Source of the DNA: Leptolyngbya sp. 'hensonii'
GTDB taxonomy: Bacteria > Cyanobacteriota > Cyanobacteriia > GCF-001939115
Direction of reading: 5' to 3'
NCBI RefSeq assembly: GCF_001939115.1
Contig: NZ_MQTZ01000044.1
Coordinates: 186,001 to 250,000 of the forward strand
DNA length: 64,000 nt
Shown here: piece by piece, positions 1 to 64,000 of the stretch
How the letters are laid out: each line of letters opens with the position of its first letter
Numbering within the stretch: the first letter of the stretch is position 1
The notes under the pieces: model-generated
The model's database searches: none
The model's input: the letters and a program-made list of their open reading frames with translations, nothing else
Told to the model about the DNA's origin: nothing
Translations under genes and position numbers: made by a program

Positions 1-347
1 AGTTGCTCTCCATGACCTTTAATAAGGTGGGCTATCGGGTGGAGCAGGCCCGTGATGGCCAGGAAGCCTGGGAAAAACTGCGATCTGGCTTGCCCTGTGA
101 TATGGTCTTCTGTGACATTGAGATGCCCCGGATGGATGGCCTGGAGCTTCTGTCGCGCATTCAGAAGGACCCAACCCTGAACCATCTGCCGATCGCCATG
201 TTGACCTCACGGGGAGCTGATCGTCACCGTCAGATGGCCATCCAACTGGGGGCAAGGGGCTACTTCACGAAGCCCTATCTGGAGGAGGCGCTGCTGGATG
301 CGGCCCAGCGCATGCTCAAGGGTGAGATTTTGGTGGCTGCCGGTTAA
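1..347 (+). CDS. Response-regulator receiver domain, C-terminal end of a larger protein (5' truncated by window)
   Basis: The reading frame is open to the left edge, so this is the 3' end of a gene that begins outside the window. The visible 114 residues are a nearly whole receiver (CheY-like) domain: the phospho-acceptor Asp lies in the string CDIEMPRMDG, the conserved Thr/Ser in AMLTSR and the conserved Lys in YFTKPY. The protein ends about 15 residues after the domain, with no output domain. This arrangement is typical of the C-terminal receiver of CheA-type hybrid kinases (PixL/PilL/ChpA-like) that control phototaxis and pili in cyanobacteria. That assignment is inferred, because the kinase part is not in view. 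A stand-alone CheY-like protein missing its first residues is the alternative. Confidence 0.85.
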   Translation, partial: LLSMTFNKVGYRVEQARDGQEAWEKLRSGLPCDMVFCDIEMPRMDGLELLSRIQKDPTLNHLPIAMLTSRGADRHRQMAIQLGARGYFTKPYLEEALLDAAQRMLKGEILVAAG

Positions 348-419
348 GCTGGCGGCTGATCTATTGGATCAGTCTTCCTGGCGCTCCCCCTGAGTGAGGC
401 TTGCTGGAAGGTTGGGGTC

Positions 420-1706
420 ATGTCTAAGCCTTTCGTGAGAAATAATTCAGGGTACGATCGGGCTGAGACAATCCACCCATCTCCCATGACTTCTTCCGAC
501 AAACATCCGATTTCCCGTCTGACCCGATTACTCCCGGTGGAGCAGGTGGCCCGCACGATCGTCCAGTGGTTTAAAGTGAGTGACGATCAGATGGCTGAAA
601 TCTTGACCCAGGTGCGGGCTGAGTTACCCACGACTGAGGTGCTGCTGATGGGTAAGCCCCAGGCGGGCAAGAGTTCGATCGTGCGGGGTTTGACGGGGGT
701 TTCCCCGGAAATTATCGGTCAGGGGTTTAGGCCCCATACCCAGCATACGGAGCGTTATGCCTATCCTTCTAGCGACCTGCCCCTGCTGATTTTCACCGAT
801 ACGGTGGGCCTGGGAGATGGGGGCCAGGAGACTGAAACCATTCTGCAGGAACTGGTTAGCGATCTGCAGCCAACGAGTCGTCAGGCCCGAATTTTCATCC
901 TGACCGTGAAGATCAATGATTTTGCCACAGCCACCTTGCGGAACATTGCCCAGGATCTGCGACGACGTTACCCGGCGATTCCCTGCTTGTTGGCCGTCAC
1001 CTGCTTACATGAGGAGTATCCCTCTGGAACTGCCGATCATCCGGCCTATCCCCCTGATTTTGAGCCAATCAGTCGCCCCTTTACCGCTCTGCAGCAGGGG
1101 TTTACTGGCCTGTACGATCGGGCCATCCTCCTGGACTTCACCCTGGAAGAAGACGGCTACACCCCCGTATTTTATGGGCTGGAGGCCTTGCGAGATGCCT
1201 TGGCTGATCTGCTACCAGAGGCGGAGGCGCGGGCCATTCACCAGCTTCTGGATCAGGGGATCGGAAAACAATTGGGTAGCCTCTATCGGGATGTCGGTCG
1301 CCGCTACATTGCCGCCTTTGCCGTGATGGCAGCGACTTTGGCTGCCGTGCCGCTGCCCTTCGCTACCATGCCAGTGTTAACGGCCCTGCAAGTGTCCCTG
1401 ATAGGGCTCCTGGGCAGCTTGTATGGTCAGACCCTGACGCCTTCCCAGGCTGGCGGTGTGGTCAGTGCGATCGCTGGCGGATTCCTGGCCCAGGCGATCG
1501 GACGGGAGTTAATCAAGTTTCTGCCGGGGTTTGGCAGTGTGATTGCGGCATCCTGGGCTGCGGCCTATACTTGGGCTCTGGGTGAGGGAGCCTGCGTCTA
1601 CTTCGGAGATGTCATGGGGGGGCGTAAGCCCGATCCCCAGCGTATTCAAGCAGTGATGCAGGAATCGTTTCGATTGGCTAGGGACCGGTTTAAAGAAATC
1701 CAGTGA
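420..1706 (+). CDS. P-loop GTPase with hydrophobic C-terminal DUF697-type region
   Basis: This 428-aa protein has a GTPase domain of the Era/YcjF-like group. The G1 P-loop is GKPQAGKSS around residues 78-86, and G3 is DTVGLG. The G4 position reads TCLHE rather than NKxD, so nucleotide specificity is less certain. The region from about residue 290 to 400 is hydrophobic and Gly/Ala-rich (several possible membrane helices), as in DUF697 GTPases, which associate with membranes. The role is unknown; such proteins are common in cyanobacteria. The start at 420 is preferred because GGAAGG lies about 8 nt upstream; an internal ATG at 486 is the alternative. It stands alone between the receiver gene and a long uncharacterised gene on the same strand. 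Confidence 0.8.
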   Translation: MSKPFVRNNSGYDRAETIHPSPMTSSDKHPISRLTRLLPVEQVARTIVQWFKVSDDQMAEILTQVRAELPTTEVLLMGKPQAGKSSIVRGLTGVSPEIIGQGFRPHTQHTERYAYPSSDLPLLIFTDTVGLGDGGQETETILQELVSDLQPTSRQARIFILTVKINDFATATLRNIAQDLRRRYPAIPCLLAVTCLHEEYPSGTADHPAYPPDFEPISRPFTALQQGFTGLYDRAILLDFTLEEDGYTPVFYGLEALRDALADLLPEAEARAIHQLLDQGIGKQLGSLYRDVGRRYIAAFAVMAATLAAVPLPFATMPVLTALQVSLIGLLGSLYGQTLTPSQAGGVVSAIAGGFLAQAIGRELIKFLPGFGSVIAASWAAAYTWALGEGACVYFGDVMGGRKPDPQRIQAVMQESFRLARDRFKEIQ

Positions 1707-1906
1707 ATTCCGAGGATTTCTAAAATATTGGACGCAGAGCGGCTTCCTGTGGTATAGACTAAGAACCAAATTTTATCAAGTGGGGAGCCAATGCGATTTC
1801 AGTCTACCCCAAGCTTCTGGCATTCCGTGAATGGATGTAAAGTTTTGGTCCTGAAATCGGCCTTTAACGTTAGGCTCCCGGCGTAATCCTTCGACAAAAG
1901 GTCAGC

Positions 1907-4315
1907 ATGGAATACTGGGAATTTCTACTTCAAAAAGAGGGCGATCGCTCCTGGTTGCCCCTGGAATCTCCGGATGTAGAGATTCTGGAAGGACGCTATC
2001 GGGTTGTGGCTCGGACCAGTCGCGCGAACAGTGACGTAGAAATTCGGATCACCCACGTGGCGACGGATGAGACCCCGCCAAAGCGTCGAGTTCAGAAACA
2101 GACCCGACGGACCAATGCAGAAGGGTTGATGGTTGTCTTTCCGTTTACCCGTTTGCAACCGGGCCTCTGGCAACTGGACTGTACTGCTGACCTGATGATG
2201 GGCCTGATGGGAGATGATTGGCACCAGTCAGTCAGCCTCCAGGTGCTCTCTGTGGAAGCAGAATCAGAGATGGACTGGCAGATGGACTGGTCTTTGGGTT
2301 CAGAGGTGGCAACTGAATGGGCATCTTCTCCTCAAGCCACTTCAGAGGCTGCGATCGTAGCACCTCTGCCCGAACCAACCCCTTTAGAGGCGTCCGAAAG
2401 AACTTTGGTGGTCGTTGAGAAGATGGATGCTGAGTCAGAGGAACTGACGGTCCGCTTCTCGGCTTCGCCTGAGCTTGTCCTGCCCCAGGTGCAGAGCACT
2501 GATGAGATGACTCAGGTTCAGGTTTCTCCATCTGCTTCTGCGCCTTTCCAGGAGGACAAAACCGTTTCCCATGCTTGGGATTCCCCCCTGGCAGGAACAT
2601 CCCTCGATCAACAGGTTTTGCGGTTAAATCTGCCAGCAGAGAGCTTTATGGCCTATTGGGGCCAGCAATTTTTTCTGGCGGGTCAGGTAGAGGTTCAGCG
2701 AGGGTATCAGTTGCCGGAGGAGGCTGTGTGTTCCTGGCCAGCGGAGGTGCAAGTCTGTCTGCGCGATCCCCAGACACTCCAGGTTCTGGCGACTGCCTTT
2801 CAGGGGGTGACCCTGTCCTATGGCGTGACCCTGTTTGCCTGCGCGGTTGATATTCCGGCGGACTGCCAAACGCGACTCCTGTTGGGGGAGATCAGTCTGT
2901 TTACGGCAGAAGCGGAAGCTGAACCCAGTTTGACCCCCCTGATCACCCAATCTTTTATCGTGACAGCCGCCCTGGATGAGTTGCTAGAAGCCCTGGCGAC
3001 CCATCAGGAGGAGGAATTGGAGGAAGTCGATGGCTCTGCAGCTCCGTCCTATGCCGTTGTTGATGCCATGCAGGTGAATGAACCGGCTAAACCGGCATCC
3101 AGACTGAATATGGCGCTGCTGAATTTGGTGAAAACACCCAAACCTCAGCAACCCATCCAGTTCAGACCTGCAGCTCACCAACCCTTGCCGCCTCGGCTCT
3201 ATCGCCCCAGCGAGGAAAGGGTGCCGCATAAATCTCCCCAATTGCCCGTGATTCGGAAAAACCAGCCCCTGGGGAAGGACTTTGCACCTGTACGGACTGC
3301 CCCGATCGACCCTCCTGCCCCATCCTTGCCAGGGGAGTCCCTGAAGGTTGGGCCAGAGCCAACAGGCCAGGCTGATCTGACTGATCTGGAAGTAACTCTG
3401 GCGGATGATTTGAGGGCATTGCAATTAGCCGAACCAGTGACAGGGGCAGTTGAGCCGGAGCAATTAGACGCAGCAGTAGAGTCCGATCGGGTAGATCCCC
3501 TTGCCTCCAGTGAGGGTCTGCTGCCTGGAGACATGCCTACTCAGGACTCGATCGAGAATTTCACCCTTGCTGAGGATAGGCCTGTGGCCACCACCCTGCG
3601 ACCCTTGAATTTGCAGGAGCGCTTCTTGAATCGCCTGAATGCTCTGGCAGAGGATGCGGAACTCTCCCAGCAATTGCGGGATGCCTGTGCGGAGCCGGAA
3701 GTGGGGACTAGCGATGAATTGCCCCCTCCGGCTGATCTGGAACCCTCCTCGGATGCCTGGGCAGAGGAGTCAACTGAGCCCTTGGCCCCAGTCCTGTTTA
3801 CCCCTGAGGAGCCGGAGGTGCATCCAGTTTTGCCGGAGGATGAGTGGGCGGCCCGTGAAATTGTGGTGGATGATGATCTGGCCCCTGGGGCAGAGCCGAT
3901 CGCTGAGCAGGTTCCAGAGTCAGCCGTGCTGGTCCTGTCTCCAGATGCCGATCCGGTGCCTGTTCCAGACCTGGAAATTCCAGCCGGAGAGCTGATAGCC
4001 GAAAAACCGGTGAATGTGCGGGTGCGCTTGCCGGGACAAGCGCCACGGGCTTCTGTAAAAGTCTGGATTAACGATCGCCAGACCAATTCCTTGCTAGACG
4101 GTCCCTGGTCCTTGGTGAATTTTACGCCGGATGGCAATGGCCAGATTGAGGCTACTATGCAATTGCAAGTGCCACCGGGAAGTCTGGAAGTTCAATTTGA
4201 GGCGATTGCGATCGAACTACACAGCCAGCGGCAGAGCCGTAAGGCAACCTGTAGTCGGATGGTGATTCCACCTGATCTACCAGACCTGGGTTTAGATGAG
4301 TTGGATGATCTTTAA
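1907..4315 (+). CDS. Large acidic, mostly low-complexity protein of unknown function
   Basis: I do not recognise this 802-aa protein. Three parts can be seen. The N-terminal ~110 residues and a segment near 240-350 look like beta-rich folded modules. The long middle (about 350-680) is dominated by Pro, Glu, Asp and Ala, with little regular structure expected. The last ~100 residues form another well-ordered beta-rich segment (NVRVRLPGQ ... VKVWINDRQT ... LEVQFEAIAI), suggesting an Ig-like or carbohydrate-binding-like fold. No signal peptide or membrane helix is evident, so it is probably cytoplasmic. No catalytic motif is visible. Codon use matches the neighbours and HIP1 sites lie inside, so recent transfer is unlikely. 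Function is unknown. Confidence 0.75.
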   Translation: MEYWEFLLQKEGDRSWLPLESPDVEILEGRYRVVARTSRANSDVEIRITHVATDETPPKRRVQKQTRRTNAEGLMVVFPFTRLQPGLWQLDCTADLMMGLMGDDWHQSVSLQVLSVEAESEMDWQMDWSLGSEVATEWASSPQATSEAAIVAPLPEPTPLEASERTLVVVEKMDAESEELTVRFSASPELVLPQVQSTDEMTQVQVSPSASAPFQEDKTVSHAWDSPLAGTSLDQQVLRLNLPAESFMAYWGQQFFLAGQVEVQRGYQLPEEAVCSWPAEVQVCLRDPQTLQVLATAFQGVTLSYGVTLFACAVDIPADCQTRLLLGEISLFTAEAEAEPSLTPLITQSFIVTAALDELLEALATHQEEELEEVDGSAAPSYAVVDAMQVNEPAKPASRLNMALLNLVKTPKPQQPIQFRPAAHQPLPPRLYRPSEERVPHKSPQLPVIRKNQPLGKDFAPVRTAPIDPPAPSLPGESLKVGPEPTGQADLTDLEVTLADDLRALQLAEPVTGAVEPEQLDAAVESDRVDPLASSEGLLPGDMPTQDSIENFTLAEDRPVATTLRPLNLQERFLNRLNALAEDAELSQQLRDACAEPEVGTSDELPPPADLEPSSDAWAEESTEPLAPVLFTPEEPEVHPVLPEDEWAAREIVVDDDLAPGAEPIAEQVPESAVLVLSPDADPVPVPDLEIPAGELIAEKPVNVRVRLPGQAPRASVKVWINDRQTNSLLDGPWSLVNFTPDGNGQIEATMQLQVPPGSLEVQFEAIAIELHSQRQSRKATCSRMVIPPDLPDLGLDELDDL

Positions 4316-4410
4316 GACGTAGGGGGAATTTCCCTCTTTTCCTTCCCCTTTGAAGCTACTGCATATACAGATCTCTGAAAAGTTTGGCTCAAGTCAGCAG
4401 ACTCGTGTGA

Positions 4411-4507
4411 AATCCCCTCTCGGGAGGGGTGGCCCGCAGGGCCGGGGTGGGTCTAGGAACGGGAGCAGGAGCGTTGAACCCACCCCTACCCCTCCCAGGA
4501 GGGGATT
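4411..4507. repeat. Long imperfect inverted repeat, intergenic hairpin element
   Basis: The outer arms AATCCCCTC (4411-4419) and GAGGGGATT (4499-4507) are exact inverse complements. Further pairing inside the arms (GGGGTGGGT against ACCCACCCC) lets the 97-bp element fold into one long hairpin, with a smaller hairpin CCCCTC/GAGGGG inside the left arm. Similar CCCTCnnnGAGGG elements recur in cyanobacterial intergenic regions. A 63-codon open frame starting at 4429 is produced by this repeat and is not called as a gene. Confidence 0.7.
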
Positions 4508-4984
4508 ATGGGTACACAGTAGCCTTTGAGGGGGCTGCCGCAGACAAAACTCAATTTCTATCTGCGGGGGTCAACACCAATTTTTTTGCCTATGAAGGCA
4601 AATTATGGGAACCTTCCTGAGTATCGCTACGGATCGCTGGATCTATTGCCTGGGGATCGGGCATATTAGTATTTGTTTCAACAATTGTTTCTAACCCTCA
4701 CACTCTTCCTCCTCCTCCGGAATCATTCATCTGCAACTGATGGGTGAGTCACTCTACCCAAAGTCTGATCGATTACGGGGTGATGTCTTGCCCTCGATAC
4801 CCAGGATCACGATGATGATCGGCCTTAAGCCCGATATGGGATGGTACTGAATGTCTGCCATACGGGTGTTCTATGCAACCCCTCGGATGGGCCGAATGGT
4901 GCAAACTTATTTTGAATGGGCACGACTGGCATCGGCCTTGTGGATGTCAGGCCTCTTATTTAAAGAGCCTTAATAACCGGGATT
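4508..4984. other. Intergenic region without a convincing gene
   Basis: The only candidate here is a 40-codon frame at 4851-4973 (starting MSAIRVFYATPRMGRM), with no good ribosome binding site and no recognisable family. The rest is AT-richer than the flanking genes and shows no terminator with a T tract. It may hold the promoter of the gene at 4985. Confidence 0.5.
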
Positions 4985-6862
4985 ATGAAAAGTAAGAAGA
5001 CAGAACTAGGTATTGATCCCTCATCATCGAATCTGGACGCTGAGGAGCGCCAGGAGAATCACTCCCCAGACCCTTCTGCTCCAACGGAAGAGCCCGACCC
5101 TGCACCCGTAACCCTGCCTCACCGGCCTCAACCCAAGTATCGAGGGTTGTTCTGGTCTCTGTTTCGTCTGGTTTTGCTGGGAGCCAGTTCTGGTACTGCA
5201 GTAGCGGGTTTTATCTGGTTAACCCAGGTTCCTCCCACCCCGGACTGTGGGAAACCTGTGACCCTGAGTCAAGATGAAGACAAGCTGTATTGTATTCAGC
5301 AGGCTGCCTTCTCTGGAGATTTGAAGAAGCTCCAGGTTGGAATTAAGTTAGTCAAAAACTGGCCTAAAGATGATCCCCGCTATGCTCAGGCCCAGCAATT
5401 TCTAAAGCAATGGTCAACCCAGGTTCTGTCGATCGCCCGTCAGCAGGCTGGACGGAACCAGGTCAAACAGGCGATCGCGACAGCCCAATCTATTCCGAAT
5501 AGCAGTCCATTGTATCGAGACGCCCAAACTGCGATCGCCGCATGGAAGCGGGATCAAGATCAGGGTTCTCTGGTCTATGACAAATTCATTGCTGCCCTGC
5601 AATCCCAGAAATGGGCAGAAGCTTCAGACCAGATCCTGGCCCTGTCTCGTTTGCCGAGTAGCCACTGGCGGCAGCGCATCCAGGGGCTGCGTCAGCAGCT
5701 CACCGCAGAACGACAGGCATGGGAGTATCTCCAGGAGGCCAGAGCACTGGCGGACTCAGGCAGCCCAGAACTGTTGGGTGAGGCGATTGCCCTAGCCCAA
5801 AAAATTGGTCCTAAGCGCTTGAATCGACCGGAAGCCCAGGCGGAGATTGTGCGTTGGAGTCGTAGTTTGCTAGAGACAGCTACGGTCCAACTGCAGGCTC
5901 AGGACTTCACGGGGGCGATTGTGGTGGCCCAATTCATTCCCCCGAAGTCATCTGTGGGTGAAAAGGCTAAAACCTTGATTCAGTTTGTGCAGGCACAGCA
6001 ATTGACCGATCCAGAAGTCGCAGCCAGAGAACCGGTTCCCAATCAATTCAAAATCTACTGGTCAGCCGTGACAGCAGGGCGACAACTCGCGTCGGATCAG
6101 CCTCTGTTTGCGATCGTTCAGCCGCTGCTGCCTGTGTGGGAGGAGCAACTGAAGGATTTGACTCGGCTGCAGGTTGCCCAGACTTTGGCCGGTCTGGGAC
6201 AACTCTACCCCCTCCAACTGGCCATTCAAGAAGCAAAGGCGATTCCTCCGGGGCGAATTCAGCGGCTGCGAGCCCAAACCCTGGTGGCGAGTTGGCGCAA
6301 GGAGATGCAACGGTTGGTTGATCGTCCCTATCTGCTGCAGGCCCAGAATCTGGCTGCGGGAGGCCGATTGGAGGATCTGGAGGCGGCGATCGCGAAAGCC
6401 AATTTGATTCTTCCTGGTCGGCCCCTGCGATTGGAGGCCCAAAGCCTGATTGCTCGCTGGAAGCGCGAGATTCTGATTCTGGAAGATCAACCCATTTTGG
6501 AGCGGGCCCAAATCCTTGCTCAACAGCAGAAGTATCCGGAAGCAATCGCCCTGGCTAATCGAGTTGGTCCGGAACGGCCTCTCTACCGGCTGGCCCAGAG
6601 TGCAGCAAACCAGTGGGCAGGGCAGATTCGCCTCCTGGCCGATCAGGCAACACTGACAGAAGCCAATACCCTGGCCTCTGCTAGAAACTTTCTGGCTGCG
6701 ATCGAAGTAGCCTCCCAACTGCCTCCTGAAAGTCCCCTCTATAATGAAGCTCAGACTGCGATCTCCATCTGGAGTACAGAGCAGTCCTATGAAGCCCCGA
6801 TTGAACCGGAGAAAACGCCCCCGACGGCCACGATTTCGCCTCAAACGAGTCCTGTGCCGTAG
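4985..6862 (+). CDS. Single-pass membrane protein with tandem helical repeats, unknown function
   Basis: The 625-aa protein has a charged, Pro-rich N-terminal ~50 residues. One transmembrane helix follows at about 57-77 (FRLVLLGASSGTAVAGFIWL), and the rest is a long repetitive domain. The repeat unit is about 65-70 residues and ends in a signature like SPLYxxAQxxIxxW. Clear copies include SPLYRDAQTAIAAW, PLRLEAQSLIARWK, PLYRLAQSAANQW and SPLYNEAQTAISIW. Each unit is predicted to be two or three helices, so the whole resembles a TPR-like solenoid. The likely topology is cytoplasmic N-terminus and extracytoplasmic solenoid. Cyanobacterial relatives are sometimes labelled chromosome segregation ATPase, but no ATPase motif is visible. 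A protein-protein scaffold in the periplasm or thylakoid lumen is an inference. Confidence 0.75.
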   Translation: MKSKKTELGIDPSSSNLDAEERQENHSPDPSAPTEEPDPAPVTLPHRPQPKYRGLFWSLFRLVLLGASSGTAVAGFIWLTQVPPTPDCGKPVTLSQDEDKLYCIQQAAFSGDLKKLQVGIKLVKNWPKDDPRYAQAQQFLKQWSTQVLSIARQQAGRNQVKQAIATAQSIPNSSPLYRDAQTAIAAWKRDQDQGSLVYDKFIAALQSQKWAEASDQILALSRLPSSHWRQRIQGLRQQLTAERQAWEYLQEARALADSGSPELLGEAIALAQKIGPKRLNRPEAQAEIVRWSRSLLETATVQLQAQDFTGAIVVAQFIPPKSSVGEKAKTLIQFVQAQQLTDPEVAAREPVPNQFKIYWSAVTAGRQLASDQPLFAIVQPLLPVWEEQLKDLTRLQVAQTLAGLGQLYPLQLAIQEAKAIPPGRIQRLRAQTLVASWRKEMQRLVDRPYLLQAQNLAAGGRLEDLEAAIAKANLILPGRPLRLEAQSLIARWKREILILEDQPILERAQILAQQQKYPEAIALANRVGPERPLYRLAQSAANQWAGQIRLLADQATLTEANTLASARNFLAAIEVASQLPPESPLYNEAQTAISIWSTEQSYEAPIEPEKTPPTATISPQTSPVP

Positions 6863-6955
6863 GAATAGGCTCTCCCCAGGGATTTTCCAACCATCCTTGC
6901 CGATGAATCGTGAAACTGGGGCGGGGATACGCAGATTCTGAGACGTGAGAGCACG

Positions 6956-8710
6956 ATGAGCAGGCCGCCCTACCAATTATTGCTGGTTGAACCCGATCCG
7001 GTGTTCCGTCTGGGATTGCGTGTCGCCCTGGAGAATCTGCCTGATTGCCAGGTTGCTGCTGAAGCAGAGCAAGAGCAGGAAGCCTTGCAGGCTCTGGCAA
7101 GTGCCCCAACTGCGATCGATCTGATGATTCTGGAGCTCTATCTTACCCGGGCTCAACCCAATGGCGCTGCTGGATTGGCCCTGTGTCAGGCAGTGAGAAC
7201 CCAGTATCCCCAGATTCCCATTTTGCTCCTGACAACTGCCATGGAGCCAACTTCCCTCTTTGCAGCCCAACAACTGGGTGTAGCAGGGTACTGTCTCAAG
7301 GGCACGTCCCTCCCAACATTGGCCGTGGTGATCCGTCAGGTGATTGCTGGCCAGACCTGTTGGCCCCCAGCCTTGCCGAGGGTGGAGGCGACTTCGGAGT
7401 TAGGAACCCTGGCTAGCTGGCGTCCGCTGGCAACGCTGCGGGAAAAAACCCGCCGGTATGGGTTGCGGCAGATCGAGGCTGCCCTGGCAGAAGTGACAAC
7501 CCAGTTGCAGGGTCAGCCTTCCCTTCTGGACCGGACCATTCTGGCGGGGCGGCATCGGGAGTTGCGAACCGCTCACTGGTTGGTTAACCAGTTACTGGCT
7601 GCAGCATCACCAGTCCAGGAACTGAGATCGTCGCCCTCCCCAACGCTGTCAGTCGTTCCGCCTGCTCCACCTGTGCCTGCTCTGGCTCTCCCCCGATCGA
7701 TCTCCGATTCCTCCCGACAGGGAACACTCCAGCCTTCGTCTTTGGAGTCGGTGCTGCTTGATGCGACAGTCATCAAACTCCAGTCTGGCCTGCAAAATCT
7801 GACCCCCACCGTACTCGAAATTGAGCTGTTGCGGGAAGACAAACGACGGGAATTGCTGTACTTAGTGTTGCGTAAGATCGAGGATATTCTGAGTGAGCTG
7901 CGCTTTTCGCAAATTCAGGTGGACCAGGTGGGGATGAAACGGGACAGGCTGGTGCGGGATTTGTGGCAGGCGGTCCTGACCGATTTCTTTGGCAAGTACT
8001 ATACGGTGCAGTTGCTGTCGGGGCAGCAGGTGGAGGTCGTCAAGACCCTGTTACAGGATCAGGTAGGGGGAGCAGCGGCCATTCTGAACGCCATACCCCT
8101 CGTCCCCGAATTGCTGGCCCATCTACTGTTTCATACCCCCCTGCTGGTGGATAACCAGACCTGCGAGGCCGGTTCTCCGGAAGCGATGCTACGCAGCGAA
8201 GCACTGCTCCAGAATCTGATGATTCAGGTGGCCAATGCCGTTATGCAGCCCTTACTGAATCACTTTGCGGATGTGGAAGCCATTAAGCAGGGTTTTTACG
8301 ATCGACGGCTGATTTCTACCCGTGACATTGAACGATTTCGGAACCACCTCTCCTGGAAATACCGCCTTTACCAATATGTAGGTGAACCTAAAGCGATCTT
8401 TGAGAGTCAGTATCCCCTATTGATTCTGGCAGAGGTTGGGATTAAACAGATGATGATTTACGCACCTCGACGGCAGGAACTGGATCAGCTCTCTGGCTTG
8501 CAGTATACGGTTACGCTGGTGCTGGAAGCACGGGATGCGATCGCACCCCGATTACAATCGGCCTTCTCATTTTTGGGAACTGGGCTGGTCTATGTGCTGA
8601 CGGAAGTCATCGGACGGGGAATTGGCCTGATTGGGCGGGGCGTGTTGCAGGGAATTGGGAACATCTGGCAGGAGAATCGCTTCGATCGCAGCAGCAATCG
8701 CCGCTTTTGA
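6956..8710 (+). CDS. Pseudo-receiver plus DUF3685 (Ycf55-like) protein
   Basis: The first ~125 residues form a receiver domain (start YQLLLVEPDPVFRLGLR). The usual phospho-acceptor position reads LMILELYL, with Glu where Asp is expected, and the acidic pocket is reduced to EPD. It is therefore probably not phosphorylated and may be locked in one state. The long C-terminal part (about 250-570) matches the DUF3685 family, which includes Ycf55 of red-algal plastids; its biochemical role is unknown. A Pro/Ser-rich linker joins the two. The gene follows the solenoid gene on the same strand after 93 bp and ends 24 bp before the convergent thioredoxin gene. The ATG at 6956 is the only sensible start. 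Confidence 0.82.
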   Translation: MSRPPYQLLLVEPDPVFRLGLRVALENLPDCQVAAEAEQEQEALQALASAPTAIDLMILELYLTRAQPNGAAGLALCQAVRTQYPQIPILLLTTAMEPTSLFAAQQLGVAGYCLKGTSLPTLAVVIRQVIAGQTCWPPALPRVEATSELGTLASWRPLATLREKTRRYGLRQIEAALAEVTTQLQGQPSLLDRTILAGRHRELRTAHWLVNQLLAAASPVQELRSSPSPTLSVVPPAPPVPALALPRSISDSSRQGTLQPSSLESVLLDATVIKLQSGLQNLTPTVLEIELLREDKRRELLYLVLRKIEDILSELRFSQIQVDQVGMKRDRLVRDLWQAVLTDFFGKYYTVQLLSGQQVEVVKTLLQDQVGGAAAILNAIPLVPELLAHLLFHTPLLVDNQTCEAGSPEAMLRSEALLQNLMIQVANAVMQPLLNHFADVEAIKQGFYDRRLISTRDIERFRNHLSWKYRLYQYVGEPKAIFESQYPLLILAEVGIKQMMIYAPRRQELDQLSGLQYTVTLVLEARDAIAPRLQSAFSFLGTGLVYVLTEVIGRGIGLIGRGVLQGIGNIWQENRFDRSSNRRF

Positions 8711-8733
8711 GGAGCAACCTGTGCCCAACCTTC

Positions 8734-9555
8734 TTAGTACAGGGCCATCGTCATTTGGCGGCGATAGGTTTTGCTCAGGGGATGATCATCCCCCAGCAAG
8801 TCAAAGATCGTAATCATCGTTTTACGAGCAGCGTCATTGCCATATTTCCGATCGCGGGTCAATACCTGCAGCAATAGCTCCAACGCAGCCTCATACGCTT
8901 CATCCACGGTCAACTGTAGACTCTGAAAGAACAACTGGCCGAGTTCGTCGTCAGGCGGGGGTTCTGCTAGCTGCCGTTTTAGATGAATCAGTCCTTTCAG
9001 ACCTCGGGCGGCGATGTAATCGTCCTTCTCATCTGCTTGCACCAGGGCTAGCAGTTTCTCGGCTGGTTCCAGAATATTCAGACTGATCAAAAATCGGGCT
9101 CCGATCAGGAGCACTTGGCGATTGCTGGGATATTTTTCCAGCAGCGATTGCACCAGAGGCGGAACTTTAGCGACCTCCCCGGCTGCGATCGTCTGTTGCA
9201 ACGTTTCTAATCCAAGTTCCAGATCTGATTTCAGATTCAGCTTCACCAGGAGTTCTCGCAGTTGGGGCTCTGGCAGTACACCGACAAAGCCCTCCTGGAC
9301 TGCCCCTTGCAGGAAAATTTTGACATCTGGGACGCCCTGAACGCCAAAAGTCTGCGCTAGATCGGGGTTGGCATCAATATCAACCTGGGCTAGGACGAAA
9401 TCGTATTCCTGCAATAGCTTTTCCAGCATGGGCTTCAAGAGTTTGCAGGGACCACACCACTGGGCAAAGAAATCCACCAGCACAGGTTTTTCATAGGATC
9501 GCTGAACCACTTCTGCGTCAAAATTGTTGCTCGTCACCTCTACTGAAAAACCCAT
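8734..9555 (-). CDS. Thioredoxin-TPR co-chaperone of the YbbN/CnoX type
   Basis: The 273-aa protein starts with a thioredoxin domain (about 1-110) carrying an intact WCGPCK active site in VDFFAQWCGPCKLLKP and the cis-Pro context GVPDVK. A helical TPR-like region follows (about 115-273). This is the layout of E. coli YbbN/CnoX, a holdase that passes clients to chaperonins and protects cysteines. Unlike E. coli YbbN (SXXC), both active-site cysteines are present here, so redox activity is plausible. It is convergent with the DUF3685 gene and probably has its own promoter in the 9556-9921 region. Confidence 0.88.
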   Translation of the reverse strand: MGFSVEVTSNNFDAEVVQRSYEKPVLVDFFAQWCGPCKLLKPMLEKLLQEYDFVLAQVDIDANPDLAQTFGVQGVPDVKIFLQGAVQEGFVGVLPEPQLRELLVKLNLKSDLELGLETLQQTIAAGEVAKVPPLVQSLLEKYPSNRQVLLIGARFLISLNILEPAEKLLALVQADEKDDYIAARGLKGLIHLKRQLAEPPPDDELGQLFFQSLQLTVDEAYEAALELLLQVLTRDRKYGNDAARKTMITIFDLLGDDHPLSKTYRRQMTMALY

Positions 9556-9663
9556 GCTACTTCCCTAATATCCTTTGCTATGGCGATTCTACAGCGGTTT
9601 TCGTGAATCGAGTATGGGGTCAGGGTGTAGGTCCCCCCACGAGAGTGCATCCCACTTTTGTAG

Positions 9664-9760
9664 CCCTCTCCCTAAATCCCTCTCCCAGAACGGGAGAGGG
9701 ACTTTGAACCTGGCTCCCCTTCTCCCTCTTTGGGAGAAGGGGCTGGGGGATGAGGGCAAC
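9664..9760. repeat. Double-hairpin intergenic repeat
   Basis: Two perfect hairpins stand side by side: CCCTCTCCC (9678-9686) with GGGAGAGGG (9692-9700), and CCCCTTCTCCC (9716-9726) with GGGAGAAGGGG (9732-9742). The sequence resembles a dispersed repeat found between genes in many filamentous cyanobacteria. It lies upstream of the thioredoxin-TPR gene. Small open frames running through it are by-products. Confidence 0.7.
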
Positions 9761-9825
9761 CTTGCAAAACTGGGATGCTCTCCCCCCACGAACCCTGCAG
9801 AACCGTTGTGTTATGCCCAATAAAA

Positions 9826-9853
9826 ATCGATGAAGAAAATCTTCTTCATCGAT
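9826..9853. repeat. Near-perfect 28-bp palindrome
   Basis: ATCGATGAAGA and TCTTCATCGAT form 11-bp arms around a 6-nt centre. It lies about 70 bp beyond the 3' end of the small gene 9922-10095 (minus strand). No T tract follows on either side, so it may be an operator or a repeat rather than a terminator. Confidence 0.55.
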
Positions 9854-9921
9854 CGCAACTCCAGGAAAACTCCAGAAAAATAGCAGGGATATTCTGTATA
9901 AATTTCCCTGCTTAAATGGGT

Positions 9922-10095
9922 CTATGACCAATCCTTAGCTCGTGAACGCTTCGAGCCTTTCGATCGCTTAGATGGCTCACCTTCAAAGGGCTGAACACCC
10001 GTGGCAGGATAGGCATCGTCCGTGGGACCAAAAATCCTGGCTACAGCACCGGAAATATATCTAACAGAATCTTCAATGGCTTTGTAAATCTTCAT
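9922..10095 (-). CDS. Small 57-aa protein, unknown function
   Basis: This gene is short but well supported. Its ATG (10093-10095) is preceded at 5 nt by GGGAGGG, an excellent ribosome binding site. The translation begins MKIYKAIEDSVRYISG and continues through VARIFGPTDDAYPATGV to a very basic tail (KRSKGSKRSRAKDW). The first ~20 residues look like an amphipathic helix, the middle is Pro/Asp-rich, and the C-terminus is positively charged and could bind nucleic acid or acidic partners. I recall similar small cyanobacterial proteins with a P-x-D-D-x-Y-P segment but know no function for them. It stands alone between two repeats and a long AT-rich region. Confidence 0.72.
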   Translation of the reverse strand: MKIYKAIEDSVRYISGAVARIFGPTDDAYPATGVQPFEGEPSKRSKGSKRSRAKDWS

Positions 10096-10419
10096 AAATT
10101 CCCTCCCGTAAAACAGGCTAGCTCATCATTTGACTCAATCACTGTCACTAACAGCTCAGGATGACTACCTATTAGTGAACGCATGAATTTGACCTGGCTT
10201 GAACCTATAGATTTCAGCCCTATTTTTAGCAGATTGCTTTTCTGTAGCGACTGACTAATCAAACTGTTGAAATGGAGTTTTAGTAGATCTACCTCACTCC
10301 TCTATTATAGTGCCAACTATCTTGTCCACAGATGAATTTGAATGAACTTATTCACTGATCTTTAACGGTTAATGAATCGATAAATTACGTTACTTTAAAC
10401 AAGTTAAGTTTTGGCAAGT
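10096..10419. other. AT-rich intergenic region between divergent genes
   Basis: It separates the 57-aa gene (minus) from the SAM hydrolase gene (plus). The segment CTATTATAG near 10301-10310 gives a TATTAT on the plus strand and a TATAAT on the minus strand, so it could serve as a -10 box in either direction. No convincing -35 partner is visible. There is no other gene or structured element I can support. Confidence 0.4.
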
Positions 10420-11232
10420 ATGCTGACCTTGTTAACTGATTTTGGGCTGCAGGATGTCTATGTAGGGGTGATGAAGGGGGTGATCGCGGGCATCAATCCC
10501 CACCTGGGGGTGGTCGATCTGACCCACCAGATTCCTCCGCAGGATATTGTTGCTGCCCGGTTTAATCTCCTGAATGCAGTGGACTATTTTCCCGCCGGTA
10601 CCGTCCATCTGGCTGTGGTCGATCCAGGGGTGGGAGGAAAGCGACGGGCGATCGCAGTGGCTTTTGCTGGGGGATATCTGGTGGGGCCAGATAATGGCCT
10701 GTTTAGTGGTGTGCTGGGCCGCAGCCCTACAATCGCAGCCGTAGAACTGACCTGCTCGACCTATTGGCGGACCCCTGACCCCAGTCCGACCTTTCATGGC
10801 CGAGATCTCTTTGCTGCCGCTGCCGCACATCTGGCCAGTGGAGTTCCTTTGGCGGATCTGGGAACGGCGATCGATCCGGCTACCCTGGTGCAGTTGCCCA
10901 TTCCCCCCTGCGTCCTAACCGCACCAGGATCCTGGCTGGGGACTATTCAATACATCGATAGCTTTGGCAATCTCGTGAGTAATCTGTCCTCAACCCTGAT
11001 TTCAGGTCAATCCTGGCATCTGATCCTGAAGGACATTCCGATTGGGTCTGCTCAAACCTATGGCGATCGGTCCCCTGGCCAGCCTCTGGCGCTGATTGGC
11101 AGTCACGGGTGGATAGAAATTGCTGTCAATCAGGGGAGTGCCAGGTTACAGTTTGGGTGCCAAGTGGGCGATAGACTGGAACTAAAAACGGATGACGGTC
11201 CCCTCCAAAGTCATTGGGACTCAACTAGCTAA
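10420..11232 (+). CDS. S-adenosyl-L-methionine hydrolase (hydroxide adenosyltransferase family, DUF62)
   Basis: The 270-aa protein shows the family hallmarks: N-terminal LLTDFGLQDVYVGVMKGVI, the central VDPGVGGKRRAIAV, and VGPDNGLFSG. Members use water or hydroxide to cleave SAM to adenosine and L-methionine; they are related to fluorinases and chlorinases but lack the halide-binding loop. The N-terminal domain (to about 150) and C-terminal beta-barrel domain (about 165-265) are both present. The frame extends to a TTG at 10411, but the ATG at 10420 leaves the conserved N-terminus intact and is preferred. It is followed after 14 bp by a membrane protein gene, possibly co-transcribed. Confidence 0.88.
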   Translation: MLTLLTDFGLQDVYVGVMKGVIAGINPHLGVVDLTHQIPPQDIVAARFNLLNAVDYFPAGTVHLAVVDPGVGGKRRAIAVAFAGGYLVGPDNGLFSGVLGRSPTIAAVELTCSTYWRTPDPSPTFHGRDLFAAAAAHLASGVPLADLGTAIDPATLVQLPIPPCVLTAPGSWLGTIQYIDSFGNLVSNLSSTLISGQSWHLILKDIPIGSAQTYGDRSPGQPLALIGSHGWIEIAVNQGSARLQFGCQVGDRLELKTDDGPLQSHWDSTS

Positions 11233-11246
11233 ATGATCAATGGCAA

Positions 11247-11756
11247 ATGACTAAAATGCTGTCGGCTAAGCCGGCTCCCTGGATTTCCCTCCTGTTGCTG
11301 TTGATTGCCTACAGCATGTTTGGCTGGTACCTGTTTGGCCCAGGCTCCATCCGGTATACCTGGCTTGTGGTCGAATGCCTGATTCCGTTGCTGACGATTC
11401 TGCTCACGGTCCCTTTAAATGACACGGGACTGCGCTTCATTAACTGGACATCCTCTAGTGGATTCACCCTGATTCTGTCTGTGTTTCTTGCCTTTCTGGC
11501 CCTGACATTTCTAGTCGTACTGCGGATATTTATCTATATCCTGCTCATTCTTTCGACCTCTGTGCTGGCTCGCCTGGACATGCAGATGATGGGCTTGAAA
11601 CAGTGGCAGGCTTTTATTTTGTTGCTGTTCATTTCCTTTACTGGTTTAGGGATTGGCTGGTTGTGCCATTGGTTCCTGTTGCTGTTCTTTGCGGGGGCGG
11701 AAGTGGGCGCAGCCATTCACCAGATACTGGAACAGGAAATGATCAAGATTAATTAA
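11247..11756 (+). CDS. Small integral membrane protein, unknown function
   Basis: The 169-aa protein is hydrophobic almost throughout, with about four or five membrane helices: near 10-30 (LLLLLIAYSMFGWYLFG), 35-52, 66-100 and 112-145. I recognise no family or catalytic motif. It starts 14 bp after the SAM hydrolase gene, so translation may be coupled to it. The TAA at its end is followed by AATTAAAAATTAAAAATTAAAA, a short AT tandem repeat. Confidence 0.7.
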   Translation: MTKMLSAKPAPWISLLLLLIAYSMFGWYLFGPGSIRYTWLVVECLIPLLTILLTVPLNDTGLRFINWTSSSGFTLILSVFLAFLALTFLVVLRIFIYILLILSTSVLARLDMQMMGLKQWQAFILLLFISFTGLGIGWLCHWFLLLFFAGAEVGAAIHQILEQEMIKIN

Positions 11757-11829
11757 AAATTAAAAATTAAAAACTGCTCTCAGTCACGCTTTCAGCTTTT
11801 GATGTTGTAACGAAATCGATACCTTTCCT

Positions 11830-11955
11830 TTGGGGGAATGGACAGTGGGAAAACCGTCACAGTAACCTGCGAGGAAAGCAAAATCTTCCGCACACTAAGG
11901 GAAAAGCGTTTAACTGTCCTTGCCCTGCACACCTCAGATGTAGGGCAATTTTTTT
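11830..11955 (+). ncRNA. Candidate small RNA ending in a rho-independent terminator
   Basis: No reading frame explains this stretch, yet it ends in an excellent intrinsic terminator at 11920-11955. The terminator sits about 165 bp beyond the preceding stop codon, and the intervening sequence contains purine-rich single-stranded segments (GAGGAAAGC, AAGGGAAAAGC) typical of regulatory RNAs. The 5' end given is approximate. It could be a member of a cyanobacterial Yfr-type family, but I cannot confirm the consensus by eye. The alternative is that it is just a long 3' UTR of the membrane protein gene. Confidence 0.4.
11920..11955 (+). terminator. Rho-independent terminator
   Basis: TTGCCCT (11920-11926) pairs perfectly with AGGGCAA (11942-11948), closing a 15-nt loop, and is followed directly by seven T residues. 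It ends the transcript of either the preceding operon or a small RNA. Confidence 0.8.
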
Positions 11956-12149
11956 GCATTTTTGTATTAAGATTTGGGGCAAAAGTCCCCCTCTTATGGC
12001 ATATCTGCCGATAAATTGGATTAAATTCACCCTGACTCCGCCACTAATAGTTCTGATGCCGATAGCGCAGGGACTTCTAACTCAAGATTTCTGTCAAAGC
12101 TATTGGCGCTCTGAACTATTGCTCCCATGACTGTAACCCTTCAAAAAAC

Positions 12150-12902
12150 ATGACTATGAAGCCGTGCTTGTTGCCTGCCCTGTGTTCAATCAAAGCGACC
12201 AGATCTGCACTCAGGTGCTGCAGCTTACCTGGCCTGTTCATCCTGGGGGCATGCTGGTCCCTGTCAACGCTGCACCCACCCGCCCTGGCCTCTATTCCTG
12301 ATGAAACCGTCACGATCGCCCAGTCTTCTACCCAATCGGTGCGGAGATCGACCTTGAGGTATGGCAGTAAGGGAGAACAGGTGGCTGAATTACAGGCTGC
12401 TCTCAAGTTACTGGGCTACTATGATGGGCCGGTCAATAGCGTGTATGACGAAAGTACGGTGATTGCGGTCTCAGAGTTTCAGCGGGCTGCTGGGATTGCG
12501 GTAGATGGTATTACAGGGCCAGGGACCTGGGGGCGTCTGTTTCCTGCCCCCTCAGGCACTTCAACGGCTATGACAGCCAGAAACTCGACCTCGACTGGAC
12601 GAACGACGGCTTCTAAACCCAGTCAGACAGCAGCCCCTAATAGCACCTCCCGATCGGCGACTGCTGCGAAACCCGATGCTCAGCCCAACATGGCTGACCT
12701 GCCTATTTTGCGAAAGGGTATGCGGGGAACGGCAGTGGAAGGGCTGCAGCGACGGCTGAAGGCGAGCGGATTTTATCAAGGGCCGATCGATGGGGTCTTT
12801 GGGGCAGAAACCAGAGCTGCGGTGCGAGCTTTGCAACGACAAAATCGATTGACGGCGGATGGGGTGGTCGGTCCAGCGACCTGGAATTTGCTGTTACGCT
12901 AA
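12150..12902 (+). CDS. Exported protein with two peptidoglycan-binding (PG_binding_1) domains
   Basis: The 250-aa protein begins with a basic stretch and a hydrophobic segment (LFILGACWSLSTLHPPALAS), ending in an ALAS-type signal peptidase site near residue 48. Two copies of the three-helix peptidoglycan-binding fold follow: about 72-130 (LRYGSKGEQVAELQAALKLL ... GPGTWGRLF) and about 188-250 (LRKGMRGTAVEGLQRRLKAS ... GPATWNLLL). They are joined by a Ser/Thr-rich linker. No hydrolase domain is present, so it is a cell-wall adaptor rather than an enzyme in its own right. It probably acts in the periplasm. Confidence 0.85.
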   Translation: MTMKPCLLPALCSIKATRSALRCCSLPGLFILGACWSLSTLHPPALASIPDETVTIAQSSTQSVRRSTLRYGSKGEQVAELQAALKLLGYYDGPVNSVYDESTVIAVSEFQRAAGIAVDGITGPGTWGRLFPAPSGTSTAMTARNSTSTGRTTASKPSQTAAPNSTSRSATAAKPDAQPNMADLPILRKGMRGTAVEGLQRRLKASGFYQGPIDGVFGAETRAAVRALQRQNRLTADGVVGPATWNLLLR

Positions 12903-13297
12903 CGGATGTGCCTCTGTAGGACCGTGATGTGTTCGAAGATAACTGTATTGTTGCGGTGGTTAAACACCTGTAAAGTTTGTTGCACCCCCCCTTCCCGCCT
13001 GAGAGGTTAGTGTTATCTTAATATCAAGGCACACGAATCAAGCAATACAACACTTTCCGGTTAGGACCCGTGCCTCCTGTCCAAGCCTCCCACAACATCT
13101 AATCACTTCAACATTCTTTATAAGGCAGCAGTTCATCAGCTTACTTTTGTTGACTTTCGCTTCTATCCCGTAAAGTAGCTAGATGTAATTTGCTAAAGAC
13201 ACCGCCCAGGAGGGCAGAATGGGTGTTGACTGGCGAGAAAGTTGGTTGTGGTCCCTGTAAACGTTAGTAATTTTCCGCTCTTGTTAATGTTTTCTCC
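12903..13297. other. Intergenic region upstream of a structured RNA candidate
   Basis: No reading frame is convincing. TTGACT at about 13148 followed 15 nt later by TAAAGT near 13169 is a weak promoter candidate pointing right, toward the structured element at 13298-13433. The small hairpin GCCCAGGAGGGC lies near 13205. Confidence 0.4.
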
Positions 13298-13433
13298 GGA
13301 AGCTATCTCATGGGTGTTTGGTTAGTTGCAAGTTTACTGCTCTTCTCGTAAGGAGGTAGTTCCAGGTATTTCTGAGATAGCTTTAATTAACACATGTGCG
13401 AGGGCCTGGTTTTTACCAGGCCCTGATTGTTTT
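13298..13433 (+). ncRNA. Candidate structured RNA with closing stem and terminator
   Basis: AAGCTATCTCA (13300-13310) pairs perfectly with TGAGATAGCTT (13373-13383), closing a 62-nt internal region. After a 16-nt AT-rich spacer comes a strong GC hairpin (13402-13423) with a T-rich tail. Neither neighbouring gene accounts for it: the left gene ended 400 bp earlier and the right gene is on the other strand. The true 5' end may be further left (13150-13200). A 6S-type or other abundant cyanobacterial RNA is possible, but I cannot assign a family. Confidence 0.5.
13402..13433 (+). terminator. Rho-independent terminator
   Basis: GGGCCTGG (13402-13409) pairs with CCAGGCCC (13416-13423) around a 6-nt T-rich loop, followed by TGATTGTTTT. 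The T-rich tail is on the plus strand only. It ends the RNA candidate just upstream. Confidence 0.7.
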
Positions 13434-13462
13434 GGGGGTGATTCATCCCGATCGGGATGGGG

Positions 13463-13882
13463 TTAATGGCCGTTGATATGAACCACCACTTCGCGGGTGT
13501 GGCTCATCTGGCGATGTTCCCAGATATAGATCCCCTGCCAGGTACCGAGCAGGAGGCGACCCTGGGCGATCGGAATCTGCTCAGAAGTCTTAGTTAAAAC
13601 CGTACGAATGTGGGCAGGCATGTCATCTGGCCCTTCAGTACTGTGCCGGTAGCGACGGCTGTCTTCCGGCACCAGCATGGCGAAGAAACGCTCCAGGTCT
13701 TGCAAAACGTCTGGGTCAGCATTTTCCTGAATAATCAGACTGGCCGAGGTGTGGCGCAGGAATAAATTGCAGAGCCCCATTTGAATTCCAGATTCGGTTA
13801 CGATCGCCTGCACTTTTTGGGTGATTCGCAGGAGGGATTTGCCTGTGGTTGGAATGCTCAGAAATTGCTGATATTGGGACAT
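13463..13882 (-). CDS. YjbQ/UPF0047 family protein
   Basis: The 139-aa protein is the usual length for the family and carries its hallmarks: LFLRHTSASLIIQENADPDV in the first half, and GTWQGIYIWEHR near the C-terminus. The conserved His, Glu and Asp cluster probably binds a metal or phosphate. E. coli YjbQ has weak thiamine-phosphate synthase activity in vitro; the physiological role is unclear. The gene is monocistronic, with the plus-strand RNA candidate converging on its 3' end. Confidence 0.9.
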   Translation of the reverse strand: MSQYQQFLSIPTTGKSLLRITQKVQAIVTESGIQMGLCNLFLRHTSASLIIQENADPDVLQDLERFFAMLVPEDSRRYRHSTEGPDDMPAHIRTVLTKTSEQIPIAQGRLLLGTWQGIYIWEHRQMSHTREVVVHINGH

Positions 13883-14072
13883 AGGGAGTTTAGCTCAATA
13901 TAAATCGAAGTCAGGATAGCGGTGAAGGGGGCATGGCCCCTTCCTGGGGGCCGCCTGCCGACCCTGCTTATAATTCATCTCACCCGATGACTGAGGGTAT
14001 GGAAAAATGGTGAAAATAAGATTTGGAACGGCAGGCTGCTCGAGATTCAGGGCAATAATCTGGGAGTAAAGG

Positions 14073-14282
14073 ATGGCTGAATATCAGAAGATTGAATACC
14101 GCATTGATAAAGAAGGCAAGATTACTGAAAAAGTGATCGGAGTGACTGGCCCCGATTGCACAACGGCAACAGCGGGCATTGAACAGGCATTGGGGCAGGT
14201 CGAAAGCCGGGAGCTTTTGCCAGAGTACGATCAGGACGGCGATGATGGAATGAGTTCTCTGGTTCAATCTGCTCAATCCTAA
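14073..14282 (+). CDS. DUF2997 small protein
   Basis: The 69-aa protein matches the DUF2997 pattern: an N-terminal beta-hairpin (IEYRIDKEGKITEKVIGV), then GPDCTTATAGIEQALGQV and a Glu-rich end. Relatives in cyanobacteria and phages are often encoded near DUF1257/Ycf35 and ferredoxin-like genes; function is unknown. GGGAGTAAAGG just before the ATG is a good ribosome binding site. Only 12 bp separate it from the GrpE-like gene, and that gene overlaps the Hsp70-like gene, so the three probably form one operon. Confidence 0.82.
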   Translation: MAEYQKIEYRIDKEGKITEKVIGVTGPDCTTATAGIEQALGQVESRELLPEYDQDGDDGMSSLVQSAQS

Positions 14283-14294
14283 GATGGACGCCCT

Positions 14295-14876
14295 ATGTTT
14301 CAAAGTTCTGCCCATGTCTTGCTCTGGTTTGAGACGTTGCTTCTGTTGGGTTGCCTGACTGCTTTGGGGCTGCTCCTCCGCCGGTCTTCCCGATCGCAAC
14401 CAGTGATCTCTCCTCCTCTACCGTCTCCTACGGCGGCTCCGAGTCCCCCGCCTCCCTCTCCAGTCCAGAGTGAAGTCGCTGCACTACGGCAAGAAGGACT
14501 TCGCCTGCGGCAGGAACTGGCACATCAGGAGGTAACCCTAACGGCGAATCTTCGTCGAGAAACGTTTCACCAGTTGCAGACCCTACTGACCAACTACCCC
14601 AGCGTGCGGCAAATGGTTCAGACCAAACCCGATCTGCCCGCTAAAAATATCCTCTCCTTGTTCAATGCCCTCGAAACCCTGGTGCAACATTGGGGATATG
14701 AGCCGATCGGAATGCCGTGGGAACAGGTCTCTTTTGATCCCCAGATTCATCAGCCGGATAGTTCGGGTCTGGCTCCGGGTGATCCCGTCTATATCCGGTT
14801 TGTGGGTTATCGGGATGGGGATCAGATCCTCTCACCAGCGAAGGTCAGCCGGACTCTACCGGGAGGTGGTGCGTGA
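14295..14876 (+). CDS. Membrane-anchored GrpE-like protein
   Basis: The 193-aa protein has an N-terminal membrane helix (about 8-28), a Pro/Ser-rich linker and a helical segment with coiled-coil character (about 58-95, EVAALRQEGLRLRQELAHQE). Its C-terminal domain reads like the beta-wing of GrpE: YEPIG, then FDPQIHQ, and finally GDQILSPAKV. GrpE proteins release ADP from Hsp70. Its stop codon overlaps the GTG start of the Hsp70-like gene by 4 bp, which strongly supports a partnership. The membrane anchor and short helical stalk set it apart from housekeeping GrpE. The GrpE assignment rests on the C-terminal motif and context, not on a database search. Confidence 0.68.
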   Translation: MFQSSAHVLLWFETLLLLGCLTALGLLLRRSSRSQPVISPPLPSPTAAPSPPPPSPVQSEVAALRQEGLRLRQELAHQEVTLTANLRRETFHQLQTLLTNYPSVRQMVQTKPDLPAKNILSLFNALETLVQHWGYEPIGMPWEQVSFDPQIHQPDSSGLAPGDPVYIRFVGYRDGDQILSPAKVSRTLPGGGA

Positions 14877-16432
14877 CGACGGTGGCGATCGACTTCGGCA
14901 CCAGCAACACGGTCGTTTGTTTTGCAGATCCCGTTACCCGCAGCCCCTGCACCCTGAACTTTGATCGCCTGTCTCGCCGCTTTGCGGCGGGCCGGGGCGT
15001 TGCTGAACTAGTGCCCAGTTTGGTGTTTGTTCAGACTGATGGGCAACTGGTGTTTGGCGAAGTAGTGAGATCGCAGCGATTGGGGTTGGCCCAACCAGAA
15101 CGGTTTTTTCAGTCTTTCAAGCGCGATCTGGCGGCAGATTATCGTCCCCCCGATCGCCAGATCGATGGCTATGCCTACACTCCAGAATTTGTCTCAGAGC
15201 ATTTTCTCTATCATCTCTGGCAACGAGTCTGTGAGCGGGTGCAACCCAGCCAGGTGGTGTTCACGGTGCCAGTGGGAGCTTTTGAGCGCTATCGAGACTG
15301 GTTCCTGGACTTTGCCAGCCGTTATAAACTGCCTCCAGTGCGATTGCTGGATGAGTCCACGGCTGCAGCCCTGGGTTATGCCGTCCAGCGACCCGGTACG
15401 GTTGTGCTGGTGATCGATTTTGGCGGTGGCACCCTGGACCTGAGTTTGGTGCGGACGATCGGCGGGGAACAGGATCAGCCGATCCTGCGGGCGGAAGTGT
15501 TGGCCAAGTCTGATGCCTATGTGGGAGGGGTGGATATTGATGTCTGGATTGTGGAACATTACCTGAACCAGATTGGCTCTTCCCGATCGGAGGTGCGGGA
15601 AATGGGCTGGCTCAATCTTCTGGAAATTGCGGAACGCCTGAAGATCCAACTTTCCCAGGCCCAGGAAGCCAAGGAAAGCTGGTTTGATGATGAGGTGTTC
15701 ATGGCCCATGATCTGACCTTAACGCGAGAGGAACTGGCCGAAATTCTGGAGACGCGGCAATTGCTGGAGCAGATGCGGCAGGCGTTGGATGAAGTGCTGA
15801 CGATCGCCCTGAATAAAGGCATCAGTAAAACAGATATTGAACAGGTGCTGCTGGTGGGGGGAAGTTGTCAGATTCCGGCGGTGCAGCAGTTGGTGCTGTC
15901 CTATTTTGGACGGCAGCGGGTCAAGCTAGATAAGCCTTTTGAAGCGGTGGCCCATGGCGCTTTGGAAGTCAGTCGGTTGACGGAGATTGAAGACTATTTG
16001 CGTCATAGCTATGCCATCCGGCTCTGGGAACCCTACAGTAAAACCTATTCTTACTACACCTTGTTTGAGCGGGGGATCCGGTATCCCTGTGAACGACTGG
16101 ACCCCCTGATTTTGCAAACCGCCCAGGATGGCCAGAAAGAAATTCGCCTGGATATTGGGGAGTTGGCGACCCTGGCCCAAGCGGAGGTGAACTATGACAG
16201 TCGAGGTCGGATGACCAGTGGCCAGCTCACGGTGCAGTCGGAGTTCCGCTCCCTGGAAAGTCATCATGAGCAGGTCTGTGTGGCTCACCTCGATCCGCCG
16301 GGGGATAAGGGCCTGGATCGAATCGAGGTGCGATTTGAGGTGAATGGCCAGCGGGTGTTACTGGCTACCGTCAGAGATCTGGTCACGGGGGAGATTCTGG
16401 TGAATGGTGAGGCGATCGCTAAACTACAGTAA
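14873..16432 (+). CDS. Non-canonical Hsp70 family ATPase
   Basis: This 519-aa protein has the actin/Hsp70 ATPase fold: phosphate-1 loop VAIDFGTSNTVVCF near the start, phosphate-2 VLVIDFGGGTLDLS around 176-190, DESTAAALGYAV before it, and the adenosine motif VLLVGGSCQIPAV near 325-337. The remaining ~150 residues are beta-rich but differ from the DnaK substrate-binding domain, and there is no obvious helical lid or EEVD tail. It starts at GTG inside the stop region of the GrpE-like gene (overlap GTGA), preceded by GGGAGGTGG, so translation is coupled. A specialised chaperone working with the membrane-anchored GrpE-like protein is a reasonable inference. Confidence 0.88.
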   Translation: MTTVAIDFGTSNTVVCFADPVTRSPCTLNFDRLSRRFAAGRGVAELVPSLVFVQTDGQLVFGEVVRSQRLGLAQPERFFQSFKRDLAADYRPPDRQIDGYAYTPEFVSEHFLYHLWQRVCERVQPSQVVFTVPVGAFERYRDWFLDFASRYKLPPVRLLDESTAAALGYAVQRPGTVVLVIDFGGGTLDLSLVRTIGGEQDQPILRAEVLAKSDAYVGGVDIDVWIVEHYLNQIGSSRSEVREMGWLNLLEIAERLKIQLSQAQEAKESWFDDEVFMAHDLTLTREELAEILETRQLLEQMRQALDEVLTIALNKGISKTDIEQVLLVGGSCQIPAVQQLVLSYFGRQRVKLDKPFEAVAHGALEVSRLTEIEDYLRHSYAIRLWEPYSKTYSYYTLFERGIRYPCERLDPLILQTAQDGQKEIRLDIGELATLAQAEVNYDSRGRMTSGQLTVQSEFRSLESHHEQVCVAHLDPPGDKGLDRIEVRFEVNGQRVLLATVRDLVTGEILVNGEAIAKLQ

Positions 16433-16509
16433 CCTGCTTTCCTATCCTTCTGGGTAGGTGCTTGGCCAGTATGAGCTGGCACCTGCTGGTCGGGATGAGC
16501 CTCCCTAGG

Positions 16510-17697
16510 TTATGCTCGGACCGCTTCGGCAAAGCGAATCTTCAGGTAATCCTCCTCCATTTTGGCCCCAGAGGGCTGCAGGGCTGCCAGGGCCTGGGGC
16601 AAAACCAGATTGCGCCGATGATTGCCGATCCGAATATTCAGTTCATCGCCTGATTTGCTCAGCTCCACCTGATTTTTGGGCACTCCCGGCAGGTAGACCT
16701 CCAGGCTGTACTGGTTCTGTTCCTGCACCACCCGCAGGGTCGTTTCTTTGTAGTAGACCTGGGCAGGGTCTTCCTCTTTGTAGAGGGTATCTTTCAAACG
16801 ATCGAGAGCCGCCAGACCACACATCTCATCGGAGAACAGGGGCACTTCCTTAATGGGGAGGGGACTGAAGTTGTCCTGAATTTCCTGGCGATACTGTTGC
16901 TGATTCTCCTTCCAGCGCTGGAAGAATGGGTCCGTGACCTGATCGGGAATAATCCGGTTGGCGATCACCAGATCGGTACTGACGTTGTACAGGCTCAGAT
17001 AGGCATGGGCTCGCAGGGATTCTTTGATCACCATTTTTTCGGGATTGGTGACCAATCGCACAGAGGTCTGAGTGTTGTCCGTCAACACCTTTTCCAGGGC
17101 TTCAATCTGCTGATAAAACTCGTAAGGTGCATCCATCACTTCGTTATCTGGGAGGGAGAAGCCAGCCAGAGGCTTGAAGAAAGGTTCGAAGAGCGGGCGC
17201 AGGGCAGCGGACATCTTCTGCAGCGGTTTATAAAAGCGGCGCATATACCAGCCTGCTACTTCCGGCAAACTCAAGAGCCGTAGGGCAGTGCCCGTCGGGG
17301 CTGAGTCAATGATCAGCACCTCAAAATCACCCGCATCGTAGTGGCGTTTCATCCGCACTAGGCTGAAAATCTCATCCATGCCGGGTAGAATGGCCAGTTC
17401 CTCGGCTTCTACCCCTTCCAGCCCCCGGGCCTGTAGCACCTGAGTAATGTAGCGCTTCACGGCACCCCAGTTATTCTCTAGTTCCATCAGGGCATCCAGT
17501 TCAGCTCCCCAGAGCTGGGGGCGCACCGATCGGGGTTCATGCCCCAATTCCATATCAAAACTATCCGCGAGAGAGTGAGCCGGGTCCGTACTTAAGACCA
17601 GCGTGCGATAGCCCAACTCGGCACAACGTAGCCCTGTTGCAGCCGCAACAGAGGTCTTGCCGACTCCTCCCTTCCCTGTCATGAGAATCACGCGCAT
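16510..17697 (-). CDS. ArsA/Get3-family ATPase with C-terminal Hsp20-like domain
   Basis: The 395-aa protein has a deviant Walker [10 protein letters not shown], at residues 8-16, as in ArsA and Get3. The switch region [12 protein letters not shown] and the Walker B-like [14 protein letters not shown] are also present. Only one ATPase half is present, as in Get3. The last ~85 residues ([20 protein letters not shown] onward) look like the alpha-crystallin-type domain found at the end of cyanobacterial and plant ArsA homologues. The CxxC zinc pair of Get3 is not seen. Possible roles are tail-anchored protein handling or chaperoning. It is convergent with the Hsp70-like gene, 78 bp apart. Confidence 0.88.
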
Positions 17698-17920
17698 GGA
17701 AACCCAGCCTTAACCTTAGAAATGTTTACATTCTTTTACTTAGTATAGGACTTTGATGCTAGAAGGGGGCTCCATCCTTGATGATTCACCCTTGTGCCGC
17801 ATGGGTTATCTACCATGGGCTCAAGGGCAGGCCATCCCCGTAAACGTCTGGGCTGTTTGGTCTGTAGCAACAATCTTGAGTTTTCCTCAGTCCGAGGGTT
17901 CTGAACCGGATGCCTCTTGC

Positions 17921-17926
17921 TAGACT
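17921..17926 (+). promoter_or_regulatory. Probable -10 element of rnpB
   Basis: TAGACT lies 6-7 nt before the predicted 5' end of the RNase P RNA (about 17932). No clear -35 box stands at the standard distance, which is common for cyanobacterial promoters. The call rests on the position. Confidence 0.4.
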
Positions 17927-17930
17927 GGGA

Positions 17931-18375
17931 ACCAGGAGGAGTAGGTGAGGTGGTTACGGGTTAGCCGGGCAGACACTGTCAGGCTGATTCGAGGAAAGTC
18001 CGGGCTCCCGAAAGACCAGGCTTGCTGGGTAACGCCCAGTGCGGGTGACCGTGAGGATAGTGCCACAGAAATATACCGCCAGTTTGTCATGGGTCATTTG
18101 TCATGGGTCATGGGTTCGGAACGGACCCCCACAAATGACAAATGACGGATGACTAATATGGTAAGGGTGCAAAGGTGCGGTAAGAGCGCACCAGCGACAT
18201 CGAGAGGTGTCGGCTCGGTAAACCCCGGTTGGGAGCAAGGTCGGAGGAACCAGGGTTGGTCTTTTTCCAGTTCCGTGTTTGGGTACCGCTAGAGGCGATT
18301 GGTAACAGTCGTCCCAGATAGATAACCACCCTCCCGGTTTTCCGGGAGAACAGAACCCGGCTTACTTCCTGCTCT
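17931..18375 (+). ncRNA. rnpB: RNase P RNA
   Basis: Universally conserved bacterial RNase P segments are present. GAGGAAAGTCCGGGCTC lies near 17991-18007, the GGGTAACGCCCAG hairpin near 18028, and GGTAAGGGTGCAAAGGTGCG near 18159-18178. GTAAACCCCGG is near 18220, and AGATAGATAACCACC is followed by ACAGAACCCGGCTTA at the 3' end. CAGGAGG at the 5' end can pair with CTTCCTG at the 3' end to form P1. It catalyses 5' maturation of tRNA precursors. The region after GTGCCACAGAAATATACC, where the P12 helix lies, carries an unusual tandem repeat insertion (18083-18153). Ends are approximate to about 10 nt. Confidence 0.95.
18083..18153 (+). repeat. Short tandem repeat insertion within the rnpB P12 region
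   Basis: The left arm GTCATGGGTCATTTGTCAT matches the complement of the right arm (ATGACAAATGACGGATGAC), apart from a GG/CC difference. The insertion therefore extends the helix instead of disrupting the RNA. The arms are built from 7-mers of the type GTCATTT/GTCATGG. This resembles the short tandemly repeated repetitive (STRR) sequences described in rnpB of heterocyst-forming cyanobacteria. Confidence 0.8.
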
Positions 18376-18629
18376 TCCCCTTTATTTTCCTACCCTGTGA
18401 ATTTGGCTCAGATCCTCAGGTCTATATTTCTGTATCGAGAATTTATTCACACCATACCGGATAAAACTCCATCATTATTTAGATTCTGATAAATCTTCTG
18501 ATCAACCCATGTGCTCTTTTCCTGACTGACCTAGGATGGTTGTGTGATTAGGATCATGTTCAGTTTGTGATCACTGAACTGCTCCAGCACCTGAGGGTAA
18601 CCCTGTGGATTCACTTCTGTTGAGAAATC

Positions 18630-19190
18630 ATGTTTCAACCTGATCGGCTACTCGTGATCAGTGAGCGGCAACGATGTGGCTTGATCCTCCGCAATGAGTA
18701 TATTGCTACCTTTGCTGGTCCGGGTGCCGCTATTGGCAGTTCGTTGGAGGCAGGCTACCAACAAGTCATTGAGATTGGGACACCCCAACTTTTATCCGTG
18801 ACCAGTCGATCAGAACGGCAGCAGGCTTTCAGTCGGAGGATCCAATGGATTCGGTGGCTCCAGCAAATGTGTAGTTATCCAGAAGCAACCGTAAGGGCTG
18901 AAAAATTGCTGGCTGGATTTGAGGCTTTTTTTGGGCAATCTACCCTTGCGACGCTCTCTGATGACATTCTGGCAGCCTTAATTGGGGTCTTACCTCAGAC
19001 GATGGCGCTGGTCCGATCGCAGCAGTCCTCCCAGAACAACCTGCAAACCCTGATCTCCCTGCAAAATCGGCCCCAGGGGGATGTGGCCATGGCCCCCCGA
19101 TCGGCATGGTCCCAGGGGATCGAGCCCGTGAGTCACTCCAATGGTGCTGCCTATCCTGGGCAGGCTCATTCCTTGCTCTTTTCAGCGTAG
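18630..19190 (+). CDS. Uncharacterised protein
   Basis: I do not recognise this 186-aa protein. The N-terminus (MFQPDRLLVISERQRCGLIL) and middle look globular with mixed alpha/beta content, and the last ~50 residues are Ser/Gln/Pro-rich and probably disordered. There is no signal peptide or membrane segment. It lies on the same strand as, and about 110 bp before, the RNase III start codon, in a setting with rnpB just upstream. That makes an RNA-related role conceivable, but nothing in the sequence proves it. Confidence 0.65.
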   Translation: MFQPDRLLVISERQRCGLILRNEYIATFAGPGAAIGSSLEAGYQQVIEIGTPQLLSVTSRSERQQAFSRRIQWIRWLQQMCSYPEATVRAEKLLAGFEAFFGQSTLATLSDDILAALIGVLPQTMALVRSQQSSQNNLQTLISLQNRPQGDVAMAPRSAWSQGIEPVSHSNGAAYPGQAHSLLFSA

Positions 19191-19298
19191 GGTTGAAAGC
19201 AGTAGAATTTGCGATCTGGGGGTTGGAGGACTTTGCTGGCAGAGGCTGTTTTTCCCGCTCCTGCAAAATTTTTGTTGTCATGTGCGAGTTCAGGATGC

Positions 19299-20021
19299 AT
19301 GAGCAGGTTGAGTGATCTAACAAGGCAGGCCCAACTGCAATCCCTCTTGCAACGGTTGGAGGTCTCTGAGCATCATCCGGTCAATTGGTCCTTGCTGGAT
19401 CGAGCCCTGACCCACCCCAGTTTGGCCACTAAAGACAATTATGAACAACTGGAGTTTGTCGGGGATGCGGTGGTGCGGCTGGCCGTTGCCGAATTTTTAT
19501 ACCAGCATTATCCCCAGAGTGCGGTCGGTGAATTTGCAGCGATTCGGTCTGTCCTGGTCAGCGATCGCATCCTGGCTCAAATTGCCGATCACTATGGTTT
19601 GGAAGCTTACCTGCTGATTGGGAACAGTGCTGCGAATGATCAGGCTGGCCGAGAATCTCGGTTGGCCGAAGCCATGGAAGCTCTGTTGGGGGCGCTCTAT
19701 TTAAGTACCCATAGTTTAGAGTTGGTTCTCCCCTGGCTCAGTCGCGATCTGGACCAGTTAGCCCGCAAAGTCCTTCTGGACCCGGCCCGACAAAACTACA
19801 AAGCGGCCTTGCAGGAATGGACGCAGGGCCGATATAAGGTCCTGCCGGAATATCGCGTTCAGGAACTCGATCGAACTCCAGATAGCCCCCAGCGCTTTAC
19901 TGCCGAAGTCTGGTTGGGGGAGCAATCCCTGGGCCAGGGGCAGGGCCGATCGATTAAAGCTGCAGAGCAGGCCGCTGCTCAGGCTGCTTTTCTTGCCTTG
20001 CAGGCCCAGAATTTAGCTTAA
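19299..20021 (+). CDS. rnc: Ribonuclease III
   Basis: The 240-aa enzyme cleaves double-stranded RNA in rRNA and mRNA maturation. The RNase III signature appears as NYEQLEFVGDAVVRLAVAEF, with the catalytic Glu and Asp in place. The second acidic cluster is in RLAEAMEALLGALYL. A double-stranded RNA-binding domain occupies about 165-238 (NYKAALQEWTQGRYKVLPEY ... SIKAAEQAAAQAAF). The open frame reaches back to a TTG at 19209, but the family N-terminus and length fit the ATG at 19299. It is followed by an oxidoreductase gene after 9 bp, so the two are probably co-transcribed. Confidence 0.92.
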   Translation: MSRLSDLTRQAQLQSLLQRLEVSEHHPVNWSLLDRALTHPSLATKDNYEQLEFVGDAVVRLAVAEFLYQHYPQSAVGEFAAIRSVLVSDRILAQIADHYGLEAYLLIGNSAANDQAGRESRLAEAMEALLGALYLSTHSLELVLPWLSRDLDQLARKVLLDPARQNYKAALQEWTQGRYKVLPEYRVQELDRTPDSPQRFTAEVWLGEQSLGQGQGRSIKAAEQAAAQAAFLALQAQNLA

Positions 20022-20030
20022 AATTGCTTC

Positions 20031-21104
20031 ATGTCTAACCCAATTCATCTTGCGATCCTGGGGGCGGGACGCTGGGGCACCCACCTGGTGCGCAATTTTC
20101 TCTCCCACCCCCAGGCTAAGGTTGTTGCTGTTGTTGACCCTAATTTAGATTGCCTGGCCCGTCTGGCCGAACGTCTGGATTTAACTGGCATTACCACAGC
20201 CACCGATTGGACGATCATCCATCAATTACCTCAGGTCGATGCCGTTGCGATCGTCACCCCTGCCAGCACCCACTATGGCCTGATTCGGGCTGCGTTGGAG
20301 CAGGGGTATCATGTCTTGGCCGAAAAACCCCTGACTTTAACCGTTCAAGAAAGCCTGGAGTTGTGCCATCTAGCCCAGAAGCAGCAACGCCAGTTGGTGA
20401 TTGATCATACCTATCTGTTTCATCCTGCTGTTCGGCAAGGCCAGTCAACAGTGGCATCGGGCGTTTTAGGTGATCTGCGGTACGGATATGCTGCCCGCAC
20501 CCATCTGGGGCCTGTCCGACAGGATGTTGATGCCCTGTGGGATCTCGCCATCCACGACATTGCTATTTTTAACCATTGGTTGGGAGAATTTCCCTGCTCG
20601 GCTGAGGCGCGGGGGATGATCTGGTTGCAGCCCCAGCTTAAAGTTGTTGAGATATTCCCAGAAGGGCTCTCTGACCTGGTTTGGGCTAAATTAACCTATC
20701 CCAGTGGCTTTCAGGTCCTGATCCATCTCTGCTGGTCTAATCCTGATAAACAGCGACGATTAACGGTTGTGGGCAGTCAGGCGGCCCTGATCTTTGATGA
20801 ACTGGCGGAGACACCCCTGGTGTTGCAACGGGGGGCATTTGAGTGCCTGGTCCGTAAGCCCAATACTCCGCCGACCTACTCTCCCATTCACCAGAACCGC
20901 GAGGTGATTGAGCTGCAACCTGCTGAACCCTTGAGAGAAGTTTGCACCCACTTTCTAAACTGTGTGGCAACCAATCAGCCATCCCAGATATCCTCGGGCT
21001 GGTTGGGAACTCGTCTGGTGAAAATTCTGACTGCGCTCACAACCTCCCTGAACCAGGGGGGATTGCCGATCGCCCTGACCTATGATGAAGTGACATCAGC
21101 ATAA
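20031..21104 (+). CDS. Gfo/Idh/MocA family NAD(P)-dependent oxidoreductase
   Basis: The 357-aa protein has an N-terminal Rossmann fold with the dinucleotide-binding motif LAILGAGRWGTHLVRNF. Next come the family motif IVTPASTHY and the EKPLTLT motif, whose Lys is catalytic in this family. The C-terminal alpha/beta domain supplies the substrate pocket, here with DLAIHDIAIFNHW. The substrate, probably a sugar or sugar nucleotide, cannot be read from sequence. The gene follows rnc after 9 bp. Its last 25 bp overlap the 3' end of the convergent kinase gene. Confidence 0.88.
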   Translation: MSNPIHLAILGAGRWGTHLVRNFLSHPQAKVVAVVDPNLDCLARLAERLDLTGITTATDWTIIHQLPQVDAVAIVTPASTHYGLIRAALEQGYHVLAEKPLTLTVQESLELCHLAQKQQRQLVIDHTYLFHPAVRQGQSTVASGVLGDLRYGYAARTHLGPVRQDVDALWDLAIHDIAIFNHWLGEFPCSAEARGMIWLQPQLKVVEIFPEGLSDLVWAKLTYPSGFQVLIHLCWSNPDKQRRLTVVGSQAALIFDELAETPLVLQRGAFECLVRKPNTPPTYSPIHQNREVIELQPAEPLREVCTHFLNCVATNQPSQISSGWLGTRLVKILTALTTSLNQGGLPIALTYDEVTSA

Positions 21105-23179
21105 GCGGTTGCAGGTGGCTGGGTGATTTCCCGGGTTACCATCTCCACCGGCAGGGGCAAAATGGCATCTACCGTTGTCCCCTGACCCACTCCCGCACTG
21201 TAAAGCTGCACATCTCCACCCATCAAGCGCATCAGATTGCGGGAGATGGCCAATCCCAGACCTGTGCCCTCAAATTTGCGGGTGGTGGAGCCATCGACCA
21301 TGACAAAGGGACGAAACAGTTTGGACTGCTGACCCGGATCAACACCAATCCCCGTATCCTGAACCGAGACGATCACCACCGGCTGCTCCGACCCCAACCG
21401 ATGTAACGACATCAGGTCAGAGTGGGTTGAGATGGTAATACTTCCCTGCTCTGTAAATTTCACGGCGTTGCAAACAATGTTGAGTAATACCTGCTTGAGC
21501 TTGGCTACGTCTGCCAGCACAATCAGGGGGCTCTCTAAATCAGCCAGCTTGAGATTCAGTCCTTTTTCCTGAATGGGGACAACCTGCAGGTCAATCACCT
21601 CTTTCAGAACCTGATGTAAATTAATGGGCTCTAGGGTAACTGATAGTGTCCCGGCTTCAATCTTGGCGATATCCAGCAAATCATTGATGATATTGAGCAA
21701 ATGTACGGCTGCTTCATCTGCTCGTTGCAGAAATTCTTGCTCCTCTTCTGGGCCATCGCAGCATCCATCTCGCACTAAACGAATGCAGCCGATGATGGCA
21801 TTCAACGGTGTTCGCAGTTCATGGGAGGTATTGGCTAAAAATTCACTCTTTAATTGATTGGCTGCCTGAGCTGCCTGCCATGCAGTTTCCAGCTCAGTCG
21901 CCCGGTCCTCTAGGCGATTCACCATGCTGTCTAAAGCCTCAGCCAACTGGCTTAATTCCCGAATCTTGAAGTCTTTGGGCAACAGGTTAAGCGGACTCTG
22001 AGTGGCCAGGGCCGAGCCGTGGGTGGAGATCGGGTCTTCCAGGTCGAGGGGGGAAGGATAGGGACTGGAACTCCCCTCGATCGTGGAGGTATCTGTATGT
22101 CGCCGCTGAATTTGCAGGGCATACTGGCCTAACTTTTCTAAGGGGCGAGAGAGTTCTCGGGCCATATACAGGGTGGTTAAAAACAGGGTCATCAGCAGCA
22201 CAATCGTCAGGATGACCAGAATTTGCTTAATGCCCTCCAGTCGGGCCAAGGCGTTGTCCCAACGGGTTACAGCCAGAACAGCCCAGGTATGGTTGCGATC
22301 GGTCGTCATGGGCACCTTAATCGTGGTGTAGCCAATCAGCCAGGTTGGATCCTGGTCTGACCCTTCGAGTAACTCGAAGCTAGACTTTTTCCGATTCAGG
22401 GCATTCTCCAGAATATTCTGAAAGCGAGCCGTCTCCTGCTCCTGGCTGATGTTACGCCCGACTTGCCGTCCATCCGGGTAGGCCAGGATCGTTCCTTGTT
22501 TATCAAGCACTACGGTATAACCGGTGAGTGAGCCTGGACGGTCTACCCCGATCTGTTGGGGACGATTCAAAGCCACCTGAATACTCAGGGCATAGCGGAG
22601 TTTGCCCTGGCGATCGTACACAGGAGCGCTCAGAACAATCCGAAGTTGGCCCTTGCGGCCCATTTGAGTTGATTGGTTCGGTAGGGTTGTTGGAGAAATA
22701 TAGACCACCGATCGATCCAAGGGCATTTGAGTTTGCTGCTGTGGCCAGGCATTCAGCTCCAGTCCTTGTTCTGTCTCAGAGGCCCGACGGTTAGGAAAGA
22801 GGGGGAATTGTCCCTGACTACAGGTCGTTGTCACCACCCGACCGGACTGCAAATCCGTTAGTTCACTGCATTGGGCCTGGGGAGGCAACTGTTGCTGAAT
22901 TTGATTGAGAAACAGGACTGGTTCAGCAGTTGGGCCTGTGTAGAGTGGGTAGGTGCCACTGAGGGTGAGCAGATGGGCTTGTAGAGAGGTGATGGTCTGT
23001 TGAATGTCTTCTGCTTTCCGAATCGCGCTTTCGGTTAAATTCTGGCGAACAGTCTCCAGCAAAACGGAACGAGCTTTGCGATAGGCCACAACCTCTCCGA
23101 TCAGCAAGACAGGCACACTGAGCAAGAGAATCCTGGCCAGCAAGACTCGACGAAATGAGGAGTGGCCCAGCATACCCAT
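21080..23179 (-). CDS. Membrane sensor histidine kinase (periplasmic sensor, HAMP, HisKA, HATPase)
   Basis: The ~699-aa protein has two membrane helices, near the N-terminus (ARILLLSVPVLLIGEVVAY) and around 315-340 (ILVILTIVLLMTLFLTTLY). They flank a ~280-residue periplasmic Cache-like sensor. A HAMP linker follows, with a Ser/Pro insert before a coiled coil, then the phosphorylation site SHELRTPL and an ATPase domain with NIVCNAVKF, DTGIGV and GTGLGLA. No receiver domain is attached, so the partner regulator is elsewhere. The frame extends to a GTG at 23215; the ATG at 23179, just before the hydrophobic segment, is preferred. The 3' end overlaps the convergent oxidoreductase gene. Confidence 0.9.
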   Translation of the reverse strand: MGMLGHSSFRRVLLARILLLSVPVLLIGEVVAYRKARSVLLETVRQNLTESAIRKAEDIQQTITSLQAHLLTLSGTYPLYTGPTAEPVLFLNQIQQQLPPQAQCSELTDLQSGRVVTTTCSQGQFPLFPNRRASETEQGLELNAWPQQQTQMPLDRSVVYISPTTLPNQSTQMGRKGQLRIVLSAPVYDRQGKLRYALSIQVALNRPQQIGVDRPGSLTGYTVVLDKQGTILAYPDGRQVGRNISQEQETARFQNILENALNRKKSSFELLEGSDQDPTWLIGYTTIKVPMTTDRNHTWAVLAVTRWDNALARLEGIKQILVILTIVLLMTLFLTTLYMARELSRPLEKLGQYALQIQRRHTDTSTIEGSSSPYPSPLDLEDPISTHGSALATQSPLNLLPKDFKIRELSQLAEALDSMVNRLEDRATELETAWQAAQAANQLKSEFLANTSHELRTPLNAIIGCIRLVRDGCCDGPEEEQEFLQRADEAAVHLLNIINDLLDIAKIEAGTLSVTLEPINLHQVLKEVIDLQVVPIQEKGLNLKLADLESPLIVLADVAKLKQVLLNIVCNAVKFTEQGSITISTHSDLMSLHRLGSEQPVVIVSVQDTGIGVDPGQQSKLFRPFVMVDGSTTRKFEGTGLGLAISRNLMRLMGGDVQLYSAGVGQGTTVDAILPLPVEMVTREITQPPATAYADVTSS

Positions 23180-23257
23180 AGGAGACCCTGACCTCGGTAA
23201 CACAACGTCCAGCACTCATTATTCTAATCATTTGGAGGAGAACTCGTCCTCAGCGGC

Positions 23258-26200
23258 TTAAGGCGAAACCGATAGGGCTGCCTTGATTTGGTCAATTAAG
23301 TCATGCATGGATAAGGAGGGAGAGAGGACGCGGGTGACTACCCGTTGAATGAGCAAATTTTCTGACTCGATCGACGCCTCAGGGCTGTCTGGAGAGCCAG
23401 TCTTACCTTCTCCTTGCTTCCGATAGTCTAACACCAGAATGGGGGGCTTCTCCTCCAGTCGGTCCAGGGTCCGGAGTGTGTTGATCAGGATCTGCTGCAT
23501 GGAAGATTGGCTGGTTGGATGAAATTCATCGCGGAGATAAATCAGTAATAAATCAATGCTCTGGTACTGAATCTGTCGGAGCACCTCTAACCAGGAAGAC
23601 CCAATCAAACCCCTGAAACCGGCTGACTCAATATAGTGGGTTAAAACTTGCAGCCATTCTCTGGCACTTAAGGCTCCGGCCTGATCAGCCCCTCCTGGGG
23701 AGAAGAACGCCTCATCCACCAGAAGCGTCGGATCAATCATGAGAATATTGGGTTTCCAACTCACACCAGCGGCGACCTGAATTACCTGCAACAGGGTTGG
23801 CAGATCCGGATGGTTGCCATAGGCAGATGTTGCCATCGGTGCAGCCAGGCAGGGAAAGACGGATAGCTTCTTCACCTGGTTTGCGGCCTGGGTCATCTCA
23901 TTAGTCAGGGTAATCACTGGCAAAGAGACGAGAAAGTCTTGTTGGCTGAGCGCTTCCATATAGGTGTCTGGTTCAGGCACCATGGCATTGACGACAATCA
24001 AATCGGGCTTCCATACCCGTGCCATCAGTTCTGCCTGTTCCAGATCATCCACCTCCAGCACCCGATGTTGATGAAATTGCAGAGACTCACCCAGAGTATC
24101 CAGGGCCTGGCCGGGGGTACTGAGCAGCAGAATCGTTAGGCTGGAGGAGCCGCTCTGGACTGCGGAGGTATTCCAGACTTGTTGCATGAGCTGGGCCACA
24201 ATCTGGTCTAGGGCGTTGGCCCGAATCGGTAGGCTCAAGAAACCATCGGCCTGGTGCCGATCGGCCTGCTCCTTCTCGGCTCGGGTTGCTGTCACCACAA
24301 CCGGAATATGGCGGGTATCTGCATCCGATTTCAAAAGGGTGAGGACATCCCATCCAGAGAGCAGGGGCAACAGGGGATTGAGAAACACAATACAGGGTTG
24401 TAATCGGCGCGTCTTTTCTAAGGCTTCCGTTCCAGAACGGGCGATCGCAACCCGATACCCGAGCCGACTTAACTGGTCACCCAGTTCATCAATGTAGCGA
24501 GGCACTCCCTCCACAATCAGGACCAGACGGTTGCTATAGCGCTGGGGTGGTAGTAAGGAGCGCTTTTGTACGTTCGTCTCATCTCGATTGTGTTGTGGGG
24601 GGATGGGGGGCAAGAGCAAGGTGAATTGACTGCCTTGCCCCTCCTTCGAGACGAAGGTGACATCTCCGCCATGGAGACGGGCAAGGCGCTGGGTGACGAC
24701 TAAACCCAGACCGGTACCTTCAAACCGACGGGTCATCGGATTTTCCAGTTGCTGAAATTTCTGGAAAATGAGATGTTGTTTATCTTCCGGGATGCCAATC
24801 CCCTTATCCCAGACTGTGAAAGCGATCCAGCCTTCCCAAGGGCTCACCTTGAGCCCGACTTCCCGATCCACTTCCGTGAATTTGAGGGCATTGGACAGCA
24901 GATTGCCAAGCATCTGATGCAACCGGGCTTCGTCGGCTACCAGGGTCTTCAAGGTCGGCTCAATTTCTATCAGGACTGGCCGCTCACTGGTTCCTTTTTC
25001 GACAGTGCCCCTATCAGTAGTACTAATTGAAAGATGCTGAGCATAGGTACAGGCCCGTTTACAGATCTCTTCAATGTAAACCGGTTCCAGCAGTAACTCG
25101 AGCTGCCCAGTTTCCATGCGAGTCAGGTCCAGGATGTCGTTCACGATCGCCATCAAATGCCGACCGCTCTGATGAATCAGGTGCGCATACCGGATCTGCC
25201 GCTCGTTGAGCTTACCCAGAACCGGTTCCTTCAATAGGCTGGATAGCCCTAACACTGCTGTCAGGGGGGTTCTCAGCTCATGGCTAATACAGGATAAAAA
25301 TTCATCCTTGAGGCGATTCAGTTGGATCAGATCCGCATTCTTAGCAGTCAACTCTCTGGCCACCTGGTACTGCTCAGTTCTATCCTGGGCCAAAACTAAC
25401 CAGAGATTTTCCTGTAGATTCAGGTCTGGATATGCAGAGACCCCCACCGCTGGGTCTGCTGGATTGAGCCCTAAGGTTGCCAGCGTGAAGCTGTCGGAGT
25501 AGGATTTTTTTACGCCCGAAATGGTTTGGAGCAAGGGAATCTTCGTAAACTGCCAAACCTGCTCCAGGCCATTTTTCAAGGTGCAGGTGCAGATGCAGGT
25601 ATTGGGCTCTGTACCCAATTGACAGAGGTTTGCTGAAACCTGATAGGAAGCATTTGCAATTTCGGTGGCCTCTGCCCTCGATCGTTGGGGCCGCAGGCGC
25701 TCTTTGCGCATCCCTGGCAGGGGTTGAGTCAGTTCTGTGTTCGAGTTGGGTTCTAGACAGATGGCTGCTTCCTGCCGAATCCAGGCTGGATCCTGGAAGT
25801 TGGCAACCTGCTGGATCCAGCCTGGATTCTGAGCCACAACCCGCCCTGTAGAAGTTTGCAGCATCAAGGGCATGGGGAAATGATCCAGCAGTTCTGTCAG
25901 GAGCAACATCAAACTTTGGGCCAGACCCTTCTCAACAGGAGGGGGCAGACCGGTTCCCAAGATCTGCTTGGGTTCTGGAGGAGAAGGTGGCCTGCCCCTT
26001 TGCACAACCTTGATCAATCGCAGGGGATCGAGTAACCCTAAAAAGACTCCCCCATCATCTACCAGAGCTAACGGCAATGGGTCCTCTGGTTGCTGTAGGA
26101 GCTGGGTACTCAATTGCTGGAAGTCTGAGGTATGGGTCAACAGGGTCAGGGGCTCAAGGATCGTGGGGGCCGCTTCTAACAGAGTATGCTGAAGGTTGGA

Positions 26201-26470
26201 ACCGCTATGATCAGGATCTGAATTCTGAGAAGATTGGTGTAACCGGATCATGGACAGGGGGAGATGCTCTCCCTCTGCGATAGATTGGGGAAAGAGATGT
26301 AGCGTCAGCCGACTCAACCTGATCAGGCCCATAGGGTACTGATGGTGATCCACAACGACCAAGCACTCACAATTCTCTTTGATAAACGTATTCAGCACCA
26401 TCCAGAGACTGGTGGTTTGACTACAAGTAGGAACCGGAATGGCGAATTCTTTGAGGGAACTAAAGTACAT
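23258..26470 (-). CDS. CBS-histidine kinase with degenerate receiver domains, divergent from kaiA
   Basis: The 1070-aa protein begins with a CBS-domain pair (about 8-155: CLVVVDHHQYPMGLIRLSRL and LALVDDGGVFLGLLDPLRLI). A PAS-like region follows (about 190-370), then a kinase core with SHELRTPL near His 398, NLLSNALKF, DKGIGI and GTGLGLV. Three receiver-like domains come after, at about 645-765, 777-890 and 905-1070. In the first two, the phospho-acceptor position is Asn (FLNPLLP and VVNAMVP), and the third has no clear Asp there, so none should take phosphate by the standard route. No membrane helix is seen. The gene is transcribed away from kaiA, 194 bp apart. A link to the clock, in the manner of CikA's pseudo-receiver, is inferred. 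Confidence 0.85.
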   Translation of the reverse strand: MYFSSLKEFAIPVPTCSQTTSLWMVLNTFIKENCECLVVVDHHQYPMGLIRLSRLTLHLFPQSIAEGEHLPLSMIRLHQSSQNSDPDHSGSNLQHTLLEAAPTILEPLTLLTHTSDFQQLSTQLLQQPEDPLPLALVDDGGVFLGLLDPLRLIKVVQRGRPPSPPEPKQILGTGLPPPVEKGLAQSLMLLLTELLDHFPMPLMLQTSTGRVVAQNPGWIQQVANFQDPAWIRQEAAICLEPNSNTELTQPLPGMRKERLRPQRSRAEATEIANASYQVSANLCQLGTEPNTCICTCTLKNGLEQVWQFTKIPLLQTISGVKKSYSDSFTLATLGLNPADPAVGVSAYPDLNLQENLWLVLAQDRTEQYQVARELTAKNADLIQLNRLKDEFLSCISHELRTPLTAVLGLSSLLKEPVLGKLNERQIRYAHLIHQSGRHLMAIVNDILDLTRMETGQLELLLEPVYIEEICKRACTYAQHLSISTTDRGTVEKGTSERPVLIEIEPTLKTLVADEARLHQMLGNLLSNALKFTEVDREVGLKVSPWEGWIAFTVWDKGIGIPEDKQHLIFQKFQQLENPMTRRFEGTGLGLVVTQRLARLHGGDVTFVSKEGQGSQFTLLLPPIPPQHNRDETNVQKRSLLPPQRYSNRLVLIVEGVPRYIDELGDQLSRLGYRVAIARSGTEALEKTRRLQPCIVFLNPLLPLLSGWDVLTLLKSDADTRHIPVVVTATRAEKEQADRHQADGFLSLPIRANALDQIVAQLMQQVWNTSAVQSGSSSLTILLLSTPGQALDTLGESLQFHQHRVLEVDDLEQAELMARVWKPDLIVVNAMVPEPDTYMEALSQQDFLVSLPVITLTNEMTQAANQVKKLSVFPCLAAPMATSAYGNHPDLPTLLQVIQVAAGVSWKPNILMIDPTLLVDEAFFSPGGADQAGALSAREWLQVLTHYIESAGFRGLIGSSWLEVLRQIQYQSIDLLLIYLRDEFHPTSQSSMQQILINTLRTLDRLEEKPPILVLDYRKQGEGKTGSPDSPEASIESENLLIQRVVTRVLSPSLSMHDLIDQIKAALSVSP

Positions 26471-26615
26471 CGTGGCGAGGCATAGGATATGGAAGCGGGA
26501 TCACCACTACAGACTTTATTATGACGCGACACAAATTAAGTTGAGAATTTGTGCAACTACAATTAATGTTTGAGGAGATATGGGCATGATTGTTAAATTA
26601 ACTTGAATATCTCCG

Positions 26616-26621
26616 TATAAT
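26616..26621 (+). promoter_or_regulatory. Probable -10 box of the kaiABC operon
   Basis: A consensus TATAAT lies 41 bp before the most likely kaiA start. TTAAAT stands 17 nt upstream as a weak -35. The surrounding 194-bp divergent region is AT-rich and would also hold the promoter of the CBS-kinase gene. Confidence 0.45.
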
Positions 26622-26664
26622 CACCCAGAAAATTAATGCCTGGATAGAGGACATTTTAGAGATT

Positions 26665-27633
26665 TTGCAGCCCCAACTTTGTATTTGTACACTCATTAGT
26701 TCCGATAAATTGGCTCAATCACTGTTGCAGAACTTGGGTCAAGATTCGCATTCCATCACTTCTTTTCGAAGTCAGAGAGAACTGCTTGATTTTATTGAAC
26801 AACGGGGTCAGGTAGATTGTTTGATCCTGGAAGGTCGAGAAGTTGTGGCTCAGGTCCTAGCCCAGTTGAGCGCTCTCCAGATTCTATTGCCGACGGTTGT
26901 CCTGGTGGAAGCGCTGAACACGGCTCAAAAGCAACTTGCCAACTCAGCCGACAATCCTGATGTTCAGCCTAGCCGATCTCTTGACGATCCTGCAGAAAAC
27001 GCGCTTGAAAAACGGGCTCAGGAATTCAGTAAAGAGCCGTCTGAATCAGTATTTGCAAGTCATGCGGCTGTGATCTACGTGCCAGCGAATTGCCTTGATC
27101 AAATTTCTGATTTTCTCCACCGGGCTATTACCCAGTTTTTGCAGATTCTCCCCAGTGTTGATGCATTTCATCTTCCTGTTCCTTCTGAAGCCTCTTCTCA
27201 ACCCACAAGTTCACCATCTCTCATGCCGCAACACCAGCGTTTAGCCCAAAAACTAAAGGAGCGATTAGGGTATCTGGGTGTGTATTACAAGAGAAATCCT
27301 GAAATTTTCTTTCGCAATTTGTCTCCGGAAGAGAAACAAGAATTTCTAGATCAATTGAAGTTGGATTACAAAGAGATTATTCTTAGCTATTTCACTAAGG
27401 ATCCAACCCAGCTTAACCAGGAGATCGATGCTTTTGTAAATACTGCATTTTTTACTGATATTTCTGTGTCGCAAATTGTTGAAACGCACATGGAGATCAT
27501 GGATGAATTTTCCAAGCAATTGAGATTAGAAGGAAGAAGTGAGGAAATTCTACTGGATTATCGATTGACTTTGATTGATATAATTGCTCACCTGTGTGAG
27601 ATGTACCGTCGCTCTATTCCCAGGGAAAGTTAA
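26665..27633 (+). CDS. kaiA: Circadian clock protein KaiA
   Basis: The 322-aa protein is full length. The N-terminal ~135 residues are the pseudo-receiver domain. The C-terminal domain (about 190-320) is the helical KaiC-binding and dimerisation module, recognised by RLGYLGVYYKRNPEIF, ILLDYRLTLIDIIAHL and the terminal CEMYRRSIPRE. KaiA stimulates KaiC autophosphorylation by binding its C-terminal tail. No in-frame ATG or GTG exists at the expected N-terminus. TTG at 26665 is used here, but an ATT at 26662, lying 11 nt after AGAGG, is also possible and would align with the MLSQ start of Synechococcus KaiA. kaiB follows after 19 bp, indicating an operon. Confidence 0.95.
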   Translation: MQPQLCICTLISSDKLAQSLLQNLGQDSHSITSFRSQRELLDFIEQRGQVDCLILEGREVVAQVLAQLSALQILLPTVVLVEALNTAQKQLANSADNPDVQPSRSLDDPAENALEKRAQEFSKEPSESVFASHAAVIYVPANCLDQISDFLHRAITQFLQILPSVDAFHLPVPSEASSQPTSSPSLMPQHQRLAQKLKERLGYLGVYYKRNPEIFFRNLSPEEKQEFLDQLKLDYKEIILSYFTKDPTQLNQEIDAFVNTAFFTDISVSQIVETHMEIMDEFSKQLRLEGRSEEILLDYRLTLIDIIAHLCEMYRRSIPRES

Positions 27634-27652
27634 CTTTTAAGTATTTTCTACT

Positions 27653-27967
27653 ATGAGTCCTTCAAAAAAAACGTACATTCTCAAGCTCTATGTTGCGGGA
27701 AATACACCTAACTCTGTGCGGGCTTTAAAGACTCTCAACGAAATCCTAGAGAATGAGTTTCAGGGCGTGTATGCACTCAAGGTAATTGATGTTTTGAAGA
27801 ATCCACAACTGGCTGAGGAAGATAAAATTCTAGCCACCCCAACCCTCGCTAAGATTTTGCCGCCTCCAGTCCGTAGAATTATTGGTGATTTATCCGATCG
27901 AGAAAAAGTCCTGATTGGTCTAGACCTTTTATATGATGAACTCCGAGAGGATGAACCACGCAGTTAA
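27653..27967 (+). CDS. kaiB: Circadian clock protein KaiB
   Basis: The 104-aa protein has the standard KaiB sequence: [18 protein letters not shown] at the start, [20 protein letters not shown] in the middle, and [19 protein letters not shown]. The Asp/Glu-rich tail is present. KaiB switches between a tetrameric ground state and a thioredoxin-like fold that binds the KaiC CI ring, sequesters KaiA and recruits output kinases. It lies 19 bp after kaiA and 59 bp before kaiC. Length and conserved residues are normal. Confidence 0.97.
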
Positions 27968-28026
27968 TACACCCGTTTAGACAATACCAAGCAGGAGACT
28001 GAGTAAACCTTGTTCCTAGCGAATTT

Positions 28027-29631
28027 ATGAATCAGGATAGTCAACCTAAGAAAAAAGAAGAACCCCAATTAACCGGAATCCAAAAAATTCGGACCCTGAT
28101 TGAGGGATTTGACGATATCAGTCATGGGGGTCTACCGGTGGGTAGAACGACCCTGCTCAGTGGCACCTCTGGCACTGGAAAAACTCTGGTGGCAGTCCAG
28201 TTTCTCTACAATGGTATTGTCAATTTTGATGAACCTGGTATCTTCGTCACATTCGAGGAATCCCCTACCGACATCATCAAGAATGCCTATAGCTTTGGCT
28301 GGGATCTGCAAAGTCTGATTGATGACGGCAAGCTGTTCATTCTGGATGCCTCTCCAGATCCAGAAGGCCAGGATGTGGTGGGTAATTTTGACCTATCTGC
28401 TTTGATTGAGCGGATTCAATATGCCATTCGGAAATATAAGGCGAGACGGGTCTCGATTGATTCGGTCACGGCGGTGTTTCAGCAGTATGATGCAGCCTCA
28501 GTGGTGCGGCGGGAGATCTTCCGTCTGGTGGCTCGTCTGAAGCAGGTCGGGGCGACCACGATCATGACCACGGAGCGGGTGGAGGAATATGGTCCAGTGG
28601 CCCGCTTTGGGGTGGAAGAATTTGTCTCTGATAACGTAGTGATTGTTCGTAATGTCCTGGAAGGCGAACGGCGGCGGCGCACGATCGAAATCCTCAAATT
28701 GCGGGGCACCACCCATATGAAAGGGGAATATCCTTTCACCATTACCAACCAGGGGGTCAATATCTTTCCGCTGGGGGCGATGCGGCTGACCCAGCGATCG
28801 TCCAATGTACGGGTGTCCTCTGGGGTCAAAACCCTGGACGAAATGTGTGGCGGTGGTTTCTTCAAAGATTCGATCATCCTGGCCACCGGCGCAACCGGGA
28901 CTGGCAAAACTCTCCTGGTCAGCAAATTTATCCAGGATGCTTGCCTCCGGGGCGATCGAGCTATTCTATTTGCCTATGAAGAATCCCGAGCCCAACTCTC
29001 CCGCAATGCCTACTCCTGGGGCATTGATTTTGAGGAGATGGAACAAAAGGGCCTGCTGAAAATTCTCTGTACCTATCCGGAATCTGCTGGTCTGGAAGAT
29101 CACCTCCAGATTATCAAGTCGGAAATCGCTGAGTTCAAACCCTCCAGGATTGCGATCGACTCCCTGTCAGCTCTGGCGCGCGGGGTGAGTAACAATGCCT
29201 TCCGTCAGTTTGTCATCGGGGTTACCGGCTTCGCTAAACAGGAGGAGATTACGGGCTTCTTCACCAACACGACGGACCAATTTATGGGGTCCAACTCAAT
29301 CACGGACTCCCACATCTCCACCATCACGGACACCATCCTGATGCTGCAGTACGTTGAGATTCGAGGCGAGATGTCTCGAGCCATCAACGTCTTCAAGATG
29401 CGGGGATCCTGGCATGACAAAGCCATTCGGGAATACACTATCAGCGAGGATGGACCGGAAATCAAAGACTCCTTCCGGAACTTCGAGGGGATTATCAGTG
29501 GTTCCCCCACCCGGGTTACGGTCAGTGAAAAGACAGAGCTATCCCGGATTGTCAAAGGGGTGCAGGAGAAAATTGGTGAGGATGGGGAGACTCTAAAGGG
29601 GATCTCTCAAGAAGGGATCAACCCATCCTAG
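28027..29631 (+). CDS. kaiC: Circadian clock ATPase/autokinase KaiC
   Basis: The 534-aa protein has two RecA-like lobes. The CI Walker A GTSGTGKT has its Lys at 52, and the catalytic Glu pair is at 77-78. The CII Walker A is GATGTGKT. The phosphorylation pair falls at Ser431 and Thr432 in DSHISTITDT, with the same numbering as Synechococcus elongatus KaiC. The tail is about 15 residues longer than in S. elongatus (KIGEDGETLKGISQEGINPS), which may affect the KaiA-binding A-loop region, although the core of that region is intact. KaiC is the central oscillator and is expected to act with the KaiA and KaiB encoded immediately upstream. Confidence 0.98.
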   Translation: MNQDSQPKKKEEPQLTGIQKIRTLIEGFDDISHGGLPVGRTTLLSGTSGTGKTLVAVQFLYNGIVNFDEPGIFVTFEESPTDIIKNAYSFGWDLQSLIDDGKLFILDASPDPEGQDVVGNFDLSALIERIQYAIRKYKARRVSIDSVTAVFQQYDAASVVRREIFRLVARLKQVGATTIMTTERVEEYGPVARFGVEEFVSDNVVIVRNVLEGERRRRTIEILKLRGTTHMKGEYPFTITNQGVNIFPLGAMRLTQRSSNVRVSSGVKTLDEMCGGGFFKDSIILATGATGTGKTLLVSKFIQDACLRGDRAILFAYEESRAQLSRNAYSWGIDFEEMEQKGLLKILCTYPESAGLEDHLQIIKSEIAEFKPSRIAIDSLSALARGVSNNAFRQFVIGVTGFAKQEEITGFFTNTTDQFMGSNSITDSHISTITDTILMLQYVEIRGEMSRAINVFKMRGSWHDKAIREYTISEDGPEIKDSFRNFEGIISGSPTRVTVSEKTELSRIVKGVQEKIGEDGETLKGISQEGINPS

Positions 29632-29675
29632 GAGCCCACTGATGCAGACTTCCAATCTAAAACTTGGAGATCCTT

Positions 29676-30668
29676 ATGGGCAAACTCACCAGCAGTATGA
29701 TCAATGGCATGATTGGGGCTATTGTGCTCCCCGGATTCGTTGCCTGTGCTGAGGCAAAGCCTGTGTTGCGATCGGGCACGACTAACGGGATCCTGTCGGT
29801 TGGGAATCTGAAACGCACCTACCGGATTCACCTACCCCCCCGCTATGACGATAAGACTCGGTTGCCCTTGGTGATTGTCCTCCATGGCTTTGGCGGGAAT
29901 GGCCGTAATGGTTTGGAGCAGGGCAAATGGATTGAAAAGTCTGAGCGTGAGGGCTTTCTGGTGGTGGGTCCAGAAGGGGTTCTCAAGCAGCCTGGTCAGC
30001 GTGAAAGCTTCTTGAGAAACCCCCGTTCCTGGAATAGTGGTCCGAAAGAAACACCAGCCGCCGTCCGTCAGGTTGATGATGTTGGCTTTATGCGAGCCCT
30101 GATCGACCACCTCCTGGCAACAGGTTGGGTGGATGAAAACCGCATTTATGTCACAGGGTTTTCCAATGGGGCAGCCATGACCTTTCGTGTTGGCCTGGAG
30201 TTGTCCGATCGGATCGCTGCCATCGCCCCTGTCTCCAATACCCTGCTGGTCCAGCCCCAGCCATTGCAGCGACCGGTTTCCCTGCTCCTGCTGTTTGGTA
30301 CTGCTGACCCAATCAACCCGATGACTGGGGGGCAAGTGACCCGATCGGGCCAGACCATCACCCGGCCTGCTGCAATTGACAGTTGGAAAACCTGGGCGCA
30401 GCTCCTGCAATGTCCAGCAGAGCCCCAGATCATTTACGATCGCGATGGGGTCAAGGGCAGAGCCTTCCGGCCCTGTACCGCTGATGCAGAAGCCCTGTTT
30501 TACACCGTTGAGGGGATGGGGCATGTCTGGCCGGGGGGGCGCAATTACCTGCCAGAGCGCACAATTGGGAAAAGCTCGAATGCGATCGATGCCACAGACC
30601 TGATCTGGGAATTTTTCCGCCGCCATCCGAAAAAACAGATCAGGGCCTCTCTGGGAATCGGGCTGTAA
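29676..30668 (+). CDS. Secreted esterase of the PHB depolymerase/LpqC (alpha/beta hydrolase) family
   Basis: The ~330-aa protein has an N-terminal hydrophobic export segment (MINGMIGAIVLPGFVACAEA). The alpha/beta hydrolase core includes the oxyanion motif LVIVLHGFGGNG, nucleophile Ser in TGFSNGAAM, acid Asp in FGTADPINP, and His in GMGHVWPGG. Family members cleave polyhydroxyalkanoate or feruloyl esters; the substrate here is not known. The frame reaches a TTG at 29664, but the ATG at 29676 has GGAG at a good distance and is chosen. It follows kaiC after 44 bp on the same strand, so read-through is possible, though functional linkage to the clock is unlikely. Confidence 0.87.
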   Translation: MGKLTSSMINGMIGAIVLPGFVACAEAKPVLRSGTTNGILSVGNLKRTYRIHLPPRYDDKTRLPLVIVLHGFGGNGRNGLEQGKWIEKSEREGFLVVGPEGVLKQPGQRESFLRNPRSWNSGPKETPAAVRQVDDVGFMRALIDHLLATGWVDENRIYVTGFSNGAAMTFRVGLELSDRIAAIAPVSNTLLVQPQPLQRPVSLLLLFGTADPINPMTGGQVTRSGQTITRPAAIDSWKTWAQLLQCPAEPQIIYDRDGVKGRAFRPCTADAEALFYTVEGMGHVWPGGRNYLPERTIGKSSNAIDATDLIWEFFRRHPKKQIRASLGIGL

Positions 30669-30765
30669 ATGAGCGGGCATCACCGGGCCGATAAGATGGC
30701 CATAGGGGGTGCTGCTGCTCGATCGTTGCCCTGATCACCATATCTATGCAGCCGGGAGGGGAATT

Positions 30766-32673
30766 ATGGTCCGACTCAAGTTCTGGCAATGGATGGTGCT
30801 GGCCCTGCCGATCGTCAGCATCATCTCCTTCGTCCTGATCGCTGCCGGAATTCAGATTCAGGCCTGGGGCCTGAGCTGGATCTGGGCTTTATTGATCCTG
30901 GTGTTTGTCGGCTGGCGCTGGTTACTCGTCCATTGGACCCGTCCCCTGATCACCCAGGTTGAAGCCGTCGTGGCTGAAGTCAACCAGGAACTGGAAGTCT
31001 CCAGGGCTGACAAGACCGCCCTGCTCCCAGACAGCGACCCGACCCGCCAGGCCGAAGCTATTCTCCACCATCTCCTGGTTTCAGCCCAGGCTGATCTTCC
31101 GATCTGGGAAGACTGGCCCACTTTCTGGCAACGCTGTCAGTATCTGGTTAGAGAAATCGCCCATCTCTACCATCCAGAAGTCAAATATCCCCTGCTCAAT
31201 ATCTACGTGCCCCAGGCTGCCACACTGCTACGGGGCACAGTCGATGATCTGGCTCAGTGGCTGCACAAGTTGTCTCCCGTTCTGAATCAAGTTACCCTTG
31301 GGCAGGCTGTCCAGACCTACGAGGTCTATCGCCAGTTGGAACCCTCTGCCCGCAAACTCTGGCAGGTCTGGAATTGGGCTCAGTGGCTCTTGAATCCAGC
31401 GGCAGCCTTGGCTCGTCAGGTCAGCCAACGATCGGGCAACCAGGCCAATCAGCAGCTTCTGGTCAACCTCAGCCAGCTTCTGCGGGAAGCCGCCCTGCGG
31501 AATCTATGTCGGCAGGCGATCGGGCTTTACAGTGGCACCACCCTGCCCCCTAGTTTGGCCTCACCTGCTCCACCGCCAGCCAAAACCCAGACCTTACAAA
31601 CGATCCTGGCCCAGGCAGAGCCATCGGATGAGATCGGGCCGCAACCCGTTCAGATTTTGCTGGTTGGGCGCACGGGCGCGGGCAAAAGCAGCCTGATCAA
31701 TACCCTGTTTCAGTCAGAACAAGCTGCTGTAGATGTGCTACCCAACACTGATCAAATTCAGAGTTACCGCTGGCAGGTGAGTAGCGGCCAAGAACTGGTC
31801 CTGTGGGATACACCAGGCTATCAGCCCCTAAACCGCCCCGACCTCCAAGAGCAGGTGTTGGACCATCTCACCCAGGCTGATGTACTTCTGCTGGCCACAC
31901 CAGCTCTAGATCCCGCTCTACAGATGGATATCGACTTCTTGCAAAAACTCCGAGCGCAAGTTGCCGATTTGCCCACGATCGTGATTGTGACTCAGGTTGA
32001 TCGGCTGCGGCCCATGCGGGAGTGGCAGCCTCCCTACGACTGGCAGTGGGGCGATCGACCGAAGGAAGTGGCCATCCGGGAAGCCACCCAGTATCGAATT
32101 CAACAGTTGGGGGATTGGTGCGATCGGGTGCTACCTCTGGTTGCAGCCGATGGAACGACGGGACGAATTGCTTGGGGGGACGATGTCCTGGCTGCGACTC
32201 TGATAGAGGTCATGGATCCGGCCAGACAGATTCGGTTGGCTCGCTTTCTCCGCGATCGGGAAGCCCGAGCGATCGCAGCCGCCCAAATCATTGATCACTA
32301 TACCTTTCAGATGACCACGACCCAGGGATTAACCGCCTTTCTGAAGAGTCCGGTGCTACAGTTCCTGTCTACCCTGATCACGGGTTCTCCCAGTTTGGCC
32401 TATCTGCTGGCCGAACAAATTCCGATGGAACAATTGCCGATCGTGATTGGCAAACTCCAGATGGCCTATGACCTGTTCTCCCTGCTCAGTCCCGACGGTT
32501 CGAATCCTGGCAGCTTTGACCTGCTTAGCCTCTGGCCCCTGTTGCTAGAAAATCCGGAACCCCCCGATCGCAATGCCTGGGCTTTTGGCCATGCCCTGGT
32601 TGAATACTGGACCCAACAGCTCACAGTAGGGCAACTGCAAGCCCGTTTCGAAGATTACCTCCGACAAAGTTGA
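30766..32673 (+). CDS. Membrane-anchored GTPase of the Era-like/YcjX-YfjP type
   Basis: The 635-aa protein begins with two membrane helices (about 8-30 and 36-54). A helical region (about 60-280) precedes a GTPase domain at about 300-460: G1 [14 protein letters not shown]3 LWDTPGY and G4 TQVDR in place of NKxD. The last ~170 residues are helical and hydrophobic in places. The start at 30766 is chosen because GGGAGGGG lies 5 nt before it; an upstream frame from 30709 exists without a ribosome binding site. The role is unknown, possibly in membrane remodelling or ribosome-linked processes. The 3' end overlaps the convergent WD40 gene by 19 bp. Confidence 0.82.
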
Positions 32674-35600
32674 TTCACATCCTTCACTTCATCCATGGGA
32701 TGACTCTCTAAGTAACTTTGCACCCAATTACAACTCTCCCGCAAGACTTCATTTGGGCTCCACCGCAGGTTCCAGACAATAATTCGGCCTGTATTATCCG
32801 ATGAAATTAATTTTTGGCCATCCGGACTGAATTTGAGACTCATCACCGCGCCATCATGACCCGGGAGGGTGCGGAGTTCCTGCCCGGCTAGGCTCCACAG
32901 TCGGATCACCCGATCGGCTCCCCCAGTCGCCAGGATTTGACCATCCGGGCTGAACTCCACATCAAACAATTTTTTTCGGGATGCGGGAATGGTTCGCAGT
33001 TCTTTTCCCGCCATACTCCACAGACGGGCTGTATTATCCATACCGGCAGTGGCAAAGAGGGTTCCTTGAGGGCTGATCGCCAGATCCATCATCCAACCGA
33101 CATGTCCTTTGGCCACCGCCAGTTGCCGCCCCTGCAAAGTCCAGATCCGGATCGTCTCATCCCAACCGATCGTCACCAGCGTCTGGCCATCGGGACTAAA
33201 CCGAACCTTGCGGGCATCTTCCGTATGCCCGGTCAGAGTGGTTATTAACTGCCCCCTGCGCGTCCACAACTTCACGGTTTTATCGCGACTGGCTGTGGCA
33301 AGGATTTGCCCATTCGGACTAAACGCCACATCCAGCACCAGATTCTGATGACCGATCAACTTCACCAGCAGCTGACCCTGCAGGGTCCAGAGGCGGGCCG
33401 TGCCATCATAACTGGCGGTAGCGATCGTCTGCCCATCCGGACTGAAGGTCACCGCCGCCACCGAGTCCTCATGTCCAACCAGGGATGCCTGATATTGCAA
33501 GGGATTCAGGCTCCAGAGTTGAACTATTTTATCTGTACCAGCCGTGGCCAGCAGGCGGCCATCCGGACTGAAACTGACATCACTCGCCAGGGGTTCATGG
33601 CGCAGAAAACTCCTGACCTGGGGAGACCAGAGTTTCACTGTGCCGTCTACACTGGCGGTGGCGATCGTCTGGCCATCCGGGCTGAACTCCGCATCCCAAA
33701 CCCAATTCTCATGGCCATCCAGGGTTTCCAGATATTGGCCATCCCAACTCCACAGCTTGACCTGATTATCAGAACCAGCCGAAAGCAGGGTCCGCCCATC
33801 TGGACTGAAGCGCACCCTCATCACACTGGCCTGATGACCAGACAAGGTTTTTAGGGGGCGTCCAGCCAGAGTCCAGAGGCGAATACTTTTATCCAGGCTA
33901 CCGCTACTGGTCGCGATCGTCTGCCCATCTGGACTGAAGTCCACACTGTTGACACCATCCAGATGGCCTTTAAGGGTTTGCAGTTCCCGCCCCTCGAAAG
34001 TCCATAGTTTGGCGGTTCGATCGTAGCTGGCGGTGGCTAGAGTTCTACCATCCGGGCTAAACCTGACTTCCAACACCGGTCCCTGATGCCCCACCAATGT
34101 CCTCAGCAGTTGGCCCTGCAAATTCCATAATTTGACTGTTCCATCCTCACTCGCCGTTGCCAGAGTTTGACCATCCGGACTGAAACAGGCACTATGAATT
34201 TTATCCCGATGCCCGGTCAGGGTGAACAGTTCCCGCCCCGATCGGGTCCAGAGCTTGGCTGTCCCATCAAAGCTGGCTGTGATCAGGGTTTGACCATCCG
34301 GGCTAAAGCTGACACTCCGGACCTCGGCCCTGTGCCCGCTCAGGATTCTGATCATCTGCCCCTGGGCTGTCCAGAGCCGCACGGTACGATCGCTACTGGC
34401 CGTCGCCAGCCTGCTGCCATCCGGACTAAAGCTGACCGCAAAGATGGTGCCTTGGTGACCTTCTAAACGATTCCGTTCTCGAATCTTGTAGAATGCCTCG
34501 GCTAAAACCTGATTGGCCTGAGTTTGCAGCTTTTGCTGGAAAGGCTTGTCCAACAACCAGGCGGCCCCCAAAGAATGGTTCAGCTTTTGTAGCTTGCCCA
34601 CCCCTCGCAAACTGGTGAGCAGGGCCTCGAAGTCTTTATGGGACGCCAGCAAAGCCTGGGCATAAGCCGTAATCACCTCACTCTCACTGAGTTCTGCCTT
34701 TTTCCGTTCCAACTCTGCCCTCCAGGCAAACGTCACTGCCAGCACGCTGAGGAGAGCCAGAATACACCCGGAGACGATCGAAACCCTCAAGAGCTGTTTC
34801 AAACTGGCCACTTTCTCCGTCGCTCTGGCCAATTGTTCCGCTTTTAAATGAGCTTCAACTCTTTGATTTTCTAGCTCCTGACTGGCGGCCAGAAATTGAT
34901 AGTCAATATCGGTTAAATTCTTGCCCTCGGCCCAGGCTTTCGCCCGATGCAGCGCCTCTCCCTGTAACAGGAATTGTTTGTCCTGCCCTTGAGCCGCCAA
35001 CCACCCCTTGAGCATGATTTCATAGTCATGGGGACGGAGATTAGCCAGCTCTTTTTCAACCCATTTCTGATCAAAAATGATTTGATAAATGGGATTACGC
35101 AGATGCAAGGTACTGCCTGTTTTTGAAATCAGCCCTGATAGACGCAGGTCAATTTCTTCGATGCTTTCCTGAGCCTGGATTTCCCCTTGCATCAGAACTT
35201 GTTGATACAACCCTAAAATGCGCGCTTTGCGAGGATTCGGATTGTTAGGCGAATCTCGCATAATGCGATCGCGTATGGTTTTTAAGTGTTCTGGAATATC
35301 CTGAGCTTCCCAGTTCTGAATAATGTTTTCATAGATAAATTTCTCGATCCAGGGAGCCTCCTTACCCTCTGGAATCTGACAATCTGAGGCCTGAATTAAG
35401 CGACATATTTTTTGTGTCAGAAAGGGTTGCCCCCCCGTCCACTTTAAAATTTCCTGTAAGACCTGCTCCGGGTGAGAGGTATTATCCAGCAACCCAATCC
35501 CCAGCGGTTGTTGGACCTCTTCCAGGGTAAATCCCACTAGATCGATTTCCTGCCCAATATTAAAAGGACTTCTGCCTTTGTCTGCCATTAAATCGGCAGG

Positions 35601-36182
35601 ATTGGCCACCCCAATCAATACAAAGGTCAAGCGGCGGAACGTAAGATGATCGGGACGTTTGTTATAGCAGGCTCGAATCAGGGCAAAAAAGTCATCTCTA
35701 GGAAAATTATCCAGGCTTAAAATACTATCGATTTCATCCAGGAAGATAACCACAGGTTGCAGAATTTCTTTGAGTAGAATTGACTCAAAAAAGTCTTCCA
35801 GGAGCTTACATAAGCTCACAGATTTTTGTTCCAACCAAGCATCAATATCAACCTTTTCATTGAGATTAAAACTGCTGACTAAATCATAAATAACTGAGGC
35901 ATACCATTGCTCAGGCGTCACACCCTGGCAACCAATACCACTTAAATCGATCGCGGCACAGACAAATCCCTCTGCCTGTAAACGCTGCATTACCTGCACG
36001 CGCACGCTGGATTTACCCATCTGGCGAGAGTTAAAGACATAGCAAAACTCCCCTGCTCTGATGGCCTCATACAACTTCCTATCTGCCTGCCGGGTCACAT
36101 AGGTGGGGTCATGGGCCAGTAAGCTGCCGCCTACCCGGTATTCAACAGATGAAGGATTACGTGAAGGAAGGGAAAGAGTCAT
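32655..36182 (-). CDS. AAA-like NTPase with transmembrane helix and 14 WD40 repeats
   Basis: The 1175-aa protein opens with an AAA-like domain of the AAA_35 type (about 14-400): Walker [10 protein letters not shown] at 51-59, and Walker [10 protein letters not shown] at about 144-152. A coiled coil and one membrane helix (about 463-487) follow. From about 571 there are 14 WD40 units of ~41 residues, nearly all with GH ... FSPDGQ ... LW landmarks, enough for two seven-bladed propellers. Blades 7, 8 and 13 have lost the GH dipeptide at some positions. The layout resembles cyanobacterial STAND-like sensors. It is the second gene of a pair with the kinase-NTPase gene, 61 bp downstream of it. Confidence 0.9.
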
Positions 36183-36243
36183 AGGTCATACCCTTCAAAA
36201 TCATGAAAGGACTACCAACCCAACGCCAGTTCACTGGTTCAGT

Positions 36244-38232
36244 TCAGGTTGGTTTGAGTAAGCGATCCAGAAAGTATTGACGGTAGAGTTCGCAACGGGA
36301 AACCACTTCATTCCCCTGCAGATGGATCAGGCCCAGGCCATTGAGCTTAAAGGCCAGTTCGGGGTCTAACCGAACGGGTTCAGTTTGAGTCATCACAGCT
36401 TGAATCGCTGTGGACAGCTCAGGATGTTCTTTCAAATTGTGCAAATGCCGCCTCAGATGATCGCCATAAATCCCCGATTCTGTCGGTGCATGTTTGAGCA
36501 GATCTGTCAGCGGTGCTTTGCGGCAGGCCAGATGATGGAGCAGTACGCGCACGAGGTAGGGATGTCCACCCGTCATGTCCATTACCTGGGTAATCTGATC
36601 GGTGGCCAGGAGTAAACCATGACGCGCTGCTAATTGGATCACCTGAGCTGTCGTAAATTCTGGTAGGGCAACTTCCAACCCCACATTAAACGGGGAGGAT
36701 GTGGTGTCCATGACAATATACACATCCGTGGAGTAGGCCATGATCAGCCTTAAATGGGACCAGAGCTTTTTCGTCTTGGCATCTTCATGACAGGTCCGCA
36801 GAAACTTGAGAAACTCCTTCGCCACCCGATGATTGGGAAAGATTTCATCCACATCATCCAGACCCAGGACCAGGGGACGATCGCAGGTGGGGAGCAAAAA
36901 CTTCTCGAAGAACCGCTTGCAATTGATCAGGGGAGAGAATCGTTTCTCATTCCAGGATTCATCAATGCTCTCAGACGCGATCTCAAATTCATCCCCCAGG
37001 CAGAAGCAAAACTGCCGCAAAAACTGGTTCAGGTCTGTATGGGCACTGTCATCAAACAGGGAGAGGGACAGGGCAATCACCTGATAGCCCTGCCGCTCGG
37101 CATAGTGGATAATCCGCCCCATCAGGGTGGTTTTACCCGTATCCAGTGGACCTTTGATCCGAACAAATCCGGCCTGTCTGCTGATTTCCTGACAACAGGC
37201 GATTTCGATCGGTTGATCAATGTATAAGGGCGAATCTGATGGCGTGGGTTCGCAGGGATCGGCCTTACAGGGGGACTCTCCCGTAGAGGTAGTTCTCAGC
37301 TCTCTCCCTGTATCCGACGGGCAGGATACACGGGTAGGATAGCTAGACTCATTCATCAACCGTTGCACTGCTTCCAGCGCTTCTCTGGCATTTTGATAGC
37401 GCTGATAGTCATTTCTCCTGATCATCTTGTTGAGGATCTCAAGCAGACCAAAGTTGATGGAAAAATCCTGGCTCAGAGAGGAGAAACTGCATTCCCGCAT
37501 GATGGGATCTCTGGGCAGTTGGGTCGGGGCCAGCCCCGTGAGGGCCTGGATGATTAACATGCCGACCGCATACACATCGCTGCTGGGATTGGGGTGCCCT
37601 TCTAATTGTTCAGGGGGGGTATAACCACGAGACTCTATCGATACGGTGAGGTCATTTTTGTTATTGTCATCCCCTTGCTGGCGAACTTCTTTAACCGCTC
37701 CAAAGTCGATTAACACAATCTTTTGATCGGCTCTACGGCGAATTAAATTTGCTGGTTTAATATCTCGATGAATGACACCCTGGTCATGCACAAAAGCAAG
37801 CACCTGCAAAATGTCATGCAATAGCTCAGTTGCCCTATACTGAGGCATTTTCTGCTCAGCCTGCAATTCCTGTTCCAGAGTTTGCCCCTCTATATAATCC
37901 TGAACCAGATAAAATTCTCCGTTTTGCTCAAAGTAAGCCAGTAATTCAGGAATCTGATCATGGGCTTGACCGAGCTGATCCAGAATACAAGCCTCCCGAT
38001 CGAATAAACGTCTGGCAATTTCCAAATTTGCTGGATTATTCTGCTTGGGTTTGAGCTGCTTGACGACCACAATAGGCTGACTGGGCAAATCATGGTCTAT
38101 CGCTAGGAAGGTCTGTCCAAAGCCGCCACCGCCAATCTGGCGAATCACTTCATAACGACCTTTCAACGTATCGCCAGGCTGCAAAATATGACCATTCTGC
38201 AACCCTTGAATCAGATTATTCATGATATTCAC
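36244..38232 (-). CDS. Ser/Thr protein kinase fused to an AAA_35-like NTPase
   Basis: The 662-aa protein has a complete eukaryotic-type kinase domain (about 24-290): Gly loop GGGGFG at 34-39, catalytic Lys58 in VVVKQL, HRDIKPANL with Asp157, and DFG at 176-178. After a Ser/Pro/Cys-rich linker comes an NTPase domain: Walker A GPLDTGKTT at 361-369 and Walker B LVLGLDDVDEIF near 454-465. This NTPase looks related to the N-terminal domain of the WD40 protein encoded next, so the two proteins may be paralogous or form a joint complex. No membrane helix is evident. The gene lies at the edge of a repeat-rich intergenic region that must carry its promoter. Confidence 0.9.
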   Translation of the reverse strand: MNIMNNLIQGLQNGHILQPGDTLKGRYEVIRQIGGGGFGQTFLAIDHDLPSQPIVVVKQLKPKQNNPANLEIARRLFDREACILDQLGQAHDQIPELLAYFEQNGEFYLVQDYIEGQTLEQELQAEQKMPQYRATELLHDILQVLAFVHDQGVIHRDIKPANLIRRRADQKIVLIDFGAVKEVRQQGDDNNKNDLTVSIESRGYTPPEQLEGHPNPSSDVYAVGMLIIQALTGLAPTQLPRDPIMRECSFSSLSQDFSINFGLLEILNKMIRRNDYQRYQNAREALEAVQRLMNESSYPTRVSCPSDTGRELRTTSTGESPCKADPCEPTPSDSPLYIDQPIEIACCQEISRQAGFVRIKGPLDTGKTTLMGRIIHYAERQGYQVIALSLSLFDDSAHTDLNQFLRQFCFCLGDEFEIASESIDESWNEKRFSPLINCKRFFEKFLLPTCDRPLVLGLDDVDEIFPNHRVAKEFLKFLRTCHEDAKTKKLWSHLRLIMAYSTDVYIVMDTTSSPFNVGLEVALPEFTTAQVIQLAARHGLLLATDQITQVMDMTGGHPYLVRVLLHHLACRKAPLTDLLKHAPTESGIYGDHLRRHLHNLKEHPELSTAIQAVMTQTEPVRLDPELAFKLNGLGLIHLQGNEVVSRCELYRQYFLDRLLKPT

Positions 38233-38324
38233 CTTAGAAATAGCTGCCTATTTCCGGTTATTTCTACTCTCTAATACGCCCTGTCCTATGGGTCAGAGAG
38301 ACTTCTTCAGAGTGCAGTTCCTGA

Positions 38325-38552
38325 TTGACTGACAAAACTTTTCCTGTAGTAGCATGGCAAGCTTAAACTGTTGGTTTAATCACGAGACAGTTCCAGCGTT
38401 TTAGAGACGTTTGACCTGACAACTTAGACTTGCCGCGCTAGTAGGTTGGGTGGAGCAGAGCGAAACCCAACATTGTCAAGGCTTTTACGTTGGGTTGAGG
38501 AACGAAATCCAACCTACGAGATTTCCAGGGTTCCAGGAGTTTTGTCAGTCAA
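38325..38552. repeat. 15-bp perfect inverted repeats flanking a 228-bp segment
   Basis: TTGACTGACAAAACT (38325-38339) and AGTTTTGTCAGTCAA (38538-38552) are exact inverse complements. They enclose another inverted-repeat element (38441-38517), giving a nested arrangement. This could be a decayed mobile element interrupted by the second repeat. Confidence 0.55.
38441..38517. repeat. Dispersed GTAGGTTGGGT-type inverted repeat
   Basis: The termini GTAGGTTGG (38441-38449) and CCAACCTAC (38509-38517) are exact inverse complements, and GAAACCCAAC pairs with GTTGGGTT inside. The sequence matches a repeat I know to be very common between genes of cyanobacteria. It has no coding capacity. Confidence 0.7.
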
Positions 38553-38748
38553 CCAAGCGCAGTCCTCTTAACCAAAGAAAAACGGAAAGAGGATAGAGAT
38601 TCAGAATCACAGCTACCCTGTTACTGTTTCTTTGAACGAGACAGAAATTGTGATTTGTGGCTTTTTCTACTCGAAACCATCTCCATCATAGGGGAGGCTG
38701 TTTTGCCCAGCTACCTTTTTTGAACTTTCTTTAGACAATAAAAATTTC

Positions 38749-38882
38749 GGCGTTGCTGAATGAAGGAATGAATCAGGAGCGTGAACAAGATGCTCATACT
38801 CCTAGAGTTTTGCATTGATAGGGAGTGGGAGCGTCTCGCTCACGTTCAGATCGGGCAAATCATATCGTGATTCAGCAACGCC
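38749..38882. mobile_element. MITE-like element with 13-bp terminal inverted repeats
   Basis: GGCGTTGCTGAAT (38749-38761) and ATTCAGCAACGCC (38870-38882) are perfect terminal inverted repeats around 108 bp of non-coding sequence. Inside are small hairpins such as GAGCGTCTCGCTC. Termini of the form GGCGTTGCTGAAT are familiar from cyanobacterial IS5/IS4-type insertion sequences, so this is probably a non-autonomous derivative mobilised by such a transposase. No transposase gene lies in the window. Confidence 0.68.
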
Positions 38883-39083
38883 AAAATCTCGACCTCAGAA
38901 GCAGGTGGAAGAGATTTCCTGCCATCATGGCCAAGGAGGGCTTTGCCAACATCCTGGCAAGCGTTCGGTTCTAGAGTGGCCCCTGATTGAAAGGATTTTG
39001 AGGAAGCAGGAGGCCAACCCTATTTTCTGGCTGCCTCCTGGCCCCTGCTTGAGACCCAAAGGGGTCTAAGGGTTACGCTCAAG

Positions 39084-39179
39084 CTAGATAATCTTGGTCG
39101 CTCTCAGGCCAAAAAATAGACCCAGAGCGAGGGCATAAGCAGTGCCCAGAAGGAACAGGTAAGAGATAGCGCCGCTCAT
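39084..39179 (-). CDS. petL: Cytochrome b6f complex subunit PetL-like miniprotein
   Basis: This is a 31-residue single-helix protein: MSGAISYLFLLGTAYALALG, then LFFGLRATKII. The pattern of a hydrophobic helix ending in a short Gly-Leu-Arg-x-x-Lys-(I/L)-(I/L) tail matches cyanobacterial PetL, a small subunit that stabilises the cytochrome b6f complex in the thylakoid. GGAGAAAG stands 4 nt before the ATG, a strong ribosome binding site. It is divergent from aroB, 121 bp apart. The assignment is from memory of the family pattern; the length of 31 is typical. Confidence 0.75.
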   Translation of the reverse strand: MSGAISYLFLLGTAYALALGLFFGLRATKII

Positions 39180-39300
39180 TAATCTTTCTCCATGATTATT
39201 TCATACAGAAAATTATAGCGGGCTGGTACCCCCCCAGATCAGACCAGCTATTGCAGTCTGTCCTGCGGTAAAATACAGCCCACGATCGCATTGACAATCC

Positions 39301-40407
39301 ATGAACTCCACTATTATTTCTGTCGATTTACTCCAAAATCCCTACGAGATTGTGATTGCATCCGGTGGGCTGGAGGAACTGGGCACCCGGATGGCCGATT
39401 TAAAACTGGGGGAAAAAGTGCTGCTGGCTTCGAATCCAGTCATCTTTCGCCACTATGGAGAGCGGGCGATCGGAGCCTTACAACAGGCAGGGTTTGCAGT
39501 TAATTCCTGTATCCTACCGGCAGGGGAACGCTACAAAACCCTGAACTCAATCCAGAAAATCTATGATGCTGCCCTGGAGAATCGCCTGGAACGTTCCTCA
39601 ACCCTGGTCGCTCTGGGGGGGGGCATTATTGGAGACATGACCGGGTTTGCAGCGGCGACCTGGCTGCGGGGCATCAACTTTGTCCAGGTTCCGACCTCCT
39701 TATTAGCCATGGTCGATGCGGCGATTGGGGGCAAGACAGGGGTCAACCACCCCCAGGGCAAAAATTTGATTGGAGCCTTTCATCAACCCCGGTTGGTCCT
39801 GATTGATCCCCAGGTGCTCCAAACCCTTCCCGCACGAGAATTTCGGGCTGGAATGGCCGAGGTGATCAAGTATGGCGTGATCTGGGACGGGGGCTTATTC
39901 AAACAGTTAGAACAAACTCCAAGGCTGGACCAGGCCCGTTACCTGAGCCCAGAACTCTTACAGGAGATTCTGACCCGATCCTGTCAGGCTAAAGCCCATA
40001 TTGTTAGCAAGGATGAAAAGGAAAATGACCTGCGGGCCATTTTGAACTATGGCCACACGATCGGCCATGCGATCGAAAGTTTGACTGGCTACCGCACCCT
40101 TAATCATGGGGAAGCGGTAGCCATAGGCATGGTGGCGGTTGGAGACCTAGCCGTGGAGATGGGTCTGTGGGATCGGGACGCCGCGAATCGCCAACTGGCT
40201 CTGATTCACAAGGCGGGGCTGCCGACGCAAATTCCACCGGATCTGGACCCAGATGCCATTCTTGCAGCCCTTCAGACGGACAAGAAAGTGAAAGCAGGGC
40301 AGGTCCGATTTGTGCTGCCCACCCAGATTGGGGCGGCGATCGTGGCCGACCAGGTGGGGTCCGATCAGGTCAGGCAGGTGATCTCCAGGGCTCAAAATCC
40401 TGCCTGA
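39301..40407 (+). CDS. aroB: 3-dehydroquinate synthase
   Basis: The 368-aa enzyme makes 3-dehydroquinate from DAHP, the second step of the shikimate pathway, using NAD+ and a divalent metal. Visible signatures are the NAD-binding [19 protein letters not shown], the metal and substrate residues in [11 protein letters not shown], and the metal-binding His residues in [12 protein letters not shown] and [12 protein letters not shown]. Length is normal. No other shikimate gene is nearby. It is followed by a membrane glycosyltransferase-like gene after 136 bp. Confidence 0.96.
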
Positions 40408-40543
40408 GTTGCTGCCTCAGGACAAAGCTATGGCTCCGAAATTTCTACCCGAATCTGACTCGAAAAAACAGCTTTTTCGCCTGGAATCCCCTAATTTGGT
40501 AATGCCCTTCTTTTTTGGGGCTTGAACCGCAAGCAATCCAGGC

Positions 40544-41992
40544 ATGAACTTCATTGCAAGACTGATGGCCCTGCTCATAGCCTCTTTACTGAGTATGGAT
40601 CTCATCCATGCCGGTTTTGGGAAATTCTTTGCTATCCAGGCTGGCGCAGAACAATCGATTTCATTAGACGCTGCGACCCGCTTGAGAATCAGCCTGTTCT
40701 ATCTGGCCCTGAACCTGATCTATCTCCTCTGGATCTGGAACGGGCGACAGCATCGCCGATCTCAGCCTGCCCTACTGCCTGATGGGAAAACTGACTCACC
40801 TGAATCTGTTGCCTCTGGTTCCTTTACGGCCTGCTTGAGCATGGCCCTTCCCTTTTTAATCCTGGCTGTTGCTATCTATCCCATTGGTAGTGATATCTAT
40901 CTCTATTTGCATTATGGCTTGATGGCTTCACAGGGCATCAATCCGTTCATGGTCAGTGCCAGTAGCTTTATGTCTGAGTTTTCTCCCTTTTTGCGCTGGG
41001 AACAAACCTCCACCTACGGTCCTCTGGCGATCGGAGTCTTTGCCCTGGCCGCAGGTTTGACCAAAATCAGCCCATTGCTGGCGATTTATAGCCTGAAGGG
41101 ATTCTGCCTCATGTTTCATCTCCTGAATGCTTTTTTGATCTGGCAATTACTGGCCTCCTCACCCTTGCGATCGGCAGTTACAACTGCTTACCTCCTGCAT
41201 CCGCTCCTCCTGTTTGAGCAGATCAGTATTGCCCATATTGATGTCTTAATGGCGACGACCCTGTTGGGATTCATGCTCTGCTTTAAACAGGGGCGCTATA
41301 CTGCCGGTTTGTTATTACTCTGGCTGGGATTTCTCACCAAAACCCTGCCGATTCTCTGGTTCCCTCTGGCCACTGTATTTCTAATGAGAAAGGGGCAATG
41401 GCGTAGTCTCCTGACCGGGATGCTGCTGATTGTGGCGGCGATCGGAGCCTTGCAAAAAACCATTTTGCCGACAGCAGAAGAATGGACCAGTTTACTGAAT
41501 CCAGGGGTTTCTGGAAAGTCCATGAATTCTCTCTATGCTCTTCTCAACTGGACCCTCAATGGTGGAGGTTCAATCACCGCAACAACCCGGCTCTGGATTC
41601 TTTCAGGGTTTAGTCTATCCATGCTCATATTGGTAGGAATTTATGCGGTAATCGCCCTCTGGAAAATCGGGTTTAAACCGGAAGGTTTTGAATCAGAGGT
41701 GTTCTTAGAAATCGGCTGGACAACGTTGCTGCTATTGCTCCTGGCGACCCCATGGCTGATGCCCTGGTATAGCTCGATTCTGCTGCCGATCGCCGCTGTT
41801 TGTATGACAGCCTGCCGATTTACAGTCATGGCCTTAACTTTTTGCTTTGCGGCCAGTTGCTGCTATACCCTACTCAGTTGGACTGCGGTTCAAAGTGCTG
41901 TCGCAACCGGAATTCCGCTTCTGGTTCTGTTATTTTTGCTGCTTGCTCCGGCAGTTGGAATCATCGAACTTCGGCTGACAGAAAAGTTATAG
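40544..41992 (+). CDS. Polytopic membrane protein, probable GT-C type glycosyltransferase
   Basis: The 482-aa protein has about ten to twelve membrane helices. A loop after the third helix carries PIGSDIYLYLHYGLMASQGINPF and later TSTYGPLAIG. This Asp and the N-P-F and T-Y-G-P motifs are typical of GT-C enzymes that use lipid-linked sugars, such as MptA/MptB mannosyltransferases. Donor and acceptor are unknown. The ATG at 40544 is the first start that keeps the hydrophobic N-terminus intact; an upstream ribosome binding site is weak. It may share a transcript with the next small membrane protein, 115 bp downstream, but that is uncertain. Confidence 0.7.
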   Translation: MNFIARLMALLIASLLSMDLIHAGFGKFFAIQAGAEQSISLDAATRLRISLFYLALNLIYLLWIWNGRQHRRSQPALLPDGKTDSPESVASGSFTACLSMALPFLILAVAIYPIGSDIYLYLHYGLMASQGINPFMVSASSFMSEFSPFLRWEQTSTYGPLAIGVFALAAGLTKISPLLAIYSLKGFCLMFHLLNAFLIWQLLASSPLRSAVTTAYLLHPLLLFEQISIAHIDVLMATTLLGFMLCFKQGRYTAGLLLLWLGFLTKTLPILWFPLATVFLMRKGQWRSLLTGMLLIVAAIGALQKTILPTAEEWTSLLNPGVSGKSMNSLYALLNWTLNGGGSITATTRLWILSGFSLSMLILVGIYAVIALWKIGFKPEGFESEVFLEIGWTTLLLLLLATPWLMPWYSSILLPIAAVCMTACRFTVMALTFCFAASCCYTLLSWTAVQSAVATGIPLLVLLFLLLAPAVGIIELRLTEKL

Positions 41993-42107
41993 AACTGCAA
42001 TTTTTACTTTAAACAAGTTCATAAAAACAAGTAAAGTTTCTGTTTGCAAAGCTGTTGAATTTATTCATGTTTATCTCAAAAAACTTTCGATAAGCTTGAA
42101 GGTAGAC

Positions 42108-42650
42108 ATGAATCAGAGCTCATTCATCTTTATGCATACCCCATTTCCTTCATCTGCAAATACGGAAACTGAGTCCAGGCCGTTTCCATGGCAGATGCTG
42201 ACTATTTTTGCCCTGGCCTTCTGGATCAGCACCAGCTTGCTGCTGGATCTGCTGGTCATGCCCAGTCTTTATCTATCTGGAATGATGAGCCAACCTGGAT
42301 TTGCAGGAGCCAGTTATTCCCTCTTCTGGTTATTTAATCGCATGGAATTGGTTTGTGCTGCAGTGGCGCTGACCGGGTTGCTCGTCCTGAGAGGACGGCA
42401 AACGGTTTTTAGTCGCAAAGGCTTTGTGGGAGTTTTTATCGGCTCAGTCTTGCTGAGTATTGCCCTCATCTATACCTATCTTCTAACTCCCCACATGAGT
42501 GCTTTAGGGATGCAGCTCAACTTGTTTGACACGGCTACTTCCATCCCTGCAGAGATGAATCAGTTGCATGGAGAGTATTGGGCTTTAGAGATGCTCAAGC
42601 TGGCTGGAGCCTCCCTGTTGCTGGGTCTTTGTTGCCGCAACCGAGTCTGA
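42108..42650 (+). CDS. Four-helix membrane protein, possibly DUF4149-like
   Basis: The 180-aa protein has helices near 35-57 (FALAFWISTSLLLDLLVMPS), 75-95, 105-125 and 155-175. The segment WISTSLLLDLLVMPSLYL followed by FWLFNRMELVCAAVAL resembles the TMEM205/DUF4149 group, but I am not sure of the match. The ATG at 42108 is preferred over the TTG at 42096, as GAAGGT lies 5 nt upstream. A strong terminator follows the stop codon by about 55 bp. Confidence 0.65.
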   Translation: MNQSSFIFMHTPFPSSANTETESRPFPWQMLTIFALAFWISTSLLLDLLVMPSLYLSGMMSQPGFAGASYSLFWLFNRMELVCAAVALTGLLVLRGRQTVFSRKGFVGVFIGSVLLSIALIYTYLLTPHMSALGMQLNLFDTATSIPAEMNQLHGEYWALEMLKLAGASLLLGLCCRNRV

Positions 42651-42704
42651 TCGGCTGGGTCGTCCTGAGCAGATTCGGATCCTTTTCGCTGAACAGGTGC
42701 GATG

Positions 42705-42728
42705 AGCCCCCCATTTGGGGGGCTTTTT
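42705..42728 (+). terminator. Rho-independent terminator
   Basis: AGCCCCCC (42705-42712) pairs with GGGGGGCT (42717-42724) around a four-nt loop, followed by TTTTT. It ends the transcript of the membrane protein at 42108. On the opposite strand it directly follows the GDT1-like gene and may also act there. Confidence 0.85.
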
Positions 42729-43011
42729 ATGATTCTGCTTCTGCCTTAGGCCAGAGCAAACGAATCGCCATCACGGCAAAGCCGATTGCTGCAATCCCCT
42801 TTACCAGTCGCGTGGGTAAGAGCTGTGCTGCCCCCTGGCCGATCAGGACTCCAATTAAACTGGCTAGGAGCAAGGCAGTCGCAGTGCCCAGAAAGACCGC
42901 ACGGGGGGCCTTAGAGCTTCCCCCAAGGGCGATTGCCGCCAACTGGCTTTTATCTCCCAGTTCTGCCAAAAAAACGGTAATAAAACTCAACCCAATCAAA
43001 TCCCAATTCAT
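42727..43011 (-). CDS. GDT1/TMEM165 (UPF0016) half-transporter, manganese exporter candidate
   Basis: The 94-aa protein has three helices and one copy of the ion-binding motif ELGDKS (in TVFLAELGDKSQLAAIAL). Full-length UPF0016 proteins have two such halves with ExGDxT/S in each; they move Mn2+ or Ca2+ out of the cytoplasm, as does Mnx of Synechocystis. This gene supplies one half and the adjacent gene at 43083 the other, so the transporter is probably a hetero-oligomer. The two genes are 71 bp apart on the same strand. Confidence 0.88.
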   Translation of the reverse strand: MNWDLIGLSFITVFLAELGDKSQLAAIALGGSSKAPRAVFLGTATALLLASLIGVLIGQGAAQLLPTRLVKGIAAIGFAVMAIRLLWPKAEAES

Positions 43012-43082
43012 GGCCTAGCCTCCCTCTTAGATACAGACACGATAAATCGCGTCTCAACGACCTCATCCTATTCCATCTCCCC

Positions 43083-43493
43083 CTATCCCCGAACTACGTC
43101 TCCCAGCAGGAGCAGGGACACCAGGAGGAGGACAATACCGGCAGTCGTTTCCAGGGTTCTGGGGGAGAGTCGAGAGGCAATCCACTGACCCAGCAAAACC
43201 CCAAACAAACTGGCGGTGACCAGGGCTGTTCCTGCCCCCAAAAAGACGAGCCAAGGTTGATGGGATTCAGCACTCATCAACAACGTTGTAATCTGGGTTT
43301 TGTCTCCCAGTTCCGCCAGAAAAATAGTCACAAAAGTAGAGGTAAACACTTTTAACCCCACCCAGGTAGAAGCTGGTTCGGATGATTCTGGCTCAACCAG
43401 AGGAGCAACAGATTGGGGGGCGATCTGGCTGGTGGACGGTTGAAGCGAATCGGGTGATGAGGTTAGCTGTACCATGCCCTGGTGCAATTTCAT
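43083..43493 (-). CDS. GDT1/TMEM165 (UPF0016) half-transporter with N-terminal extension
   Basis: The 136-aa protein is the partner of the 94-aa protein. Its motif is ELGDKT in TIFLAELGDKTQITTLLM, followed by LVFLGAGTALVTASLFGVLLGQ and a third helix. About 40 polar residues precede the first helix, a feature absent from the partner. A start at the second Met (MVQLTSS, six residues in) is possible. Together the pair would form the two symmetric halves of a cation exporter in the plasma or thylakoid membrane, with Mn2+ the most likely substrate in a cyanobacterium. Confidence 0.88.
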   Translation of the reverse strand: MKLHQGMVQLTSSPDSLQPSTSQIAPQSVAPLVEPESSEPASTWVGLKVFTSTFVTIFLAELGDKTQITTLLMSAESHQPWLVFLGAGTALVTASLFGVLLGQWIASRLSPRTLETTAGIVLLLVSLLLLGDVVRG

Positions 43494-43594
43494 ATTTCTT
43501 TCATTATTCTATGCCAGAAAGCTGGAAAAGTATCCAAGGGTGATCTTTCTGGGCGAATTGATTTTCTGCTCTCCTGCGTCATCGTTTGGCCAGT

Positions 43595-43957
43595 CTAGGA
43601 CTTCTCCAGTGACTGGATGGCCGTATCAAACCGATCCATCTCTGGGCTCTCATGGCCATAAACCCCAGCAATCTGCTCCTGACAGCAGTCGATCGCAAAG
43701 TCATTCACCTCGGAAGCCTCAATTCCATACAGATCCTGAAACACATCCGCCTGCACCCGGCAGAAGCGGGGACGGTCGGCATAGATACGACAATGGCGGG
43801 TGCTGTGGTCGTAGTGAATACACCAGCCCCCTTCCCCAACCAGGCTCAGGTAGAGTTCCAATTCTGGTGGCGTCAGGTATTGGTCTAGATCGGGGCGATC
43901 GTCCGGTTCCAGATGACAGCAAGCCCCACAATGCTGCACACAACGCCAGGTTGGCAT
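43595..43957 (-). CDS. YkgJ-family cysteine cluster protein
   Basis: The 120-aa protein has the family's cysteine pattern: CVQHCGACCHLEP at the N-terminus, C in GGWCIHY, then CRIYADRPRFCRV and a further CC pair near residue 92. These cysteines probably bind iron-sulfur or zinc. Function is unknown. It is preceded by no operon partner on its strand and is divergent from psb30. Confidence 0.88.
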   Translation of the reverse strand: MPTWRCVQHCGACCHLEPDDRPDLDQYLTPPELELYLSLVGEGGWCIHYDHSTRHCRIYADRPRFCRVQADVFQDLYGIEASEVNDFAIDCCQEQIAGVYGHESPEMDRFDTAIQSLEKS

Positions 43958-44101
43958 GGAAAACCTCGTTAGTAATGAAACTTTTTGAAGATTTTTGAAT
44001 TTTGTTAACTTCTCTTATTTGTGCAACACAGCCCGGTAAGATCTACAACAGCTATTGAGATCAAAATCTTATATTCGTTACAGAATACTTCAGGAGGAAA
44101 A

Positions 44102-44254
44102 ATGGAAGCTATTTTTGATGTTTTTGGAAGCATTTTTGGTATTTTTGCCGCTATCAATTGGGACGCTATCTTTCAACTCCTGTTTGTTGCTCTGATTATG
44201 CTGGCAGGCCCAGCTGTAATTTTTGTTCTGGCAATTCGGGGCGGCGATCTGTAA
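44102..44254 (+). CDS. psb30: Photosystem II subunit Psb30/Ycf12
   Basis: The 50-aa protein has a short N-terminal amphipathic part ([20 protein letters not shown]) and one membrane helix ending in [17 protein letters not shown]. The AGPxxIFxLAxRxGxL pattern is diagnostic for Psb30, a subunit next to cytochrome b559 in photosystem II. Length is as in other cyanobacteria (about 46). AGGAGG lies a few nt before the ATG, a strong ribosome binding site. It is monocistronic, followed after 128 bp by the convergent recJ. Confidence 0.93.
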
Positions 44255-44382
44255 GCCCATCCTGGACTAATTCTCCAGTAACCCATCTGGCATGCTCAGT
44301 CAGAAAGCCAGATCAGAGCTGGAAAAATTTTTATAGTAATTTGCAATTTTAACTTGCAATGATTGCAGGGGTGAAGAACGAT

Positions 44383-46512
44383 TCACCCCTCTTTTATGGC
44401 TGGATCAAGGGCTGACTCAGAATGGTGATCTCCCCTGGGGCCAAACTCCTCCAAGGGGACATTTAGCGCTGCCAGGGCTGCCCGGATCAAGGTGTCAAAA
44501 TGGGGCTGGGTCAGGTCAACCTCGCGGGCCTCCTGACGATTTTGGCCCAGGAGTCCGATCGTCTGTCCTGGCACCACGGCCAGCACTTTCCCTTCTGGGT
44601 TGCGAATCCGGAGTTCGGGGGCTGATTCGTCCTGATACAGGCCGCAGGAATATTGCCGCTGATTATGCTCGAATTCAGCCCGGTTGGATATTGATGCGGG
44701 ATGGGGTTGGGCCGGGCGGATGCCAACCAGTTCCATTTCCAGGGTCTGCTCCCCATTCCAATCATTGACCCGGAGCTTGTAGGCCACGTCTACCCGATCG
44801 GGCACCGGGCAATATTCTCCCCAGCGCCACGCGATTGCGGAAAACGGGGTGGGGGGCAGGCCATTCTCGGTGGCTTGGGAGAGGCGGAGTTTCAGATGGG
44901 CCTGCTCCTTGCCGATCGTCCGTTGTTCCAGAACGCGCACATCCCCAGTCCAGAAGATGGGCTCCGGGTTCTCAATCCCACAGGGATGGAGGGCTTCCAC
45001 CTGGTTGTACAGGCTCAGGTGGAGCTGCTCAAACCGGGCCTGGGCATCAATCTGCAGTAGGGGTTTCAGGTGTTCTGGCTGCAGGCAGGTATGGGCGTGG
45101 GTGCTGAGGCGCAGCCGGAAGAGGTCCAGGTTAGCTGCGGGCAGGGAAAACCCACCGGCTGCTTTGTGTCCCCCAAATTTGCCGAGCAGATCACGGCAGG
45201 CTTCCAGCGCCTCGAAGACATGGAATTCCGGGATGCCCCGAGCAGAGCCCCGGATGTGTTGCTCGGCCTCGTCCTCATAGGTGCCGATGAATACGGGCAC
45301 GCCATAGCGTTCCACTAGGCGGGACGCTACAATCCCGATCACCCCGTGATGCCAGCCCGACTGAACCAGCACCAGCACCCGATCGGCCCGCAGGTCGATC
45401 GGACTATTTTCGTAGAGGGCAATCGCCGCCTGCTCGATCTCCTGGCACAGCTTTTGGCGTTCCTGGTTGATCTGCTCACATTGCATGGCCCGTTCCAGGG
45501 CCATCCCAACATGGTCGGTGGTGAGTAACTCGATCACAATTTGTGGATCGGCGAGGCGACCCACGGCATTAATCCGGGGACCAAGGCCAAAGCCGATTGC
45601 GTCCGGTTGCAGGGCCTGCTTACTGCTCAGACCCGTGACCTGGATCAGCGCTTGCACCCCCGTCAGCTGAGAGTGGGGCAGCAACTTCAATCCGCGCCTT
45701 ACCCAGCGGCGATTGACCCCAGTCAGGGGAGCAAGGTCTGCGATCGTCCCCAGGGTGAACAGTTCTAGCAGAACATCGGCCAGGGTAGCCTCTCGCTCCA
45801 TCTGCTGGGCTAGGGCCACGGCCAAAATATAGGCTACGCCAACACCTGCCAGCCCCCGATAGGGAGAAGAGGGGTCAATCAGCTTTGGATTCAGAATGGC
45901 ACTGGCCGGGGGTAACTCCGGCGGCAGGTCATGGTGGTCTGTGATGATCACTTCCAGTCCCAGGTTGCGGGCCCAGGCGATCGGCTCGACTGCCGTAATG
46001 CCGTTGTCCACGGTCAGGATCAGCCGAACGCCCTCTTGATGAAATTCCTCCACAATCCGTCGGTTGATGCCATAGCCTTCTTGCATCCGGCTGGGAATGG
46101 CGTAATCTACCTCTGCTCCGAGAGCCCGGAGCGCCCGTAACAACAGGGCGGTGCTGGTCATACCATCCGCATCATAGTCCCCACAAATCGCGATTTTCTC
46201 CTGGCTCAAAATGGCATCCTGAAGTAATTCCAGGCTGATGGTCAGATCGGGAAATTCCGACTGGGGCGAGGGCAGCGCTTGAGTTTCTGGGTCAAGAAAG
46301 GATTGGACTGCTGTCATACTCTCCAGTCCCCGGTTTAATAAGACCTGGGTCAGGAGTGGAGACAGGCCCGTAGCCTGGGCGATCGCATCCGCCACCGCTG
46401 GGCGAGCGGGGGCAAATTGCCAGCGCTGATCGGGGAGGCGGGTTGGCCGTCGCCTGGAGGGTGTAGATCGGGAAGGAGGGGCAGAGGCGCTGGAAAAGCT
46501 GGAGTCTAACAC
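44383..46512 (-). CDS. recJ: Single-stranded-DNA-specific exonuclease RecJ
   Basis: The 709-aa protein carries the DHH phosphoesterase motifs: ICGDYDADGMTSTALLLRAL (motif I), ILTVDNGI, ITDHHDLPPELP (the DHH motif), and a DHHA1 domain with GKFGGHKAAGGFSL. RecJ degrades single-stranded DNA 5' to 3' in recombination and mismatch repair. The C-terminal ~130 residues beyond the usual core (from about 575) form an extra OB-like segment. The start codon is GTG at 46512; the first ~35 residues are Ser/Pro/Arg-rich and could be spurious if a later start is used. Confidence 0.94.
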   Translation of the reverse strand: MLDSSFSSASAPPSRSTPSRRRPTRLPDQRWQFAPARPAVADAIAQATGLSPLLTQVLLNRGLESMTAVQSFLDPETQALPSPQSEFPDLTISLELLQDAILSQEKIAICGDYDADGMTSTALLLRALRALGAEVDYAIPSRMQEGYGINRRIVEEFHQEGVRLILTVDNGITAVEPIAWARNLGLEVIITDHHDLPPELPPASAILNPKLIDPSSPYRGLAGVGVAYILAVALAQQMEREATLADVLLELFTLGTIADLAPLTGVNRRWVRRGLKLLPHSQLTGVQALIQVTGLSSKQALQPDAIGFGLGPRINAVGRLADPQIVIELLTTDHVGMALERAMQCEQINQERQKLCQEIEQAAIALYENSPIDLRADRVLVLVQSGWHHGVIGIVASRLVERYGVPVFIGTYEDEAEQHIRGSARGIPEFHVFEALEACRDLLGKFGGHKAAGGFSLPAANLDLFRLRLSTHAHTCLQPEHLKPLLQIDAQARFEQLHLSLYNQVEALHPCGIENPEPIFWTGDVRVLEQRTIGKEQAHLKLRLSQATENGLPPTPFSAIAWRWGEYCPVPDRVDVAYKLRVNDWNGEQTLEMELVGIRPAQPHPASISNRAEFEHNQRQYSCGLYQDESAPELRIRNPEGKVLAVVPGQTIGLLGQNRQEAREVDLTQPHFDTLIRAALAALNVPLEEFGPRGDHHSESALDPAIKEG

Positions 46513-46580
46513 TGATACAATCGTTCTAAAGCTTGGTTTATGGGGGATTGTATCAGGTTGACCTTTGGAAAAGCCAGCGC

Positions 46581-47006
46581 TTAAAAGACGGAAACCCGTC
46601 CGTCATCTCGTAGATAAACTGAGCGATCGCCGGGGGGACGCCCCCCCGGCAGGATTTCGACCCGCAGTTTTCGGGGTGTGGGTTGAGCAATGCGGGCCAG
46701 CAACGGTAGGGAGGTCTGATCCCAGAAGACCACCGAGATATTCGGTTGGGTGCCCCCCCAGCGATCGAACTGCAAAATCTGACCGGGCTGCAGTGGAATT
46801 GGGTCACTCCCCTGAACCCGCTGGATCAATACAATACTGGAGGTCCGGTTCACCACCTCCAGGGCGACCGGTTGTCCCGGCACAAACTGAATGGGTTTAG
46901 GCCCACAGGAAGATGCGCAGGTGCCTGCCAGCAGAGGTTCCACCGACCCACTCTGACTGAGTAACAAGCCGGTCGTGAGTAGTGCAATTCCCAGACGATT
47001 CAACAT
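46581..47006 (-). CDS. Exported protein of unknown function
   Basis: The 141-aa protein has a clear signal peptide (MLNRLGIALLTTGLLLSQSG), and the mature part begins near a Cys pair (TCASSCGPKPIQFVPGQPVA). The remainder is beta-rich, with VALEVVNRTSSIVLIQRV and LQPGQILQFDRWGG. The two close cysteines could form a disulfide. No family is recognised. It lies upstream of recJ on the same strand, 68 bp away, and may be co-transcribed with it. Confidence 0.7.
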   Translation of the reverse strand: MLNRLGIALLTTGLLLSQSGSVEPLLAGTCASSCGPKPIQFVPGQPVALEVVNRTSSIVLIQRVQGSDPIPLQPGQILQFDRWGGTQPNISVVFWDQTSLPLLARIAQPTPRKLRVEILPGGRPPGDRSVYLRDDGRVSVF

Positions 47007-47218
47007 AAAACATCTCCTGCAAGCCTTGAGGAATAATTCTGTTTTACCCTGATACAGAGGAACATGTCAGGGTATATAAGTAAGAACCTTTACTTACGTA
47101 TAAGAAAAAAAGTTTTTTCTACGTAGTTTTGACTGTCCTGGCAAAATGCTGTGTAATTAAAAACAAGGGCGGCTAACTACCATGTCAGCTAATCGAAATG
47201 GGGTCTCTGGGAGCTTTT

Positions 47219-50200
47219 ATGAATCACTTCGCCTTTAAGCTACCCCTCCGTGCTGTTCTGGTGGTCCCCTTTATTCTGCAAGTTTTCGGGGCTGTTGCCT
47301 TAACTGGATGGTTATCCCTGCGGAATGGACAACAGGCTGTGAATGAAGTGTCCGGTCAGTTGCGAAATGAGGTTCGAGAGCGGATTCAACAGCATCTGCA
47401 GAGCTATCTGGCTATCCCACCGCTGATTAACCAGCTCAATGTGAATGAACTTCAGGACAGTCAGGTGGATCAGGCGCGGCTTAAAAGCCTGGAGCGTGGG
47501 TTCTGGCAGAAAATGCAGTCTTTTGAGGCGGTGACCTATATTTACTTCGGAACAAGCCAGGGACAAACGGTTGGGGTAGAACGTTCAGAAGCCAACACCC
47601 TCCAGATTCGGGCAGGGGATCAAGCAAGCGGGGGCAAGTACTATACCTATGCTGCCGATGCTGCAGGCAACCGAGGCTCAATCGTGAAAGTACGTTCAAA
47701 CTATGACCCCCGCAAGCGCCCTTGGTATAGGACGGCACTCCAAGCTGGAAAACCTATCTGGACGGAGGTTTATCCTTTCTTTTCCCGATCGGCCCTGGGC
47801 ATCACAGCGGCCCAACCCCTCTACGACAACAAGCAGGTCGTGCAGGGTGTCATGGCCGTGGATCTGACCCTCTCCCAGGTGAGTGAGTTTTTACATGGAT
47901 TAAAATTCAGCCGCTCGGGCCAGACCTTTATTATGGACCGATCGGGGTCTCTGGTGGCCAGTTCCACCCAGGAAACCCCCTTTACCCTCCAGCAGGATCA
48001 GCCGACCCGGATGCAGGCGAAATCCAGCCGCAACCCCCTGATCCAAGCCGCCGCCGAGGATCTCACCACTCGATTCAGTGACCTGCGTCAGATTGACCAG
48101 AACCAGTCTCTGGAGTTTATGGAGAATGGCAAGCGGATCTTTGTGCAGGTTTCACCGATTCGGGATGAACGGGGGTTGGATTGGTTGATTGTCGTAGTGC
48201 TGCCTGAAGAAGATTTCATGGAGCGGATCGAGGCCAATACCCGAATGACAATTATCCTTTGCCTGATTGCCTTGGTCGTGGCAAGCCTGGTTGGAATTGC
48301 CACCTCCCAGTGGGTGATCCAACCCATCCTGCAACTCTCGACGGCTGCGGAAGCACTGTCCAGAGGAGAGTGGAACAATCGGGTAGACCTTGATCGGGAG
48401 GATGAAGTAGGGACTCTGGCCAGGGCTTTTAATCACATGGCCAGTCAACTGCAGGAATCCTTTATTGCGCTGGAAGCCAAAAACGCGGAGTTGGAGCACC
48501 TGAACCAGTTAAAAGATGAGTTCTTGGCCAACACCTCCCATGAACTGCGTACTCCCCTGAACGGCATTATTGGCATTGCTGAATCCTTGATGGATGGGGC
48601 TACCGGTCCCCTGTCGGAAAAAACCAATGCCAATCTGGCTATGGTGGCCTCCAGTGGTCGGAGACTCTCTAGTTTGATCAATGACATTCTGGATTTCTCG
48701 AAGTTACAACACAAGACGATCACACTTCAGCTTCGACCAGTAGGGCTCAAAGAACTGACGGATGTGGTGCTGACCCTCTCCCAGCCCCTGGTCGGGAAAA
48801 AGCCGATCCAACTGGTGAATGCCATTGGTTCCGACATTCCCTGGGTGGAGGCTGATGAAAATCGGGTTCAGCAAATTCTCTATAACCTGATTGGCAATGC
48901 GATTAAGTTTACAGAATCGGGCCAGATTCAAGTTCAGGCCAAGTCGATCGGGCGGCTACTGGAAGTTTCCGTTGCCGATACCGGAATTGGAATTTCCTCC
49001 GATAAATTAGAGCGCATTTTTGCGGCCTTCGAGCAGGCCGATGGTTCAACGGCGCGGGTCTATGGAGGAACGGGCCTGGGGCTGGCTATTACCCGGCAAC
49101 TCGTGGAACTGCATGGGGGGCATATTCGGGTAGCCTCGATCGTGGGCCAGGGGTCAACCTTTACCTTTACCCTGCCCGTCGTCCACGAAACCGTTCCCAT
49201 TGCGCCAGCCACTCCCCAGCCCCAGCACCTGTTGACTCCTTTGCAGGCAACGGCAGTGTCCCCACCCGAACTGGATGAGGTGCCGCTCATGACGGCAGAA
49301 GCTTTCCAATCTGTTAACAAAGAGTTCAAAATCCTGATTGTGGATGATGAACCGGTTAATTTGCAGGTGCTGAAAAACAATCTGGTGCTGCAAAATTACT
49401 CGATCACCCAGGCATCCAGTGGCCAAGAAGCCCTAGATATTATTCAGAATGGGTTCAAACCCGATTTAATGCTGCTGGACATCATGATGCCCAAGATGAC
49501 CGGTTATGAGGTTTGCCAGAAATTGCGGGAGACTTTTCTGCCCAGTGAGCTTCCGATCGTCATGCTGACGGCCAAGAATCAAACGGCGGATCTGGTGGAG
49601 GGCTTTAGTTCAGGGGCCAATGATTATCTGACCAAACCCTTCTCTAAAAGTGAACTCCTGGCTCGGATTAAGACGCACATTAACCTGGCCAAGATTAATT
49701 CGGTCTACAGCCGGTTTGTTCCCGATAAGTTTATTCGATTTCTGGGCCATGAAAGCATCGTGGATGTGAAGCTGGGGGACCAGATTCAAAAGGTGATGAC
49801 GATCCTGTTCTCCGATATTCGATCGTTTACCACCCTGTCTGAGGTTATGACACCAGAGGAGAATTTCAAGTTCATCAATGAATATCTCAGCCAGGTAACC
49901 CCCATCATTCATGGCCATCGTGGCTTCATTGACAAATATATCGGCGATGCCGTGATGGCCCTCTTTCCCGAATCTGCTGATGATGCGGTTCAGGGGGCGA
50001 TCGGCATGCAACATCAGGTGACCCGCTATAACGACCTGCGACGGCAACAGGGGCAACCCCCGATTGCGATCGGGATTGGGCTTCATACTGGCATCCTGAT
50101 GCTGGGGATCATCGGTGAGGCCCAACGGATGGAAAGTACGGTGATTTCCGATGCGGTGAATCTGGCTTCTCGTCTGGAAGGCTTGACCAAGCTCTATAGC

Positions 50201-50563
50201 GTGGGCATTCTGATCAGTGAACAAACCCTGCAACAACTCGATCGTCCAGCAGACTACAAGTATCGGTACCTCGATCGGGTCATCCTGAAGGGGAAAACGG
50301 CCCCTGTCTCGGTCTACGAGGTTTATGATGCTGATGCCCCTGCTATCATTGCGTTGAAAGACCAGACGGCTGACCTGTTTGCAGAGGGGCTGAAGCAGTA
50401 TTACCAACAGAACTTTACGATCGCACAACAGCACTTCCATGAGGTGCTGCGGGTGAATCCCCAGGATGAAGGGGCTCGCCTTTATGTCCGTCGCTGTGAA
50501 ACCTATTTGAGGACCGGTATCCCGGAAGGATGGATCGGGGTGGAGGCCATGGCCGAAAAATAA
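47219..50563 (+). CDS. Hybrid histidine kinase-receiver-class III adenylate cyclase
   Basis: The 1114-aa protein has an N-terminal helix, a ~310-residue periplasmic Cache sensor, a second helix (about 343-365) and HAMP. Next come a HisKA/HATPase core (His at about 441 in SHELRTPLNG; NLIGNAIKF; DTGIGI; GTGLGLA) and an intact receiver (VDDEP; Asp in LMLLDIMMPKMTG). The C-terminal class III cyclase domain (about 860-1030) has metal-binding Asp residues in LFSDIRSFT and GDAVMALF. The adenine-selecting Lys (DKYIGDA) and Asp (ISDAVNLASRLE) mark it as an adenylate cyclase. A TPR-like tail ends it. GGGAG before the ATG at 47219 favours that start over 47198. Confidence 0.92.
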   Translation: MNHFAFKLPLRAVLVVPFILQVFGAVALTGWLSLRNGQQAVNEVSGQLRNEVRERIQQHLQSYLAIPPLINQLNVNELQDSQVDQARLKSLERGFWQKMQSFEAVTYIYFGTSQGQTVGVERSEANTLQIRAGDQASGGKYYTYAADAAGNRGSIVKVRSNYDPRKRPWYRTALQAGKPIWTEVYPFFSRSALGITAAQPLYDNKQVVQGVMAVDLTLSQVSEFLHGLKFSRSGQTFIMDRSGSLVASSTQETPFTLQQDQPTRMQAKSSRNPLIQAAAEDLTTRFSDLRQIDQNQSLEFMENGKRIFVQVSPIRDERGLDWLIVVVLPEEDFMERIEANTRMTIILCLIALVVASLVGIATSQWVIQPILQLSTAAEALSRGEWNNRVDLDREDEVGTLARAFNHMASQLQESFIALEAKNAELEHLNQLKDEFLANTSHELRTPLNGIIGIAESLMDGATGPLSEKTNANLAMVASSGRRLSSLINDILDFSKLQHKTITLQLRPVGLKELTDVVLTLSQPLVGKKPIQLVNAIGSDIPWVEADENRVQQILYNLIGNAIKFTESGQIQVQAKSIGRLLEVSVADTGIGISSDKLERIFAAFEQADGSTARVYGGTGLGLAITRQLVELHGGHIRVASIVGQGSTFTFTLPVVHETVPIAPATPQPQHLLTPLQATAVSPPELDEVPLMTAEAFQSVNKEFKILIVDDEPVNLQVLKNNLVLQNYSITQASSGQEALDIIQNGFKPDLMLLDIMMPKMTGYEVCQKLRETFLPSELPIVMLTAKNQTADLVEGFSSGANDYLTKPFSKSELLARIKTHINLAKINSVYSRFVPDKFIRFLGHESIVDVKLGDQIQKVMTILFSDIRSFTTLSEVMTPEENFKFINEYLSQVTPIIHGHRGFIDKYIGDAVMALFPESADDAVQGAIGMQHQVTRYNDLRRQQGQPPIAIGIGLHTGILMLGIIGEAQRMESTVISDAVNLASRLEGLTKLYSVGILISEQTLQQLDRPADYKYRYLDRVILKGKTAPVSVYEVYDADAPAIIALKDQTADLFAEGLKQYYQQNFTIAQQHFHEVLRVNPQDEGARLYVRRCETYLRTGIPEGWIGVEAMAEK

Positions 50564-50566
50564 CTG

Positions 50567-50602
50567 CCCGTTAGAGACGTTGCTTGCAACGTCTCTAACG
50601 GG
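50567..50602. terminator. Perfect 17-bp hairpin between convergent genes
   Basis: CCCGTTAGAGACGTTGC (50567-50583) and GCAACGTCTCTAACGGG (50586-50602) form a perfect stem around a two-nt centre. It sits 4 bp after the cyclase stop codon and 11 bp before the lepA stop codon, so it is well placed to end both transcripts, though no T tract follows. The core GAGACGTTGC is also known to me as a dispersed palindromic repeat in cyanobacteria. Confidence 0.65.
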
Positions 50603-50612
50603 GATACGGCGG

Positions 50613-52424
50613 CTATTCCTTGTTCAATTTCAATACGGCCATAAACGCCTCTTGGGGCACATCCACAGAACCGACGGCCTTCATCCGCTTTTTACCCTTG
50701 GCCTGTTTATCCAGCAGTTTCCGTTTGCGGCTGATGTCCCCGCCATAGCATTTGGCCAGCACGTCCTTCCGCAGGGCTGGAATGTGTTCGCTGGCAATGA
50801 CCTTGCTGCCGATCGCGGCCTGAATCGGAATCTTGAACTGGTGCCGGGGAATCAGTTCCTTCAACTTCTCAGTCAGGTTGCGGCCCACCCCATAGGCTTT
50901 ATCCCGGTGGGCGATCGTGGCCAGGGCATCGACCGGATCGCCATTGACCAGGATATCCAGCCGCACCAGGGGATTCTCCCGATAGCCGATCAATTGATAT
51001 TCCATGCTGGCATAGCCTCTCGTCCGGGACTTCATTTGATCAAAGAAGTCTGTCACCACTTCAGCCAGGGGCAATTCGTAGATTAAAGTCGTGCGTTCTG
51101 GCGTGATGTACTTCATGTCCTTGAAGATGCCCCGCCGAGTCTGGCATAGTTCCATCAACGTGCCCACGTAACTTTCGGGGGTGATGATATCGAGTTGAAC
51201 GTAAGGCTCCTCAATCTTTTCCCGCTCTTGAGGATCGGGGAGATGACTGGGATTGTCGATAAAGATTTCTTCTCCCTTAATACTGGTGACGCGATAGATC
51301 ACGGAGGGGGCTGTGATAATCAGGTCCAGGTTATACTCTCGCTCCAAACGCTCCTGCACAATCTCCATGTGCAACAACCCCAGGAAACCGCAGCGGAAGC
51401 CAAATCCCATCGCGCTGGAGGTCTCTGGTTCATAGTTGAGGGCAGCATCATTGAGTTTCAGCTTTTCTAAGGCTTCTCGCAGATCTTCAAATTGATCGGC
51501 ATTGACCGGGAACATGCCACAAAAAACCATCGGCTTGGCCTCCGTGTAACCGGGCAAAGCCGTGCTGGCGGGCTTGGCTGCCATGGTGATGGTATCGCCG
51601 ACGCGAGCATCGGCAACCGCTTTAATGGCCGCAGCCAAATAGCCCACTTCCCCGGCATGTAGTTCCTGGACCTGCACTTGCCCTGGGGAGAGCACGCCCA
51701 GTTCATCGATTTCATATTCCTTCCCAGAAGCCATCAATCGCACCCGATCGCCCTTGCGGACGGTGCCATCCATCACTCGGAAGTAGACAATCACGCCCCG
51801 GTAACTATCGTAGTAGCTATCGAAGATAAGAGCTCGCAGGGGTTGATCAACCGTGTCCTGGGGTGGGGGGACCAGATGAACGATCGACTCCAAAATGTCA
51901 TGAATCCCAATGCCCTCTTTAGCAGAAGCCAAAATCGCCCCGCTACAATCCAACCCGATAATGTCTTCGATTTCGTGCTTGATTCGCTCTGGCTCTGCGC
52001 CGGGCAGGTCAATTTTATTCAACACTGGAATAATTTCCAGATTATGCTCCAGAGCCAGATACACATTGGCCAGGGTCTGAGCTTCTACCCCTTGAGAGGC
52101 ATCCACCACCAGCAAAGCTCCTTCACAGGCTGCCAGCGATCGGGACACCTCATAGGAAAAGTCCACATGCCCAGGTGTATCAATCAGGTTCAGGACATAC
52201 TCCTCACCGTCCTTAGCCCGGTAGTTCATCCGGGCGGCCTGCAATTTGATCGTGATCCCCCGTTCCCGCTCCAGATCCATGTTATCCAGGAACTGTTCTT
52301 TCATTTCTCGGGCATTCACGGTGCCTGTATCTTGCAAGAGGCGATCTGCCAAGGTGGATTTGCCGTGGTCGATATGGGCAATGATGGAGAAGTTACGAAT
52401 GCGAGAAACAGGCACGTCGGTCAT
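50613..52424 (-). CDS. lepA: Elongation factor 4
   Basis: The 603-aa translational GTPase has G1 [14 protein letters not shown], the RGITIK switch I, G3 DTPGHVDF, and G4 [14 protein letters not shown]. The family-specific C-terminal domain ends in [19 protein letters not shown]-4 back-translocates stalled ribosomes. Length is normal (about 600). The ATG at 52424 is the natural start. It is convergent with the cyclase gene and separated from it by the hairpin at 50567. Confidence 0.97.
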
Positions 52425-53004
52425 GGCAGTTGACTGAATGGGGCAGGCAGGACAGAACTGAACCAGGAGCCTGTGAGCAGGAGAGTCTCCTAAGGGATGG
52501 AGAGGAAGCTGTGGAAGCTCAGCTGTTCTAATCCTTAAGATATTTTAATGCTTTCGTCCCACCCCTGCTTACTTTCCCTGGGTGCAATCGTTCCGGGCTA
52601 CCCTGTCTGATATCCGTAATTTTACGGTCTTGATATGAGACTTTAATGTTAAACCTCTGTATTGATGTCCTGGTATTCGTAAAAGCAACATGTACAATGC
52701 AATTGGTGAGGTAGGAAGAAGGCGGGAAAAGCTGCCGTCAGGTTCCGTTGGGGAGTGTTCTCTGCACATACAATTGGCTTGCTATTGGCCCGCTATTGGC
52801 CCGCTCAGTTGTTACTCCTCCTACGCGCTGGTGGAACTACCTTTGCTCGGATTTTTATCAGCCCATCGTTTGTCACGTATTATTAGATAGGTTTCGATAG
52901 ACCGATGCTTGTCAGCCCCAGGATAGATGTGTTGCGGCCTCTGTGGATCGAATGCCTTCCGGCCCCGATGATGAGCCTGGCTTATGCTTGAAATTCACTG
53001 TTAG
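52425..53004. other. Intergenic region upstream of lepA, no convincing gene
   Basis: The 580-bp gap holds an 11-bp direct repeat, GCTATTGGCCC, twice in tandem at 52781-52802. The 66-codon frame at 52690 has no family resemblance and no ribosome binding site. The sequence probably contains promoters for lepA and for the small gene at 53005. Confidence 0.5.
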
Positions 53005-53253
53005 ATGGTTGAACGATCGTATATGAGCGACCAAATTATCCGTTCTCATCAATCTCCTGACAAGGTTGAGATTTCGATCAACCTTGACTCCGATTTATTG
53101 GATCAGCTCAAGCATCTCACGAATGACCCCAGTAAAGTGATCGAAGTCGCGATTCGGCAGTGGCTGCGCGGTGAAACCCAGCGAGACGATGAATTGACCC
53201 GTGATTTGCAACGCAATCCGCCAGTTCCCCCCCGAGGTGAATGGAATGATTAG
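53005..53253 (+). CDS. Small ribbon-helix-helix-like protein
   Basis: The 82-aa protein has a beta strand (VEISINLDSDLLDQLKHL) followed by two helices (DPSKVIEVAIRQWLR) in the order of a ribbon-helix-helix DNA-binding fold. An acidic, then Pro-rich tail (PVPPRGEWND) follows. CopG/MetJ-like proteins bind DNA as dimers and include antitoxins, but no toxin gene lies beside it. The start could be 53005 or 53023 (MSDQ); neither has a good ribosome binding site. It is followed by the kinase gene after 133 bp. Confidence 0.68.
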   Translation: MVERSYMSDQIIRSHQSPDKVEISINLDSDLLDQLKHLTNDPSKVIEVAIRQWLRGETQRDDELTRDLQRNPPVPPRGEWND

Positions 53254-53386
53254 TCAGGCTGATTCAGCCGCCGACCTTTTATCCTTGGCAAGGAGACGGT
53301 AGCTTTCGCTGAATGGGGCATTGACCTGAAATACTCAGCACTGTACCCCTCCTGATTCCACCCATTTTCAAGTCCCCCTACTGTCC

Positions 53387-55309
53387 ATGACTGCATCTGC
53401 TGACTCTCAACTGACTGGGCCGTTGACGCCAGTCACTCAGAACTCAGAATCGCCAGAGTTGGCTGACTCTAGCGAGGTTTTGCAGCCTGCGGTAGATCTG
53501 CAACCCGAACTGGTCTTTACCCAAGATCGGACCGGTCAATACCTTTCCTTCTACTGGCGTGATTCCGGTCATTATGGGCTGGGCTCTGATCAGGTGGTTC
53601 ATAGTTGGATGAGCGACATCTTTGGTCCGGTTGCCATGACCCCATACCTAGACCAGATTTGCCAGGTGCTGGAATCTTCAGTCCCGACCCAATTTACCTA
53701 TCCATTCCGCTGTGGTGATTATCATCTGGTGTTTGATCTCACCGTCAGTCCAGTGCAGATCCCTGGCCGCCCTGTAACCCTGGTCATCGTGATGGGTCGT
53801 CTGCTCAGCGATGGGACGAAAAGCAATGGTCTGGCGGTGCCGATGACAAGGCCTGCCAGCTTTACCAATCCCGATCGCTACCAGCGCCTGTTGACCCTGA
53901 TTTCCTGGAATATTCGCCGTACCCTGGATCTGGGCACGATCTGGAAACAAACTGCCATGGGTCTGGGCAAGGCTCTACAGCTAGATCACTGCCTGGTTTG
54001 TTCCTATAAGCCGGGTCACCCTCAGGTTAGAGTGGTGGCTGAATATTGCTGGAACGGTACGGAACTACTGCTAGGGCAGGATCTGCTCCTGTCGGATTAT
54101 CCCTATCTGCAACAAACTCTGGCGATCCTGAAACCCATCCTGCAGGATCTGAACCCGATGGATGCTCACGGTTCTGCCATTCCGGGGGATCTGCCCCCAA
54201 TCCGGTTGAATGGGTTGAGCCTGAATTCTCGGCATCCTGGGGCTCCCCTGACTGAGATCCGGCGATCGCTGCTGGCTGTTGCGACTTGCTATGGAGAGCG
54301 CCCGAATGGCATCATTTGTTTGTATCGGAGTTGTGTTCCCCAGGCTTGCTGGGGGGATGCTGAAGTGGAGCTGGTGCGAGAACTGGCTGACCAGGTTGGT
54401 ACGGCGATCGCCCATGCCACCCTGTTCTCTGACAGCCATGCCCTGACCGTGGAACTGCAGCGGGTCAACGACAGTCTGGTTCAGAAGCATCGGGAATTGG
54501 AGGAGGCCCATCAACAGGCTGAAGAAGCCTCCCGATTGAAGAGTGAATTCCTGGCCAATACCTCCCACGAGTTGCGAACACCCCTGAACGGTATGCTGGG
54601 CTTCTTGAAGCTGGTCATGGATGGGATGGCGGATGACCCGGAGGAGCAGCAGGAGTTTATTGAGGAAGCCTATCGATCGGCCCTCCATCTCCTCAACATC
54701 ATTAATGACATTCTGGATATTGCCAAGATTGAAGCCGGTAAGATGCAGTTGGAGCTGAATCCGGTCAAATTGGATGATCTGTTTACCGATGTCAGAGACT
54801 TCACAGCGGCCCAGGCCCTGCAAAAACAACTCAGTTTTGAGATTCTGAAACCGGCAACCCACGACGAAATTATTGTCTATGGCAACTACCAGCGCTTGCT
54901 GCAAGTGATGCTGAATCTGGTCGGCAATGCGATCAAATTTACCCATGAAGGGGGCATTACCATCAGTGCTGAGGTGATTCGCAGGCGGGTTGCTGCCCAC
55001 AATCGCGAGTTTCCCGGTACCGTCAAGGTGCGGGTGGCGGATACCGGCATTGGGGTTTCTTTAGAAAAGCAGGATAAACTGTTTCAGTCTTTTAGCCAGG
55101 TGGATGGGTCGCGAACTCGACAGTATGGAGGCACCGGTCTGGGGCTGGTGATTTCTCAGAAGCTGGTGGAAGCGATGGCGGGTGTGGTGAATTTCTACAG
55201 CCTGGGGGAAGGGCTGGGTTCCACAGTCACGTTTACGGTTCCGCTTTACCAGGAACCGCTGATGGTTTCCAGTCAATCTAAGGACACGATCGATCTGCTC
55301 ACCCCATAG
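53387..55309 (+). CDS. Soluble sensor histidine kinase (PAS-like, GAF-like, HisKA, HATPase)
   Basis: The 640-aa protein has no membrane helix. A PAS-like domain (about 40-145; FTQDRTGQYLSFYWRDSGHY) is followed by a GAF-like domain (about 165-350), then a coiled coil and the kinase core: SHELRTPLNGMLGFL, NLVGNAIKF, DTGIGV and GTGLGLV. It ends after the ATPase domain without a receiver. The HisKA region closely resembles that of the kinase at 21080 (LRTPLN, LLNIINDxLDIAKIEAG), so they belong to one subfamily. The input signal is unknown. No regulator gene lies adjacent. Confidence 0.9.
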   Translation: MTASADSQLTGPLTPVTQNSESPELADSSEVLQPAVDLQPELVFTQDRTGQYLSFYWRDSGHYGLGSDQVVHSWMSDIFGPVAMTPYLDQICQVLESSVPTQFTYPFRCGDYHLVFDLTVSPVQIPGRPVTLVIVMGRLLSDGTKSNGLAVPMTRPASFTNPDRYQRLLTLISWNIRRTLDLGTIWKQTAMGLGKALQLDHCLVCSYKPGHPQVRVVAEYCWNGTELLLGQDLLLSDYPYLQQTLAILKPILQDLNPMDAHGSAIPGDLPPIRLNGLSLNSRHPGAPLTEIRRSLLAVATCYGERPNGIICLYRSCVPQACWGDAEVELVRELADQVGTAIAHATLFSDSHALTVELQRVNDSLVQKHRELEEAHQQAEEASRLKSEFLANTSHELRTPLNGMLGFLKLVMDGMADDPEEQQEFIEEAYRSALHLLNIINDILDIAKIEAGKMQLELNPVKLDDLFTDVRDFTAAQALQKQLSFEILKPATHDEIIVYGNYQRLLQVMLNLVGNAIKFTHEGGITISAEVIRRRVAAHNREFPGTVKVRVADTGIGVSLEKQDKLFQSFSQVDGSRTRQYGGTGLGLVISQKLVEAMAGVVNFYSLGEGLGSTVTFTVPLYQEPLMVSSQSKDTIDLLTP

Positions 55310-55315
55310 TTTGGC

Positions 55316-55642
55316 ATGCCTTGGTGATTTCGTAATTTTCTGATCAGTCGATCGCCAACCCAACTGGAGATTGAAGCTCCTGTGATTGTGATTGTGGAGG
55401 CTAAAAAAGAGAACCTGAACCGTGGTTTAGGTCCATGTATTGCCGAAATGGTCGCAGCACAGAAATTTAATACCGTGAATAATAATCCGATTTCTGTGAT
55501 TTTTGGTTCCGTCACGAGGGGAACTGCCTGGAAATTTTTGCAATTGGAGGGACAGACGGTAACGATCGACCTGGCAGAATATCCTCTACCGCCAGTAGAG
55601 GATATTCTGGGGTTTCTGATCTGGATGCTCCAGGGAAGCTAA
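55316..55642 (+). pseudogene. Remnant of a cyanobacterial gene (5' truncated, frameshifted)
   Basis: The frame from 55328 reads [30 protein letters not shown] and later [14 protein letters not shown] recognise this as the C-terminal half of a common ~200-aa cyanobacterial protein (DFIISRSPEQ ... VEAKxENIxxGLGQC ... GTxWKFLxL). The first half is missing. The residues LGDFVI that should precede ISRSP appear in a different frame at 55321-55338, so a frameshift is also present. It begins 7 bp after the preceding gene, and no start codon with a ribosome binding site is available. A downstream GTG at 55382 could produce an 86-aa fragment. Confidence 0.75.
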
Positions 55643-55703
55643 GCAGGTCATGGGAGCCCCAGCGTGATCTAGACTAGGAGATGGCGCAACGAGGAAGAAC
55701 TGC

Positions 55704-56357
55704 ATGACTGAGCAAGTAGAAGCCCGTGAGATTTTTCAGGCTGCTTACGAGAACCGCTATACCTGGGATACTAATTTCCCTGGGTTTAGTGCAGACGTGC
55801 ATCTCAAACAGGATGATCAGGTCTTCACGGGCAAAGTCCGTGTGACGGGTGACCTGAAGGTTGAAGTTTTGGACGTAGCCGATGATCGGGCGAAAGAGGA
55901 AATCAAGCAACTGGTCGAGTCTGTGGTGACTCATCGGGTTCGTAGATCCTTTGAACAGGCTCACGGCAAAAACACCTTCAGCCTGGGTCAAACGGATAAG
56001 ACGGGGGCTGTGGAGATCCTGGTTCAGGGGGATGCCATGGGCTCCAACTACAAAGTCCGAAATCGAGAAATCAGCCAGGTGAGTCGAGTGATGGGGCCAA
56101 CTGCCTTTACGATCGACCACAAGGCTACTCTGGATACCGGCGAGGGCTATGTCTCCATCCGCTATGATGCAGTTTTTCGGAGTTCTCAAACGGATGAACT
56201 GTTGGCTGAGAAAAAGTTTGAAGACACCTATGAGAAGATCGGCAACTACTACCTGATCACCCATCAGGTCGTTCAGACCTCTGAGGCAGGGCAGGGTGTT
56301 GTGCGGGATGAATTTAGTTTCTCCAATGTCAAATTGCTAGAACCGGCAACGGTTTGA
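55704..56357 (+). CDS. DUF3386 protein
   Basis: The 217-aa protein matches DUF3386, a family of cyanobacteria and plants. It starts with EAREIFQAAYENRYTW and continues with GFSADVHL and TFSLGQTDKTGAVEI; the C-terminal half is beta-rich, ending in RDEFSFSNVKLL. Function is unknown. The beta-strand pattern suggests a single barrel-like domain; there is no export signal. It precedes the nfu gene after 88 bp. Confidence 0.86.
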   Translation: MTEQVEAREIFQAAYENRYTWDTNFPGFSADVHLKQDDQVFTGKVRVTGDLKVEVLDVADDRAKEEIKQLVESVVTHRVRRSFEQAHGKNTFSLGQTDKTGAVEILVQGDAMGSNYKVRNREISQVSRVMGPTAFTIDHKATLDTGEGYVSIRYDAVFRSSQTDELLAEKKFEDTYEKIGNYYLITHQVVQTSEAGQGVVRDEFSFSNVKLLEPATV

Positions 56358-56445
56358 ATCATTTCTGTCTGTTTGTAACACTCCATTGCCAATGGGCGTG
56401 GGAAAATAAATAAAGGCCACTTGAATCGATTTATCGAGGTAACTT

Positions 56446-56694
56446 ATGTCTCAAGCTCAAACCATGGAGCTGACTTCCGAGAATGTTGAAAAGGTGCTGG
56501 ATGAATTACGTCCCTACCTGATGTCTGACGGTGGCAACGTGGAACTCGTCGAGATTGAAGGGCCTGTGGTGAAATTGCGGTTACAGGGTGCCTGTGGCTC
56601 CTGTCCCAGTTCTACAATGACGCTGAGAATGGGCATTGAACGCCGCTTACGGGAATTCATCCCCGAAATTGCTGAAGTTGAACAGATTCTGTGA
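56446..56694 (+). CDS. nfu: NifU-like iron-sulfur scaffold protein (Nfu)
   Basis: The 82-aa protein is a stand-alone NifU C-terminal domain with the cluster-binding CxxC in [13 protein letters not shown]. The N-terminal part [20 protein letters not shown] is also characteristic. Cyanobacterial Nfu is the main scaffold for [4Fe-4S] clusters and supplies photosystem I. GAGGT lies 5 nt before the ATG. It is probably transcribed alone. Confidence 0.95.
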
Positions 56695-56934
56695 TGGGCG
56701 TTGATCCTGGATTCTGGGTCGGGGCAGGCTGATGATCTTGCCTTGCAGGCAGTCGGTAAAGCCGTTCAGGTTGCCCTTATCAATGGAATATGGGTTATAA
56801 AAACAGCCTTATCTGCATTCTTGGGGATGGGGAACATTGCTTTGCATGATGGGTATGGGTTATGGAGATTGAGTTTTAATCGTCAAATTTTGAATTGATA
56901 TTAAAATCAAACTCAAAACTCATCACCATTTTTT

Positions 56935-59166
56935 ATGGTTCATCCTCTTTACGTTGCCTTTATCTGGCATCAACATCAGCCTCTTTATAAGTCCAGAGTG
57001 GCAGGGACTTATCGTTTGCCCTGGGTCAGACTTCATGGCGTCAAAGACTATCTCGACTTAATCCTGCTCCTGGAGAAGTATCCTAAACTACATCAGACTG
57101 TGAACCTGGTGCCTTCTCTGATCCTACAGATTGAGGATTATGTTGCTGGCATTGCTTCTGATCCCTATCTGGAACTGACGCTGACCCCCACTGAGCAGCT
57201 CGATCTGGATCAGAAAACCTATATTGTTGAGCATTTTTTTGATGCGAACCATCACAATCTGATCGATCCCCATCCTCGCTATGGAGAACTCTACCTGCAG
57301 CGCCAGGAGAAGGGGCGGGCCTGGTGCCTGGAAAACTGGCAACAACGAGATTATGGAGATTTGCTGGCCTGGCACAATCTGGCCTGGATCGATCCCCTGT
57401 TTTGGGATGATCCGGAGATTGACCGATGGTTGAAGCAGGGCAAAGATTTTACTCTGGACGATCGACACCGTATCTGTGCCAAACATCGGCAAATCATGAG
57501 CCGGATTATTCCCCAGCACCGGGCCATGCAGGATGCGGGTCAGCTTGAGGTGACGACCACTCCTTACACCCACCCGATTATGCCCCTGCTGGCGAATACA
57601 GACGCGGGTCGGGTCGCCGTTCCTGGGATGCCTCTGCCAGAGCAACCGTTTCAATGGCCAGAAGATATCCCCCGCCATCTGCACAAGGCTCGCCAGATGT
57701 ATGAGGCGCGGTTTGGCCGATCGCCTCAGGGACTCTGGCCTTCAGAACAATCGGTTAGTCCCCAGGTGCTGCCCTACATCACAGAAGCAGGTTTCCGCTG
57801 GATTTGCTCGGATGAGGCGGTGTTAGGCTGGTCCCTCAAGCATTTCTTCCATCGGGATGCCACGGGTAATGTGCTGGAGCCAGAACTCCTGTATCGGCCT
57901 TACCGGCTGGAGACTCCCCACGGCGATCTGGCGATCGTCTTTCGAGATCACCGACTTTCCGATCTGATTGGGTTCACCTATGGGGCGATGGAACCGAAGC
58001 GGGCTGCGGCTGATCTGGCAGGGCACCTGGAGGCGATCGCCCGCAGCCTGCGCCAACGGCAGCCAGGAGGGGGAACAACCCTGGAGCATCCCTGGTTGGT
58101 GACGATCGCCCTGGACGGCGAGAATTGCTGGGAGTTTTACCACGAAGATGGTAAGCCCTTCCTGGAGTCTCTCTACCAGGCCCTGAGTCAGACTTCAGAA
58201 CTGAAGCTGGTGACCGTTTCAGAATTCTTGCAGCAATTTCCAGCCACCGAAACCCTCCCGGTAGCCCAACTCCATAGCGGTTCCTGGGTGGATGGCAACT
58301 TCACAACCTGGATTGGGGATGCAGCCAAGAATCGGGCCTGGGATTTGCTGACCACGGCTCGCCAGGTGCTGGCCAGCCATCCAGAGGCAACTGAAGCGGC
58401 AAACCCGGCAGCCTGGGAAGCTCTCTATGCGGCGGAAGGTTCCGATTGGTTCTGGTGGTTTGGGGAAGGGCATACCTCTAACCAGGACGCCATTTTTGAC
58501 CAGCTCTTCCGTGAACATCTGGTTGCCCTGTACCAGGCTTTGGATGAGCCCATTCCAGCCAACTTGCAACAACCGGTTGAAGTCCATGAAGTCCAGGCTG
58601 AACACCGTCCCCAGGGCTTTATTCATCCCGTTGTGAATGGGATTGGGGATGAGCAAGATTGGGATCGGGCGGGTCGGATCGAAGTTGGTGGGGCGAGAGG
58701 CACGATGCACCGTAGTAGTGCTATTCAGAAACTCTGGTATGGGGTGGATCACCTCAACTTCTATCTCCGCTTGGATTTCCAAACTGGGAAGCGTCCAGGG
58801 CTGGACTGCCCACCCGAACTGAATCTGTTCTGGTTCTATCCAGATCAGACCATGCACAACAGCCCGATTCGTCTGGCCGAGTTACCGGATCATGCCCCTC
58901 TGAACTATCTCTATCACCATCATCTGGGTGTTAACCTGCTAACCCAATCCACCTGGTTCCAGGAAGCTGGGGAACACCACCAGTGGATTACCCGTGCCAG
59001 TCGGGCCCAGATTGGCTTGGATGAGTGCCTGGAGCTGGCTGTTCCCTGGGCAGACTTGCAGGCCAACCCGGATTGGGCCTTACGATTGGTGATGATTCTG
59101 TCTGAAAACGGCAAATATACCAGCTATTTACCGGAGGATGTCCTGGTACCACTCGATGTACCTTAA
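56935..59166 (+). CDS. Glycoside hydrolase family 57 enzyme
   Basis: The 743-aa protein starts with the family motif YVAFIWHQHQPLY. The catalytic nucleophile is probably Glu271 in LWPSEQSV, and the acid/base is probably Asp343 in FRDHRLSDLIGF. A further GH57 motif appears as DGENCWEFYH. The last ~170 residues (from about 570) form a beta-rich accessory domain. GH57 members act on alpha-glucans as amylases, 4-alpha-glucanotransferases or branching enzymes; a role in glycogen turnover is likely here, but the exact reaction is not visible. Its 3' end overlaps the first codons of priA if the longest priA start is used. Confidence 0.9.
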   Translation: MVHPLYVAFIWHQHQPLYKSRVAGTYRLPWVRLHGVKDYLDLILLLEKYPKLHQTVNLVPSLILQIEDYVAGIASDPYLELTLTPTEQLDLDQKTYIVEHFFDANHHNLIDPHPRYGELYLQRQEKGRAWCLENWQQRDYGDLLAWHNLAWIDPLFWDDPEIDRWLKQGKDFTLDDRHRICAKHRQIMSRIIPQHRAMQDAGQLEVTTTPYTHPIMPLLANTDAGRVAVPGMPLPEQPFQWPEDIPRHLHKARQMYEARFGRSPQGLWPSEQSVSPQVLPYITEAGFRWICSDEAVLGWSLKHFFHRDATGNVLEPELLYRPYRLETPHGDLAIVFRDHRLSDLIGFTYGAMEPKRAAADLAGHLEAIARSLRQRQPGGGTTLEHPWLVTIALDGENCWEFYHEDGKPFLESLYQALSQTSELKLVTVSEFLQQFPATETLPVAQLHSGSWVDGNFTTWIGDAAKNRAWDLLTTARQVLASHPEATEAANPAAWEALYAAEGSDWFWWFGEGHTSNQDAIFDQLFREHLVALYQALDEPIPANLQQPVEVHEVQAEHRPQGFIHPVVNGIGDEQDWDRAGRIEVGGARGTMHRSSAIQKLWYGVDHLNFYLRLDFQTGKRPGLDCPPELNLFWFYPDQTMHNSPIRLAELPDHAPLNYLYHHHLGVNLLTQSTWFQEAGEHHQWITRASRAQIGLDECLELAVPWADLQANPDWALRLVMILSENGKYTSYLPEDVLVPLDVP

Positions 59167-61681
59167 GAGTCCTGCGCCTATTTCCTGTATTGAGATGCCT
59201 GGATCCCCCCCAATGGCTGAGCCTGCTGGCGATGAGCAACCCACCATTGGGGGCACCCCCTGGATTGAAGTTCTGGTGGATTGTCCGGGAGCCCAGGGAC
59301 TGTTCACTTACCGTCTACCTTTGGATCTGGTCGTCCAACCGGGGGATATCCTAACCGTTCCTTTTGGTGCCCAACAGGTGGGGGCGATCGCAATCCGGTT
59401 TGTCATTGCCCCCCCTCCTGATCTCCAGCCCGAACAATTGCGGGAGGTGACTGATGTGGTGGCCCCGGCATTCTTCCCGCCCCATTACTGGCACCTGTTG
59501 CACCAGGTGGCAACTTACTATCACACCCCCCTGATCCAGGTGATCCGGGTGGCCCTGCCGCCGGGATTGTTGCGGCGATCGCAGCGGCGAATTCGCCTGC
59601 TGCCGGTCTCTGCTCCCGTGAGTTGTTCTCCTGCCGCCCAGCACCTGCTGGCCCTGCTGCAGGCGGGTAAAACCGGAGACTATACCTGGCAATACCTGCG
59701 ACGGCAGGTCCGGGGAGCCGATCGGGCTTTGCGCGAATTGTTACACCAGGGGCTGGTAGAAAGTTACCTGGAACCACCCACCCCGATGCGGCCTAAACTC
59801 CAGCAGGCGGTCACCTTGACGGACGGAATCCCGGTAGACCTGACGCCCCGTCAACAGGAGATCCTGGATGTGTTGCGCCGTCGGGGTGGCGATCTATGGC
59901 TGACGGACCTAATTCAGATCTGCCACACCAGTACGGGCACCCTAAAAACCCTGGCGCTAAAAGGCTGTGTGGTGATTCAGAATCGGGAAGTGCTGCGGGG
60001 AGAAACGGGCCAGATCCTGGAGCGGGATCAGCCCAAGGCCCTCACTCCAGCTCAGACCCTGGCGGTGCAGGCCCTGACGCACCTGAGCGACCCTAGGGAG
60101 GTGTTGCTCCATGGGGTCACGGGTTCCGGCAAGACCGAGGTCTACCTGCAGGTAATCGCACCCTTACTGCAGGCCGGAAAATCGGCACTGGTTCTGGTGC
60201 CTGAAATTGGCCTTACCCCCCAGTTAACCGATCGGTTTCGAGCCCGCTTCGGCAGCCAGGTCTGGGTCTACCACAGTGCCCTCTCCGATGGGGAACGGTA
60301 CGACACTTGGCGACAGATGCTGCAAGGCCCTCCCCGAGTCGTGATCGGCACCCGATCGGCCATCTTTTTGCCCCTGGCTAACTTGGGCCTGATTATCCTG
60401 GATGAGGAGCATGACAACAGCTTTAAACAGGACCAGCCCATGCCCTGCTACCATGCCCGTACCGTGGCCCGCTGGCGATCGCAACTGGATAACTGTCCCC
60501 TGGTCTTGGGTTCAGCCACCCCATCCCTGGAGAGCTGGGTGGTCAGCGGCCATGGGGACATGGATCACCAACCTGAAACAGATACGCGCTCCCTCTACCT
60601 GACCCTGCCCCACCGGATTCACGATCGGCCCCTACCGCCGATTGAGGTGGTGGATATGCGACAGGAATTGGCTCAGGGCAATCGATCGGTCTTCAGTCGA
60701 TCGCTCCAGTCGGCCCTCCAGGAGATGTACGAACAGCAACAACAGGGCATCCTCTTCATTCATCGCCGAGGGCATAGCACCTTTGTCTCCTGCCGTACCT
60801 GTGGCTATGTCCTCAACTGTCCTCACTGTGATGTTTCTCTGGCTTATCATCACACCCATGAGGGGGCTGTGCAGTTGCTACGCTGCCACTACTGTAACCA
60901 TACCCAGCTCCATCCACCCCAATGCCCGAGTTGCCAGTCTTCCTACCTCAAGTTCTTCGGCAGTGGCACTCAGCGGGTTGTGCAGGAGCTGGCCCAATAT
61001 TTCCCTGCGCTGCGCTGCCTGCGCTTTGATAGCGATACCACCCGCACTAAGGGGGCGCATCGCCTTTTAATCGAACAATTTATTGCTGGGGAAGCCGATC
61101 TGCTGGTGGGCACCCAGATGTTGACGAAGGGCCTGGACTTGCCCCAGGTCACCCTGGTGGGGGTGGTTGCTGCGGATGGGCTCCTGCACCTGCCCGACTA
61201 TCAGGCTGGGGAACGAACGTTCCAGACCCTGACCCAGGTTGCGGGTCGGGCAGGTCGGGGAGTAGAGCCCGGTCGGGTGATCCTGCAGACTTATACCCCA
61301 GAGCATCCCGTCATTCAGGCTGTTCAGACCTATGCCTATCAGGCCTTTATTGCCTCAGAGCTGGCGCAGCGATCGGCGCTCCGTTATCCGCCCTGTGGTC
61401 AGCTTGTCCATCTACGCTTTAGCAGTGCAGACGAGGATGCCGTTCAACAGTCCGCTCATCAGGTGGCTGAGGCTTTGACCATTATTCTTCCGAAGACCGT
61501 AGAACTGCTGGGTCCAGCGCCCGCGATCGTCGCTCGCATTGCCCGCCGCCACCGTTGGCAAATCCTGCTGAAGTTGCCCCTGGACCGGACTGTGGAATTG
61601 CCTGAACTGGACAACCTGCGGGCTCTCTGTGCAGCTTCCGTCAGCCTGACAATTGATGTTGATCCCCTGCAGATGACCTGA
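59138..61681 (+). CDS. priA: Primosomal replication restart helicase PriA
   Basis: PriA reloads replicative helicase at stalled forks. The protein has the N-terminal DNA-binding domain (EVLVDCPGAQGLFTYRLP), Walker A HGVTGSGKTEVYLQ and Walker B ILDEEHDNSFKQ. The zinc-binding cysteines lie in CRTCGYVLNCPHC and in CHYCNHTQLHPPQCPSC. Motif VI is in QVAGRAGRG. The start is uncertain. The longest frame gives 847 aa from 59138, where GGAGG abuts the ATG directly; Met codons at 59156, 59195 and 59213 (MAEPAGDE) are alternatives, the last giving about 822 aa. With the longest form it overlaps the GH57 gene by 29 bp. Confidence 0.95.
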   Translation: MSWYHSMYLKSPAPISCIEMPGSPPMAEPAGDEQPTIGGTPWIEVLVDCPGAQGLFTYRLPLDLVVQPGDILTVPFGAQQVGAIAIRFVIAPPPDLQPEQLREVTDVVAPAFFPPHYWHLLHQVATYYHTPLIQVIRVALPPGLLRRSQRRIRLLPVSAPVSCSPAAQHLLALLQAGKTGDYTWQYLRRQVRGADRALRELLHQGLVESYLEPPTPMRPKLQQAVTLTDGIPVDLTPRQQEILDVLRRRGGDLWLTDLIQICHTSTGTLKTLALKGCVVIQNREVLRGETGQILERDQPKALTPAQTLAVQALTHLSDPREVLLHGVTGSGKTEVYLQVIAPLLQAGKSALVLVPEIGLTPQLTDRFRARFGSQVWVYHSALSDGERYDTWRQMLQGPPRVVIGTRSAIFLPLANLGLIILDEEHDNSFKQDQPMPCYHARTVARWRSQLDNCPLVLGSATPSLESWVVSGHGDMDHQPETDTRSLYLTLPHRIHDRPLPPIEVVDMRQELAQGNRSVFSRSLQSALQEMYEQQQQGILFIHRRGHSTFVSCRTCGYVLNCPHCDVSLAYHHTHEGAVQLLRCHYCNHTQLHPPQCPSCQSSYLKFFGSGTQRVVQELAQYFPALRCLRFDSDTTRTKGAHRLLIEQFIAGEADLLVGTQMLTKGLDLPQVTLVGVVAADGLLHLPDYQAGERTFQTLTQVAGRAGRGVEPGRVILQTYTPEHPVIQAVQTYAYQAFIASELAQRSALRYPPCGQLVHLRFSSADEDAVQQSAHQVAEALTIILPKTVELLGPAPAIVARIARRHRWQILLKLPLDRTVELPELDNLRALCAASVSLTIDVDPLQMT

Positions 61682-61823
61682 GCATCGGTTTCCGAGGATG
61701 ATGCAGTTCGGATGGCCATTTTGATTGAGCCTGGTGGAAATAGAAAGCGATCGTTAATAGTGCCCAGCATTTTCCCCCCAGACCACTAGAATGAAGGTCA
61801 GAATTCCTCGTATGGAGAGAAGC

Positions 61824-61919
61824 ATGTCTACCCACGATTTACTCATGCTCGTGTTGATGCTGACACCCGGTATCCTCTTATCCGCTCTGATTATGGTTGC
61901 TTTTGCTGCAGGGGGTTAA
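61824..61919 (+). CDS. 31-aa single-helix membrane miniprotein, family not recognised
   Basis: The sequence MSTHDLLMLVLMLTPGILLS continues into ALIMVAFAAGG. It has a short polar N-terminus and one hydrophobic helix with a Pro-Gly kink and a Gly-Gly end. GGAGAG stands 7 nt upstream of the ATG, and TAGAAT near 61789 may be a -10 box. Size and composition resemble small subunits of photosynthetic or respiratory membrane complexes, but I cannot match it to a named one (it is neither PetN, PetG nor PsbT by eye). It lies between priA and a convergent uncharacterised gene. Confidence 0.6.
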   Translation: MSTHDLLMLVLMLTPGILLSALIMVAFAAGG

Positions 61920-61945
61920 TTCAGGTATCCCCCTGTTCCGAGTCG

Positions 61946-62659
61946 TCATCTTTTTTGCTGATTCCAGGGGAATGCATCGGTCCAGGGTAGTTTTTTGAGC
62001 ACAAATTTACAGAGAATATAGACAGTTTGCCCGACCATGCCGCTATGGGGCGCGGCAGAACAAAGTGCTAGGCGGAGGGAGAAATCCAGGGTATCCTCTT
62101 CGCTCATAAATTTGGCATATCGCGCTTTGTCTTTCTCGGGGCTTTTCTTGTCATCCAGTTTCTTGATATTCACCAGGGGATCTGAGGCTGAGATTTCTAA
62201 AACACCCGCATCATCAGATTTTGGCTTTAACAAATCCTCAGCCGTGATCGATTCCCGTAAGGTTTGGCCGGGGGCGATGACGCTGGATGCCTGGGCCTGG
62301 AACAGGTCGATCGTCATATTGGGGGGAATTCGAATGACTCGCCGCGATCGCCCCCCCAGATCTGTTAGAGAACTACTATCCCAATCGACATAGAGCGATC
62401 GATCCTGGGTTTTATTCTCAATATTGATCGAGAACTTCTTTAAATCCCCCAATTTATAGCGGGGATCAAAGTTGAATTTGAGATTCACGCTGGTTTTGAG
62501 ACTGATGTCGCCAAAATGCTTGTCTTGCAATTCCTGATCCAGCAACCCCTGATCAACGCTGACAGAAAACTTATCGTCCAGAGATTTAAATGCCTCGTAC
62601 AGCACCCGAAAAACGACGATGAAATAGACGGCAAGGAGCAATAAATCCAGGTTTGTCAT
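61946..62659 (-). CDS. Membrane-anchored protein of unknown function
   Basis: The 237-aa protein starts with one membrane helix (LLLLAVYFIVVFRVLYEAF). The rest is a soluble, beta-rich domain with FSINIENKTQDRSLYVDWDS and VIAPGQTLRESITAED, suggesting an immunoglobulin-like fold facing one side of the membrane. A second hydrophobic stretch near 205-225 (GMVGQTVYILCKFVLKK) might be a strand or a weak helix. No family is recognised. It is convergent with the miniprotein gene, 26 bp apart. Confidence 0.68.
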   Translation of the reverse strand: MTNLDLLLLAVYFIVVFRVLYEAFKSLDDKFSVSVDQGLLDQELQDKHFGDISLKTSVNLKFNFDPRYKLGDLKKFSINIENKTQDRSLYVDWDSSSLTDLGGRSRRVIRIPPNMTIDLFQAQASSVIAPGQTLRESITAEDLLKPKSDDAGVLEISASDPLVNIKKLDDKKSPEKDKARYAKFMSEEDTLDFSLRLALCSAAPHSGMVGQTVYILCKFVLKKLPWTDAFPWNQQKR

Positions 62660-62752
62660 GGGGGGAAGGGGGGATCTCTCAGGCCAATGGAGGTATACTC
62701 AACAAATCCTGCAGGAACTGCAATATCCCTCTGCAACTCATAACACAGGCTC

Positions 62753-63181
62753 ATGAAAGACGCATCCTTTGGTATTGTCCCCATTCGGCGTCAAGGCGAC
62801 ATCCATTTATTCCTGCTTATTCAGCACCATGCAGGCCATTGGGGTTTCCCAAAGGGGCATGCTGAACCCGGTGAGTCTCCCCTGGAGGCCGCCTGTCGGG
62901 AATTTGAAGAAGAAACGGGGATTCGAGAGTACAAACTCCTCGGGGATACGTCTTTCTCCGAGCATTATGCTTTTGCCAAGAAACAGCAAACAATCGAAAA
63001 AACCGTGCTCTATTTTATGGCGCTGGTGGAATCGACCCAGGTGTCATTTCAGGCGGAAGAAATTCGCAGTTATACCTGGGCTACTTTTGAGGAGGCCCTG
63101 AAGCTAATTACCTTCAGTGGGAGTAAGCAGGTTCTGCGTCAGACTGAGGAGCATCTGCAAATGTTACATGCCTCCCCTTAA
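62753..63181 (+). CDS. Nudix hydrolase, probably diadenosine polyphosphate type
   Basis: The 142-aa protein carries an exact Nudix box from GHAEPGESPLEAACREFEEE to TGI, with the metal-binding REFEEE core. The preceding WGFPKGHAE and early FGIVPIRRQ resemble bacterial Ap4A pyrophosphatases of the MutT group. The substrate is an inference. Start ATG at 62753 follows CACAGGCTC without a strong ribosome binding site. It is divergent from the 61946 gene. Confidence 0.9.
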   Translation: MKDASFGIVPIRRQGDIHLFLLIQHHAGHWGFPKGHAEPGESPLEAACREFEEETGIREYKLLGDTSFSEHYAFAKKQQTIEKTVLYFMALVESTQVSFQAEEIRSYTWATFEEALKLITFSGSKQVLRQTEEHLQMLHASP

Positions 63182-63417
63182 CGTCTGATGACGCTGCTTC
63201 CAGGCTCAACCAGATTTATTCTCTTTCCTGTCCAGGACAATGGCCCGAAAACCAAAGGTGCAGATCGGGGGTCTGGGTTAGATGACCCGACCTCCATTGC
63301 CGGGCCTGGGTAAACTTTCCGACTCGCTGCGGTCAAGCTTTGCCTGGTTACGGCGATAAAACGTGAACGATCGCGTAGGATACAAATTGTCCCGATCAAG
63401 CCATAAGGAATTACCCT

Positions 63418-63855
63418 ATGCCTCTTTCAGTGGGTACAGCAGCTCCTAATTTCACGGTCAAAGATACCCATGGCAACACCGTATCCCTGAGCGACTATGC
63501 GGGTAAAACAGTGGTGCTCTACTTTTACCCTAAAGATGATACGTCCGGTTGCACTAAGGAAGCTTGTAGCTTCCGCGATAACTATACGGCCTACCAGGGG
63601 AAAGATATTGCCGTCTTGGGTGTCAGTATGGACAATGAAGCATCTCACAAGCAATTCACGGACAAGTTCAACCTGCCTTTTCCCTTGCTGGCGGATGTTG
63701 ATGGGATTCTGACCCAGTCCTTCAATGTGGATAATGGGGGGCGTCCCAAGCGAGTTACCTATGTGATCGATAGCTCCGGCCAGATCATTAGAGTCTATGA
63801 CAGTGTCAAGACAGAAACCCATGCTACCGATATCCTGGCTGATTTGGGGCTCTGA
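63418..63855 (+). CDS. Peroxiredoxin Q / BCP family thiol peroxidase
   Basis: The 145-aa protein has the peroxidatic Cys in DDTSGCTKEACSFRD and a second Cys five residues later. This CxxxxC spacing is the atypical 2-Cys PrxQ arrangement that forms an intramolecular disulfide. It reduces hydrogen and alkyl peroxides using thioredoxin. There is no export signal, so it acts in the cytoplasm. The 236 bp upstream hold no other gene. It converges on the LuxR-type regulator gene at the right edge. Confidence 0.94.
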   Translation: MPLSVGTAAPNFTVKDTHGNTVSLSDYAGKTVVLYFYPKDDTSGCTKEACSFRDNYTAYQGKDIAVLGVSMDNEASHKQFTDKFNLPFPLLADVDGILTQSFNVDNGGRPKRVTYVIDSSGQIIRVYDSVKTETHATDILADLGL

Positions 63856-63872
63856 GCTTCCCCTGAGCGTCC

Positions 63873-64000
63873 TTACAGCATAATCAGGCCCTGCCTAGCC
63901 CCGATCGCTACAGCTTCGGTGCGGTTCGAAACATGCAGCTTACTGAACAGGGAACTGATGTGGAACTTGACCGTATGTTCTGAGATTTGCAGTTGTTTGG
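63873..64000 (-). CDS. C-terminal end of a LuxR/NarL-type response regulator (cut by window edge)
   Basis: The minus-strand frame is open to the right edge and ends at TTA 63873-63875. It reads KQLQISEHTVKFHISSLFSK, then LHVSNRTEAVAIGARQGLI. This is the second half of the LuxR-type helix-turn-helix (SEHTVKxHIxxLxxKL, NRTEAV), which binds DNA. The upstream part, probably a receiver domain, is outside the window. It converges with prxQ with 17 bp between the stops. Confidence 0.9.
   Translation of the reverse strand, partial: KQLQISEHTVKFHISSLFSKLHVSNRTEAVAIGARQGLIML

Follow-up and report, generated by a model that had tools for sequence, protein, structure and literature searches.

Conserved cyanobacterial locus encoding a DUF2997 protein, a GrpE-like protein with a predicted membrane anchor and a lidless Hsp70-like protein

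Analysis of a 64,000-nucleotide stretch of Leptolyngbya sp. 'hensonii' (contig NZ_MQTZ01000044.1, positions 186,001 to 250,000), here called the window, indicated that three consecutive genes code for a DUF2997 protein (DUF2997-b), a GrpE-like protein (GrpE-b) and an Hsp70-like protein (Hsp70-b); their coordinates and those of the features within them are given in Table 1. DUF2997-b is followed by a 12-base gap and GrpE-b, which runs into Hsp70-b at a spacing of -4 (GTGA overlap). The three open reading frames, their coordinates, both spacings and the overlap are exactly as stated in an earlier annotation of this DNA, referred to below as the original prediction. A scan of the locus for promoters and terminators gave counts close to the shuffle mean and nothing deciding for a single transcript. 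Downstream lies a convergent open reading frame (window 16510-17697, minus strand) that by eye resembles an ArsA/Get3-type ATPase.

Table 1. Genes and features of the three-gene locus (coordinates in the window)
Feature	Coordinates	Strand	Size or basis
DUF2997-b	14073..14282	+	69 aa; invariant Cys29 in 9/9 aligned orthologues
GrpE-like protein (GrpE-b)	14295..14876	+	193 aa
GrpE-b N-terminal hydrophobic helix, residues 4-31, predicted membrane anchor	14304..14387	+	AF2 helix 4-31; Kyte-Doolittle 2.05 at residue 8
GrpE-b Pro-rich stalk, residues 35-57	14397..14465	+	sequence; low pLDDT
GrpE-b helical part: long helix 56-99 and helices 104-110, 116-132	14460..14690	+	AF2 model
GrpE-b GrpE-type beta domain, residues 136-185	14700..14849	+	DPxxHQ ... 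G ... GY ... AKV signature
GTGA stop/start overlap, GrpE-b/Hsp70-b	14873..14876	+	sequence
Hsp70-b, lidless Hsp70-like protein	14873..16432	+	519 aa, GTG start
Hsp70-b nucleotide-binding domain, residues 1-364	14873..15964	+	catalytic residues conserved
Hsp70-b atypical interdomain linker, residues 374-387, replacing DnaK DVLLLD type	15992..16033	+	alignment
Hsp70-b divergent beta-SBD-like C-terminal domain, residues 388-519, without lid	16034..16429	+	collinear weak matches

All three genes have a paralogue that is nearly universal in cyanobacteria, namely DUF2997-a, the gene for an HTH-GrpE protein and Hsp70-a, respectively, a relationship that is new here. Outside the operon, the closest relative of GrpE-b in its own genome is the HTH-GrpE protein C53 (216 aa; HTH_26 5.4e-10, GrpE 6.6e-4), with 36% identity over the GrpE part, and Hsp70-b is closest to C49 (Hsp70-a; 532 aa, 37%), another Hsp70 without a lid. 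This genome retains the a forms alongside the window operon. C53 and C49 are sisters of GrpE-b and Hsp70-b with a similar GrpE part and no lid, but C53 carries an HTH instead of the membrane anchor, and the a genes are scattered in this genome, not gathered in one operon; neighbourhood would therefore not connect them. Among the 291 genomes of the class, matches to HTH-GrpE were found in 235 at E <= 1e-8, some of them GrpE-b cross-hits, matches to Hsp70-a in 283 at E <= 1e-50, some again cross-hits, and matches to DUF2997 in 282. Phylogenetic trees showed that Hsp70-a (30 sequences) and Hsp70-b (36) are each monophyletic and join in one clade of 66 sequences (support 0.995), to which none of this genome's four full-length DnaKs belongs; the window Hsp70 is thus not a DnaK of the canonical type. 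GrpE-b (45) and HTH-GrpE (30) are likewise each monophyletic and form sister clades. Canonical GrpE was considered as the source of the second-tier matches of the GrpE-b search and was rejected, since the copy in this genome is the HTH-GrpE protein; a search with HTH-GrpE recovers the same second-tier sites in other genomes.

A Pfam search with the window GrpE-b protein gave no GrpE match at E <= 1, short of the curated cut-off of PF01025, and PF01025 was matched at E <= 1 by 8 of 9 aligned GrpE-b members (best E 5.1e-5). The AF2 model of GrpE-b, of modest confidence (pLDDT 73.8), was compared with solved structures. Foldseek returned GrpE chains at all of ranks 1-12 (E 1.7e-3 to 1.8e-2, none <1e-3) with low TM-scores of 0.23-0.34 by query, which a different placement of the long helix may explain, and in VIA-align the seven best solved structures were all GrpE (Z 5.8-7.0; the next 2.7). 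The model of the window protein shows the long helix, helical bundle and beta wing of the GrpE fold, and alignment placed the beta domain among the best conserved parts of GrpE-b. The original prediction had called the 193-aa protein GrpE-like, an identity to be given up if no structural match to GrpE appeared; both structural comparisons ranked GrpE on top. The N-terminal hydrophobic segment and the Pro-rich stalk that it had described are both present. The hydrophobic segment reaches a Kyte-Doolittle (KD) value >= 1.6 in 39 of 45 GrpE-b orthologues, the remaining 6 lying at 1.44-1.48, and the same test was passed by 1 of 30 HTH-GrpE proteins. Charges flanking the membrane helix in the GrpE-b set favoured neither topology (22 vs 18, with 5 equal). 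The window GrpE-b seems to be fixed to a membrane.

Analysis of Hsp70-b gave a PF00012 score of 119.8 bits and a weaker Pfam match to MreB (32.6 bits). The equivalents of DnaK K70, E171, D194, T199 and G341-G342 are identical in all 36 b and all 30 a sequences aligned, by which the ATPase site of Hsp70-b is intact. The alpha-helical lid is absent from all 66 of these full-length relatives, which end at a conserved C-terminus past the beta region. Hsp70-b residues from about 388 to 428 and from 476 to 507 gave a collinear but weak alignment to the DnaK beta-SBD; a single hhalign comparison gave P 8.2e-4 at a probability of 24%, and profile alignment to DnaK 4rtf covered residues 3-429 plus a weak stretch at 476-506. 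Comparison of the C-terminal profile with the PDB yielded nothing significant, the 11 sub-threshold matches being headed by seven to eIF3h and including three to Hsp70 SBDs (E 1.0-1.4), and a Pfam scan of 30 C-terminal domains of the Hsp70 set found no relevant family. An AF2 model of Hsp70-b built with 10 sequences was too poor for a fold search (mean pLDDT 46.9). The claim that this Hsp70 is without a standard substrate domain and lid is accordingly borne out for the lid and only in part for the substrate domain, since Hsp70-b, on weak alignment, probably keeps a divergent substrate beta-domain.

The positions that we take to be the allosteric relay of DnaK (R151, P143) and its J-domain contacts (R167, D393) were also compared. 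The P143 equivalent is present in 66 of 66 Hsp70-a/b sequences. The R151 equivalent is present in 30/30 a sequences and in 1/36 b sequences, that of the window, and the other 35 have Leu; the R167 equivalent occurs in 30/30 a and 4/36 b sequences, the window among them, and that of D393 is lost in all 66 (0/36 b). At these presumed contact positions Hsp70-b departs from canonical DnaK, and no J-protein is encoded within the three-gene unit. On residue comparison, Hsp70-b would be loosely coupled and perhaps J-independent.

Conservation of the trio was assessed among the same 291 genomes with cut-offs of E <= 1.6e-121 for Hsp70-b, <= 3.6e-34 for GrpE-b and <= 5e-11 for DUF2997-b, placed after inspection at gaps in the E-value lists; coordinates and genome lists for the counts were transcribed by hand, and genes were taken as linked when on the same strand with starts of neighbours within 4 kb. 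Hsp70-b was found in 78 genomes, GrpE-b in 56 and DUF2997-b in 77, all three in 49 and none in 205. Co-occurrence is far above expectation, with Fisher values of 5e-31 to 2e-54 that overstate the significance because the genomes are related, and are not true probabilities. The order DUF2997-GrpE-Hsp70, whose conservation had been proposed as a check, is kept in linked form in 34 of the 49 genomes with all three genes; the other 15 have GrpE-Hsp70 only (8), DUF2997-GrpE only (4) or neither (3). The GrpE-Hsp70 link is found in 44 of 51 genomes having both and the DUF2997-GrpE link in 39 of 51, and a 4-base GrpE/Hsp70 overlap is possible at 18 of 50 loci; together with the GrpE fold, the first link and the recurrent overlap give good support to the original view of a dedicated GrpE-like/Hsp70-like pair. 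Comparison of the window with nine other loci showed that flanking genes are shared by close relatives only and not generally, that one group of downstream open reading frames connects 5 of the 10 sources, and that no conserved client or additional operon gene occurs among them. Hsp70-b was also present in 12 of 117 sampled genomes of the phylum, all 12 from the class of the window, the class being not listed for 85 negatives.

DUF2997-b and Hsp70-b occur unlinked and without detectable GrpE-b in 23 genomes, 22 of them from genus g23, so GrpE-b is not always needed; in the g23 lineage it is dispensable, or replaced, or diverged beyond detection. In three of these genomes that were read (L185-L190), Hsp70-b and DUF2997-b stand as lone genes at separate sites. 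Near the DUF2997-b genes that stand unlinked in g23 and f5 (L188-L192) is an open reading frame that by eye looks PHP-domain-like. Longer membrane-anchored GrpE-b copies of 240-286 aa (L193-L200), with no adjoining Hsp70-b or DUF2997-b seen, are a second GrpE-b in five genomes and the sole one in three.

DUF2997-b itself belongs to PF11211 (72.6 bits against a curated cut-off of 24.1). A passage of PMC4284462 places DUF2997 with ycf35 and fed7. The ferredoxin or Ycf35 context invoked in the original prediction is therefore a published association, but it would concern the other DUF2997 paralogue and not DUF2997-b; the hint of a client or cofactor that had been drawn from it led to none in this analysis. 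The mostly open-access literature searched on DUF2997 apparently contains nothing on Hsp70. By its conserved co-occurrence and gene order, DUF2997-b may be an adaptor.

Analysis of the gene directly before Hsp70-b revealed an exchange at the N-terminus of GrpE-b. In the 8 genomes of family f5 (L177-L184; locus L182 ends just past the Hsp70 start) this gene codes for an HTH-GrpE-b protein with no membrane segment. HTH-GrpE-b also precedes Hsp70-b in L201-L203, with DUF2997-b as the first gene, while in L023, L086 and L088 a membrane segment and an HTH are found together. The HTH is of the Cro/C1 type. Pfam HTH_26 scored above the cut-off in L181, L183 and L023, narrowly under it in L177 and L182 and clearly under it in L018, whose GrpE-b is the same protein as that of L088; a profile built from the HTH of the a proteins gave 31-58 bits in all 14, the best decoy among 1,320 shuffles reaching 13.6. 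The 66 distinct GrpE-b proteins, partly from the same genomes or close relatives and so not independent events, comprise 52 with the membrane segment only (6 of them at KD 1.44-1.48), 11 with the HTH only and 3 with both. This tally includes two proteins relabelled by eye to HTH only, L181, where the hydrophobic stretch precedes the likely start, and L182, where it lies inside the HTH. Membrane localisation, as originally proposed, is therefore supported for the lineage of the window but is not a constant of the family.

The Hsp70-b tree showed that L201-L203 split first (support 1.0 for the rest), followed by seven f5 proteins (0.798), and that the membrane group appears as a clade at a support of 0.135. 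L201-L203 also came first in the GrpE tree (48 for the rest), in which internal nodes are weak and L181 and L182 were scattered. Since the L201-L203 and f5 lineages branch first, though partly at weak nodes, the HTH is likely, though not proven, to be the ancestral state and the membrane anchor derived. The a forms were undetected in f5: GrpE and Hsp70 queries each gave one match in 8 of 8 genomes, and DUF2997 gave one match in 7 genomes and none in G042, a joint absence that amounts to one lineage. The same chaperone switch may have been moved from DNA to a membrane.

We favour, at a probability of roughly 0.55, the reading that the three genes constitute a dedicated, tethered Hsp70/GrpE-domain module in which the N-terminus of the GrpE protein sets the place of action. 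The lidless Hsp70-b would hydrolyse ATP and hold clients loosely via its divergent beta-SBD. Its operon partner would bind the Hsp70-b nucleotide-binding domain through the GrpE domain, presumably on the cytoplasmic side of the membrane, and speed ADP release, and the N-terminal module of the partner would decide location, as a membrane helix in the window and a Cro/C1-type HTH in older branches; DUF2997-b would be the third conserved member. A broader and more tentative proposal is that in most cyanobacteria HTH-GrpE, together with Hsp70-a and DUF2997-a, serves as a regulator that adjusts gene expression to the folding state of proteins; the window operon would be a duplicate in which a membrane anchor has replaced the DNA-binding domain. 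The locus offers a way to test how a single exchange-factor domain may be shifted between DNA and membrane by a change of N-terminus with the Hsp70 kept, and partners can be proposed for three orphan near-universal genes, DUF2997-a, HTH-GrpE and Hsp70-a.

It is rather unlikely that the GrpE-like domain is instead a docking adaptor and not an exchange factor, with Hsp70-b regulating its carrier as a co-repressor in the HTH form or a stress sensor in the membrane form. We know of no GrpE domain in HspR. The HspR/DnaK system of Streptomyces is alike, as far as the title of a paper cited in PMC2687793 tells, in that a DNA-binding protein is worked by Hsp70, DnaK being named there as co-repressor with HspR; such an arrangement would suit the HTH-GrpE fusions that adjoin Hsp70-b, but the conserved GrpE beta domain suits exchange equally and the HTH form has no known DNA target. 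RodZ positions MreB, and by analogy Hsp70-b could be an actin-fold scaffold, not a chaperone, that is positioned by the HTH/membrane protein. The absent lid, the altered linker and allosteric residues, the weaker MreB Pfam matches and the combination of membrane helix and HTH in L023, L086 and L088 would be in keeping with a scaffold; this is nevertheless improbable, the PF00012 score being far above that for MreB, the DnaK alignment running on into the beta-SBD and the partner having a GrpE domain. That the genes are merely co-transcribed, with products acting separately and the GrpE-like protein serving canonical DnaK, would accommodate the persistence of Hsp70-b and DUF2997-b without GrpE-b in g23 and the partial linkages (DUF2997-GrpE apart from Hsp70 in 4/49, GrpE-Hsp70 apart from DUF2997 in 8/49), but is made quite doubtful by the strong linkage and co-occurrence, by the differing flanks and by the fact that in f5 all the a forms go undetected together.

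The window unit resembles canonical GrpE/DnaK (E. coli; cyanobacterial copy G000:C50) in the adjacency of the genes in the cyanobacterial genome, the fold classes and the ATPase residues, and differs from it in a GrpE-b with a membrane anchor, a shorter helical part and no Pfam GrpE match, and in an Hsp70-b with an atypical linker, no lid and no J-protein in the unit. Passages of PMC9239167, reviewed in PMC12288463, describe DnaK1/DnaJ3/GrpE acting at cyanobacterial type IV pili, and those of PMC12288463 note that grpE and dnaK1 are often near pilBTC. That system is alike as a specialised cyanobacterial Hsp70 system at a membrane machine; as described there it uses a GrpE and a DnaJ, in which the window unit differs. 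A single GrpE homologue is counted for N. punctiforme in PMC9239167, a figure from which divergent GrpE-domain proteins appear to have been left out. Hsp70 and GrpE also accompany GTPase genes in a different system, according to a passage of PMC7159879. The mostly open-access literature searched on GrpE, HTH, lidless Hsp70, ycf35 and slr0086, PMC3564720 among it, gave no description of this operon or of HTH-GrpE. A second GrpE/Hsp70 pair with overlapping ends was observed at L110:1186-2091 and L007:1396-3138 (G000:C5); its GrpE-domain protein matches PF01025 at 46.1 bits and has two hydrophobic N-terminal stretches, and its Hsp70 is of 581 aa.
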